The notes under the pieces: model-generated | Database searches by the model: none | The model's input: only the letters and a program-made list of their open reading frames with translations | What the model was told of the DNA's origin: nothing | Assembly (NCBI RefSeq): GCF_018320785.1 | Contig: NC_054870.1 | Span: 3,769,433 to 3,833,432, forward strand | Source: Cheilinus undulatus | Lineage: Eukaryota; Chordata; Actinopteri; Labriformes; Labridae | DNA length: 64,000 nucleotides | Reading direction: 5' to 3' | Made by a program: the position numbers and the translations under genes | Shown: positions 1-64,000 of the stretch, one piece after another | Layout: the number at the start of each line of letters is the position of its first letter | Numbering within the stretch: the first letter of the stretch is position 1

Positions 1-115
1 GCCCCCCATGACCCCCAACAGGATAAGTGGTATAGAACATGGATGGATGGATGGATGGATGGATGGATGGATGGATGGATGAATGGATGGATGGATGGAT
101 GGATGGATGGATGAT
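1..115 (-). repeat. Tail of a dispersed fish repeat ending in an ATGG/ATCC microsatellite
   Basis: Read on the minus strand, the first 40 bases match the start of the repeat at 35635-35995 (ccatcc...ctata.c.cttat.c followed by a gggtc stretch). The adjoining tract is about eighteen copies of a four-base unit (ggat), with one variant unit (gaat). Such a tail at the end of a dispersed element suggests a retroposon or a simple-repeat expansion seeded by it. The rest of the element lies outside the window. Confidence 0.6.
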
Positions 116-429
116 TTTCCAAGCTCAGGAACAGACTTCAGGAAGACAGGCTCTCTGAATTTATGCTGCTAACTATGGAGGGGGATTTTGTTTTTGAGTC
201 CTTCAGTGATCCATCAGTCAAAACAGCAACATCCTTCAAAACATTACTTGGCAAATATACAGACGAACCAGTGTAGCAAGCATGGCACATTACTTTGGTA
301 TTTCAGTTGGTCAAATCAAGAGCGCTTCAAAACTGGGGAATGTCAGTGTTTCATAGATAGACGTTTGCACTCTTTTAAACAGGATGGTACCAGTCAAACA
401 GGACAGAAAATCACCCTGTCAGGGATCTC

Positions 430-1334
430 AGACTCAGTCAGAGCAGGGGCTGTATTCCGAATTTGGGTCTAGCCTTAAGGCCTAACTAGGTCTAATTTCC
501 TATAGACTGTCAGCCTCATCTTCACCAGTAACAAATTATAGGTAAAAAAAAACAGAACATTGATGAAAAATAATTCTGACTTAAAAAAAAAAAAAGTCTA
601 AAGTCAAAATCAAGACTTTTAACAGTTACAAAATAAAATTCCAAATCATGAGTTTAAAAGGTAAAATGATGAGAAAATAAAATTCAAAATTTTGAATCAA
701 AACAGTCAATATTTGGGATTAAAAGTTATATAAGGAGTTCAAAATGTCAAGATATGAGAAAAAAATCTAAATCAAGAGATTTAAAGGTCAAAATATAAAA
801 TAAAATTCTAAATCATGAGTTTTAAATGTCAAAATGAGACAAAATTTAAAAAAAATACTGAATCATATAATATAATATATAAAGATGAGATCAAAATTTA
901 AGATTTTAAACAGAACAGGTTAATATTTGGCACCTAATTGAAGGAGTTGAAAATGTCAAAAGATAAGATTAAATTCAAAATTATGAATTTAAAATGTCAA
1001 AAAATGACAAGAAAACTAAAAGAGTGAATTTAATGGTCAAATATGAGATAAAAGTCAAAATTCTGATCTGAAAGATGTAAAAAGTCAGAAATGTATCATT
1101 AGGTCATAAATATGAGATGCAAATTAGAAAATACAAAATGAAAACACAAATTTCTTTTATAACATTCCTGACATTTTATCAAATTATTTTCACTCTCTAC
1201 TCTGTAATTGTTATGGCTTAAGGATACTGTCAATCATCAAAGTTAAGTTTACATTGTTATACTGGAGGAAACCTGCACACCTCATACTGGTGGGCCAGTT
1301 AGAATAACGGGCCTTGAGTTTGACACCCCTGCCC
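430..1334 (-). mobile_element. hAT-like non-autonomous element, family A, copy 1
   Basis: The right end carries gggccttgagtttgacaccc, the reverse complement of the ends at 7874 and 8632. The left part (aatttgggtctagcc ... cctcatcttcaccagtaa) is the reverse complement of the right end of the copy at 8632-9932. The interior is AT-rich and built from short repeated phrases of the type aaaatgtcaaaa and gagataaaattc. No transposase reading frame is present. The left boundary is approximate. The hAT assignment rests on the 8-bp duplication of the sister copy. Confidence 0.6.
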
Positions 1335-2222
1335 TAAGTAAAATGGATGATGCAGAGTCGGGGAAAAGCAAAATACTACAGTGTCGTTTCAGCCTTTATA
1401 TCAGTGAACATATACCAACACATGAGTGCATAAGAACATGCTTGGAGCAGAATGGTGCAGCTCCACCGCGAGCATAAAGACAGCACTGGTGTTTCTCTGG
1501 TTGACGTAAACGTCCTCACCTCTGTCTGCTCACTCACTCTGAATATTCCTGAATATTTCCAGCAGTGATCTACTTTTAGCTCACTCGATTCAAGTACAAG
1601 TTTCCGGCTGGAAAAAATCTGAGGTCAGTTTAAAAAAAAGTGCATTCACATAAGAAGCTCATCGCAAAATTTCATCAAGTTTTCAATCCATGTAAATAAG
1701 CTGTGTCTTTGTGTTCACATTATAATGTGAATTGGTATATTTACCTTTATTTATTTACAAAAAGACTCATCCTTCTTTATTTTAAAAATTATAGAGAATA
1801 TTTGCCTTGCTGTTTGATAACCAGCTAAAAAACCTCACACCTCACAGAGACTCCATCTTAACCCATTGTATAATTCCTCAGAAGTTTTCATCATAGAAAC
1901 GAGTCATGAGTCATCACAAAGTTCAACAGAAAAGAGAACCACAAGGCGTTTCCCCTCCCTTTTTGGCCAATGGGTCAGTCTTTACTGGTGGAAACCCCAC
2001 CTCTTCACGCTACTGCAGACAAACTTCCTTTACCATTTAATCTAATCTGTTTAATAATCAAGACATTGAGACATTCATCTATCCATGACCCACAAAGAGA
2101 TAGTTCAAATTCTTTTGTTGGAGAGTTCAATCTCTTCTTTCTTCCCATCTCCTGAAAGGTCATAAATTCATCTCCAACAAAGCTTTCATTTGAATTTGCT
2201 CTTCATTGTACAGATTGTTTCA
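1335..2222. other. No gene seen
   Basis: Unique-looking, moderately AT-rich sequence. The frames open here are short and show no recognisable motif. A truncated repeat follows at 2227. Confidence 0.5.
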
Positions 2223-2226
2223 TTAA

Positions 2227-2590
2227 AGGTCAAATATTATGCAGAATACACTTTTTCAGGCTTTTCTAACAAACATTATGTTCCCCCAGCCTGTCCACAA
2301 TCCTCTCAAGTACCAGAAAAATCCATTCCCCCCTCCCCTCTCTTTCTCCACCTTTCAGAAAACATGTGCTGAAACAAGCCGTTCTCAGATTTCCCCTCAT
2401 GATGTCATGTGGGGAGTTTGCTCCGCCCCCAAATTTGGTTGGCCCTCTCCACTTGGAAAAAACTCCCGCCTACCTCTCCTGATCCTCCTCTCTGCTGGCA
2501 GCTTAGACGAGGATCAGGAGAGCCACATCCATTTCCTGAGAGGGGTGTGGTCAGGGGCGGAGTCAGAGAGATCATTAACACTGGGGCGTG
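2227..2590 (+). mobile_element. TTAA-flanked MITE, family B, truncated copy
   Basis: TTAA at 2223-2226 is followed by a degraded copy of the family B end (aggtcaaatattatgc). The body matches the complete copy at 42055-42578, including cctgtccacaatcc, tcatgatgtcatgtgggg, the CCGCCCCC box and the gaggatcaggag hairpin arm. The right end is missing. The long open frames here are by-products of the repeat. Confidence 0.65.
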
Positions 2591-2906
2591 GTGATGTCCA
2601 TTACATTTCCTTACATTACTGTGAGTGAGTAGATTTTTTCATGTACTTGTATTTGAGTACTTTTTTAAATTAGTACTTTTACTCCTTTTTAGGTAACTTT
2701 TAACCAGAAAAAATGTATTTTTACTTGAGTACTTTACTCTTGTATGTTTACCAGCCCTGTTAGGTATAATGTGAGCTCAAATCTGGGGGATATGTGGTGG
2801 AGTTTCCCATCATGCCCTTGGGCAGAGTGTTTAGTTGTGTTTAGATGTTCCCTGTTGTACAGTAATCCTTGTCGGACTTCTTTTGCTCATATTTCATGCT
2901 GTTATT

Positions 2907-2985
2907 TTGGTACTTGAGGGGGTTGTGGACAGGCCAGAAGCACATAATTTTGTTAGAAAAGCCTGAAAAAGTGATTTTTGCATGT
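2907..2985 (-). mobile_element. Fragment of family B MITE
   Basis: About 80 bases (ggtacttgagggggttgtgg ... gtgatttttgcatg) match the inverted end of family B seen at 17207-17280. It lies 320 bases past the truncated copy at 2227-2590 in the opposite orientation, so the two may be remains of one rearranged insertion. Confidence 0.55.
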
Positions 2986-5824
2986 CAACATTGTGACAGT
3001 TCAGTCTGGCATTTCAACAGGCATCACAGATAGTCGTGGTCAGCCATATACTAGGTTTTAACCTAGTCTTGTTTCGGCTAGTCTTACCCGCAATTTCCAC
3101 ATAGGACGACTGCGCCGCGCAATGAAGAGTCGAGGGTTTGGTCCGACGGAAGGAGAACGACCTCACCCACTGGAAGCAGGTCTAGAGCGCCGTGCCGCGG
3201 CGCGCAGCGCTGATCAGCAGGCAGAGATCTCGGGAGAACTGCGAGTTCAAGCAGGAATAGATTGTCAACAGTGGACTATTTTACGTTTGGGGCTTAATTT
3301 ATAATCCTTTCTGGTATAATGCTTCCTCCATGGGGTGAGTACATTAGGAAGTTAAAGGGTTAATGTTTGCTTAAAGGATCTGTGGTTTTACGTAAAATTC
3401 TTTGGCTAAATATCTCCAAAAGATAACTTCACCTCATCAATGGCACCGTTGTAGCTCTGTGACCCACTGACCTCTCGGTGACCCTTTGCTCTCACTGCAG
3501 GATGAGACGTAATGTAATATAGCGATGATTTATGATCAGGAGTGCATTGTGTTTTATTTTGAAAGAACCGTATATTTTACACTTGTGACTTCCTCTTCTG
3601 GATCTTTCTGATTGACGGGTATTGACGTGGTTTGGCAACAGCCGGTGATGAAAAAAGACCTGCAGCATATCTTGAATGAAGCGGAGCAAAGTGTCGGTCC
3701 AGGCATGCGCCGCTGCCGGTCTGGAGCGCCGGCTGTGGAAATGCTCTGATAGACTAGAGAGGGAGCGATGTGCTCCGCAGGACGATTCACTGGCGGTTCG
3801 CAGCATTTTCACTGAATGTGAAAATTGAGGGTCAGTCTAGTCTTTCTCATGATATAAAGCTGTAGGTGAACATTTTCAGTCATAGTTTTAGTCGACAAAA
3901 TTAACTTTTGATTCAAACTCATCCGTACACATTTAGACTAAGGAAGCAGTGAGAGCAAACTGGAGTTAAGTGTGTTGCTCAAGGACACATCAACATGAGA
4001 CTGCAGGAGCTGGGGAATCAAACCCTTTACTTCCAATGCTCATCGGCTTGTGTTATTGTTTGATTTAAAGTCCACTGGCAGCAGAATTTACATACTGTGC
4101 CTTTAAATTATCAGCTACCTAATAATTTACCATGGAATGACCTGCAATCTACCTGTAATCGTTCTACCCTGGTCCAACTATTTATCCATGTGTTACCTCA
4201 CTGCCATGCCTGTTTTTGTTTAGGTTAACTAGTGGTTAGTTACTCACTACTACCTAGTATCGATAACATTTTATAAATGTGTCACCAGACAGACTTGTGT
4301 GAGTTTTAAAGTCTTGCTCACTAAAGACAGAAATAAACACAAATCACTTTGTGCAATGTTGTGTGACAATGCAGCTTCTCTACCGGCTCTAATTTATTGA
4401 CTTTATGTGACTATTTACCAGCTGACGACTCTGTATGCACGTGTGTGTGCACGTGTGTGTGTGTGAGTACTTCTTGGCCAACTTTGTTGGCATGTTTCAC
4501 TTCCTGTCTCATACTCATGATGTGTTGACTGCAGTAGTACCTCCTGTCTAGTGACATCCTGTCAGAAACATTCATTATCATTCATTATCTGTGCACACAA
4601 ACTGAGACGCTTCACAATAAAAACACAAAAACGGGCTCCCATTTCACTGTGGCTGGTTTGTGTGGCGTTAATACTGAATTCATTCTTCTGTTAAATTACT
4701 ATTAATCCATAAATCAATCCTAAAGTTGATCACAATGTTCAGACAGGAATTATTCAAAGTGAAAACCCCACAGCATCAAAGAGAGGGCTGATATACTGAC
4801 AGTGACTCATACAAAAATGACTGGAACTGTCTGCACCACTGTTCCCTGTAAGTCACAGTTGTGTGTTTCAATCCTTTCAACTTCACTTTTTTAATTCTTC
4901 TTTTTTAATGTTAAAATAAAGCAGCTACAAGCTTTAGTTTGTATATAACTTTATTACAAACACACTTTCAGAATACACTTGATTTCCACACTCCCCTTCT
5001 CACAAAACCTTGGAAAAGTTTCTCTCCCATTACATGGAGGGGGACTGGACTCCAATAAAAAGAGCTTTAGGAGCATAACAACAGACAAAACCCAGCATTT
5101 TCAACCAGCATGAAGGCCGGGATGTGGGAGTTAAACCACACTGGTGAACCTCACTGAGATCCCCAGTATCATGTACACAGGCTGGAGCCGTTAACTTGTT
5201 AGTTAACATGTGCCATGTCATAAAAGAGCCGTAACACTTGTAAATGCTGAAAATATCCACAGAAAGCCGTTATTTCCCCACATGGCTGCATGCACAGAAT
5301 CATTGTGGAAGGGAAACTGTTCTATAAAGAGGTGGCAGGCTGTCCTAGTGGCCCACTGTGGTAATGTAATAGTGATGTGTCATTCATGTATGAGCCTGTT
5401 CAAGCACTGGAGTTTGTTTTCATTCAGGCAGAATAAAGGGATGAACTCGTCTCTGCAACAGCCCCGTGGTGAGATTAATGTTTTATGGGGGTTGGCCAGT
5501 TCAGCCTGTGAGCAAGTTTCATGCACACATATCAATCACAAGACTAGTTTTATAAAAGCCAAAATGGTGCAGAAAGAAGAGCCATCTGAGAGAACTGACT
5601 CTTATTTCTGAGCTGAGCCAAACAATGCAGGTGAAGCAAAAGAGCCACTATTCAGGTCAGTATACTGTAAAAACTGTTATTCCTACACCAAATACTGCTT
5701 CCTGACACTTCATAAGAATTCAAATACATCTTAAGCATGAAGTAAGGTCAATATTGAGCTGTGACCTGCCACTCCTCAGTTCTATCTAAGGAGAGGAAAT
5801 GTCTGTGTTATTGCACCTTAAATA
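2986..5824. other. Intergenic, no gene recognised
   Basis: GC-rich patches at 3100-3260 and 3660-3790 hold short open frames that match nothing I recognise and have no supporting exon context. A TG/CACGTG microsatellite lies at about 4438-4464. A fragment at about 3965-4045 (gttgctcaaggacac ... ggaatcaaaccc) resembles the inverted tail of the SINE-like repeat at 5829. Confidence 0.45.
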
Positions 5825-5828
5825 TCAT

Positions 5829-5955
5829 GGTGACTGTGGCTCAGTAGGTAGGGTCAGCTATGTTGCAATCATTGGGTTGTGGGTTCGACTCCCAGCTCCT
5901 GCAGTCACGTCAGTGTGTACTTGAGCAAGACACTTAACCCCCAGTGTGCTGCCAC
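5829..5955 (+). repeat. tRNA-derived SINE-like repeat
   Basis: It has an A-box-like tggctcagtaggtag and a B-box ggttcgactcc about 45 bases later, followed by a non-tRNA tail (cttgagcaagacacttaacc). The tail recurs inverted at 37205-37325, so this is a dispersed SINE and not a functional tRNA gene. The anticodon arm cannot be folded convincingly. Confidence 0.6.
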
Positions 5956-6269
5956 TTCTGCATCAGTGGCATGTAAGTGGGTCAGCTAATACTGATGTAG
6001 GATGTAGGCACAATATGTGAGTTGTCCATGCGGGCTACAATTGGGTCCCATGGTGGCCTTACCTGTGATTGCCAATGTGAACTGTATGTGTGGCCAATCT
6101 AGAGACTTGCAATTGTTTACTACAAGCACAAGGATCTCTAGAGATATTTGCAGGCCACATGGGCAATCACAGGTGGGACCACCATGGAACTCATGGACAA
6201 ACCCACATGGGACCCATACTGTAGCCCACATATAACCCCAACCGACATACTGGCTGTGTGCCAGTGGAC

Positions 6270-7047
6270 TTAGGGTGCTTTCACATTAGGCCCAGTTGTT
6301 TCAAACCACACCGCGGCCCAATTCCTTCCCCTCCCCCTTACCCCCTGGTTGTTTTCCCACTCGCAACATTGAACCATGCCCGGTCACTTGCGTATTTACT
6401 CAGTCTGATCCAGCAGGTGGCGGCATGCACGTAGCTGGTTTACAACCCCGCAAAGGAGGAGAAAGAAGAAGAAGCTACCATGGCAACCACTGGGGTCATG
6501 ACCTGAGCAAAGATTATTTTTGTTTTGACCTGACAAAGAGTCCATCCTGCAGCCATGGATGATTAAAATCACTTTTAGGATGCCGGCAACTTCGCTCTTC
6601 ATATCTGCACATCCACTACAGCTCTGAGGATTAAATAGGCTCCCGCTACACAGATACAGCGGTTTTTGAGGTGACTGGAGACTTTTATTGCCTTTGCAAC
6701 TCCTCTCACTGACTCCAACTTGTGTTCATCTGCAAGGTGAGTCATGACATACTATTTATTGACTGGATTCTGATGATTTCCGCCCTTTATTGAGGAAAAA
6801 TGTGAACAGACTGACGCGCTGTTGAAAGAAGTTTAGTTTTTACAATGATGTCATAAAGCTGATACGACGTTCTGTCCCGTATCCGAGCACAGTTGCATTC
6901 ACATCTCATCCAAACCGTGCCAGAGTCCACTGGAATCACACCCGGGCGCGGTTCGCTTGCATTCACACTACCCAAACGAACCAGACTTTGGGCTCAAATG
7001 CACTCAGATCCAGGACTGAGGCCCTAGAGTGAAAGCCACCTTAAAAT
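6270..7047. mobile_element. MITE-like element with imperfect terminal inverted repeats
   Basis: The left end ttagggtgctttcacattag and the right end (ctctagagtgaaagccacctt region, about 7024-7045) are imperfect inverted repeats. The interior is a non-coding filler rich in short inverted phrases such as aaccgtgcc and gcgcggttcg. No transposase frame is present. Superfamily is not determined. Confidence 0.5.
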
Positions 7048-7873
7048 CAAACAATAACACCAGATGATAAGAAGAGAGCAGCTGTTTACTTCTCGTTTTG
7101 AACAAAAACATCACTTCATATGACATATTTTACTAAACAGCCTCAGTGGAACACTGAGCTGAAATAACCACCTGTAGTTTAGTTTGTTGTCATCTCTCTG
7201 TTGAAGCCACAGACCCAAACAGCTGTTCTTATACACTGAGGCGGATGAACACATAGCCGAAGCTTGCATTGCAAAATAGTGCCAAACACAGAAGCTTTCT
7301 GAGTGGAAAAAAAAAAAAAAAACGCTTCAAAACTGTTGGATAAAACGTACAATTGAGCTGATGTTGTCTTTTGGCCCATTTTTACCTCAAACTCACTAAA
7401 GTACACAGAGAAACTGTACCAATCTAGAGCTCTTTATAGCCTAGCTTCCTCAAGCATTTAAAGGGACAACACACTGAAAACTCTGCAGGATAATGCCACT
7501 ACTATTGCAAAGTACCTTATACAGCCTTACTTCAACATAACAAAATATCCCTTTAACTAGGGGCAATATTCACAGCTTTTCTCATTCATTGTGTAAATTT
7601 CATCAATGAAACCAAAACACTGATGTGTTTAGTAAAATGTTTCATATGAAGCAAAGCCACAAAAAGGACTAACAAATGTAAAAATCTGAATAATAAAAGT
7701 CAAAATCAATCTGAGCAGAAATGAAAAGAACAGATATGAAATTGGCAGGTAAGACTAATTGTTGTAATCTAGACGGAGATGCTCAAGAAAATTCCAGAAC
7801 CAGGCTGCAGTTCTCAAGTAGTGTGGCAAGGAGGCGAGTATACCTCGGGAATTTGTACAATTATACATTAATG

Positions 7874-8590
7874 CAGGAGTGTCAAACTCAAGGCCCGGCC
7901 CTAAATCTGTCCCGTGGTAGAGTTTAGCCGTGAGATCATATCATATTTTTGTTATAACTGGACAGCCTGTAAGAGGTCTGCAGATTTCCTCCAGTATAAA
8001 AAATTAAACTTAACCTTGGTTATTTGAAAAATCTTTGTAGTCCTAAAAATTTAAGAAAGTAGCGAGTAAAAGAATTAAATAAAAAAGTCATGACTGTTGG
8101 AAAATAAATGATTTGATGACTTCAACTTATGATTTTGAAATTTCGTTTAAAATTTTCACCTCTTAGACTCACAATTTTAAATTAAACTCATATTTTGACT
8201 TTTTTACGTCTTGATTTTGTTTTTTTTCTGACTTTTTGGCCATTTCAACTCCTCCCTTTGACTTTTTATCCCATATTTAGACCTTTTAGAGTCACAATTT
8301 TAAATTCTAATTCTGATTTTGACCTTAAAAATATGATAGCAACTTTCTATTTAATATACTTGCCTTTTAAAAACATTATTTTGATATCTAATTTCGTGTT
8401 TTGACCTTAGGATGAATACATTGGACTTTTTATCCCCGTTTTTTTTTAAGTTTAAGTTTTGTTTTCCCGTAATTTATTACTGGTGAAAATGAGACTGACA
8501 GTTTATAGTTCAATGTTGATCCTGTTAGGTCCTCAGGTTAGACTTAAATTCAGACTCTGACCCCTGCTGGGACTGAGTTTGGCACCCCTG
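7874..8590 (+). mobile_element. hAT-like non-autonomous element, family A, copy 2
   Basis: It starts caggagtgtcaaactcaagg and ends gagtttggcacccctg, imperfect terminal inverted repeats shared with the copy at 8632. The flanking octamers match at only 5 of 8 positions, so this copy is older or its boundary is shifted. The interior is AT-rich with attttgacctttt-type phrases. The open frames in it are non-coding. Confidence 0.65.
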
Positions 8591-8631
8591 CACTATTACT
8601 ACAACTGTACAAGAACTAGAATACTGTAACC

Positions 8632-9932
8632 CAGTGGTGTCAAACTCAAGGCCCAGGGGCCAAATCTGGCCTGTGGTATAGTTACACCCGGCCCACCAGA
8701 CCACATCATATTCTTATTACAGCTGGCCCACTGGTTTTAGGTCTGTGGATTTCCTCCAGTTTAAGAATGTAAACTTAACCATAATAATTCAAAATTTTAT
8801 CCTCTTGAATGAATGAATGAATATTAGAAATAGAAAAAGTTAAAATACTTCGATAAAAAGTCGGGAATGTGGGAAAAAACATTTATGTTTTCATTTCATA
8901 TTCTTAATTTTGCATCCCTCGGTTATGATGCAAAGTCATGGTTTTGACTTTTATTTCATGTTATCCTTTTCGATGCACAATTTAGACTTTTATCTCATAG
9001 TTTTTACCTTGTAGATGTATAATTTTAAATTTTTAGGTAATATTTTGACCTTTCAAACTCATGGTTTGGAATTTTTCTCACATTTTGACATTTATAACTC
9101 CTTATGTTGACTTTTTTCTCATAATTTTATCTTTTGAATGCATAATTTTTCAATTTTTAAGTAATATTTTGACCTTTAGAACTCATGATTTTGAACTTTT
9201 CTCACATTTGGACATTTTTAACACCTTATGTTGACTTTTATCTCATAATTTTGACCTTGTAGATTTATAATTTAAAATTTTTAAGTAATATTTTGATCTT
9301 TAAAACTCATGATTACGAACTTTTCCCACATTTTGACATTGTTAACTCCTTACGTTGACTTTTATCTCATAATTTTTACCTTGTAGATGTGTAATTCAAA
9401 ATTTTTAAGTAATATTTTGACTTTTAAAACTCATGGTTTGGAATTTTTCTTGCATTTTGACATTTTTAACTCCTTATGTTGACTTTTATTACATCATTTT
9501 ATCTCTAAGATGCATATTTTTAAATTTTAAATATTGTTTTGACCTTTAAAACTCAAAAATTAAATATTTTCCTAATGCTGACATTTTTAACCAAGGATTT
9601 TGAATTTTATCTCATATTTTGAAAGTTAAGAACCATGATTTCATTTTTCCATCTCATATATTTGCCTTTTTAAAATATTATTTTGACTTTAAATGCCATT
9701 TTTGGACCTTTGGAGCTGATACGCTTGAATTTTTACCTCAGATTTTGAGCCTTTTTCTTTATCATTTTGACTTTTTTCAATCACAGAATCCTTTATCATC
9801 AGTGCTCCGGTTTTCCCCCATAATTCATTGCTGGTGAAAATGAGGTTTATGGTTAGATGTGGATCCTGTTCAGCCCGTAGATTGGACCCAAATTCAGAGT
9901 TCAGCCCCTGCTGTGATTAACTTTGACCCCTG
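8632..9932 (+). mobile_element. hAT-like non-autonomous element, family A, copy 3, with perfect 8-bp duplication
   Basis: The element begins cagtggtgtcaaactcaagg and ends actttgacccctg. It is bounded by identical octamers ctgtaacc at 8624-8631 and 9933-9940, an 8-bp target duplication as expected for hAT transposition. The interior holds about four tandem copies of a ~123-bp unit between about 9049 and 9540. There is no transposase, so movement would have relied on an enzyme supplied in trans. Confidence 0.8.
9049..9540 (+). repeat. Tandem array, about four units of ~123 bp, inside the hAT-like element
   Basis: Units begin near 9049, 9172, 9295 and 9418, each with actcatg.tt, cacattttgacat, cttatgttgactttt and tttttaagtaatatttt in the same order. 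Units differ by scattered substitutions, so the array is not recent. Related AT-rich phrases occur in the copies at 430-1334 and 52712-53480. Confidence 0.75.
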
Positions 9933-10540
9933 CTGTAACCTGTTACAGTGTCTATTTTACATGAATGTGGTGCACCTTGAAATTTTGCCTTAATATCAGT
10001 GTGCCTTTGGTATAAAAAAGTTTGTAATCCACATTTCTACAGGGAAGGAAGGCTGAATGATTACGCAGAGCACTGACACAGGTGAGGGTCATTTGTTCAA
10101 GTTAATCTGAACATGGGTTTGTCTTTAACAGGTTTCTGTGCACCATGCCCACACCTTAAACCCTGCCTGTTTACCACTCAGAGGGTCCTGATCTGCCCAT
10201 CTGTGTAATTCCCACAGCAGTGTAGCACCGTGGGTAGCGACAGCCACAAAAAGCACTCAGATATGGGTTAAACTCGCCGGCTTCTCTGTTTGGTTGGAAG
10301 CGTCCTCTCTGGTGTCTCTTCCACACACTGTGTCATGATCAGAAGAACCCAAACACAAAGACAAGCAGGAGAAAATAAGTTTTATAGTTTTCCCTCCAGC
10401 TGCCTCAGCAGTTACCACCCAGTATGTTACGAGTTCCAGCGTTCGCCTGAGCGCAGTTGAAAGCGAGGAGCTGTGAAGTTAACTTTTGCCACATGTTTAT
10501 CGTTACTGTTGTGTTAAAAAGGGAAAGTTCGTCTGCCTAC

Positions 10541-10604
10541 CTGTTAACAGCGCGGTGGGCAGCAGAAGACAGTAGAAGAACCAGACAACCACCTGAAGAT
10601 CCAT
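10541..10604 (-). CDS. Possible first coding exon with a signal-peptide-like leader, gene not identified
   Basis: On the minus strand an ATG at 10604-10602 opens 21 codons (MDLQVVVWFFYCLLLPTALL followed by T), ending at 10541 with one base of the next codon directly before a GTAGGC donor. A short start, a hydrophobic run of about fifteen residues and small residues near the end are what a secretory signal peptide looks like. The surrounding 10.4-11.1 kb is more GC-rich than its neighbours, as expected near a promoter. I could not find downstream exons in 1-10.5 kb, where repeats fill much of the space, so the gene may continue outside the window or the exon may be a chance frame. Function unknown. 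Confidence 0.4.
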
Positions 10605-11500
10605 GATCGATACTCACTCCCCGATCATTAACGACGGATCAATAACAACCAAAGAGTGGGTCAGAAACCTGACTTTAACCCCCTCATGTGGGCTGATTGA
10701 TTAGATGTGACAGTGAAATGAATAATCCATTCTTCCGATATCCGTTCATGGTCCCCCCACGCCAAACTTCGGCAGAAAATCCTCAAAGTGTGGAGAAAAG
10801 TTTCCCAAGTTTCGATCTGCTGCGTATTTCAGCGGACGGAGAAGTCTGCAGCCCAGGATCGGGGTAAGAAAAGTTCTGTGTTCCTTCGGAGGGGCCCAGG
10901 CAGAAACAAATGGGTTGTAGGTGGAAAATGTGATTCACTGGCAAGCAGACTGAAGGGCGTACATAGAGGAGCTATTCTCCGGCTCCGCTGGTCTCCTCCC
11001 TGCACCACTGCTATTACCCTGACTGACTGGTAGCTCTACAGTCAGAGCTGCACCGCCTGGGACTGCTCTGCACTGCTTTACCATTGTAGTGAGAGATTTA
11101 TGCTAAAAGTCTCTTCATCAGCCCCGAGGTAGCCTGACACACAGTGGCATGTTTGTATGGAGGTGTGTTTGGGTCTACACGTTTGCTGGTTTCTGACAGG
11201 ACACGTCAATCAAACGCTGGTTCAGGGTCTTCCTTAAATCCTCAATACTGAGCCTGGTCTGCTCTCAGAGACTCAAACATGTGTGTCAGTGGCGCCCCCA
11301 AGCGGCACATAAACTCTGAACCACAGGCCAGTGAAGGAAACCCTGAAGTGTGTGAAAGTAGTCCGAGTCATGTGCTTTTTTTCAGGCTTGTGACCTGAAA
11401 TGAGTCAGTGTGTATTGTTCACTAGCAGGTGGTTCTACCATTAGTCAAAGGTTGGCAGGCCCGGGGTCTGGGGCTCCAAGGGCCTCTGGCATCAGCAAAG
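10605..11500. other. GC-richer non-coding region, possible promoter and 5' flank
   Basis: The segment is less AT-rich than the flanking repeats. An 81-codon open frame at 10788-11033 has no recognisable motif. It is upstream of the possible leader exon at 10604 and could be its promoter or untranslated region. No clear TATA element was seen. Confidence 0.3.
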
Positions 11501-11539
11501 GTGTGCATCAAGTTTCAGGCATACAGTAACAATTATGTA

Positions 11540-11656
11540 AAGGGGACGTATGCAAAAATCACTTTTTCAGGCTTTTCAAAAACAAAGTTTACAGGCGTGT
11601 TTTGGGGACATCTGAGACCGATATAAACTTGTCTTAAAAGGGTAAAATATGTGAGC
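11540..11656 (+). mobile_element. Family B MITE, internally deleted copy
   Basis: It begins aggggacgtatgcaaaaatc and ends with ttaaaagggtaaaatatgtg, the two ends of family B joined with about 400 bases missing between them. Internal deletion of this kind is common in non-autonomous DNA transposons. Confidence 0.65.
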
Positions 11657-11759
11657 TTTAAATTATTTAGATGAGTTTTCAGAATGCCCAAGTTTTAAAA
11701 AGCTGGGGCACTTGGTAAAATGTCAATAAAACAGATTGCTTGGTTAGCTAAGCTCCTTT

Positions 11760-12065
11760 TGAATTTAATGGGAGCAACACACTCAAAAAAGTAGGGACAG
11801 GGCCATGTTTACCATTGTGTATCATCCCCACTTCTTTTAATAACCGTCTGCAAATGTCTGCAAAGCAAGGAAACCGGTGCTGAAATTTTGGGAGAGGAAT
11901 GTTGTCCCATTCTTGTATGACATGGGATTCTAGCTGCTCAAGAGTCCTGGCTCTTCTTTGCCCGGTTGTTTAGTTTTATGCTATTTTATGCCAAATGTTT
12001 TCTGTTGGTGAAAGGTCAGCACACAGGCTTTTTTACTGTGAAGCCATGCTGTTGTGATGGATGTG
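11760..12065 (+). mobile_element. Fragment of a decayed DNA-transposon-like repeat
   Basis: The stretch from agtagggacagggccatg through aatgttgtcccattcttg and gtgaagccatgctgttgtga has the feel of a dispersed fish repeat read antisense to an old transposase, and the segment at 36030-36690 may be a different part of the same family. No open frame survives. Identification is from remembered similarity and is uncertain. Confidence 0.4.
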
Positions 12066-12103
12066 GTATGTGGTTTAACTTCCCTGATATGTTGCTCTAA
12101 AAC

Positions 12104-12200
12104 AGGGGTGTCCAAACTACGGCCCAGGGGCCAAACTACGGCCCTGTGACACGCCTTTTTTTGGCTTGCAAAAATTATTTCAATTTGAAATGAAATATGG
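12104..12200 (+). mobile_element. End of a hAT-like element
   Basis: caggggtgtccaaactacgg followed by a second ccaaactacggccc resembles hAT-type termini and is similar to, but distinct from, family A ends. No matching opposite terminus was located, so only one end is annotated. Confidence 0.4.
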
Positions 12201-13097
12201 CCCACATTAGAGCGTGAAACTTGTGCTCATTCTTCTTAGCTTCAGCACAAGGAGGTGCTACCATTCTGATCCTGTAAACAAACATTTTGATGAGAAGAAC
12301 TTTCTGATTTTGTTTTCTGTGACCAAACTGAGACAACACTGTACATGGTAAACAAGTTGGCAACCAAATTAATGATAATATCTTGATTTATGATGCTCTG
12401 ATGGGTTAAGGTAGCAAATAGTAGCACTAGTGGCATTCCAGGGGCGGAGCAAGGAGTTGCCAGGGCCAACCAGGGCCCCCTGCAATCTGATTGGCCACCC
12501 TAAAATCATTGAGATGATTGGCTAGTTCCCTCGTCAGTCATGAATCAGCCGTTTCAGAATACCCAATCACTAGGTGTTTCTTAACCTACCTTAGACTGGT
12601 TTTACAAACTTAAACACGCTCATAGTGAGGTATATGAAGGGGCCCCACCATCCTTATATATATTCATTTGCCATAAAATTTTAAATTGGCTAAGAATTTT
12701 CATGAAATGGTAAAATATCTCAGCTCAATATAATTCTGGTTTAACAATCATTGACTTCTGGTTTTATTTACTTTTTTGGAATTGCAGTTGTAGACCAGAT
12801 TCCCAAAGTGCATAAAACAGCATCAAAGTGAATTATGATTGTCCAAAAACATTCTTCAGAAAGACCTCTGGGCTCAGATCCTGGTTTCAAGCCCTGTAAA
12901 AACCCCCACTGTGTCTTCATATGACGCAAATGATAGGAAGGTAGATCTATGTAGAAATTTTGATGTGATCAAATAGTGCATTATTATGTGGCAAAACAGC
13001 AAAAATACAGTTTTAAAAAAATCATGATTTCTGGTTGATTCCTATAAGCTAACATATCCTTCTGGAAAACCACCACAGCGTTTGGGAAAGGGCAGAG

Positions 13098-13575
13098 TGT
13101 TTGAAAAAAACTCAGAGGGTGATTGGATGAACGTTCTGTCACATCTTTACGGGCCAATCAGAGCAACAAAACACATGACGTAGCCTCCAGGGAGCTGCCC
13201 CCCTACTGAAGGAGTAAACTCCATTAGAGTTGCATAGCGCGAACCATGGCGACTGTAGACATGTCAGTACACGACTTTTGTCGTTTTTGAAAAAAAAAAA
13301 ACTACTCACTGCTGTTCTTTGTTCTTCTTTTAACGAAGAAATGTCGTCAAGTTCTGATAAAACTGGCGCTTTAGCAGCATCCACACTAATGTCTTCCTCC
13401 ATAATTGCACTGGTCTCCTGGTGCTGCTTGCTTATGTCACGACTCCACCGCACCCCAAAGTACTGCCCCTCATCGCTGATTGGTCCTGTCACTTTCTAAC
13501 TGGGCCCAAATGGTTCAGATGGGAGCTTTGCAAGATGGATTCGTCAGTGAGAAATACAGAAACGGGCATGTCCGT
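13098..13575 (-). repeat. Left arm of a large inverted repeat carrying a helicase-like exon fragment
   Basis: This segment is the imperfect reverse complement of 14930-15370. On the minus strand an ATG at 13402-13400 opens a frame containing SELDDISSLKEEQRTAV. The LKEEQR(T)A pattern resembles the start of RecQ-type helicase domains carried by some repeated fish sequences; the Walker A motif is not reached. CCAAT-type motifs (gccaatcagagc, gattggtcc) are present in both arms. The middle of the arm (about 13190-13240) differs from its partner. Confidence 0.55.
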
Positions 13576-14107
13576 CTGTTTTACAAGTCAATAAGTTGCA
13601 GCATGCCCCTGACGTTTTTGATTATTAAGACGTGAAGACTTTGAGTCATATTCTTACTCATGTTTCAGTGATGAGAAAATACTGCTGGAACACATTTGGG
13701 TATATCCTGTAGTCAAAGTCCTTTAACTATGTTAAATGAAAAGAAACCAGAGGCTAAATGAGAACAATACACAATGTTTAGCACTGTTTTAAAGCATGGT
13801 GACTTTAGTTATAGGATTTCCATGCTATGTAAGGCTGATAATGAATCTACACCAGAGGACACAACTACTGAAACAAAGGCAAGACTCTATGATGAGTCAT
13901 ATGTTGCCGTAGGCCTCATCTGTACGGTGGTTGGTGATGAAGTGAGCAACACTCCTTGCCCCGTTCCACCTGTCTGACACAGATGTTTCAGCAGTTACCT
14001 CAGTGAAAACAGAATACAGATAACTGCTGGAGGTGAAGAATGAACTCAGAGTTGCACTCTCACAACAGCACAATCTGAGATTTGTAGAAAACCATTTATG
14101 TGACAGA

Positions 14108-14825
14108 AGTAGGTAGGTAGGTAGGTCTGTTGGTAGGTAGGTGGGTAGGTTGGTTGGTAGGTTCGAAGGTAAGTAGGTTGATAGGTAGGTAGATCGGTAG
14201 GTTGCTAGGTAAATAGGTAGGGTGGTTGTTAGGTCCGTAGATAGGTTGGTAGGAAGGAAGGTCATTATTTTGGAAGGTTTGAAGGTAGGTAAGTAGGTAG
14301 GTATGTTGGTAGATAGGTTGATAGGTTGGTTAGTGGGTGAGTAGATAAATATTTAAATTTGTAGATAGGCTGGTATGTCAAGCGGTCAGTAGGTAAGTAG
14401 GTAAGCAGGTTGGTGGATAGATAGGTCATAAGTAGGTAGATTGGTTGGAAGGTCGCGGTAAGTTGGTAGGTTGGATGGGTAGGTTGGTTAGTAGGTCGGT
14501 AGTTTGGTAGGGTGGTAGGTCAGTAGATAGATTCGTAGGGCAGTAGGTCTGTAGGTAGGTTGGTAGATAGGTGGGTGGGTAGGTTGCTAGGTAGGCTGGT
14601 TGTTTGGTCGGTGGGTAGGTTGGTTGATGGGTCAGTAGGTAGGTTGGTTGGTGGGTCGGTTGGTAGGTTGGTTGATGGGTCAGTAGGTAGGTTGGTTGGT
14701 AGGTCAGTTGATGGGTCAGTAGGTAGGTTGGTTGGTGGGTGGGTAGATAAATAAGTAAATTGGTAGATAGGCCGGTAGGGCAAGTGGTCAGTAGGTAGGT
14801 TGGTAGGTTGGTAGGTGTTAGGTCG
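14108..14825 (+). repeat. Degenerate GGTA/GGTT tandem tract
   Basis: Roughly 700 bases are built from four-base units ggta, ggtt, ggtg and ggtc, with higher-order near-repeats such as ggttggttgatgggtcagta around 14620-14730. Strand asymmetry is extreme: the plus strand has almost no C. The long frames on both strands (Thr-Asn-Leu-Pro and Val-Gly-Arg-Leu patterns) come from the repeat and are not genes. Confidence 0.9.
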
Positions 14826-14929
14826 GTCAGACATCTTTGAGGTTGAAAAAGATATCATTTCATGAGTTTCATGTTGCAGTTTCACTTTACTGCCTCTTCC
14901 ATAAAAGACTGAACCTTGCACAGCAGATA

Positions 14930-15370
14930 GCTACACCCGTTTTCTTGTTTTTCATTGGCGAATCCATCTTGCAGAGCTCCCAACTGAACCGTTTGGGCCC
15001 GGTTAGAAAGTGACAGGACCAATCAGCTACAAGGGTCAGTACTTTCAGGTGCAGCAGAGTCCTGACGTAAAAAAGCAGCAGCAAGAGCTGGTGCAGTTAT
15101 GGAGGAAGAGATTAGCGTGGATGCTGCCAAAGCACCAGTTTTATCAGAACTTGACAACATTTCTTTGTTAAAAGACGAACAAAGAACAGCAGTGAGTTGT
15201 TTTCTTTTCAAAAACAACAAAAGTCGAGTACTTACATGTCTATAGTCACCATGTCTCACGTTATTCCCCGTAGCTGCGCATGCGCAACTCGATAGCGGCT
15301 ACGTCGTGTATTTTGTTGCTCTGATTGGCCTGTAGAGATGTGACAGACAGAACATTCACCCAATCATACT
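14930..15370 (+). repeat. Right arm of the large inverted repeat, helicase-like exon fragment
   Basis: It pairs with 13098-13575 in inverted orientation. The plus-strand ATG at 15099-15101 opens MEEEISVDAAKAPVL and continues to LLKDEQRTAV, corresponding residue by residue to the left arm with a few substitutions. Both copies point outward from the tandem tract. Conservation of the frame in both arms suggests they derive from a coding element, but neither extends to a catalytic motif here. Confidence 0.6.
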
Positions 15371-15384
15371 ACGTTTCCTATTGA

Positions 15385-16769
15385 AGCTTTTTCACTTTGA
15401 TTTCTTGTTGAAGTTGACATTCTGCACTTAGGCAGAACATCTTTTAAATAACTCTGAAAATACTAGGATTTCTGAGCAAAGGGTGTGAATCTCAGTGAGT
15501 TTAGTGTAAGCTGATGGCTGTTTATGTGTCGATGGACCTAGCAGAAACAGAGGGACGTTAGGAGACAAGCATGGACACAGCAAAAGCCAAACAAACAGCA
15601 ACAACAGCAACAGCCAAAGTGTGTCAAAGTAATTTAAAAGATATTCAGTTTAGTGAAGAAAATGAAACTAAATACATGAAAGCTAATGACCGAGATGCAG
15701 CTGTTTCTATCCTCAGATATCTGGTATAACTGACTGTTTCTGGGTAACCCTTAAAGAGCCTGTTAAATTCAAACATCCACATGTCACTGAGTACTATAAG
15801 ATATAAATGTAAGTATCAGAATCTGAGCAGAGAAAGAAGTAAGACTCTCTCTGAGAGAGTGGTGATCACAGCTTCTTTGTTCTGTTTTCTTATCTGTGAC
15901 GGCGATGAGTGCATGTCAGCACATGTGAGTTCCTCCCTATAAAACTGTTGCTTCAGTGTCTATGAAGAGACGACCAGACTGACCTCTCAGTGTAAAAGCA
16001 ATATTCTGAGGACTGTTGGCCATCACCTTCAGTTAAAACCCCCAGACTCGAAGGGTTTGCAATGCTCTGTATGAGGAAAGCGAAATAACAGTAAAAAGTA
16101 ATGACATGTATTGTAGGTCACTCGCCAGATGGAAGAGATATCTTCAAGCAAGCAGCAGCAAGCAGCAGCAGCTGTGTCTGTGCTGGTCTCACCTCATCGT
16201 CTGACTAACACATCTGTCTCTGCAAACATGTCTGTCTTTTTGCACATTCACCCATTATTATAACCTAAAAATACATAAGGCTACACATTATTAATAATAC
16301 ACATATAAAAAGGTCAAACATTTAATGACAACAATTTACATGACCTAGAGGCCGTCCTTTATGTGGCTACTGTTTTCACCCCCACCTCTTTTAGACCCTG
16401 AGGAAGATTTAATAGGGAACATTACATGGAAGCCTGGAGTTCCTTTATGGAAGCCTGGAGCAGAAATGCATGCTTACTTTGTTTACAATGAAGAGTAATG
16501 TTCAGATGTTTCTGTGAGATCTCAGAGGGAGACGGCTGTTCAGTATGAGTCCAGTTCCTCTCCGGCTTCTTTGCCTACTGAAGCACATTTTTCCTCGTCT
16601 TTGTAACTTTGCTAAACGCTGCTGACTGATTGAGAGATTTAAACTTACTTTTCTAGTTTCCCTCAAGGTAAGGAGGGAGAGATCTTGAGGAAACAACCAG
16701 AAATTATTTGTTAATGTTGTCAGATTGTATAAAAAGTAAGTATATTTCAGCTTAAAGCTTCTGCAGTTT
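15385..16769. other. Intergenic, no gene recognised
   Basis: Ordinary unique-looking sequence with short open frames only. A short CAG-type run (agcaagcagcagcaag) lies near 16148. No exon-like segment was supported. Confidence 0.5.
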
Positions 16770-16773
16770 TTAA

Positions 16774-17292
16774 AGGGTTCATATTTTACACTTTTAAGAC
16801 TAGTTTATATCGGTCTCAGAGGTCTCCAAAAAAAGCTTGTGAAGTTTGTTGCTGAAAAAAAACTCCAGTATTGGATTTTTGCATGTAAAACTCCTCTGTT
16901 TCAGCCCTGCTCAGAACGAGCTGTTTCTGTGTCTGTGGCTTTAAATGTTACTGAGCTGTCTAACTCCACCCCTGACTCCGCCCCTCTCAGGAAATGTATG
17001 TGGCTTAATGGACATGGCTTTGCTGATCCTGGATCAGGAGAGTAGGGCGGAACTTTCTTCCAAGCAGGGAGGGCCAACCGAATCAGGGGGCGGGGCTAAA
17101 TCCCCACATGACATCATCAGAAAATCTGAAAATCTGAGAACGTCTTGTTTCAGCACACATTTTCTGCAAGGTGGAGAAAGAGTGGATGGGAGGGAATGGA
17201 TTTTCTGGTACTTGAGGGGATTGTGGACAGGCCAAGGAACATCATTTAGTCAGAAAAACCTGAGAGAGTGATTTTTGCATAATATGTCCCTT
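16774..17292 (-). mobile_element. Family B MITE, complete copy with TTAA on both sides
   Basis: TTAA lies at 16770-16773 and 17293-17296. The ends are agggttcatattttacac and tgcataatatgtccctt. The body is inverted relative to 42055-42578 and about the same length (519 versus 524 bases). It has the gactccgcccctctcagg box and the acatgacatcat CRE-like motif. TTAA targets and short inverted ends are typical of piggyBac-type elements, but no transposase is present to prove it. Confidence 0.75.
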
Positions 17293-17381
17293 TTAAATCA
17301 TCGCTGAGTAATGGGGTGTATTATTATTGAAATAGCGTTAGTGACTGGTCTCAGCTGTTCTGTTCTGCTCATGCTTTAGAG

Positions 17382-17975
17382 CAGGGATCATCAACCAGAG
17401 GCCACATCAGGGCCCCCATGGCTTCCCATCCGGCCCCCGGAGAATAAATTAATTGTGAAAATTTGAGAAGTAAAAAATATGGCATGCTTTTGTTTAACTT
17501 TTTTTCTTAATGTTGAAATAAAACCTTTAACTTTGCGACTCTTCAAACAAGAAGCAAATAGGTATGGTAAAAAAATACTTATTAAGTATTCCTGTCCTGA
17601 TTAAAGCTGCATTTTTTTAAGGTGCATTTTTCATTTCTGAGAATACACATAAAAGATATGTTTCCTACCTGTATTTGACCAATCACAACACAGCTTATTA
17701 GCATCAAACTCTGTGATAGACAACAAGAGAGCTCCAGAAATATGTGGCTAAAATATCTCAATCGCCCCCTTGTGGCTGGCTTCAGTATAGGTAATAAGTT
17801 TTTAAGAAGTGATGCATATATTGCCTCACTGTTAAAGCTTAGTTCCATTCATTTTTAAAAGACAAAAAATTCCAAGAATATGTTAATTTGACCAAAATAT
17901 TGATTTTAGTTTAGGCCCCTAAAGTGTCTGTCAAGAAAAAGCTGGCCCTTGTGTGAATGGAGTTGATGACCCCTG
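17382..17975 (+). mobile_element. hAT-like non-autonomous element with perfect 8-bp duplication
   Basis: It begins cagggatcatcaacc and ends gttgatgacccctg, inverted repeats with one or two differences. Identical octamers ctttagag flank it at 17374-17381 and 17976-17983. It is 594 bases long without a transposase. A longer relative sits at 33458-34720. Confidence 0.85.
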
Positions 17976-18379
17976 CTTTAGAGTTAATACCTGTAGTTCT
18001 GAGGACAGGAGGTCCAGACTGCCAGCGTGCTTTAAGTACACTGAATCAGTGGTTCTTGACTGCAGCCATAGAAACCACCATCTGGTCTGTTATGTGATGT
18101 TGCGACCCAAATTGCTGATTTTGTAAAATGAATTCAATGAAAAATGCTGCAGTTTGAACAAAAGAAAAGGCCAAACAAAGAGACTGGCTGATTGGGAGGA
18201 CATGCATGGAAACATTTTATTCCACTCTGTTGGGCTGTTTTAACTTATTTTTTTTATTTTTTTTATTTTTTAAGATGACAAGAAATGTAAAAGTGATCAT
18301 GGGAAACCCAGCCTTCTTGAACATATTTCCATCCAAGATAACAGCATGAATAAGTGGAGAGCTTAAAAAAGAGTTTTTA

Positions 18380-18640
18380 ATAGTATTTTTATTTATTTGA
18401 TTAATTAGGACAGTGCACACCAATCAACATTTCAGCAATAAACTTCGATGTAAATATACCAAATTAGCACAGCAGCTAAATTTCTTCCATTGTCCTAAGG
18501 CAGGTAAACACAAAAACACAAAACAGGTTAAAAATAACAGGAAACCTCACTGCACAATTCACAAGACAGTACATAGAAAACACACAAGATGGACACGGAT
18601 TGTAAACAACAAATAAATCACAAACAGAAAGTTTTAACAA
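18380..18640 (+). repeat. Probable dispersed repeat fragment, unclassified
   Basis: The phrase gattaattaggacagtgcac followed by an A-rich, lysine/asparagine-type frame resembles dispersed fish sequences, but no ends or coding motifs could be defined. Confidence 0.3.
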
Positions 18641-18693
18641 TTTTCCCACAGAACAGAGTCAGCTAAATGGTATGGATGGATGTCTAGCTAGAG

Positions 18694-19173
18694 CAGGGGT
18701 TCTCAACTAGTGGGGTGGGACCCAGTGGTGGGTCGCAGAGCAGTTTTCAGTGGGTCGAGACTAGGTGTCTGAAAAACAGGTGGCAAAAATCCTGAAGTCC
18801 TTATTGGACGTGCATTGATAGCTTTTATTTGATCCTGTTTAACAGTGAACTTGGGTACATTTAAATACATTTGATGAATATTTCAACTCATTTATCACCT
18901 CTTCTTGCAATAAATGTCTACTTTTCCAACAATAGTGAAGTAATTTCACAAGTTCTCTTGAAAATTGGCAAACATTTGTCATAATGATGGGGAAAGAGGG
19001 TATAAGATTGGTCAGTTTTGTTACTTTTCTTTTTTATATCTGGTGTTTTGGTCCAATCATGCTCCAAACTGTGACGTATTTAATTCACTACACATGCCTT
19101 GTTGAAATTTGGGTCACAATCTGTCCTAAAACGGACTAGTGGGTCCTGAGGCTGGACCAGTTGAGAACCACCG
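18694..19173 (+). mobile_element. hAT-like non-autonomous element
   Basis: The left end caggggttctcaact and the right end agttgagaaccaccg are inverted repeats. Flanking octamers agctagag (18686-18693) and gcctagag (19174-19181) match at 6 of 8 positions, in keeping with an older 8-bp duplication. A further fragment with the same type of end (acttgagaaccactgg) is at about 19215-19230. Confidence 0.7.
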
Positions 19174-20069
19174 GCCTAGAGCTTCAATAAAGCAGAGATC
19201 AGTCCCCGACCCACTACTTGAGAACCACTGGCTTAAATGACATTAATCAAACTTCTTAAAGAGAGGCAGCAGCAGAGAAGTGTGAATTATTCTTGGAGAA
19301 GAAAATGTTATCTGATTTATAAATCCATTGATCCTGTAGAGTTGAACATTACGCTGCAGGGTTAGAAGAAAACTGTTAGAACACGACAGTCATGTGGAGA
19401 GGTTGAGTTTATCACAGATGACAGCGCAGATTAAGAGATAATCCCTACTGATCACTCAACAGTTAAAGTTCTCCTCACATCAAGGTGACTTTTGTTTGTC
19501 CATGCACTGAGATTATTAACATGAAATTAGAAATGTTTAAGGAAATAAATCTAATCTAATGATTAGAATCTCATTTCACATTTTCAGCTGAATTACTTGC
19601 TCCAAATAAACTGAAGTTTAAAAATGCAAATCACGTTTAATTCAGCTGGTGGCAGATTTTTGATCAGCAGACAAAGACTTAATCACAGCTGGTTGTTAAT
19701 GAGGACACTCACAGCTCATTGATCAAGTCAGGGCAGTTAATATTAGTTTAAAAAGTTTGATCACAAACTGTACAGCTTTCAGTTTCTGCCAAGAACCATT
19801 AAAATAGAAAACAAACCTTTGACTAAATCAGTATATTAGTGGTATTTTTTATTTTTGACGGAAACTAAAGGGAATTAAAGTCATAATGAAGATTTTTAAA
19901 GTGAATATCGTCAAACATCACAAATGTGTCAGTGTCAAAGATGTTTTTAATTCCTTTAGTTTCAGATTGTTTGACTCCACAGTCCCTCTTTGAACGACTG
20001 TTTAGAAGGAAAACTCTGATTTTAGGACAGATGGGAGTGAATTTGAGGAATTCCTCAAACTGAAGCACA

Positions 20070-20420
20070 TCCCAGAATTCTGATTTTAATCACCAAATTC
20101 TGACTTTAATCACCGAATTCTGATTTTAATCCCAGAATTCTGACTTTAATTAAACTCAGAATTCCGACTTTAAACTCAGAATTCTGACTTTAAACTCAGA
20201 ATTCAGACTTTAATCACTGAATTCTGACTTTAATCCCAGAATTCTGACTTTAGTTTAACTCTCGCTGCTGTAAATTTGGATTTTACCCTTGCAGGACTCA
20301 TAAAGGAATATCTCATCTTTAATCTCAGAATTCTGACATTTTCAGGAGTCAGAATTTTGACTTTTTTCCCAGAATTTTATTTTTTTTTTTATACCTTAAA
20401 CTCAGAATTCAGACTTTTTT
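20070..20420 (+). repeat. Degenerate tandem repeat with EcoRI-site unit
   Basis: A unit of about 18-20 bases, approximately cagaattctgactttaatc, is repeated with substitutions and spacers. About ten units contain GAATTC. The array decays toward 20420. Confidence 0.8.
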
Positions 20421-20579
20421 TTACAAGTAAAAATAAGATTGTGTCATATAATTTTCTTTTCATTGGCCCTAATCCTCTTCCATACTACTCTTTCTTTGTT
20501 TTGCAATCGCTTTATGATCCTATACAGCTAATTATTTTTTGCCTTATTGTAATCTTTCTATAATTTAAAAAAGGAAGAA

Positions 20580-21440
20580 AGTGAGTCTGAGGAGAGGACA
20601 AAGGCAGGACATTCTTGTCATGTCCCGTCTTTGCACATTTTTCTTTTTTTTACTAAAAAAATGTTTCCTTTCACCCTTACAAATGAGATTTTTGTTAGAA
20701 GGATACTCAGATGTTGTTTCCACCTCTAGAAAAATTAGATGTAACTATTTGAAATTTTCTTTTCCACCTGGAGCCAAAGAAGTGCACTTTAAAACAGTGA
20801 ATGAGATTTATCCATGTAGAGATTCAGTTTAATTCAGTTAAGTTTAATATTGATTCAAATGAATGCACGTTCTGCAAAATGGTACTGAATCTCAGGAACA
20901 CCTTTGCTTTTCTTGTAATACTTCTGATTTGTTTTGGGAAAGTTTTCAGAAATGGATTTCTGATCATAATTTGCCTTTGTCAACATTAACATATAATAAT
21001 GTAAGGTTGGTGTACTTTTGGAGAATTCCAAGTTGAGATTTCTGTTTAATCATCTATTAATCCTTGCAAAACATTTTACTCATAAATGTAAGTTTATGAA
21101 TGTTAATCCACTCTTCCTGGTCTTTAATAGAGATTTCTATATTTTACACTTTAAAGGGTATCAAATCAAACAATGCACAATGTCTTTATGAGCATTTGTT
21201 AGTCTTTTCTTTTGGTCAGACGCCAAGAAACTGAAATAATAATTGTTTTTTTAACTTCTGGAATGTATGTCTAGTTTCTTTCCCCCTTTAATTGGCTTTC
21301 TGTGTTTTTTATTTTTATTTTTTTTATTTTCTTTTATTGTTGTTTGTTCATTATATCGTTCTGCTCAGTCTCAAACCTGATTGTCTTTGTAAATTAATCT
21401 GCTTGTAAGATTGGTATTCATAAATAAAGTTGAAAGAAAA
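20580..21440 (+). mobile_element. Decayed 3' end of an L1/Tx1-type LINE
   Basis: Broken frames retain VHFKTVNEIYPCRDS (about 20782-20826) and KFNIDSNECTFCK (about 20843-20881), the same block as the C-terminal reverse-transcriptase zinc finger at 61081-61235. Frames shift between these pieces. The sequence then runs through a T-rich 3' region and ends caaacctgattgtctttg ... aaataaagttgaaag at about 21437, where CDT1 promoter sequence begins. Confidence 0.65.
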
Positions 21441-21485
21441 AAACTTTTTTCCCCTATGACGCAGAGGTGGGCGTGGCTTACATGA

Positions 21486-21497
21486 TTTCGCGCGAAA
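21486..21497. promoter_or_regulatory. Perfect palindromic E2F site upstream of CDT1
   Basis: TTTCGCGCGAAA is a full palindromic match to the E2F consensus and lies 143 bases upstream of the CDT1 start codon. A gggcgtggc GC-box-like motif is just upstream (about 21470). CDT1 is a known E2F target in vertebrates, so this is probably the site that gives G1/S expression. Binding itself is inferred. Confidence 0.75.
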
Positions 21498-21640
21498 GTT
21501 CGTTTCTTCTTCCTGTGAAACGTGAGCGTTTCCGGTTATCTATTGTTGACGGCTACTATTTAACTCGGAGGGCTGCTGCTGCTGATGTAGGTTCGTCAAA
21601 ACTTTCTGATCGGTGTCGGATAACCCCTCGCAGCTGCAGC

Positions 21641-24600
21641 ATGTCTCAGGCCCGGGTCACGGATTTCTTCTCCCAGAGGAAGAAGGGCATCTCCGGTCCT
21701 GTGAAGCCGTCCAAGCAGCGGAGCAGCGCGGTCCTGCAGCGTGGATCTTCACGGCTTAGCACAAGGTCCGTATCCTCCAAAAACAATGACTACTCGCTCT
21801 GCTCGTCCTCCGTTCATGAAGAGTTCGTTCGAGTTATCGACGAGGCCGTGGGAATAAACGAGGGAGAGTGTGCTAGCATTAGCACCGGGAAGAACTCCCT
21901 CTCCAGTCCCAGGACACCAAAGCGGACCTCGGCCGACTGTGAGTTCGACCTCGGGTCTGCCGTGTTTTCAGCCACTGCCGACCACAGCACAGCCAAGAAA
22001 CGAAGACAAGGAGAGGCTGCCAGAGACCCCAGACCCAACCTTCAGGACAAAACAACGACGAAGAGAGCCAGGAAGAAACTGATCCTGCCCCAGGACACCC
22101 CAGAGGTACCCACCACCCCCTACCCCTCTGCTATAACTGAATTTAGTTAGAAAGGCTCATTTTAACCCGTGATCTAACGCAAAGGCTGGTCGTCCTGGTT
22201 ATCATATGTTGTTTGCATGTCTAGGCTGTAGTCCAGTCCCTGCCCAGGAAGGTAACCGATCTGCCTTCAGCTCCTCCAGTCCTTGAATCCGGTCAGAACC
22301 ATGTTGACCCCAAAACCAGCAGCTCTCCCCTGCAGGATGAGGCCACCAAGACCAGTGGAGGAAAGACCAGCACGGTAAGACCCTGTCTGGGCACAGGAGA
22401 AGTCTGTAGTCAGGGAGTAGAAATCATTAGGAAGGCTAGGATTTGTGATGCTTTGATTGACCTATAAAGCAGTGTTAAAAAGCCTAAAGGACACGAGGAG
22501 CCAATTGTTTCTTTAGCAAAAAGGACAAACTTGACCTCATAAAGCTAAAGATATTTAGAAGAAAGTCTGACCAAGCATTGTCCTTTAAATAGTTGGCCAA
22601 TTCCACAAACTCCTAAACTCAAATCAGAGATTCTGGGCGCCGTGGCATCTAACCAGAAATGACAACTTCACGGTTCTGTAGTGCTGGATATGTTTCAGTA
22701 GAGATTTTCATTTACCAGAATCATGAAAGCAAAAATAACTGAGATTAGGCTGCATTAATACTGCACCACAAGACTCAACAGGCATGCTTATTCTTTTAAT
22801 TTATTACTTTGACTATTGCCAATTAGTAAATACTCTTGTTTTTTACTTCTTTAGATTAGGGTTGGGCAATTCATCGCAAATTAGATTAAATCAAATTATG
22901 GCCTGCTGCAATTTTCAAATCGCAGAAGATGCAATATTTCTTTAACCTGAAGTTTGTACCAAAATACCAGTTTAGAACTTTTTTGCAGCAAAGATGTTAT
23001 GTAATACATATCATTTTAGTGCCATATTTTTAGAATAGTGTACACATTTTTTTCATTTTTGTATGTTTTTCTTATTTAATAGGAGAATTATATAAAGATA
23101 ACCATTCCCCTTTAATACAACAGTTCATATCAAATTTGTAGAATTTATGACAATTTGTTATTTTTTTAACTGTCCAGCCCTAGTTTAATCTAATATTGTG
23201 CTGGTTATAGTTTAGAATGAATTCTTGCCTATTTTTGTTGTAAAATGCATAAAATGAAGAACTTAAGAAATAATTGCATATTAAATAGCAATCGCATTGA
23301 GTAAATAAATATTTTTTTACAATTATTCTCCCAAATCATTCAGCCCTTGTTTGGTTTCTTGCATGTTTTTGCAGAAGGCTAAAATTTGTCAGAATATTAA
23401 ATCGCCAGTGGTGTAAATTTGATGCATGCATGCAGTGCAAAGGTTGTGACATGAATAACAAATTCTGTTTTAATAATCTCACTGTCCACCAGTTGTTAGT
23501 ATAGTTGTTGCCTTTGTCCAGCAATCCTAGTGGTTTGAGTTTGCATAGAACTTTTCTTGCTGACCTTGCACGTAAACATATTGCCAGTGATTTAAAAAAT
23601 ACTGAAATGAGAGACTCGATAAAATTGAAGCTCTGAATAAGTGTTTAGTTTATGGGAACCCATTTAGAAGAACAAAGATTTGGTTTTGCCATCTATCTTT
23701 GTTACTTTTGTGTCACAACTCTAGCCGGCAGTCCATATGTCTTGATTCCCCCCTGTGGGTCAGTCCCATTTCCAACTCTTAGCCCTTTTCTTAGACGTTA
23801 CCCTTGGTTTTGCGTGTTAAGGGTGAAGGGGTGCCCCACTTCTCTTTTGAAACTAGGGTTAAGGGCTGCATAGCCCTTGAACAGAAATTTTCAGGACCAT
23901 CCTTGAAACCAAGGGGAATGAAATTTCTTACCATGCACTGCGTTCACTTACAAAATGGTACCATGAACTATGATGGAAGTGCCTAAATGTAAATATCTTT
24001 GGCATTTGTAAATGAATATAGAAAATAGAACAGATGTGTTCTCTCATATATATTCAATCTTTAGCTTTTAGGAATGGGAGTTTGTTATTTTTGGTATGTA
24101 CCTGTGTAAGCGAGGGCTATTAACTGTATAAATAATGGAGAAGATCAACACAGTTATCCATAGTGTGAATGAGATGGCCAAAGCTTTGTCACATCTGATG
24201 ACGCACCATTTATCAGCAATTAAGCATTGGCTCATTTCTTAAGGGAAGGTTTTCACTCCCTCCTGTCACCACTCTGTTTGAGGGGGAAGGGTCTCGGGGT
24301 AGAATTTGGCCCTAAGTCTAAAAATGTGTTAATGGACTGTTTTGATCATGAGGCAGTTAAGAAGAAAGATGCCAGTATGGTTGCAATGAAGTGACTTTAG
24401 ACGGATCACATTTTGATATTGATTAAGAGTTGTCTGTTGGCATTCTGCAAGACAACAGCCCAAAATGATGCCTCTCTGATTTGTTCACTTATGTTTATGT
24501 CCAGTTCTGAGTAGGTACTTGGCCGGTTAGCAAAAAGGGAGGATATTGTGCTTTTTATCCAAATTAAGATTGGATCTACATTTGGTGCTGTTTTTTGGGT

Positions 24601-27600
24601 TGGCATGTTTTTGGTGTGGAAAGAGCTGGTGTATTCCAGTGTGTTCATTGTTTTTGAAAAATAGTGGAGCTCTTTAACAAAGAGGATGAGGATGCATCAG
24701 ACTTTAAGTATACACACAGTAATGATTAGAAGTTTGGTCTAAAGATGGAAATAGATGACAAACAAAAATGCATATTATCGCCATGTTTATTAAGTTTCCC
24801 AAATTCATCCCCATTATAACTCCTGTTTTTTTAGGCCCTGTCCAAAGATGGCATTGCAGCGCTCAAAGCTCGCCTTCAGAGGATCAAGAAACATGCAGAC
24901 GAGATGGCCAGTGCTACTGTCGATGCCACATCCTCTCCTCCTGCATCCCCAGCTGACACGGCACCTAAAAAGAAAGCTCCCCAGAAAGATGCTCTCCTCT
25001 TGTCTGACGCCAAGGCCCTGCAGCTCACTGTGGCACGAGCCAGCGAGCTTGCAGCTAAAGCTCTGAGGAGGAAGGAAGAGAGAGAGGCAGAAGAGAGCAA
25101 GCAGAGTGAGACACAGGAATGGTGAGAATGTGCTCACTTTAGAGCCACAAGCTTCTACACAATAACATTCTCTTTTCTGTAAATGCTTCGTCTTATGAAT
25201 CATTGTTTACTTCTGTTGATCCTCAGTACGGAGCAGGCAGCATACCAGCGCTACCACAACCTTGCCCAGCCAGTACCCCCAGGCCTCTCCCTGCCCTACC
25301 AGTACAAGGTTTTGGCTGAGATGTTCAGGAGTATGGACACTGTGGTCGCTATGCTGTACAACCGCTGTGAGACGGCAACCTTCACCAAGATCAAGCAGGG
25401 AGTTCAGGACATGATGCACAAGTAAGTTGGAGGGCAGATGGAGAGATTTCCGTTATTGTTTACAGCTTCTATTTTGGCTTAGTTATGTGGGTTTTTCAAA
25501 TCTTATTTTACTGACATTTATTCATCCCACTGTTTTATGAAATGCTCAAGAATCTCTTGAAAACCTTGATTCCTAAATGCTGTTAAGTCTTGTCCCTGGG
25601 TTGCTGGCTAGAGCTGGGTGTACTTTGTTAATTTACCTGATTTGGACAAACTTTAAGTTGGACGTCTCGCATGGAAAAAGCGCTAACTTTCAGCTTGAAT
25701 CTGTTGATTGTGCAGCATTGTCAATGGGACAGGCGGCCTTTCACGGCATGATCAGCTACTACCTGCTGGTTTAGTGGATTCCTGGCATGTCTGACATTTT
25801 GCTTGTTTGAGGAAACACTGACAAAGTGACAGTAGAACCACAAGCGAATCCTCAATTTTTTTACTTTGTAAACTGTTCAGCAGCATTTTAAATCATGACA
25901 TCAGCAAGGATGCCTTATTGATCTGCGCTACCTGACTTAGATGAAGGAAATATCTCTCCCTGCAGACCTACAGCTGATGAGGAATGTTTGTTATTATTTA
26001 GCTGCTTCATGTGTTTGCTGGAGATGCTGTTTGTTTGAGTGAGGGATGTCAAGAGAGGTGGTGGGCAGTTAGTACAATTCCTGCCACAAAATGGATTTTT
26101 GCAACACCGTCATCAACGGTTTAAACACCTACACACTCGTGAGGCATATCCACTCCCACGGCTGGCAGAGTAAGTGATGTGTGACGGACAGCTCAGGCTG
26201 GTTCCAGTCATTAGCATGTTTAGCGTTAGCTTTAACATCACCCACTCTTACTGTTTTAACTAAGCATGGTTAGCAGACAAAGTGCTGCTTAAGCTGGTCT
26301 CAGTCTGTCTTGACACCAGCGCTGCAACCATTCATTCTGCAACAGCTTAAATGATCATTTACAGGTGTGTTTTAACTAATGACTTTCCTTCTTAAGTCCA
26401 TGGTGAGTCAGCTATTTTTAATTTAGTCTTAGTCTTTAGACAAAATGTCTTTAAGTTTTAGTCACATTTTAGATATTTCTACCCTTTTTAGTTTTAGTTG
26501 ATGAAAACTCAAAACATTTTAGTCTAGTTTTAGTTCATAAAAAGTCCTCACATTTTAGTCCTTACTTTTAGTCCAACCATTTATTCTTTTGCCTAAATCT
26601 GGTGCCAGATCATGGTAGTGTGTTCTATTCATCCTGCTAAACCTGGGGTCCCTGCTTTCTACATCTGAGAGACAGAAGAGCTGCAGATGTACCAACAGCA
26701 GTGAACTATCATGGATTTGAATGTCTGATGAAAATGAAACAACATTTTAGTCAAGTTTTAGTCATCTTGGCAAAAATAAAACTTAGTTTTTGTCAGTTTT
26801 AGTCACAGGTCTATTTTTGTTAGACTTAGACTATTTTTTATCATGAAAAAAGGCTGCCAAAGAACATTTTTAGTCAAGTTTTAGTCAACTAAATGAACAC
26901 TGCTCTTCACAATAGAAGTCTGCAGTTGTTATTTTTCTAAAATGCTTTTATTGCGACGCCCTCACCAGGAAATGTGCTCAAGTCATTAGCAGCTTAACAC
27001 AGTTAGAAGTAAACATAGAGAGACCTAATTTTGTTTTTAATCCGTGCTCCTATGCTTAGACATAAATGAGTTTGCCATCAAAGGCTTGTTTTAAGGGAAG
27101 AATGGAGGTATGACACCTGAATTTGGATTTAAAAGCCTCACCTCTTTTAATTCTATAATCGTCAAAGGCAAGGAAAACACTGATATTTAGGAAGTCTCAC
27201 CCAGGCCTAGTCAACAGCAATAATGTCACAAACAATAGATATGACTTCAACCACTCCAAACTCCACTGACATTTGTTAAAGTCTGTCCAGACTTCACTTG
27301 TGCGTTTGGGCACTAAGGTTACACATGACCTTTGAACTGTACAGTGTGAGCGCATCAGTTGTGTGCAATGATGGCTTGTTGTAGATGGTCAGATTGAAAT
27401 CACACAGTGTTAGCCAGGCTTAACACCCTGTATCAGAACATTCTTTTACCAATGAGCATTAATGGCTTCTGTTGTGCTTATTGGTCTTCAGGGTGGGTTC
27501 TGATTTCACCTGTGGATCCTTTAACATGTTGTCCCCCTCTCTTCAGCTTCCAGTGCTATCCAGTATCCTGTCCTTATCTAATGGGGACAAAAGGCTCCCC

Positions 27601-30600
27601 AAAAAATCTCTTGTTTAGTTGTTATAAATTCCTCTTGGCCATCATTTCTCTCTGGCTGCAGGAGCTGATGTGTGCTGCTTTCTTTAACTTTGCAGGCGGT
27701 TTGAGGAGAGCCACGTGGGTCAGATAAAGACGGTGTTTCCTGAGGCGTACACGTTAAGACAGGAGAAGAACATCCCAAACTTCAACAACAGCGTAAAGAA
27801 GGGCAGTTACCAGCTCACTGTGGAGCCAGTCCTTCCTTCAGGTCAGAAGACATTCATTCTTTGGTTTTAATATTTGGTGTGTTTGATATCCATTACACAT
27901 ATGTGCACTTTCCACTTCTGATCAATAAAATGTTCTCCCAATTGACCCATTGTTAAGCCCCACCTTCCTTTGTTACTGCGACTGTTAAGTCTCCAGTCTT
28001 AGATTGCTCTTGCAGACATCCCATGCACAACCTTTAGCTGTACTGAAGTCACAAAATCAACCAATCAGAGAGCCAGCAAAGGCTCATTTGGTTTTATGCA
28101 AGCTGGGGTCTAATGTATGCAGCCTTCAATCTTTAAAATATTTTTCCATCCATGTGTGTTCTGTACAGACAACAATGAAGCTCGCCCTATCCTGTCAGCC
28201 TCTAACCTCCTCAACAGACGGCACATCTTCCACCAGAACCTGGTCTCCATTGTTAAACAGCATCATAAGGTTAGCAGCTGTTCCAGATTTGCTTTGTATT
28301 ATGCTGTCAGTGTCTGATGGAGAGATTCTAGTTTCCTTAACGGTTTCTCTGTCTGCAGGTCTTCCTGTCTTCTTTGGTCCCCCCCGTGTCTGTTCCAGAA
28401 GACAAACTCACTCGCTGGCATCCTCGCTTTAATGTGGACACGGTGCCAGCGGTCCAAAGCAGCTCGCTGCCTCAGCCGCCTCACACGGAGAAGCTGGCCA
28501 CAGCTCAGGAGGTGCTTGACAAGGCCCGCTCTCTGATTACACCAAAGGTACTAACCCTGCATCCATGACGTGCTGGAATCATCTCAAAAGTCACAGCAAA
28601 TATCCATGAGGAGGATATCAGGAATAAAAAAAAAAAAAAAAGAGTTGTCTGCAGTGAGTGACTTCCTGTCTTTTCTCTCTTGTCAGATGGAGAAGGCTCT
28701 GGTTTCACTGGCTCTGAAAACACCAGATAAAGCTCCAGAGAGTAAAGAACCAACATCTCCACAGAACCCAACAGCTGCCCCTTCCGCTCAGCTTCCAACA
28801 GCCCTGAAAGGGGTTTCCCAGTCCCTGCTGGAAAGGGTAGGCACACCAGTAGCTGGTAAAAGAGGTGTTGGATTTTGTATGTGTGAAGACCATTGTTTGA
28901 TTAGGGTTTTTTTTTTTTTTTTTTTTGGTGACTCGTGTTTTAGATCAGAGCAAAGGAGGCCCAGAAGCTTCAGGCTGCCATGACACGAAACTCTGTCCAA
29001 GAGGAGCGCCTGCTGATGATGTCCAGGCTCCCTGAGCTGGCCAGGATCCTTCGAAATGTTTTTGTGTCAGAAAAGAAGCCAGCCCTAATTATGGAAGTAG
29101 CCTGTAACAGGATGGTGGCCAGCTACAGATCTGCTCTCAGCACAGGTTAGTTTATTCAGGTTACACCAGTTTACGGCAATTTTGACATCCGTTTTATGTA
29201 TTGAGTTTTCTGCTTTTATTCTTCAAGAGCCTCTAAACTGCAGTGAAACAAGTACAGTGCTGTGAAAGTGTTTGCCACTTCCTGATTTTTTTTTTGCATA
29301 ATGTAACATCTGAATGTTTCAGATCATCAAACAAATTTTATTTCTAGATAAAGATAACCTAAGCCATCAAAACTTACCTGGTCCTGTGTCAAAAAGTAAC
29401 CACCCCTGCTCGTGAAGTCATCAATTTACTGATATTCACCACATTTTTTTGAAACTCAATTTCACTAGCCAAGCAAATCCCTTAAATAAAAGCTGTTTGA
29501 CAAAGTGAAGTGAACTACAAATCTCAAAAAGCAACACATCACGGTGCCATCTAAAGAAATCCAAGAGAACATAAGAAACAAAGTAATTGACATCAGTCGT
29601 GAAAGTGTTGCAAACCGCAGTGTGAGCCATTATCTACAAACGGAGAAAATTTGGATAGCGGTGAACCTTCCCAGGAGTGGCAGGCCTGGCAAAATAACTC
29701 CCAAGAGCGCATGGATGACTCATCCAGGAGGTCCCAAGAGAACCCAGAACAGCATCTAAAGAACTGCAGACCTCACTGGCCTCAGTTAAGGTCAGAGTTC
29801 ATGACTCAACAGTAGGAAAGACAGTAGGAAGAGCCAAACCACTGCTGACCTAAAAGAACACAAAGGCTCGTCTCACATTTGACTAGAAACATTCTGATGA
29901 TCCCAAAGACTTTAGGGAAAATACTCTGTGGACTGACGAGACAGAAGTTGAACTTTCTGGAAGGTGTGCGGCCCGTTACATCTGGAGTAAAAATAACACA
30001 GCATTTGATAAAAAGAACATCATGCCAACAGTCAGACATGGTGGTGGCAGTGTGATGGTCTGGGGCTGCTTCAGGACCTGGACCACTTGCTGTGATTGAT
30101 GAAACCATGAATCCTGCTGTCTACCAGAAAATCCTGAAGGAGGCCTTCAGTTCATGATGGGACATGGATCCCAAACACACCAACAAGTCCACGGTGGAGG
30201 TTTTGGAGTGGCCTAGTCAAAGTCTTGACTTAAATCCAATTGAGATGCTGTGGCATGATCTTAAACAGGCCGTTCATGCTGGAAACTCTTCTATGTGGCT
30301 GAATTAAAACAATTCTACTGGAAAGCAGGACAAAATTCCTCCCCAGTGATGTGAAAAACCCATTGCTAGATATCGAAAACATATGCTTGCAGCTGTTGCC
30401 ACCAAGGTTGGAATGATCAGTTACTAGGTTCGGGGGGAAGGACATTTTCACATAGGGCCGGTAATGTTTGGATTAATTTATCAATCATTTAAAAAACATA
30501 TTTTTATCTCCTCTGGTTATCTATGATTTGATTTTAAACAATTACGTGTGACAAATTTGCAAAAAGATCAGGATGGAGGAAAAAATCTTTCCACAGCTCT

Positions 30601-31522
30601 GTAAAATTAGGCTCTTTTGGAAATGAAAAACATGAAAACACTGGATTTCCCATGTAAATGTGATATTGTGCCCATAGCTCTAGAAATCAGCCAAAATGTA
30701 CAGAAAGTTATGGGGCTTCCATTACGATTTTACGACATTTTTTATGATTTTTTTTATTTTTTTTTACTTTTTGTTCCATTTTTGAAACAAACTGTTCATA
30801 ATTTTTTTGAAACTAACAAAATTATTTTGAGAATTTAGGTCACACTTTCTCAAACATGTGGTGAAGGGTCCTGAGACGAAGCCAGCTGAGAAGCCCTGCT
30901 TATGCTCCTATATCCCTGTCCCAGACCTGAAAACTTTTGACCCAGTGTCCCAAAACTATACAAACGATAATGCTCTAAATAAGAAAACAAACTGAGCAAA
31001 AAAAAAAAAAAAAAAAAATTGGGGGGATGTTTTTTCCAGGAAACTCTTATTTTGCCTGCATTTGATTACTATTAAGACTTGTCCAGGTACTGGTAAGTGT
31101 TCAGTGACCCTCTCTGATATGGAAATCAAAAGCAACTTTGGCTGTTTTGGGTATGCAGACCTTTCTGTTGACCTGGCAACAGCCCAATAACACAGGCATG
31201 AATTTAATTTGATTTATTTTAAACCTTGTTATTTTTACCTTCTATCCTTGTTAATCCTTGTTAGGCAGGAATTAAAAGCACCCAGCAGTTATTCTGAAGC
31301 ACTGATGAATATTTTGTAACTCTTATCTGATGGGAAACCTACATGTCTTTTCAAACAGGTGAAATGGAGAAACATATCCGACTGCTGGCAGAAGTGGCAG
31401 CTGATTGGCTGACGATTCATCCAATCAGGAAGGACTTTTACCTGAAGTTGAACAAGACCATGGAGTTGAACATTGTCGTGGACAAACTGAGCGACAGACT
31501 CAGAGAAGAAGAGAGACTGTAA
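21641..31522 (+). CDS. cdt1: CDT1, chromatin licensing and DNA replication factor 1
   Basis: Coding exons: 21641-22105, 22225-22374, 24835-25121, 25227-25421, 27696-27841, 28169-28269, 28359-28547, 28687-28836, 28944-29145 and 31359-31522 (TAA), all with GT/AG borders and matching phases, 2049 bases in total, 682 residues. CDT1 loads the MCM helicase at origins in G1 and is inhibited by geminin. Residues 3-10 (QARVTDFF) with a lysine four positions later form a PIP degron, the PCNA/CRL4-Cdt2 destruction signal, which is why this ATG was chosen over the in-frame ATG at 21467. Residues 1-300 are polar, basic and probably disordered. The geminin-binding winged-helix domain starts near residue 300 with [20 protein letters not shown] and runs to about 470. 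The MCM-binding C-terminal domain ([19 protein letters not shown]) covers about 560-680. It is longer than human CDT1 (546), mainly in the N-terminal part. The last intron holds a dead Tc1 element. Confidence 0.97.
22858..23347 (+). mobile_element. Non-autonomous element, family C, copy 1, in CDT1 intron 2
   Basis: It starts agggttgggcaattcatcgc and ends caaatcattcagccctt. The same element occurs in reverse orientation at 46275-46796, sharing tggcctgctgc.attttcaa and the AT-rich interior. Ends are weak inverted repeats. No coding capacity was seen. Confidence 0.6.
26397..26905 (+). repeat. TTTTAGTC-rich dispersed repeat in CDT1 intron 4
   Basis: The words ttttagtc and acattttagtc recur many times (for example near 26510, 26550, 26745, 26800 and 26865). 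Spacing is irregular, so this is a degenerate array or an old element made of related words. No exon-like sequence was found in the rest of the intron (25422-27695). Confidence 0.5.
29255..30601 (+). mobile_element. Decayed Tc1-like transposon in the last CDT1 intron
   Basis: Inverted ends cagtgctgtgaaag and ctttccacagctctg are flanked by TA on both sides. The interior keeps pieces of a plus-strand transposase: a helix-turn-helix start ([16 protein letters not shown], from 29547), the region [10 protein letters not shown] with [17 protein letters not shown] (about 29933-30075) and [17 protein letters not shown] (about 30206-30255). Frameshifts and stops separate them, so this copy is dead. 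The motifs are those of a DDE Tc1 transposase. Confidence 0.85.
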
Positions 31523-33390
31523 CGGACAGAGTAATGGAATCACGCCTAAGTGATGTGGAGGCAGCGTCACACGGATCTAAGCTTTAGCTGCACAGACTTT
31601 CAACAGACTGAACCCTGATGGTTTAAATATTTCAGATCCGGCCCCAGTCCGAGGACCCCCATTTTGTTAAATCCAGGGGCTACATGGACCCCACCTTTGC
31701 TTGGCAGAAGTGCCGTCCTCCTGTGGGCCAAGAAGGTTGCATTAGCCAGACTTCTGTCATAGGGATGTGTTTTTTTTTACAGTGTAGTTGTGTACAGGTT
31801 TGACACTAGTCTTTTAAAAGTCATTTTCCAGTGGAGAACAGCTGATGATGAAGGTTTACATTTTAAAGGTCTCCATTTGAGAATGTTCAAGAAAAACAAG
31901 TATTTGTGGCAACCTGCTGCTTTTTTTTTGTCAACGGCAACAATTTTATTAAAACCAGCAATCTTTAAAAAAGAAGGAGTGATTGAACTATTTATCACAG
32001 TAACACAGCCAGGGTATTTTTTCAGTCGTCATCTTTGGTAAAGGAGTAGGCAGGAAAGAAATGTTAAAATATACCACTTGTGATGTTCTGTTTGGTTCTT
32101 TTGGTTGGTTTTCCCAGAATTTCTACCTTTACAATTTATAAAGATGAACAGAATTTAATTCTTGTGCTTGAAATGTAATTATGACCTTTTATTCTCAATC
32201 ACCTCTCTTTAAATGAAGGGACATCAAAAAAATGTTACCTATATGCTATGTCGTTCACAAATATATCCGTTCACTGTTCTGGTTTAATTGTGAGACATTC
32301 TCTGTCATTCTACATGAGCACATCCATGGCTACCATTGCATCAAAGGCACTTTACAGAGTGGCAGTTTAGAAAAACATGAAGAACCTGAACACAGCAAGC
32401 CAGTGGCAGTGAAGATAACTTGAGTTTATTCAGAACGTGATTTATATTTTGTGGTTCAGCCAGCATAACAGGATAATTCTAATGATCACATAAGTAACAC
32501 CACTGCTAAACCTCAAGTCCCAGAGAAATGTTCAGACACTTTTAAAGCAAAAACTTAATTTTGATGATGTAATGAAATAAAATGTAGCAGTAAGAAAACA
32601 TTTGGTCTCTGAGTCTGCAGCAAACAAAATGCTTCATTTAACCCATACTTCCATTCCTCATACCTGCTTACCATGCTTTGGCAATAAATGCAAAAATAGA
32701 TCCCAGTATTAGATGTAAGACTATAAAAGTTGAGATGAATAAAAACTCCTTCAAAGGATCCCAACATGATCAGACAAATTCAATGAATAGATATTTATAT
32801 TTCTATTATGTATATTGAATCAAAAACTCAGGATATCTACATTTTGACTAAATTTGACATGACAGGCTGCTTGCTGCTGCTACATGTGTTCACCATCCCT
32901 GCCAAGTTTTACCTCAATAAACCTCCATACAAGTGACTTCATCTAGTGTATAATGGAACCTTCCTAGGAGCTTTTCAAAACAAAAGTATTTTGTACAACC
33001 GAAGGGAGTTTCTACAAAAAAAATGCTCAAGTGGGCTTTTACTTTGAAAAGCACAAACCAGAAGTGCTATTGTATTGTGTTCATCTTTATCTGTGCAGAA
33101 AGTTTCACGAAAAATAATTTTGAAGAACTTTATTAAACAGACTTTAGCTCATGGCCTTTATCAGGTTTAATGGGAACAGATTTCAAACCTTTTCTACCAA
33201 TGTGGATGTACAACAAAGTAAATATGGCTCCCTTTTTATTATTTTCCTGCCTATTTTGACCGAGGACTGACTCTCACATCAGCGTGAGCTGCAACCCTCA
33301 CTGAGGCGTTCAGTCAGAAAAGTTAAGTTTTAAAGTTTTAAATTTAAATATTATTATTTATCAGGTTTAGGCATAGTGAGCTGAGGAGTG
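31523..33390. other. CDT1 3' region and intergenic sequence
   Basis: It probably contains the CDT1 3' untranslated region. Candidate polyadenylation hexamers occur (for example attaaa near 31948, aataaa near 32577), but I cannot say which is used. No gene was seen. Confidence 0.4.
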
Positions 33391-33397
33391 CCCCGGC

Positions 33398-33440
33398 CAC
33401 GTGACGTCACACTACCAGTGCAGACCAAAACATGGCGGCC
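33398..33440 (+). promoter_or_regulatory. Promoter-like motif cluster: E-box/CRE and YY1-type site
   Basis: CACGTGACGTCAC combines an E-box with a full CRE, and aaaacatggcggcc, 17 bases further, matches a YY1-type core. The ATG inside the second motif opens a short frame that ends at a hAT-like insertion from 33458. This could be a small promoter, a remnant first exon split by the insertion, or chance. No gene is assigned. Confidence 0.35.
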
Positions 33441-33457
33441 CTTCTGTTGAGTTTATA

Positions 33458-34720
33458 CAGCGATCATCAGCTGGTGGCCCCAGGGCCATGTCAGGACCCC
33501 CAGAAATGATAACATTCAGAAAATGTTAGCAGGAAAAGATGATGATGTGGTTTTTAAGAGTATCTTTTGTTCTTAAGTCCATACAGCTATCAAATCAATC
33601 CCAAAACAATCAAGTTGCAACAGTTTTATCAGGAATGGCTCGATGGTTGATGGATTTTTTTTCCCCAGAAATCCACCTGTCAGCTTCAATAGCTAACTAT
33701 AGAGCATGATAAACACACTCTTATCAGTCCAGTCCTGATCAGTGGGGATGCTGAGTCAGCATCCACACTGTTGCTCTTTGTGTCGGCCATTTTTATTTGT
33801 CTGTGTGGGCTATCTATGCCTTTACACTTTATTGTATTAAGACCATTCAAACTTTATTAATTTAGGCTTCTTAAAGGGTTGATAGCTTTGATTTTTCACA
33901 TTTCTAACTTTTATACTTATTGTTTTTTTTTTAACTTTATTTAAACAATGTTAAACAGATGGGAAAATTCCACAAAATGCACTTTCTTCAACTGATTATA
34001 ACTTTGGCTATTCTTATGTTATTTTAACTATTTCACCATTAAACTTGTCAGGTTTTGCTATTTATATTTTTCCAACTATTCAGCCTTTTCTCAAAAATAT
34101 TTACATTATTTCAAATGGGAAAACTTTTCCAATTCTCTATCTTGTAAAGCTTATAACTTTAGCTTACATCCACATACAGACATATTTCATTCTTGCTTTA
34201 AAATGTGGATAAAACTTAAGAATCACATTATAAATATTATGGAGCTATTAAAGATTAACAAATTTTCATGCCATTTTTGGGTATTATTTATACTATTACA
34301 GCTATTTTCAGCAATGTTTTCTACTATTCTATTCCATTATTATTCCATTAGAAAAGGCATTTTTGTCTAGTTAAATCTGCAGTTTTCTGTGTTGACATTT
34401 AACTCCAGACTCTTGGAGAAAGCTATTTCCAGTGCTTGAGAATCAATGCATGTGTTTATTAGCAATCAAAGCCACCATATCAGCATAGAGCCCCAGACAT
34501 ATGTAGGCAAATTATCTGGATCATCCCCCTTTGGCTGGCTGTTGTTGGGACTGACCTCACTGTCAGTGCTTAAGATTAAGTACATTTTTAAATAAATACA
34601 TATACTTTGTGATTCACACCCAAATTATGTATTTCTGTTAAATTTATTTGAAAGTCCGGCCCACACAGCCTCTGTCAAGACAAAATCTGGCCCTTGCACA
34701 AATTAAGTTTATGATATCTG
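33458..34720 (+). mobile_element. hAT-like non-autonomous element between CDT1 and APRT
   Basis: The left end cagcgatcatcagctggtgg and the right end ggcccttgcacaaattaagt ... gatatctg resemble the ends of the element at 17382-17975, including the internal ggccatgtcaggaccccc and ctggcccttg. The flanks (agtttata, ctttataa) suggest an altered 8-bp duplication. No transposase frame remains. Confidence 0.6.
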
Positions 34721-35384
34721 CTTTATAAGCTCAAATTTACTCAAATGCCGATACCTAGTGAGTTTTTTCTTCAATATACATATGACAGGTACAAATATCT
34801 ATCCAATAAGGTGAATTTGTGTGGCGATAATGTGGCAGTAATAATGTTTCTTTGCCTCACTTGAACCCCCTGCCGGCTCCTCTCAGGACCTCCAATCCTC
34901 TTGTGCCCTCTTGTGGTGGAGTCGCCTAACTAGGTGACTTCAAAATCAGCAGGAAGCATATTTTAAAACATTTCCAACAGCAAGCCTCATTCAGAATCAT
35001 AATTGCAGACAAAACCGTTTTATGCCTCTACTGAAGAATGCTTTTCAACAGAGGAACTGAAGCTACTGTGTGTGAGTCAAATAAGCTCAACACTCATACT
35101 TGTGCAGCCTTTTATGGTAATTTGTGCCATGAGCCGAAATCATGGATATGAAAAGGGTTGAAGGAGGTTAATCCTGAAGCTTGCTGCTGAATTTTGTACC
35201 CTGCAAGTTCAGAATGAGGGTTTCATCAAACAACAGAGTTTCCCCTTTAAAATAAAAGCATTACCAGACTGATATTTTGAGACAAAAACATGTACAAATT
35301 GCACAACATTAAATGTTACATGAGTTAAAAGATAATGGTGAGGCGATGGAAAACACCTGAGTGAAAAGGCAGCTGTGGTGGTCC

Positions 35385-38300
35385 TCAGTACTGTACCAGG
35401 GAGAAAATGCTGTTTGGTTTCAGTTTTTCTGCACCATTCAGCTCTTTGAGCTCAATGACCACCAAGCAGCCCAAAACCTCCGCTTGCTGCTTCCTCATCA
35501 GCTCACATGCAGCAAACAAAGTCCCTGCAACAGAAAAACATGTTTGAATGTCTCTGAAAAACACAAGATGACTCCCAACACATGCAATAATTTACCAGTC
35601 AAAACCTGAACTGTTTTAATGCCGACTCAATGAGAAAAATCCATCCATTTCTATATCGCTTATTCCGTTCCGGGTCGCGAGGGTGCTTAAGCCTCTCCCA
35701 GTTGTCATCGGGCGAGAGGCGGGGTATACCCTGGACTGGTCGCCAGTCAATCACAGGGCTGACATATAGAGACAGACAACCAGGCATGCTCACATTCACA
35801 CCTACGGCCAATTTAGAGTCACCAATTAACCTAATGAGCATGTTTTTGGTGGTAGGAGGAAGCCGGAGTACCCGGAGAGAACCCACGCATACACAGGAGA
35901 ACATGCAAACTCTGCACAGAAAGGCCCTGACCGGGAAGCAAACTTGCGACCTTCTTGCTGTGAGGCAACAGCGCTAACCCCTGCGCCGCTCCAATGAGAA
36001 AAATGTTTTTAAATGTGCAACCTGTTTTGTTAGACATGGAGGAGCTGCAGTGATAAAGTTCAATAATAAAAGGCTCCATCATATAGTGTTGCATGGCACA
36101 AGATTTTGTCAACAAAAACTTACAAACAGTGTCTGGATGGGAGCACACATAATCTATCTACTTCTCAGCATTGATAGTGCCTTTCCAGATATAAGTTGCA
36201 CTAATGCAACCCCATACCATCAGAGATGCAGGCTTTAGAACTAAGCCAGGATAACAAGCTGGATGGTCCATCTCCTCATTAGTGTTGACACAGCATCTCC
36301 AAAAAGAATTTCAAATTATGATTCATCTGACCATAGAACAGTTTTCCATTTTGCCTCAGTCCATTTTAAATTAGCTTAGACCAAGAAAAGATGACTGCAT
36401 TTCTGGATTGTGTTCACATATGGCTTCTTCTCTGCATGATCCAGCTTTAACTTGTAGTTGTGGATAGCAAGGGTGAACAGTGTTGACAGACAGTGATATT
36501 GCCAGTTAACCCAATTAGTTGCAAAATGCTCCTCTGGCTGCTTCTATTAGCAGCACTTCTATGGTCTTTAGCTGCACTGTACCTACTCTTTTGAGATGTG
36601 TTGCTGCCATCAAAGTCCAAATGAGCTACATATTTTTCATGAAATGGAAAAGAGTCTCAGTTTCAACATCTGATATGTTATTTATCCTCTTCTGCAAATA
36701 ATATTTGGGCTTATGAGATTTGTAAATTATTGCATTCTATTTTATTTGCCTTTTATAAGGCAGGGTTGTAATAGAATTGACATTTTTAAAAAGACGACAC
36801 AGCCAGAGGACTTCTCACCTCCAGTGGCCAGGAGGTCATCAATGAGCAGGACCTTCTGTCCTGGAGCTACTGCATCCTCCTGGATCTCAGCCTCGGCCTG
36901 CACAAACAAAAGTTACCCTGATTATGATGCTCGTTAGAAAACTATGATGAAGAGAGGAATAGTAGAGCTTTAATAATGGATCCCTGGAAATGCTCAAGGC
37001 AGAGTGAACAATACGCAAAGAAAAATAATTTTCAACGCAGCACCTGGCAAGGGCATGCACAGAACACAGATCCCCAGAAACAAGCAACAATAGTAGATGG
37101 ATTTTAAACAACAAGAACTTTCATGTCCTGGTTTTGAGGACAAGAAGGTGTGGGGAGGGGGCTGAGTGCTCAGAGTGGTACTCATTCTCCACTGCACTCT
37201 ATGTTAAGAGTTAAATGTCTTGCACAAGGGCGTATCGACATGTGGCTGAAGGAGCCGGGATCAAACCCACAACCTTTTGGTTATCTTTGGACCATGAGAT
37301 GACCAACTCAATGAGACACAGTCAACCTGTAATGTGAATTTTATACTCTTACCTTCCCATACTCCAGATCATATGCCACAGACACAGTGGCTCCAGGGAG
37401 TTTCCCTTTCTTTCTGACTAAGACAAAGCCAACACCAAGCCGCTGAGCAAGCAAGGGCCCAAACAGAAAACCCCGAGCATCTAAACCTGCACATAAAAAG
37501 CCACAAAAAAAGTGTTACTGACAAAATAGACACTAGACCCTTTCCATTTGGATGGCTGCATCTGAGATGATACAGGAGGCAACTGTGTTTGGTTCTGTAA
37601 TGAAGAGTCTGAGGTTCTCTGACCAAAAGAAAGAGCCCATGTACAGGAAAATCTGGGGAGTAGTTTTTCCAGAGTTACAAATATTTTCCTCAAAAACAGT
37701 AAAATGTACTATTTTGAGTGTATTTATTACCACCAGAGTTGAAGTAAGAAACACTGATGACTTTCTGCTGGAGTAAACTTTATACCCACTTCTTAAGTTT
37801 CAATTCAGCTTCCTTCACTCATGGGTAATCAAGACTGCAACTCGTAAGAAGACGGGAGAGTTAGAGTTAGCTGATTTTATACCAAAAGATGGCTGAAAGG
37901 TACCGCTTTTGTTTAATTTGATTCACAATGCCGAGTGCTTGAAGGTTATGTTCCAGTCTGCAGGAACCGATGCTTGTTTGTGAGCCAGATGTTCAAGTTT
38001 TGTTGCAGAAAAGCAAAGAGAACTTTTTTGTGATTGATCAGGTATGAAAGCTCCATAGATTGTGATAGACTGATGTGACTTACAATGAAAGGGGACATAT
38101 TTTACACTTTGAAGACATGTTTATATTGGTCTCAGAGGTCCATAAAACATGCCTGTGAAATTTATTTCTGAAAAACCACTCCAGTATTAGATTTTTACAT
38201 GTCTAAAACACCCTCTGTTTCAGCCCTGCTCAGAATGAGCTGTTACTGTGTCTGTGGCTTTAAATGTGACTGATCTGTCTGACTCCGCCCCTGGCCACGC

Positions 38301-41300
38301 CCCTCTCAGGAAATGGATGTGGCTCTCCTGATCCTCCTCTCAGCTGCGAGCTAGGAGGATCAGGAGAAGAGTGTGGAACTTTCTTACAAGCAGATAGGGC
38401 CAAGTGAACCTGGGGGAGGGACTAACTCCCCACATGACATCATGAGGGGAAAATCTGAGAACGGCTTGTTTTAGCACACATTTTCTGAAAGGTGGTGAAG
38501 GGGAGGGGTGCTGGTACTTGAGGGGATTGTGGACAGGCCAGGGGCAGATAACTTATTCAAAACATGTAAGACTACGACTAAAAAATGAGCCACAAACAGC
38601 CACAAAAGTGCTGCATACAGCAGTTGTGCCAAGCTCTGTGGTATTAAGCCCTCGTATCATTCTGTGTCAGTTTTTACTGCAGACTCCTTTCACTTCTTGG
38701 GCATCGTCATCAACCAGGACACCAAACTGAGGTCCAGTTGATTTCCTAACAAAGAGAGTGCTTGTCCAATGTGGCATTAAGTCTGCTCTCCAAAAATAAT
38801 ATTATAAAATGTACAGTACACAACTGCCCTTTGTATGATGAGATGACTGCTACTGAGATATTACAACTAAAGAAATAAAAACTTAAGGAGAAACTAACAG
38901 ATTGATGATATTTCATGCAAAATGTCAGCCTGCTAATGTGATCTGATACCAAAAAGCATGAAGTACTAACAGCTGCATCATGGTTTTATTCTTTATCTTA
39001 AAATGCATCATATGTAACAACAAGCCTATAAAAGACACTTTTAGCACTCTCTTAAGACTGCTACCTAAAGGCTCATGAATGAAAGGTCTGTGGTTTTACA
39101 TTTTAAGTTCTTTCCTTTGGTTTTCTTACCTACGATCAGATCAACATTCTGGTAATTCCGCCTCACCTGCTCTTCAAACAGATCAATGACTGCTGTCAGA
39201 GCGGCTGGATCCTTCAGGATGGGACAGATATCTCTGCAGGACACACAGAAACATGACTTAAGAATATACTGTCTTCATACTTACTTGATCAGCATTTTCT
39301 TTGGATATATGTCAACAATCTACAATTAATACCTTGGAGTTTTCTCACATTATACTTCACTGAGGCCAGAATGGAAAAGACATCTGTATTCTGAACATAC
39401 ACTATATTGCCAAAAGTATTCACTCACCCATCCAAATAATTGAAATCAGGTGTTCCAATCACTTCCATGGCCACAGGTGTATAAAATCAACACCTAGGCA
39501 TGCAGACTGTTTCTACAAACATTTGCGAAAGAATGGCTCGCTCTCAGGAGCTCAGTGAATTCCAGCGTGGTACTGTGATAGGATGCTACCTGTGCAACAA
39601 GTCCAGTGGTGAAATTTCCTCGCTCCTAAATATTCCACAGTCAACTGTCAGTGGTATTATAACAGTGGAAGCGATTTGGAACAACAGCAACTCCGCCACA
39701 AAGTGGTCGGCCACGTAAAATGATGGAGTAGGGTCAGCGGATGCTGAGGCGCATAGTGCGCAGAGGTCACCAACTTTCTGCAGATTCAATGGCTACAGAC
39801 CTCCAAACTATATGTGGCCTTCAGATTAGCTCAAGAACAGTGCGTAGAGAGCTTCAAGGAATGGGTTTCCATGGCCAAGCAGCTGCATCCAAGCCATACA
39901 TCACCAAGTGGAATGCAAACCATCGGATGCAGTGGTGTAAAGCACGCCACCACTGGACTCTAGAGCAGTGGAGACACGTTCTCTGGAATGATAAATCGCG
40001 CTTCTCCATCTGGCAATTCGATGGACGAGTCTGGGTTTGGTGGTTACCAGGAGAACAGTACTTGTCTGACTGCATTGTGCCAAGTGTAAAGTTTGGTGAA
40101 GGGGGGATTATGGTGTGGGCTTGTTTTTCAGGAGCTGGGCTTGGCCCCTTAGTTCCAGTCAAAGGAACTCTGAATGCTTCAGCATACCAAGACATTTTGG
40201 ACAATTCCATGCTCCCAACTTTGTGGGAACAGTTTGGGGATGGCCCCTTCCTGTTCCAACATGACTGTGCACCAGTGCACAAAACAAGGTCCACAAAGAC
40301 ATGGATGAGAGTTTGGAGAAGATGAACTTGACTGGCCTGCACAGAGTCCTGACCTCAACCCCATAGCACACCTTTGGGATGAATTAGAGCGGAGACTGAG
40401 AGCCAGGCCTTCTTGTCCAACATCATTGTGTGACCTCACAAATGCGCTTCTGGAAGAATGGTCAAAAATTCCCATAAACACACTTCTAAACCTTGTGGAA
40501 AGCCTTCCCAGAAAAGTTCAAGCTGTTATAGCTGCAAAGGGTGGACCGACCTCATACTAAACCCTATGGATTAAGAATGGGATGTCACTAAAGTTCATAT
40601 AGTCAAGGCAGGTGAGCCAATACTTTTGGCAATATAGTGTATGATAGCCTTGCTGTAGGGTCATGTCCCATATACTGAGGCTATAGTCCTCCAAGAAGGT
40701 GCTCCAGATTCAAATCCAGCCTAGAACCCCTTTTCTGCATGTCATTTTTCACTCATTCCCTTTCTTACTCTGACCTAAAGATCTAAAAGAAAAAAAAACG
40801 GTAAAACCCCCTAAATCTAATCTTGAAAAAAAGGGTCAGAAAAACACTGACCAACAGGTCTTATATTCATACATTTTTAATCCTATATTCTGTGTTAAGT
40901 TTATTTCGCTCACAGGGGCCACACTACTTCTACCTGAACTTTGGAACCATATTCATGAGTGTAATAAATGAAGCCCTCTGGTCACTAGTTTCTCTCACCT
41001 TAGGTTATAACTGACTGCAACCACCCCTGACTTACAGTTAGTAAGCAAACATAACAGGTACAAACATTTCTAATTATTTGCCAAGAACAAATAGGTGAAG
41101 GGTGAACAAGGGGAGCGACAACAAAATCTATAATCCAAGAATTCTGCTAACTTTCACATTTGGAAGATTGTTCCTTCAGTCTTAAAGTCTTAATATACGT
41201 GTTATCTTGGGGATTTGTGTTTTCACAGTTATAAAAAATCTACACTGTGCTCATTTATTTTAAAGACGATTTCTTCCGTTTGACTTATTTTACACAAGCC

Positions 41301-41657
41301 CTTGCAGAACTCTTGAAATCAGCTCATGCGCAGTCTCAGCGCAGGTCCAGGTCCTTCAGTCCAGTCAGCTGTGTGAGCCTCAAACACCCTGTCTGCAGCA
41401 ACGAGGGCTCTGGTCTGACCGACGCATTCAGAGGGAAGTGAGGTTTGACCCCGCTGGTGTAAGAAGCATTGCTCCATGTGTTCCCCTCTGACTGCAGTGC
41501 TGACGGACCTGACATGTCATGACACAACGTGAAGAATGCCTGCAGGAAACCGCTAGAACGGATCAGGGTTTCATTCTTACCTGAACATGATTCCTTTCTT
41601 TGGAAAGTCCGGAAAAGCCCGAATGTGGGATCGGACCAGCTCTAGTCTGGACTCCAT
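35385..41657 (-). CDS. aprt: APRT, adenine phosphoribosyltransferase
   Basis: Minus-strand coding exons: 41657-41581, 39233-39130, 37486-37353, 36897-36819 and 35524-35385 (TGA), 534 bases, 177 residues against 180 in human. It converts adenine and PRPP to AMP and pyrophosphate in the cytosol, the adenine branch of purine salvage. The N-terminal [19 protein letters not shown] matches the family start. Exon 3 encodes [20 protein letters not shown] and the RKKGKLPG loop. Exon 4 gives the PRPP-binding motif [14 protein letters not shown] at about residues 120-133, with its two acidic residues intact. The C terminus ends FSLVQY. The start codon has A at -3. It is convergent with CDT1 and divergent from TK2. 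Intron 1 carries a Tc1-like insertion and intron 4 carries two dispersed repeats. The protein looks intact. Confidence 0.97.
35635..35995 (+). repeat. Dispersed teleost repeat in APRT intron 4
   Basis: It begins ccatccatttctatatcgct and contains ggtataccctggactggtcg, ccaatttagagtcaccaatt and gaacatgcaaactctgcaca. The first part matches the start of the window inverted. It is probably the 3' part of a retroposon, but I cannot assign the class. The open frames here are non-coding with respect to APRT. Confidence 0.6.
36030..36690 (+). mobile_element. Decayed DNA-transposon-like fragment in APRT intron 4
   Basis: Phrases such as tcatctgaccatagaacagt, ttttccattttgcctcagtc and cacatatggcttcttctctg are familiar from a repeated fish element read antisense to a transposase. 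No frame survives. Classification is uncertain. Confidence 0.4.
37196..37325 (-). repeat. tRNA-derived SINE-like repeat, inverted, in APRT intron 3
   Basis: On the minus strand it reads a B-box (ggtttgatccc) followed by cttgtgcaagacatttaac, the same order as at 5829-5955. It abuts the low-pass side of exon 3. Confidence 0.5.
38090..38565 (-). mobile_element. Family B MITE, copy in APRT intron 2, one end lost
   Basis: It starts aggggacatattttacactt after tgaa (a changed TTAA) and follows the body of 16774-17292 through ggattgtggacaggcc. The final end is missing after about 38560. A strong hairpin (ctcctgatcctcctc and its complement gaggaggatcaggag-like arm, 38327-38366) lies in the middle. 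Confidence 0.7.
39400..40639 (+). mobile_element. Tc1-like transposon in APRT intron 1
   Basis: Inverted ends cactatattgccaaaagtat and atacttttggcaatatagtg are perfect over 20 bases and are flanked by TA (39398-39399 and 40640-40641). The 1240-base element has a plus-strand transposase remnant. Its perfect ends show it is fairly young, although the gene is broken. Confidence 0.9.
39532..40560 (+). pseudogene. Tc1-like transposase, frameshifted
   Basis: Translation starts [17 protein letters not shown] at 39532 with a helix-turn-helix region, is disrupted near 39680-39740, and resumes in another frame from about 39741 to 40325. The catalytic D-D-E residues are in [21 protein letters not shown] and LWDELERRL; the last block lies in a third frame after a one-base shift near 40310. 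The terminal GGPTSY stop is at about 40550-40560. At least two frameshifts make it non-functional. Confidence 0.85.
40650..40765 (+). repeat. Possible tRNA-derived SINE fragment
   Basis: A B-box-like gattcaaatcc lies at about 40707, followed by ctgcatgtca and a pyrimidine-rich stretch. The A-box is weak. It adjoins the Tc1-like element in APRT intron 1. Confidence 0.35.
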
Positions 41658-42050
41658 TCTTCCTAACTGTACTAACTGTATCACCGGAATGCTCTCTTCT
41701 GACTGCTCCCTCTCATTTTTCCTCCACTTACTCCTTCTTCATGAGAGAGAGAGCAAACAGCATTATTACTCATTACCGCCTCCCACTGGGCTGGGGTCTA
41801 CATGCTGTCACAGGGAGGTTTTAAGGTGAAGTTGGCTAAAACAAGAACACACTAAGAGAGTTGTATTTTCATAAATGTCCATCAGCCTCTTGAATACTGA
41901 AAAGTAAAACAAAAGTGTTTTGAAAAGAGAGCAAGACGATGAAGTCTACTTTTAAACAAATCTACTGTTCATGGGCTAAAAAGATGGAAACAGGCGAACA
42001 CAGGCATGGAGGCCTCCATTTCCACCGTTTTCCCACTTTTGAATTCTTAC
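41658..42050. other. APRT upstream region
   Basis: Sequence upstream of the APRT start. No TATA box, and no strong GC box within the first 200 bases. No gene seen. Confidence 0.35.
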
Positions 42051-42054
42051 TTAA

Positions 42055-42578
42055 AGGGGACATATTATGCAAAAATAACTTTTTCAGGCTTTTCTAACAG
42101 AAAAATGTTCCCCTGGCCTGTCCACAATCCCCTCAAATACCAAAGAAATCCATTCCCTCCCTCTCTTTCTTTACCTTTCAGAAAATGTGTGCTGAGACAA
42201 GGCGTTTCTCAGATTTCCCCCTCATGATGTCATGTGGGGAGTCAGCCCCGCCCCCAGGTTCAGTTGGCCCTCCCCGCTTGGAAGAAAGTTCTGCCCTCCT
42301 CTCCTGATCACTGAGAGGAGGAGCAGAGGAGCCACATCCATTAAGCTACATCCGTTTCCTGAGAGGGGCGTGGCCAGGGGCGGAGTCAGACAGATCAGTC
42401 ACATTTAAAGCCACAGACACAGAAACAGCTCATTCTGAGCAGGGCTGAAACAGAGGGGTTTTTAGACATCACAAAATCCAGTCCTGCAGTGTTCTTTCTG
42501 CAGCAAACTTCACAGACATATTCTGGGGACCTCTGAGACTAAAATAGACTTGTCTTAAAGGGGTAAAATATGTCCCCT
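42055..42578 (+). mobile_element. Family B MITE, complete reference copy
   Basis: TTAA lies at 42051-42054 and 42579-42582. The ends are aggggacatattatgc and ggtaaaatatgtcccct, inverted repeats of about a dozen bases. It contains cccctcatgatgtcatgtgg, a CCCCGCCCCC box, an inner gaggagga hairpin, and gggcgtggccaggggcggag. It lies 398 bases upstream of the APRT start and about 1.8 kb upstream of TK2. Confidence 0.8.
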
Positions 42579-42599
42579 TTAAGAAAGGAAGAGCTACTT

Positions 42600-44395
42600 G
42601 TAAATTCCTCCATTAATGTTCACACTGTAATGATGTAAAGATTTCAGTGACTGTATTAATAAAACACAATAAAAACATATAAGAAACTATATAGAAACTA
42701 TAAAATGGTGTTTTCTTTATTTCTTTTGAGCTTACAGTCTAATGTATTTTATTTTAATTTCTTTTGCAGTCTTCTAATGCTTTCAGTATTTTGTTTTGAA
42801 TTCTGTTAATTGTTATTTAGTTATGGCTGTAATATTTTAGACTGGAGCTGCTGCCACAGTCTGATCTTTTTCACGTTAAAGTTTGATGCAACATGAACCA
42901 AAAATGACAGTTAATTATTGTTTTTGTACACAAAAAAAAAACCTATGTGGTTTTCAAAATGTATTTGGAGACTCTAAATGGACGTCTGGTCACCAGGTGG
43001 CATTGGAGCTATATAAATACTGAGGTTGCATTTTTATTTAAGAAAAAATGACAATTTACCCAAAGAAAAAAAACATTATTTTCCCTTTTTGGTCGTGTTT
43101 TACCAACTTTAACCTCCCAACAAGTGGCCAACATGAATCATCTAAAGCAGGCCACAGGATCATGTGGGTGCGCTTGTTTTGTTCCTTAGAGTCTCTGAGA
43201 CACAGACAGGGTAAATTTTATAATTACACCGCCCCTGTCAGACATGACAATCAGAAAACCAAATACAAATATCAAGTCAGAGATAAGCAGTATTTTTGAA
43301 GGTTTATTCTTCATGGAAAATTTTCTATCAAGTGTGTTTTTGTAACTAAATGAAGTTGCTATTGTTTGTTGAGGCCCTACCTTTACCTGGATATCAGGAT
43401 TGATTATCAGGGTCAGACTTTCTCACTTCATTATGACAGAATGCATGCAGCAGACACCTGGAGTTTGACTTACCAAATACCAAAAAATAGTCTTCCCTGA
43501 GGTGCTAACTGACTGAGTCCAGCCTTCACTTAAAGTGCTAAAACAAACAGCCACTCAGATGCTACTGATTATTTGTTTAGCACAAATATGTAGCTACAGG
43601 TGCACAGATAAACAAAGAGAAGAGAAAAAGAAACAGATGCTCAAGTTTTAAATGAGACCAGCGTCTGTTTACCAAAGTTCCAACGTCTTCATTATCATCT
43701 GTTGTGTGTGTGGAAGAAGATGGGTGAAGAAGAAAGACAGCAAAGGGTTTGCCTACGAGGAATAAGAAAGAAATAAGATATAATGGATTTTGGACATTAA
43801 ATGCCAGTGGGATTTCTGTGTATTTCCTGTCTATATTTTATTTGGGATAAACATTAATGTCAGCTGACATTTATTTAGAGTGGCAGTAATCAAACTGACA
43901 GCCAAAGAGAAGTTCATTTGGTTATCACTCCATCCATAACCATGTAACATTTCCACTGTGTTACTCAGGACCAGTTTGCATAGAAGACAACAAAATACAC
44001 AATCAAAACAAGATTAAAAAGATCACGAGTTTCCATAAAATCTATAAAATGATACGGAATATAAAATCTTTATTTAAAGTAACGGTGAAAGATGACAGAA
44101 GAGGCAGGCTACAGCTCAGCCATGGTGCCAACTGCTCAATAATCCAGAACCGTTCCTATCCATGAACACTAGGAGGCAGTATGCGCCTATCCTGTAACTT
44201 TATTACAGTAGAAGAAGAGGTCACACGCTTTCGTGCTTCATGTAATAACAGATAGATTCCGGCCCCTTCTCCTGAGAAATGTGGACAGTTGGTGGTCGTG
44301 TGGCCTTTCTGTTAAAGGCTGCCGTCATTTCGTCTTCTTTCCGTGTTGTCAGGTGTAGCCGAAGTAAGAAGTTACCTGCCGGGCGCGTCAACGTT
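42600..44395. other. APRT/TK2 divergent intergenic region
   Basis: Mostly AT-rich, no gene seen. The last 250 bases before TK2 are GC-richer and may hold its promoter; no TATA or clear E2F motif was found. Confidence 0.4.
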
Positions 44396-47300
44396 ATGCT
44401 GACGAGAGCATGCAGCGTCACACAGCACGCTAGAAACGTTACAGGTCAGTAATGTTGGATTTTCTGAGGATGAACAGAGCTCTAGGTAATAGATAACATT
44501 TATCTGTAAAACTGTTTGTATTGACGCTTATTTACATTGGCTGACAGTGTTTCTCAGTCTTCTTTATAACGAGATTCATGGTGAGTTTACAGGTGGATTA
44601 TGTGGTCAGGGATGATGGCTGGTAGAGGCATATCCTTTATCGACTGTAGTTTGCGCAGTATTACTGTCTTCAGATAACGGCTTTCCTTTTATATCAAAAC
44701 TATATACTGCCAACATGCTTATATACATAATATTTAATATGACATAACCCGAAAATGTGTTTGTGTGTTGATCCCGTTACCTGAACATTGATTAATATTC
44801 ACTAAAGAAAGCCTCTGGTAGTTTCACTTTCCCCCATGATTTTGACATGCCACAAAGGCTGGGGGATATGATCAGTGATGGGATCACCATTGTTAATCAA
44901 GTTGAATTTGGAATTTTAAGAACATTTGTTGCTTTTTGTAAAAAACAAATAAAATCAAACACATCACAACAGCAGCCTCTGAAGATGCTTACAGTTCCAG
45001 TGAGGCTGTTTACTTCCCATTGAGCCGAATATTTCAGCTTTTTAGATGTAGTTTCTTAAATTACTAGATTAATTTCATAAATGTGTTTGCTGTACTAATG
45101 TTGTCTTTTATACTATCTTATGCTTGGGCCGCTCTCTCCGTGATTGTTTTAAGACACTTTTATTTTGAAAGAGAGCTGAACATCCGGTTACTGCTGTAAA
45201 CAGTAATCCAACTAGAAGAAAAGAAATGAAACACATCGAAATGTTTGGCGTCACGTGGATGAGCTGCTGACTTGTTGGCGTCTTAAATGTCTTAAATCTT
45301 AAATGAATAAATCTCTGATGAATGTTGACACCGTAGATCAGGAAGAATCAAAGATGGAGACGCTGCTGTGTCAGGAGCTCAGACTGTGGAAGATATGCCG
45401 GGACATGCCCAGCTGAAGGCAGAGTGCGTTTGAGTCTAAGAAGATTGAATTTATTTATAAACAAACAGTGATTTAAGAGAAATATGTAAAACGTGATCTG
45501 AACCAAACCTGATTTTAATGTTGTAATGTAATTTTAAAATATTTTCTATAGATGAAAACACTGAGTTTTCCACCGATGTAAAGCATCCATTTGAAAGGTT
45601 ACAAATTAATCACGTTTCTCTGATCATGGGGAGGCCAAAATCATGATTAAGATTTGTGGTATCCCAGCTAAACAAATGTAGTTAATTAATGCTTCCTAAG
45701 TTACTCTCTGATTAGTGCATGTTAGATGCTATTACCTCTCAGGTCCAGTAGATGGCGAGCTTAGGCTGTGTCAGGTTAAGGAGATCGGAGTAAGCTGCAG
45801 CAGACATGAAGGAATCCATGAAAGCTGATTATCAGGGGTTCCCCTCTCCATGAAACTTCAGTATCAGCTCTGGAACTTTTTGGATGTTGTGGACATTCCC
45901 TCCTTCCAACAATACAACAAGATTAAATAATTGTTGCAGGGCTACTTGCCACAATCTTTAAACAGGATACCTGAGGTCAGATGGTTACAGTGCTGTGCTC
46001 ATTTTGCCCATAGGTTTAGTTTTGTGCTAAAGCGGTGTTATTCAACTCTGCTCAATTAAAGAGCCAAATTTTTGTAAATAACCCTTCCAAGAGCTACTAT
46101 CTAAGTGGTGAAAAGTGTCAAAAAAGGGTTAAAGTGGCAATAAAAATAAGTTCAAGGCAGCAAAAAATGGCCAAAAAGCTACAAAAAAGGGTTAAAGGGG
46201 GCAAAATAGGTATGAAATGGCTAAAACTGGGTGAAGAGTGGCAAAATGGGGAGAAAAGTGGCAAAAATGGTTGAGAGGTAGGACTGAACAATTTGCAAAA
46301 ATAACCTAATTGCAATTTTTTCCCCCAATATTGCAATGCGATTTAATATGTGATAATTTTTAGGTTTCTTATATTATGCAATTCTTCAACAAATACAAGA
46401 AATAAATCATTCTATATTTTAACCAGCACAATAGTAGATACATTGAAATAGGGGTGAAGAGATATGAAAAAATGTTTTTTTGAAATTTTGGCCATTTAGC
46501 AAATTTGATATCAATTGCTTTACTGACAGGAATGATTATTTCTGTTATGTTATTCTTGTTTTAATCAAGAAAATCCTATGCCTGAACAGGAAAAGTAGGA
46601 TTTTGTAAACTATTCTATAAAAAGACATTGAAGTGTTTGTATAATCTGCAGAGCATAAAATCTGAAAAAAAAAAAAAAAGTCTCAAACTGGTATTTTGAC
46701 ATGTTTCAGGTTAAGGAAAAATTGCACAAACTGCAATTTGAAAATGGCAGCAGGCCATTTGTGATTTTATCTAATTTGCAATTAATTGCCCAGCACTAGT
46801 GACAAAAGTGACAAAAAGTACGGGGGGTAAAAGTAACAGGTGGCAAAAATGGTCAAAATGCAACAAAATCTTTGCAATAAATTAGTGAAAAGTGACTAAA
46901 ATAGGCAAAAAGCAGCAAAATTGTTCCAAAAAATTAATGAAAAGTGACTAAAATGGCAAAAAGCAGCAAAGTCATTTAAAAGAATGAGTGAAAAGTGGCT
47001 GAAATGGGCAGAAAGCAACAAAAAAATGGCATTTATTGGCCAAAGGTAGCTTAAATAGCTGAAAAATGGCAAAAAGGGTATAACTTGCAAATATCACAAA
47101 GGTGGGCAAAAAGCAGCGGAAATGGCATAAAAGTGGCCAAATGGGTGAAAAGTGGCAATAAAAGGGAAGGAAGGGGCAAAAAATGCAAATAAAGGCAATG
47201 GAAACATATAGACAAAAAATAGAGATTGACAAGTTAGACGATTAAAGCCTACTGTAGAAGTGTGGGAAATTAACTGATGTGTGTCTTACAACAGATAATT

Positions 47301-50300
47301 TCTGAGGTCAAAGTTTCACTTTTTTAAGGTTTTCTGGGGGGAACATTTCAAATAAAGACATTAAAGAGCCACATGTGGCTTAAGAGCTGGGCGTTGAGTA
47401 ACACTGTGTTACAGCATCCTTCCCTCTTTTAGCACGTGCCCTGCCTCTCTCACCAAAACAGCTCTTACTTTATTTTAAGTGAGGAGCAGAGGGAGCCACA
47501 GCACTTACCTTAGTCATATGGAGCCAGTTTCATTATCAGGAGTCTGACCTGGAAATTCAAGCACAAAGTGATATTTAAGACATTGGAGATCTAAATATTA
47601 ATAGTAATAATTAAATCTTGCCATTGTTTTGTTCAGTTCTTCACCTTATGTGATGCTGGATCATAACTGAGACTGTGGCCTTAGATTATCAGCTTTAGTT
47701 TGAGCTTTTCCTTTCATCCATGCTGGTAAAAAAAGTTATCACCGTCTTTAACATATTCTTGTTCTTCTGGTGTTACCTTAGCCCACTGACCTGAGAGAGG
47801 CCAGCTCTGGGAATTGTGGGAGGTGAAGTCATTTCTCACTATGTTGTCTTCCTTCCAAGGGAAGCTGGAGCGAAATGGAGAGGCTAAGAAACCAGTGGTG
47901 AGTCTTCTATGTTTCTGAGATGTCTTTTTTACCGTATAGTTTTTCCTCCTATTCTGAATGCAGGAAGATCTGCACTCCTGGTGCTTGCTGTAGTTTTTCA
48001 TAATGACTAAGCAATGCACCATTCTGAAAAGATTTCTGTGGATGAGACTGTTGAATGTGACCCTTTATCACTTTTTCAGATCTGTATTGAAGGGAACATT
48101 GCCAGTGGGAAGACTACATGTCTGAAGTACTTCAGCGAAACTAGCAATATAGAGGTACATGAAAATTATAGTCCCCCAAAGTTTGCATGTTTACAAAGAC
48201 ATACCACATTCATTTAACCTGAAAATCGAGCTCTGTGGCTATGACGTTTCTTGATAAAGTAATAAACTGTTTAAGTGTTTCATACCTTGTGTGCTATGCT
48301 TGTATACTTTTATATCACATTCTCTCCTTTGAATTCAGGAAGTTCAGAAAAAGCTAAACATGTTTGAAAAGTCGACACTAAAATTCAGTGTCTCAGCGGT
48401 AGCATTTCATAATCTGTCAGCCTAAAACATCCACGCTTTACAGTGATGTTAAACTCTCCTACCGTTTCTTGTTTGCTCCAGGTCCTAACAGAACCGGTCT
48501 CTAAATGGAGGAATGTCCGTGGACACAACCCTCTGGTATTGTACCTGTCAGTGTTGTTACTGATCTTAAATAAATCACACATCTCATCAGCACCAAAGCA
48601 TTTGCTGAATTCAGGGAGCTGACCACGCTTAAACCCTATTCCTAGTATTATCTGTGGGCCTCTGATAATTTGTGAACTACCTAATCCACTTGCGGCTGGC
48701 TGCAGGAACATCAGAAGTCACGTACACAATGCCTGTTAAACAGCTGTTTTTTATCTAGAAATAAACTGGTTTACAGCCTGGTTTAAAAAAAAAAGTGTCT
48801 AATTAGCTAATGTCTTCATGTGCTCTCACTGAACGGGGGATGCATTTTTTTGTGCCACAGTTGTTTAGATTATATTTAGGAAAAACCTCACTGCGCACCA
48901 ATTGGAGCATCTCATTTGATTGATAGCTCGACAGGCAGAAGCTACCTCCAGAAGGCTAGCTTTAGTGCGAGCTTAGCTGACAGGAAGTCAGTCTCAGTTC
49001 AGTTTAGACAATGATTTTAGTATGGAGATGCCACAAATTGGCTTCAAAAGGCATTTGAGTCCACCTGTTGTAATCAGACAGCTGACGTCACACAGGCTTT
49101 GTCCACTTCTTGTTACAGTCTATGAAATTACCCCCCTGACATGAGTGTTTAGTGTATTTGCACGGGTTAAGTGTAGTCTGTAATGTTTTCAAATTTACAC
49201 ACATTGCTGAAGGAAAACAGAAGGGTGCATGGCTGCAGCAGTGAAAATGCACAATTAGTTTTTATTTCTAAAATTCATACAAAAAATGCGATTTCATCTT
49301 CTGCAGGTGACGTTTTCTTAGTGAGTCCTGTTAACCTCACATTAAAAGCTGAAGTTCTGCTATTTCTAACAGTTTTTGTGCAAATGATACTGTGAATATT
49401 ATGTTCATTTTGGGTCGTTATGCATCCACAACAACCCTCCTTTCAGATCAGCTGTTGCAGCCTAACCTCTGTATATTGAGTGACACATTTCAAATCTTGT
49501 GTTATGCATGACATGTACGGTTAAATAATACTGATATAAGATAAGGCACTTGCAAAGAGGAAGAGCAGAAAAGCTGTGCGTATGAAGAGAGCAGCGGTGC
49601 ATGCACATTTGGACACTAGTGTAAAATTAAGCTATTTTTACACAAATGCTGAAATTAACCGAAAGAGAAGCACTATTTATAACCTTTAAGTGTAAAAACC
49701 TTGCTAAAAATGTCCCACAAAGCCTTTATAATTTTTTTTAATCAGAAAAAGTAAAAATAAAAGTAGTTGTAGAACTAGTAGCAGTAGCGCTAGTAATAAA
49801 AGTAAAAATAAAGTTATTGTATTGTGTTGTATTGTCAAGGAACATAAAAAGCTGCACGGATCATAGAAAATACATCACTACCCTAAATTACAGAGATGCC
49901 TATTCACACAGGATTAGAATTACCTGTGAACCTCTGTGTCTGCTGACATATGGTCTGGACATATTCCAAATTACCAGAGGTCTCAAGGTAATCCTGGTCC
50001 TGTGTGAATAGGGCATTAGTCTGTGTTCACACTGCAGGCCTTAATGCTTAAATCAGATGTTTTTGCTCAGATCAAATGGGTTTTTTTATTACATTTTGAA
50101 TAGGTCCTGTTTGCAGACTTGTGTGTGAAAAGGTCACAGTCCTGAACAGCTGAACTGAACTGACAGCCGGGTTCATCCAACAAAATATGGTCCAGCTCAT
50201 AATCCATATACGTTCTGCTACAGTCATGGACAGAAGTATTGGTATTGTAAAAAAAGTATTGTAACCTTGAGATTGTTCATATTTTTCCACAATTTTGCTT

Positions 50301-53300
50301 CTTAACTCCTCAGACAATTCTGGGCTCTTCTTTCTCTTCTCCATGCTTGGTGTGACACACACACAGGCGCACAACACAAAGGTTGTGTCAACTTTTAGAC
50401 ATTCTAACTGGCTTCAGGTGTGATTTTTTGAGTTTTGTGTAAAATTATGTCAATTTTGGCTTTTCCTTTGTCCGTGACTGTATTTCTTATTATTTTTGAA
50501 TAAAGCTCGGTCACAATACAACTCCTCAAGCTTCTGTTGATTCTGTTGCCCGCTGGTGCAGAATTGTGTCTCCATAGAATGACAACAAAATCACGTTCAG
50601 TGTGATCTGGTCCTTCAGACCCAGTTGAATTCCAAAAGATCAGATATGAATCTGATTTACTCCCACATATGAAAGATTCAATTTACTTGTGCTGTTTACA
50701 CTGTCAGAAAAAAAAGTTAGATATGAGCAAAAATCAGATCTGAGTGACTTTTAACTGCAGTGTGAATGTGGCTTTAGACGGTGCCCCACTGGCCTTTTTA
50801 CCTTGAAAATCCCAGTGTTCTGCACTCTGTCCATACAGAGTTATTCACTCACAGCGGAGGCTGTCATGCATCGTGCAGACTCCTCAGGATCTAACGTGCA
50901 GACACAATCACACTCTGGATAAATGGAACAAATTTTACGATGAATTTGGACTGAAGGTCTGCCATTATTATTCCTGTCCCTGCAGGCACTGATGTACCAG
51001 GATCCAGAGCGCTGGGGCATCACACTGCAGACCTATGTCCAACTCACCATGCTGGATAGACATCTGTCAATGATAGTAAGTACACTGCTGGCTTAAATCA
51101 TCACTTTGAGTTGATGCAAAATCATAAAGACTAAGTCTACCTGGAGTTCTGTTAAACATGCTGGAGGCTGTGGAATGGTGTTGGTGAAATATGTCAGAAA
51201 TTAACATGCAGTATAAACCTAAAGTTTCCTGTGTGTTCCAGTCTGCTCCTGTCAGAATGATAGAGAGGTCCATTTTCAGTGCCAAATACATCTTTGTGGA
51301 GAATCTCTTCAGAAGGTATTAATGGCTGTAGATTCCTGCCTGAGCCTAAAGCTCTTTGCACACTGAGTCTGAGTTAAAATGTTGAACGGGAAATCAGATC
51401 TTATGTTGTGCTAAACATATTTGCACACTGACGCCAGAACTTTCATCTGTCATTTCTTTTTTTTTATTTTGGCAGTGTTCTCTTTTTTTAGATTTTTACC
51501 ACTGGAAACCCCACCAGAATCACACAAACTCAGTGTGCAAATACCTCACCTCTCATAGTAATGATGGATTTGTTTACCATGACAGTGCACTGACATAATT
51601 GTTTTCTTTTTTGATCAGTGGGAAAATGCCAGAGGTGGACTATGCAGTCCTCAGCGAGTGGTTTGATTGGATATCGACCAACATTTCCCTCCCTGTTGAT
51701 CTAATAGGTGAGAAGATAAATAAGAAACTCATTCAGTTAAGATTAACCTCCTGAGACTTGAGCCCTTTGGGATGCATTTCTAGTTTCTCCCACTTATTTG
51801 GGACGAGTAGGGCCTGATAGGTTTAAAAGCTCAGCCTTGTCTTCGAACATAAATTAATTTTAGCAATTTAGCAACACAAATTCAAAAGTCCAAAATTCAA
51901 ATATTTCCCAAATGTTTCAGTGAAACTTTGTCATTAAGTTTAAACATTCAAATACCCACAATTTAAATGCATGTATAAAATCCATTTAAATTCTTAAAAT
52001 AAAAAAAAAGATCCCCAAAATCTCAAAGCAAACCAAAACCACATTCCCAAATCGTGCTATTAAAATGATGGAAAATTTCTCCAAATCTCCAAACAAATTC
52101 CCATGAATTTCCCCCAAAATCAAGACATTTCAAAAGACATCCTCGTCTCCCAACTGCAGTCAAATTCCCCAAATCAACAAATATACTTCCTTGAAAATCC
52201 CTAAAAATCTCAAAGCAAATTCCTCCCAAAAAACTTCGATAAAATTATCAAAAATTGCAAATACATTTCCCAAATTTGAATGAAAATGCCTAAAAAATGT
52301 CCAAAAATCACCAAAATATTGGAAAAATTCCCATGAAAGTAAAAAAAAATCCACAGCTAAGGGACACAAATATTTCCCCAAATTTGCATGAAAATACTTG
52401 AAAATTTCCAACATATATTCCCCAAAATATCCACGGAAATTCCTGAAAATTTTAATTGCAAATTCATCCAGTATTTTACGTACATTACTTAAACTTTAAT
52501 GGAAATTCCAGACAATTATTTCAAATATTATAATAGTTGAAATTATTACTGCATTGTAGGAAAGCCAGAATGTAATGTCCTCATATGTGCGTGAGGAAGG
52601 TTAAAGCAATGATAAAAGAATGGTTATGTCTGACATACAACCAGAGAAACATTGAAAAAAAACATTAAAACAAACAATCACAAGATGTTGAATGGTGACA
52701 GATCGTTCAAGCAGAGATGTCAAACTCGAGGCCAAATCTGCCTGGTGGTACAGTTAAACCTGGCCCACATGATCATATCAGATTTTTATTAGAACTGGCC
52801 CACAGGTATTAGGTCTGCCGATTTCCTCCAGGTGAAAAGTGTGAATTTAACCTTAATGATTAAAAATAGCCTGAAGTCGTACAAAACTGATAAGTAAAAG
52901 TAGTTGGATAAAAAGTCAGTATTGTGAGAAAATAAATTAATTTGTGTTTCATTTCATATTTTCGATTTTGAATCTCCCAGTTATGACTTAAACTTATGAT
53001 TTTGACTTTTAATATATTTGCCTTTTAATTTCATAATTTTAAAGGTTATCTCACGTTTTGATCATTTCAACTCCTAACTTTTTACTTTAAATCCCATATT
53101 TTGACTTTTAAAACTCACAATTTAAAATCTAAATCTTTTTTTTTTACCTTTTTATCTCATATTCTAATTTGACCTTAAAAAGTGGTGATTTTGAATTTCT
53201 CATTTTTGATCATTTCAACTCCCAACTTTGACTCTCAATCCCATATTTTTACCTTTTAAATTCACAATTTAAGATTTAAACTTATTCTTTGACCATTTAA

Positions 53301-56300
53301 ATAAATAATTTTGAATTGTATCTCATATTTTGACGTTTAAGAATCACAATTTAATATCTAAACTCATATTTTGACTTTTTTAACTCACAATTTTAAATTT
53401 TATTTCATATTTTGACCTTTAAAACTCACAATTTCAGCTTTCTGTCATATATATTTGCCTTTTAAAAACAATATTTTGACAGTAGGAAAATGAAAGAAAA
53501 AGCAAAGTATCCTAGAAAATCTTGTGCTATCCTGAAAATCTCAACTTCATATTCTCTTAATGTTTATATTGGAGGCCTCCAAAACAGAGGACATTATCAT
53601 GTTAAAGGTTGCTTTTAAACAGTGACTGTAGTTTGATGGTTTAAGTAGCAGTCTTTATCAAGCTTTGCACTTGCAGCAGATTTTGCACCTTCAAAATTAA
53701 AATTTTAAAAATCTAGCGCTGATGCTTGAGATGACTTACGAAAACATTTGTTTGTTGGAATTTTTACTATTACTATTATTATTGTTATTATTGTGAGTGA
53801 GGCTGGTGCAAGACTGGCTCATAGCCTTGTTTTTATTTTTTGAGAAATTGAGAAAACACTATATCATACATGCCAAAACTCTCATTGGAATGTGTATATC
53901 TCAATAAAACTAAAGGCTTTATCTGCACATATATTTAAATTATGCTTTGGTCATCTTCTATAAGCATTTAGCCATCTTAAATCAGACTTTGACAGAATGG
54001 GGCATATTGGTGTATGCACGATTCTTATCATCACTGAAAATGTCCTGGGAAAGATCTGGAAAGTGATCTCCAGAAAGAGTAGGATTCCTGAGTAAATTCC
54101 ACTCTGTAAGCCAATGCCAGTGTCATTAATCTGTCCCTCAGCAGTACCTGAAGTCCATCTATTTTATTCAGGCACAGGGCCATGATTAAGTCCCCCTGTC
54201 TTGAATGAATTTGGTGTTTGAGGCTCTAACTGCTCGTTTCTGTACTGACTTTTCCTGTGGATCTAGTTTACCTGCAGACGTCTCCTCAGACCTGCCATGA
54301 GAGGTTAAAGCAGAGATGCAGAGAGGAGGAGAAAGTCATTCCAATGGTGAGGGTGCAAACTCAAACACACCACACAGATCAAACTATCAGCTCAAAGGGG
54401 CCTGAATGGATCTGTTTATGTTCTCACATCCATCAGGAGTATCTGGAGTCCATCCACCAGCTGTATGAGGACTGGCTCATCAATCGCACCTCCTCCCCTC
54501 TGCCTGCTCCTGTTTTGGTGAGTAGCTGCTTCAGGTCATGCTCAGGTGCATCTCAAACAATAAGAAGATCTAAAGAAGTTAATTTTTCTGTTATTCTTTT
54601 CAAAAAGTAAAACTTGTTTTAATCTTAATGATGTGATCACTCAGCAGCAGACCGTCAGTGGTCTAAGGTTGTTTTTGTGATGGTTTGGAGTGTCATGTGA
54701 TCTGCTGCTGTTGGTCCACTGGTCTTTATCAAGTCCAGAGTCAACACTGTCAGCAGCCTACCAGGAGACTGTAGACCACTCCATGCTTCTATCTGCAGAC
54801 AGGCGTTATTGAGATGTTGATTGCCTGAGAAGAGGATCAGGAGAGGAGGGTGGAACTTTTTAATCCAAGTGGGAATAAAAAGGCGGGGCTAACTCCCCGC
54901 ATGACATCATGAGGGGAAATCTGAGAATGGCTTGTTTCAGCACACATTTTCTGAAAGGTGGAGAAAGAGGAGGGAGAGAATGGATTTTTCTGATTCTTGG
55001 GGCAATTGTAGACAGACCAGGGGCACATATTTTTTGCTAGAAAAGCCTGAAAAAGTTCATTTTGCATAAAATGTGACCTTTAACTCCAATTTAATCACCA
55101 GAAATCAATCAAGAAAAACTCATCTTAATATAACCTGAGAAGTCCCTAAAAATTGAATAATCCACTACACACACACACACACACACACAAAAAAAGCAAT
55201 GCATTGTAAAAATCCAAGTCCAATGGAATCCGACTCCCCGGCCCTGGGAATCTTTCTGAGTCTAGCCCTAAAAGTTCTCCTACGGCTCTAGTTCTCACTG
55301 GTTTCAGAGGTAAAACCAGAACAAAAAGAGAAATGTTCTGTTTCCACTCTCTTTAGAAAACAGTTTACCTGCAGATTTCTGCTACTTTTCTCCAGCAAAA
55401 TTCCCCCAAACACCTCACTCTCTCCCCTTGTTCTCTATAGTCATGTTTCCATCAGGGGGTCCGGTTTGATTCAGTTCGGTTGGTATGGTTTGGAACGCTA
55501 AACCCTAAAACAGTTTGCGTTTCCACAGACACACGGGCCCTCACTGGGCGGGCTGTAAAGGCTGACTGTGAAGTCGCAGTCAGCGTGAGTCTGCTGGTCG
55601 AGCCATAGAGTTATAGAAAGGATGAGTGACAGAAATCAGTAGGGAATAAGCACTAAACAGCTTTATTTCAGCTGAAAGTGCTTTTTTAAAAATTAACTAC
55701 ATCTTAATCATGTTAACTGCTGTCAGTACAGCTCTTCAGCTGATGGAATATGTGTACAGAGACATTTGGAGTCATAACTGTATGTTAATATGTGAATATA
55801 TCTAGTCTAGAACAGTTTATACAATGAAATATAAAAGTTTAGAGCTGTACTGTGAGAATTCGCCAGATTGAAAATAAAGTAAAAGTTCAGCTGGTGTTAA
55901 AATCAAACTAGATTAAGTCAGAAATCCTGGGTGCACTTGATCTCGTTTTAAAATAGGCTGCAGGCCGAAGTTTTACAAACATGTCCAACAATCACAGAGC
56001 GATGTTTTCAGAAGTCACCTGAAGTAGATGAATAAGTAGTTACAGTACATAGAATCAACTGACCTAAGGCTTCGTATTCACAAAACTTAAGTATCAAGTA
56101 AGTTTCACATCCGTTGCGGATAAACCAGGCTGATGTGAGCCTTCAGGCTCTGCTTTGTGTTCTTAAAATCAGGTCCAGATAAACATCAGGACACTTGATT
56201 TGTGGCCAGATTTCAATATACACAGACCAGGAAACAGTTTGGATCTCTGTCGAGTCTAAGTATCCCAGATTAATGCAGACATTACTCGGGTTTTCTCCCG

Positions 56301-57182
56301 TTTTCACCACTCCTCATAGAGCAGACTTCTGTGTTTTGCAGCCCCGAGCCGAGCAGCTGTGTCGCACACTGACGTGACATCAGTGCAACCCCCTGTTGTT
56401 GTTTGTGTAGCTCCACCCTTTTGGGATGTATAGGTAAGATTGGTACACCTACGGAAGGGTGCTGAAAAGTGGGACGGTACAGGTTTGTTTTTTGGGACCT
56501 TTCCAACTTCTGCTATATGGAGACGCAAAAAAATGCTTGCCGTTCCAAACCGAACTGAGCCAGACCGCTTGGTGGAAACGACCTATAAAAGCCCCTCCCC
56601 CACTGCACACCTGTGTCTACCTGGCTGCAGGAGGTCACCTGACCATGCAGAGTGCAAACTAATCAGACATCACAAAGAAAAACAAACACCAGGGAAAGGA
56701 AGAATCACCTGACAAGTCTTCATTGCAGTAAAAATCCTCATCTCAAATTAGCTTCCTCCTCCCAAGCTTTATGACACGTCACACCTGGATTTTTTACTTT
56801 TTACAGCAGTGATCATGGAGATTCAAACAGTAAAGACTGTAAATATTTCACTCCATGTCTAATTAATTTAGTCCTTTAGAGTAAGATTGCAGAGAAAACA
56901 TGATCTGAATATCTGTGAGATGCACTTGCAGATTCTCCCAACAGCCTGAATATTTCATTTCTCCACTGAATGTCTGCATTTGATCCGTGAAGTCTGTTTG
57001 TTTCCTACAGAAACTGATGGCTTTTGATTCTTTGTTGAAGTTTTTGTTTTAATTAAAGGGAAATGATCTTGTCTGTTTGTTTGGCGTCTCTGCAGGTTAT
57101 TCCAGCGGACCACGACCTCAAAAAGATGCTTCACCAGTACGAAGAAAACCGGGACAAAATACTAGCTGCTGGCTACCTCTGA
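44396..57182 (+). CDS. tk2: TK2, mitochondrial thymidine kinase
   Basis: Coding exons: 44396-44444, 47860-47897, 48080-48154, 48482-48535, 50986-51075, 51242-51315, 51619-51707, 54267-54346, 54437-54517 and 57096-57182 (TGA), 717 bases, 238 residues (human 265). It phosphorylates thymidine, deoxycytidine and deoxyuridine in mitochondria for mtDNA synthesis. The P-loop GNIASGKT is at residues 34-41, substrate/catalytic residues lie in [16 protein letters not shown], the ERS motif is at 110-112, and the arginine-rich [13 protein letters not shown] is at 173-182. SEWFDW and the C-terminal VIPADHD fit the family. The leader ([17 protein letters not shown]) has arginines and no acidic residue before position 20, as a mitochondrial presequence should, but is shorter than in human. 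All key motifs are intact. The start was chosen because it is the first ATG joined in frame to the later exons; the short leader is the least certain part. Confidence 0.95.
46033..47406 (+). mobile_element. hAT-like non-autonomous element in TK2 intron 1
   Basis: The left end cggtgttattcaa and the right end ttgagtaacactg are inverted repeats. Flanking octamers tgctaaag and tgttacag match at 6 of 8 positions. The interior is made of gtggcaaaaa-type words in an irregular array on both sides of a nested insertion (46275-46796). Confidence 0.65.
46275..46796 (-). mobile_element. Family C element nested inside the hAT-like element
   Basis: It is the reverse complement of 22858-23347: aggactgaacaatttgcaaa on the left and ttaattgcccagcact on the right. 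It interrupts the gtggcaaaaa array, so it inserted after the host element. Confidence 0.6.
49896..50016. mobile_element. Short element with inverted ends in TK2 intron 4
   Basis: gcctattcacacaggatta and atcctggtcctgtgtgaatagggc form inverted ends of about 15 matching bases around a ~90-base core that is itself partly palindromic (gacatatggtctggacat). Confidence 0.5.
50018..50777. mobile_element. MITE-like element in TK2 intron 4, interrupted by a Tc1 derivative
   Basis: The left end tctgtgttcacactgcaggc and the right end ctgcagtgtgaatgtggct are inverted repeats. The two halves are separated by the Tc1 deletion derivative at 50224-50478. Confidence 0.55.
50224..50478 (-). mobile_element. Internally deleted Tc1-like element
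   Basis: Ends cagtcatggacagaagtatt and cctttgtccgtgactg are inverted repeats with TA on each side. On the minus strand the start of a transposase remains ([20 protein letters not shown], from about 50343), after which most of the gene is deleted. Confidence 0.75.
51830..52510. repeat. AT-rich degenerate repeat in TK2 intron 7
   Basis: Words such as ttcccaaa, ccccaaaatct and ctcaaagcaaattcc recur at irregular spacing. Open frames on the minus strand rich in Phe, Gly and Leu follow from the base composition. Confidence 0.5.
52712..53480 (+). mobile_element. hAT-like non-autonomous element, family A, right end lost
   Basis: It begins agagatgtcaaactcgagg and continues with the atatttgccttttaa and attttgactttt words of copies 2 and 3. 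No matching right end was found. Confidence 0.55.
54834..55078 (-). mobile_element. Family B MITE, truncated copy in TK2 intron 9
   Basis: It starts inside the hairpin (gaggatcaggag) and runs to the end aaaatgtgacct followed by TTAA at 55079-55082. The CRE-like gcatgacatcatg is kept. Confidence 0.7.
55165..55197 (+). repeat. CA microsatellite
   Basis: A run of about thirteen CA units followed by a short A tract. Confidence 0.85.
55437..56587. mobile_element. MITE-like element with imperfect inverted ends in TK2 intron 9
   Basis: The left end tatagtcatgtttccatc and its following cagttcggtt.gtatggtttgg pair with the right end ccaaaccgaactgagc ... gtggaaacgacctata. The interior has short frames only. 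Confidence 0.5.
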
Positions 57183-58446
57183 CACACGCATACATGTAAT
57201 AGGTTTATTAACCTCTTTATCTTTAATATAGCTGCTCTGTTAAGTTACACGGTTTACACGGTTACAAGGTTTTACACAGGTTATCTCTTCATGTTGGGTT
57301 TGCGATTACTTCACTGTTGCTTGTTACTGCAGGGTTCATGTGCCGTAGGAATACGAGCTTCTTAAAGGAAAAAGAAAACTTAAGATGGCATCAGATGGAA
57401 CTTCATTCTAAAAATATTTATTCTAAGTTCTCTTTCTATCGGGTGAAGAGGAGTCTTTGAAACAAATCTTATTTAAGACCAAGTAAAATATTTTACCTGC
57501 TTAAACCATCATTATAAGCTCTGAGGTTTAGCTGATTCATTCCACGTTGTATGTAGTTTATGTTCCAGCTGTTAGTTACGGCTTTTATTTATTTTGCCAT
57601 TTTTTCACACTGAGTTTCAACTTTTGCAACACTTACAAACAGTATGTGAAGATGCTCTATAATTGAACACCATGTCATAAGTTTCTCTGTAAGTCTTATG
57701 AATGAAGATTTATTCTGTTCTATGTTTTCCTACATAAATAAGTAAATTTTTTAATCCCAACATGTTGTCAGGCATTTTTTTCCTTTAAATGAAATTGTCT
57801 CTAGACACAAGCAAACTATCAGAACGAATTATATGGAAAACAGGCAGGCTTAGGTTTCTACCTCCACTGATGTTAGTGTTAACGATGTAGCACCATGACA
57901 AAAGGAGATCAGAAGATTATCAAAGCATTCATATAAAAGAATCAGAAGGCCTAAAGTTCTGGGCATTCTCCACACTTCCTCTATTTTATGGCTTGAGTCT
58001 TAGTCCCTTCCACTCACGGAGAGACTGGGGGGAATCGAAGCGGAGGTCTGAAGACCAAAAACTGATGTTTTACAGTCCATGAGACGTCCTTTCCTCAGAC
58101 AAGTACTATAGTACTACATGAAAATGATATTTTCCCATAACTTTATTCCCCACTGCTCCACCTTGTGGAACAACAGAACAATTACAATTAACAAGAAAAC
58201 TATTTAGAAAAAACTGGTATGAAAAAGACATTGTTTTTGTTGCTGATCTAATGGACGAAAACGGTCAATTCCTAGAGTTCAACACATTCAAGGAGAAATA
58301 CAAGCTTCAATGTTCATAAAGAGAATACAACAGAATATGTAGAGCTGAGGTACAGTTGATCTTACCAGCTTTAAAAGCTGACCAAACACCAATAGGGGAT
58401 AGGAAATGCAATGATAAAACTACTGGAAGAATCCTGAGAGGAATTA
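57183..58446. other. TK2 3' region and intergenic sequence
   Basis: It probably includes the TK2 3' untranslated region. I could not choose a polyadenylation site; the hexamer variants near 57730 are candidates. No further gene was seen. Confidence 0.35.
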
Positions 58447-60061
58447 CAGTTGAAACCAGAAGTTTACATACACTATATAAAAAGGCACATAAACTTTTTT
58501 TTTCTCACTGTCTAACATTAAATCAGATTAAACTTTTCCTGTTTTTGGTCAGTTAGGATTACCAAAATTATTTAAATTTGCTAAATGCCAGAATAATGAG
58601 AGAGATCATTTTTTAGACAATTTTTTAGTATTTTCTTGAGAGTCAGAAGTTTACATACATTTCATTAGTATTTGGTAGCATTGCCTTTAAACTGTATGAC
58701 TTGGGTCAAACATTTTGGATATGCTTCCACAAGCTTCTCACAATAGTTTACAGGAATTTTGGCCCATTCCTCCTGGCAGAACTGGTGTAACTGAGCCAAG
58801 TTTGTAGGCCGCCTTGCTCGCGCATGCCTTTTCAGCTCTGCCCATAAATTTTCAATGGGATTGAGATCAGGGCTTTGTGATGGCCACTCCAAAACATTGA
58901 CTTTGTTATCCTTAAGCCACTTTGTAACCAGTTTGGCAGTATGCTTAGGGTCATTGTCCATTTGGAAAACTCATTTGCGCTCAAGCTTTAACTTCCTGTC
59001 TGATGTCTTGAGATGTTGCTTCAGTATTTCCACATAATGTTCTTTCCTCCTGATGCCATCTATTTTGTGAAGTGCACCAGTCCCTCCTGCAGCAAAACAA
59101 CCCCACAAAATGATGCTGCCAGCCCCATGTTTCACAGTTGGGATGTTGTTCTCAGGCTTGCAAGCTTCCCACTTTTTTCTCCAAATGTAACGATGGTCAT
59201 TATGGCCAAAAAGTTCAATTTTAGTTTCGTCAGACCGCAGAACATGTCTCCAAAAATTAAGGTCTTTGTCCCTGTGTGCATTTGCAAACTGTAATCTGGC
59301 TTTTTTATGTTTCTTTTGGAGTAATGGCTTCTTCCTGGGAGAGTGGCCTTTCAGCCCATGTGGGTACAGGACTCGTTTGACTGTTGATAATGACACACTC
59401 TTACCAGCTTCAGCCAGCATCTTCACAAGGGCTTTTGCTTTTGTTCTTGGGTTGAGATGCACTTTTCGGACCAAAGCATGTTCATCTCTGGGACACAGAA
59501 CCCGTCTCCTTCCTGAGCGGTATGATGGCTGGACATTCCCATGGTGTTTATACTTGCATGTAATTGTTTGAACAGATGAACGTGGCACCTTCAGGCATCT
59601 GGAAATTGCACCCAAGGATGAACCAGACTTGTGCAATTCCACAATTCTCTTCCTGATATCTTGGCTGATTTCTTTTGATTTTCCCATGATGTTACACAAA
59701 GAAGCAGTGTGTTTCAGGTGTGCCTTAAAATACATCCACAGATGTGCCTCTAATTAACTCAAATGTTGTCAATAAACCTATCAGAGGCTTCCAAAGACAT
59801 GACATCATCATCTGGGCTTTCCCAAATTGTTTAAAGGCATAGTAATCTTAGTGTATGTAAACTTCTGACTTTAAAGAACGCAATAAAAATTGTCTAAAAA
59901 AATCCTTTTCTCATTATTCTAGCATTTAGCAAATAGAAATAATTTTGGTAATCCTAACTAACCAAAAACAGGAAAATTTTAATCTGATTTAATGTTAGAC
60001 GGTGAGAAAAAAAGTTTATGTGCCTTTTTATAGAGTGTATGTAAACTTCTGGTTTCAACTG
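58447..60061 (-). mobile_element. Sleeping Beauty-like Tc1 transposon with IR/DR ends
   Basis: The 1615-base element is bounded by cagttgaaaccagaagttta and its inverted copy, with TA on each side. Inner direct repeats (gagtcagaagtttacataca, 58638-58657; inverted at 59850-59872) lie about 190 bases inside each end, giving the two-repeats-per-end layout of the Sleeping Beauty group. The outer ends are identical over at least 25 bases, so the insertion is relatively recent. Confidence 0.93.
58665..59687 (-). pseudogene. Sleeping Beauty-like Tc1 transposase with one in-frame stop
   Basis: Translated on the minus strand, the protein starts MGKSKEISQDIRKRIVELH at 59687-59685 and runs to GNATKY and a stop at 58665. 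It is full length for the family, about 340 residues. It has the paired-type DNA-binding region, the glycine-rich box (GAGSIILWGCFAAGGTGALH) and the DDE triad in [18 protein letters not shown] and IENLWAELK. One TGA at 58973-58971 follows KLKLERK, where the family normally has a tryptophan codon, and splits the frame before the second catalytic residue. No frameshift is visible. Some other positions (for example VLRSDETK, where relatives have tryptophan before SDETK) also differ. As written it should make no active enzyme. Confidence 0.92.
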
Positions 60062-60102
60062 TATATTCCATGACTTTAAATGTGAGCCAAAAATCGGGTT
60101 GA

Positions 60103-61008
60103 CCCTCTATGGTCCAGTGTTGCCTGTATGCAACATACCACTTTTTGGCCCTGTACACTCACATAATACATTCCCAAGTATGATCAAACACTTCTAAAAA
60201 AATGACAGGACCTTAAGTAACCTATAAAAGTGTTTTGACTTGTCATATGACGCTCTGGATGCCATCTTGAACTTTTTTGTGCAAACATTCTCACACAAAA
60301 CAGCTCGGCCATTGTGCTGCAAAAGAACTGCAAGAAAATATATTTTCCAGACATTTCTGAGGCTGGAAAAAATGTGTACATAATTATTGGTGTAAAGCTT
60401 AATTTGTAGTAGTTCAGTGTTGCATTTTTGATGAATAAATAATGGAAAATTGTTTAAATATACATGTTGCCTTGAGGCCACATTGCACCATTATGGAATA
60501 CTGCAAACACTGAACTATGATGGAGTGAACAATGATACCATTACATTTTGGTATTAGGCATTTCGGTATAAATCTGTGATTACTGAAATAAAAACAAGGA
60601 CAAGGACAGTGAGATTGATCATGATGAGAATGAGGATGAGGAAAGTGAGAAGTGATGTGGATCAGGATGAGGACAGTGAGGGTAAATGTACAGCAACGAA
60701 TATTACCAAAATACAGTAAGAAAGAGTAGAAATCATTATTTTCATCATTAAAGTTCAATTAACATGAATTACAACCTGTTGCAGCTACTTTGCAATTCCA
60801 GTATGCTTTAAAAAACTTCTTGTCCAAATTTTAAATTATGTTTTTCTTGTTCATTCCATTCCATAATGGTGCAGTGTTGCCATAAAGTACCCTTCGAAAA
60901 AAAAGTAGAATTTTTTTTTCTTAGATTATGTTTATTTACTCTCTTTTATGACAAAAAACACCACAAATATTTTTTACCACCTTGCATCATATTGCGGACC
61001 ATAGAGGG
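60103..61008. mobile_element. piggyBac-type non-autonomous element
   Basis: The ends ccctctatggtcc and ggaccatagaggg are perfect inverted repeats of 13 bases, flanked on the right by TTAA (61009-61012) and on the left by TTGA (60099-60102), a one-base-changed TTAA. CCCT starts and TTAA targets are typical of piggyBac. A GA-rich stretch at 60595-60690 would encode acidic residues (DHDENEDEES), but there is no transposase. Confidence 0.7.
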
Positions 61009-61039
61009 TTAAGTACATTCTTCTTCACAAATTCTTAAA

Positions 61040-61790
61040 ATATTTGAAATGGCCAATCACTGAAGGCTAAAGAAGTACAGTTTAAAATTCTCAGCAGTTA
61101 CTACCCTGTAGCAGAAACACTTCAGAAGAGATTCAAATTTGAGGTGGACAGTTGTGTTTTCTGTGATAATACACCCAAAACAATAGAACATCTGTTTTTT
61201 TCATGCTTAACTACATCAGGTTTTTGGCACAATGTAAAAAAACTGGCTGAGCATCAAAACTGAAAATATTAGCACTTTGGAAGAGCAGCAGATTCTATTA
61301 GACAGTGATAATGTCTCTAAGGAAATTTCTACTTTGGTAAACAATTATAATTATGGGAAAATATCAGATCTACATTTGCAAATGGAAGAATCAGAAACCT
61401 TCAAGTAATCATTTCAAGAATGAAGTTATGAATTATTTTGTGTCATTACAAATCCTGATTAATACAAACCAGCAGGTGAGGATACTGTATGAGAGTATGA
61501 AGTATGAGTATGAAGATAGTCAGTTATGTCAATGAGGGCTCAGGGATTAGGGAGGAGATTGGGATTCAGCCTAACTTTTATTTGAAAACAAAAAAAGTCA
61601 CAAAATGATGATGTTTTTAATGATCATATTCCTTGTTGCAGTGTTACAGGTAATAGTTTTATCGTCTGTTTTTTATATAATCAGTACAGGTTAAATAGTT
61701 TCATCACATTAGTCCTACTATGTGATTAATCTGTTTTATTGGGGTCTTCTCCTCAAAATAAAATTAACATAAACCAGTAATCTTGCCCCC
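61040..61790 (+). mobile_element. 3' end of an L1/Tx1-type LINE
   Basis: The frame at 61081-61235 reads FKILSSYYPVAETLQKRF, then FKFEVDSCVFCDNTPKTI and EHLFFSC, the cysteine/histidine zinc-finger block at the C terminus of L1-type reverse transcriptases. Upstream domains are missing (5' truncated), and the frame decays after about 61240. The tail ends in an A/T-rich region near 61770. Confidence 0.75.
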
Positions 61791-62444
61791 TTTTACCCCC
61801 CTCACACACACCCCTGCACCCCTCCCCTTCCCTCACACAGAGTAGCTCATCTATTTTGCTTATTTCCAACCGCGATCTGATTTTGAAACAGCTGATCATT
61901 GCTAGGAAGTTCAGCGATTTCAGTTCAGTTTTAACATGTATTCACAAACTAAATAATGCTAGAAGCTTACTTCTGACAGGATAGGTTGCAACATAACGGG
62001 TGGATTTACAGGAGAGATGCCATGAGAGTTTCTGTGCTGCATACATTACCTGGATCCTATTTATCATACAAACAACAGAATGATGAGAGAGACCTGAATC
62101 AAACTCTTATATAAACTGACAGATATTCACTAAATGTGTGTACTGAGGTAAATTTGGTCACATTTTCAGAAACTGCCAGTGAAAAAATACACATGATGCA
62201 GGTTTATTACTCCACAGCAACATCTCAAAGGTTTACTGTTGGTGTGATCAGTGACAGAGACACAAAATACTTAAGCCACTTTGACAACTACTTCAGCCAC
62301 TAGTTGTCTCAGATATACATCTTTGCAGTTTCTCTTTATTAGAGCAAAAGGATTTAGACGTTTGAATAACCATCTTTAAGACTTTATTGATTTTTAAGAG
62401 TGCACAAATTTGGCACTCAGGAGTGTATTTCTCAGAATACTCGA
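61791..62444. other. Intergenic or 3' untranslated region of the right-edge gene
   Basis: Directly downstream (minus strand) of the stop codon at 62445. It may contain that gene's 3' untranslated region. No coding signal. Confidence 0.35.
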
Positions 62445-63456
62445 CTACAAGACCACATAACTCTGATCCAGCAGCTCTCCCTCTCCTCTGCTTGCCTCTG
62501 TTCTCTCTGCGTCTTCTCTCCGTTGCTCTTTGTTTCCTCCTTGATTGCTCTGTAAGTCTGCAGCACTGATGGTCAACAGGGAGGGGGTACACATGGAGGA
62601 CTTCTTCTGTGCCGTCATCGCATCAGGGTCAGGCTCGGAGGAACTTGAGCATCCTGCAGCAACATGACTAATTGGACCAGTCTCCACCACATTTCCCTCC
62701 ACACGTACTTTTCTCCCACTAAGCCCCCTAGGTTTTTTCTGTCTTGCTCTTGAACTGAACTGGTTTGATCCTTCATGCTCTCTAACATCCTCATCCCTGT
62801 TCTTTGAGCTCAGGGAGGGTGGGTCTGTCAAAAACAGAATTGCACAATTAATTCACAGCATCTAAAATAAGGATAAAAACAACAAACCTGTCTATTATAC
62901 AAAGAAAGTATTCGGCTTACACTGCAGTAAGAGTGTTACCTGCTGCAGCCTGCTGTGTCCAGGTAGGAGCCTCTGCTGCAGACTCTCCAGGGTTCAAACT
63001 CTGCTCTGCTGTGGATCCGTGGAGATGCTCATTGTCAGCTTTGCCACCATCACTGTTAGAAAGGCGGCTAACACTGACCCCAGAGTCAGCAGTCTGACCA
63101 CGGTTCCTGCCAGTGTAACCGCTGTGTTTGACATCGTGAACAAACACATCATCAACTCGCCACTCATCATAGCTTTCAGTCTGAGCAGCAGCTCTGGGGC
63201 TTTTCACAGAGTCTCTTCTGGGGAGATCAGCAGCTTTACTCTCATCAGTGGTGATATTACTAGTGTGGGCAGCTTTAACACTACTCCTGCTATTTGCTCT
63301 GTGAGGTTTGTCTGCAAGCAGAGGGCGCCCCCTAAAGACCAAGTCAGGGTAGTTCATCTGCATCTCCATGATGGACTGGTCCTCATTTTTGATGCGGTAG
63401 TGACGAGGCTTGGGCTGAGGTTTCACTGCAAGTCTGCTGTCCAAATGCAGAGGAGC
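62445..63456 (-). CDS. Unrecognised protein, C-terminal two exons (5' part outside window)
   Basis: Two exons on the minus strand, 63456-62940 and 62824-62445 (TAG), join in frame (acceptor cccccag, donor GTAACA, acceptor ttgacag) to give 298 residues. I do not recognise the protein. It starts at the first exon with APLHLDSRLAVKPQPKPRH and is polar, rich in Ser, Arg, Asp and Glu, without a signal peptide or membrane segment in this part, so it is probably a disordered C-terminal region. The last residues are QSYVVL, which fits a class II PDZ-ligand pattern, but such short endings occur by chance. The gene is convergent with TK2, the position that BEAN1 takes in human, but I see no PPxY motifs of BEAN1, so that is not claimed. 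The real start is beyond 64000. Confidence 0.7.
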
Positions 63457-64000
63457 CTGGGGGAAAGAAACAGGGCATAGTTCACGACAGGCTCAAGTTT
63501 TTTACCAATGCATTATGTTTTCTGGTTGTCTGTCTATCTTTACATAGGTCTGGGTCATTTCTGTGAATAAGATCACTTTGAGGCATTTTCTCCAAACTTT
63601 GCACAGATTTACGTTCTTGTAGAGGTCGTAGGTCAAAGGCTTAATTACATTTTTGCTCAATTGCTGAGACACGTTTCTCAAACTCTTCCATATTCCAGTT
63701 TTCAAGCTGTTCTCACAAAACCTTCAAATCTGTGGTCAAAACCGTTTGGGTTAGAAAATAGGAAATAGTGTTTTAGCAATCGTGAAAAACTGTAATGGGC
63801 TTGTACTTGTTCATCCCATGTGAATGTAATAGAATATCTTCAGGGACTAACTTCAAAGTTTGCTCTAATGTCCTCTCTGATTCAAGGATTTTGGAGCCCA
63901 CCAATGCACTTTTATTTTCCGACAACTGACAAGCAACAAACAGTATTAGATCAAGAAGACTGGATCAAATCAGGAGTCAAACCCCTGTGTGCCTCTGCCT
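63457..64000. other. Intron of the right-edge gene
   Basis: Precedes the acceptor at 63457-63463. No further exon was recognised before the end of the window. Confidence 0.5.

Follow-up and report, generated by a model that had tools for sequence, protein, structure and literature searches.

Elements of the Sleeping Beauty (SB) clade have been reported from 108 species, 107 of them ray-finned fish, in the survey of Jia et al. 2022 (PMC9777934). Intact copies, with at least 300 aa, terminal inverted repeats (TIRs) and target-site duplications (TSDs), are recorded there in 26 genomes, with more than 100 in Coregonus clupeaformis; because such copies were found in 26 genomes, it is already established that fish SB families can hold open frames (PMC9777934). 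According to the same source, the clade combines a 340-aa DD34E transposase with TA duplications, a length of ~1.6 kb and TIRs of ~210 bp, inserts in AT repeats and keeps open copies in some fish, all traits that recur at the locus described here. Within-clade identity exceeds 80%, a figure given for coding sequence (CDS), and SB-like elements share 68% identity with SB in the DDE domain and 55% in the DBD (PMC9777934). ZB, a native Tc1 element of zebrafish reported to be highly active (PMC7913693), has the structural organization and DD34E motif of SB at 52-54% CDS identity to the SB groups (PMC9777934); unlike the highly active ZB, the family described here is known from sequence alone. In Atlantic salmon, DTSsa2, the most recently active Tc1 family there, underwent a burst dated to ~1.8 to 0.9% difference (de Boer et al. 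2007, PMC2198921).

The window, by which we mean the whole 64,000-nucleotide stretch of Cheilinus undulatus DNA that was analysed, contains an element with long inverted repeats at 58447-60061, with TA read from the sequence directly outside each end (58445..58446 and 60062..60063). The left TIR, on the transposase 3′ side (58447..58659, plus strand), has the IR/DR layout, with an outer direct repeat at 58457-58472 and an inner one at 58644-58659. The right TIR, on the 5′ side (59850..60061, plus strand; arm from 59852), carries its inner and outer direct repeats in reverse orientation at 59850-59874 and 60034-60058, and these two are 88% alike. An outer and an inner CAGAAGTTTACATACA-like direct repeat are present in both arms, giving each long TIR the two direct repeats, putative transposase-binding sites, that characterize the SB clade; the arms themselves (58445-58659 and 59852-60063) share 90.3% identity over 217 aligned columns. 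The left arm ends at 58659 and the stop codon of the transposase frame starts from 58665, leaving a five-base gap (58660-58664) and no overlap, whereas the 3′ TIR of SB-clade elements is described as partly overlapping the ORF, in a general remark rather than as a clade criterion (PMC9777934). The TA duplication expected of Tc1/mariner and DD34E/Tc1 elements flanks the window copy and 35 of 37 family copies with flanks; the other two, L024 and L032, have one end without TA, the same end where the match stops short. Among the sites read, insertion was in AT repeats.

The transposase frame occupies 58665..59687 on the minus strand (340 codons plus stop), and translates as 341 codons that open with ATG and close with TAA, interrupted once by an internal stop, a TGA at codon 239 (58971..58973, minus strand). 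Pfam HTH_SB (PF25787), the SB-type DNA-binding model, was matched at 93.2 bits against a cut-off of 43, together with HTH_Tnp_Tc3_2 and DDE_3; PAX and two general HTH models matched more weakly. At E 0.001, the structure matches of the frame were four Sleeping Beauty chains (5cr4, 2m8e, 6urs and 5unk). With the stop written as X, residues 112-340 of the product aligned without gaps to the SB100X catalytic domain (PDB 5cr4; 186 of 229 residues identical, 81%), and residues 1-53 aligned equally gaplessly to the SB N-terminal chain 2m8e (44 of 53, 83%). The catalytic residues D153, D244 and E279 (D, D, 34 residues, E) are present, carry the same numbers in SB (PMC4820933) and are kept in 44 of the 46 genomic copies introduced below, L008 and L023 having each lost one. 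Upstream of the codon 239 stop lie HTH_SB (residues 1-53) and HTH_Tnp_Tc3_2 (residues 71-140); beyond it lie D244 and E279, two of the three catalytic residues. Translation and the gapless SB alignment bear out what the sequence-only reading had described, one full-length frame without a frameshift and with its sole stop at 58973-58971.

The element is therefore identified by its IR/DR ends, 340-aa DD34E transposase and TA target as a Sleeping Beauty-group Tc1 transposon. Its 81% (catalytic) and 83% (N-terminal) identity to SB exceeds the 68% and 55% given for SB-like elements (PMC9777934), and these values, which are pairwise identities and not positions on a tree, suggest that it would sit with the SB branch rather than with SB-like. 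Relatives of the 238 pre-stop residues were absent from IMG/VR viral contigs, where none of 8 pattern matches was confirmed, and from the phage records searched; the window itself gave no match to Rfam at the gathering threshold and no tRNA.

We conclude with high confidence that the window element is a non-functional, full-length SB-group Tc1 copy that stems from a burst followed by neutral decay, with the TGA as part of that decay. The family would have spread in this fish lineage through a burst of cut-and-paste transposition, a mechanism suggested by family membership, and each copy, the window copy included, would then have decayed neutrally, largely by CpG loss. The TGA at codon 239 would be a minority nonsense mutation of this decay, cutting the product before D244 and E279.

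The genome searched comprises 1.173 Gb in 46 contigs, with the window on contig C6. With the whole element as query, the search returned 1,654 first-look candidates. Scoring covered the best 40, and the 39 of these other than the window copy itself had complete or almost complete length and 96-97% identity. A second search, with copy L007 as query, gave 2,200 candidates, and the best 40 scored had 97-98% identity. All distinct places in both best-40 lists form our set of 46 copies (L001-L047, with L038 left out as a duplicate). These copies were picked best-first, their divergence and intactness are not those of the whole family, and a younger lineage more than ~3% from both queries (the window copy and L007) could escape these searches. 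A protein search with the 238 pre-stop residues was scored for the best 150 of 53,896 candidates. That neither best-first sample (46 copies; best 150 of 53,896) describes the whole family counts against our reading to that extent.

In the set, 45 of 46 copies have no indel in the frame. Thirteen have no internal stop, and one of these has a one-base deletion; open frames thus number 12, including one in which the usual stop at the end is missing. Stop-free copies make up 28% of the 46, against 36% expected under a Poisson law, with a mean of 1.02 stops per copy. Most often a copy has a single stop (22 copies), and the window copy, which had been presented as special on this account, proves typical. 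Among the best 150 protein matches, 90 have no stop inside the match and 31 an uninterrupted open stretch of the full 362 codons (340 codons plus 22 in-frame upstream codons; the 260 of the window copy are likewise 238 plus 22). Because both samples were taken best-first, intact copies are probably less common in the family at large than in either.

At codon 239 the SB chain has W, and among the 46 copies the codon is TGG in 43, TGA in two (the window copy and L017) and TCA in one, which confirms that the stop falls at an expected tryptophan codon. The genome search for TGG at this codon that the sequence-only reading had proposed gave 416 TGG and 13 TGA (3%) in exact 27-base contexts, with 0 for both in reversed-pattern controls. 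Because 416 contexts have TGG and 13 TGA, the state of the family is TGG, and the stop is a decay mutation found in a minority of contexts. The 13 of 429 nonetheless exceed what non-CpG transitions show on average (0.277 changes per site across the 46 copies, ~0.6% per copy), a point against independent decay of every copy; since 3% is above ~0.6%, it is possible that some TGA copies share the stop by descent and form a small TGA-carrying sublineage.

Mean K2P divergence of the 46 copies from the column majority was 1.52%, or 1.20% with 141 CpG columns masked, and pairwise divergence spanned 1.63-3.94% (1.03-3.40% with CpG masked). Terminal branches, which measured 0.6-1.9%, made up 93% of the length of a FastTree tree (94% without CpG columns), and four clades had support of at least 0.90. 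The tree is star-like, but with its few supported clades it is not a perfect star, a departure that counts against our reading in its simplest form. Private non-CpG transitions were missense at 64 of 578 possible sites and synonymous at 40 of 316, and private non-CpG transversions at 84 of 1,438 and 10 of 281; compared as counts without a significance test, private missense and synonymous rates are similar. The pattern fits a burst followed by neutral decay. Salmon Tc1-like families are described with a comparable history of short burst, quiescence and possible open frames in recent families, at similar depth (PMC2198921).

The salmon bursts follow a master-copy pattern in that account (PMC2198921), whereas the shared variants found here are reticulate. 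Non-CpG site changes present in at least 4 of the 46 copies numbered 25, against 0.3 expected under a Poisson model; 13 were transitions (0.29 expected) and 12 transversions (0.02 expected). At 24 sites in the 46 copies, all four combinations occurred in 42-62% of site pairs, depending on distance class, and mean r2 was 0.031 compared with 0.022 (s.d. 0.002) after shuffling, so that a small amount of linkage is left. Such low linkage misfits a single master copy and is a further point against burst and decay in their plainest form. A recombining source pool and mutation hot spots both fit the reticulate variants; hot spots are also possible because linkage shows no significant dependence on distance, the recombination test (linkage and compatibility against distance) being negative across the 46 copies in windows of 50-200 bases (p 0.13-0.77). 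We put forward only tentatively, at well below even chances, the idea that the burst was fed by a pool of source copies with shuffled sequences, whose daughters would be mosaics with shared variants near linkage equilibrium. Ectopic repair following excision may have done the shuffling, or else meiotic recombination between alleles at source loci. Among the literature matches listed, nothing was relevant to mosaic Tc1 copies; the mosaic pattern, if true, would have a bearing on the way cut-and-paste elements multiply and escape decay.

Stops in the 46 copies are spread over 20 codons, and 27 of the 47 counted are CGA-to-TGA changes (CpG loss), at codons 290 (13), 74 (7), 109 (5) and 105 (2). 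Some stop-bearing copies might have multiplied in trans as non-autonomous sublineages, for which the codon-290 stop is the main candidate: it is frequent, occurring in 13 of 46 copies, and 29 of the best 150 protein matches have an open stretch 311 codons long that ends where it falls. On the tree without CpG columns, however, this stop is unclustered overall, needing 10 changes for its 13 carriers against a shuffled mean of 11.5 (363 of 2,000 shuffles as low). For the stops at codons 74 and 109 the number of changes equals the number of carriers (7 and 5, respectively), and this complete lack of clustering speaks against a trans-spread sublineage for either codon. In association with the 24 non-CpG variants, the lowest uncorrected p was 0.014 for codon 290, 0.089 for codon 74 and 0.38 for codon 109. 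Because the changes on the non-CpG tree are about as many as the carriers, most occurrences of the stops at 290, 74 and 109, all CGA to TGA and hence CpG losses, go back to recurrent CpG loss. In one clade (L004, L005, L016 and L018; support 0.90 on the non-CpG tree) all four copies have the codon-290 stop; they may be a small lineage that was multiplied in trans once its frame had been lost, and the 13 genome-wide TGA contexts at codon 239 could include another small shared lineage. Weighing both sides, we judge multiplication of stop-bearing sublineages in trans to be unlikely.

The possibility raised at the outset, that the family was active recently, holds on an evolutionary scale, with copies 1.5% from the majority and open frames among them, but does not extend to ongoing activity. 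Within the samples, copies did not all share the stop, showed no multiple frameshifts and were not highly divergent, in keeping with that suggestion. A family still active, in which transposase still comes from intact copies and the window copy was a recent, barely damaged insertion, would agree with the 12 open frames in 46 copies, the 31 full 362-codon stretches among the best 150 protein matches and the 45 frames without an indel. However, there is no near-identical pair among the 46 copies, the closest differing by 1.63% (1.03% with CpG masked), and L007, the copy nearest the majority, has a best other match of 98% (best 40 of 2,200); for these reasons current transposition is unsupported. 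The terminal branches of 0.6-1.9%, the similar frequency of private missense and synonymous changes and the rank of the window copy as the most diverged of the 46 at all sites (2.01% against the mean of 1.52%) also speak against present activity, which we consider improbable. The burst appears to be over.

The window copy remains 1.57% from the majority with CpG columns masked. Apart from the stop, 16 of its residues depart from the family majority, six of them private and the rest also found in other copies; the differing residues include 151, beside D153, as well as 173 and 189. The SB clamp loop comprises residues 159-190 and bends on three glycines, 188-190 (PMC4820933); the changes at 173 and 189 fall in this loop, and 189 is one of the bending glycines. 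Together, the 16 changes would be expected to disable the protein, and the copy is presumably inactive. To call it nearly intact and one change from function was too generous, given these 16 further differences and the highest divergence in the set. The observation was correct and the element is ordinary: knowledge of SB elements is unchanged by this copy. What the family adds is a further fish genome with a burst of the SB group, in which copies number in the hundreds and some frames are naturally open. It can help to date the transposon load of the lineage and offers a natural archive of CpG-driven decay.

Truncated copies could in principle act as repressors, since the predicted 238-residue product retains HTH_SB and HTH_Tnp_Tc3_2 and might occupy the ends or poison active transposase; stops scattered over 20 codons, most of them CpG losses (27 of 47), and the absence of any sign of selection on the frame make this very improbable. 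Decoding of the TGA as an amino acid, by recoding or readthrough in a functional copy, would suit a stop on a W codon with the remainder of the frame kept, but is in practice refuted by the count of 416 TGG to 13 TGA among 429 exact contexts, by TAG and TAA stops at other codons in sister copies and by the other changes of the window copy at residue 151 beside D153 and at clamp-loop residues 173 and 189.

Other repeats lie in the window and elsewhere in the genome. Two Tc1 relics, at 29701-30424 (two overlapping matching frames, the first with 3 stops over 29701-30072) and 39594-40557 (two matching frames, 26% and 52% identical to the window transposase), agree with the statement that the Tc1 copies at 29255 and 39400 are more decayed; because the pieces are only 26-52% identical to the window transposase, the relics are probably other families. 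The left flank of the element (58200-58318) contains in frame what we take to be a resemblance to the C-terminal end of a LINE reverse transcriptase, and an older retroelement may surround or adjoin the element. On another contig, four matches to a 146-base piece of the element lie ~6.6 kb apart (G000:C4:2110990-2130944), a spacing suggestive of a tandem segmental duplication that includes the element. Contig C25 has three transposase matches within ~27 kb (G000:C25:65349-92525) and a fourth at 481647. A 227-aa frame at 21467-22150 has no Pfam match at E 0.001; its start presumably resembles replication factor CDT1. The window also holds two minisatellite arrays, at 8985-9555 (124-base unit, 4.6 copies) and 53238-53466 (82-base unit, 2.5-2.8 copies), whose consensus units have TTTTGACCTTTAAAA in common.
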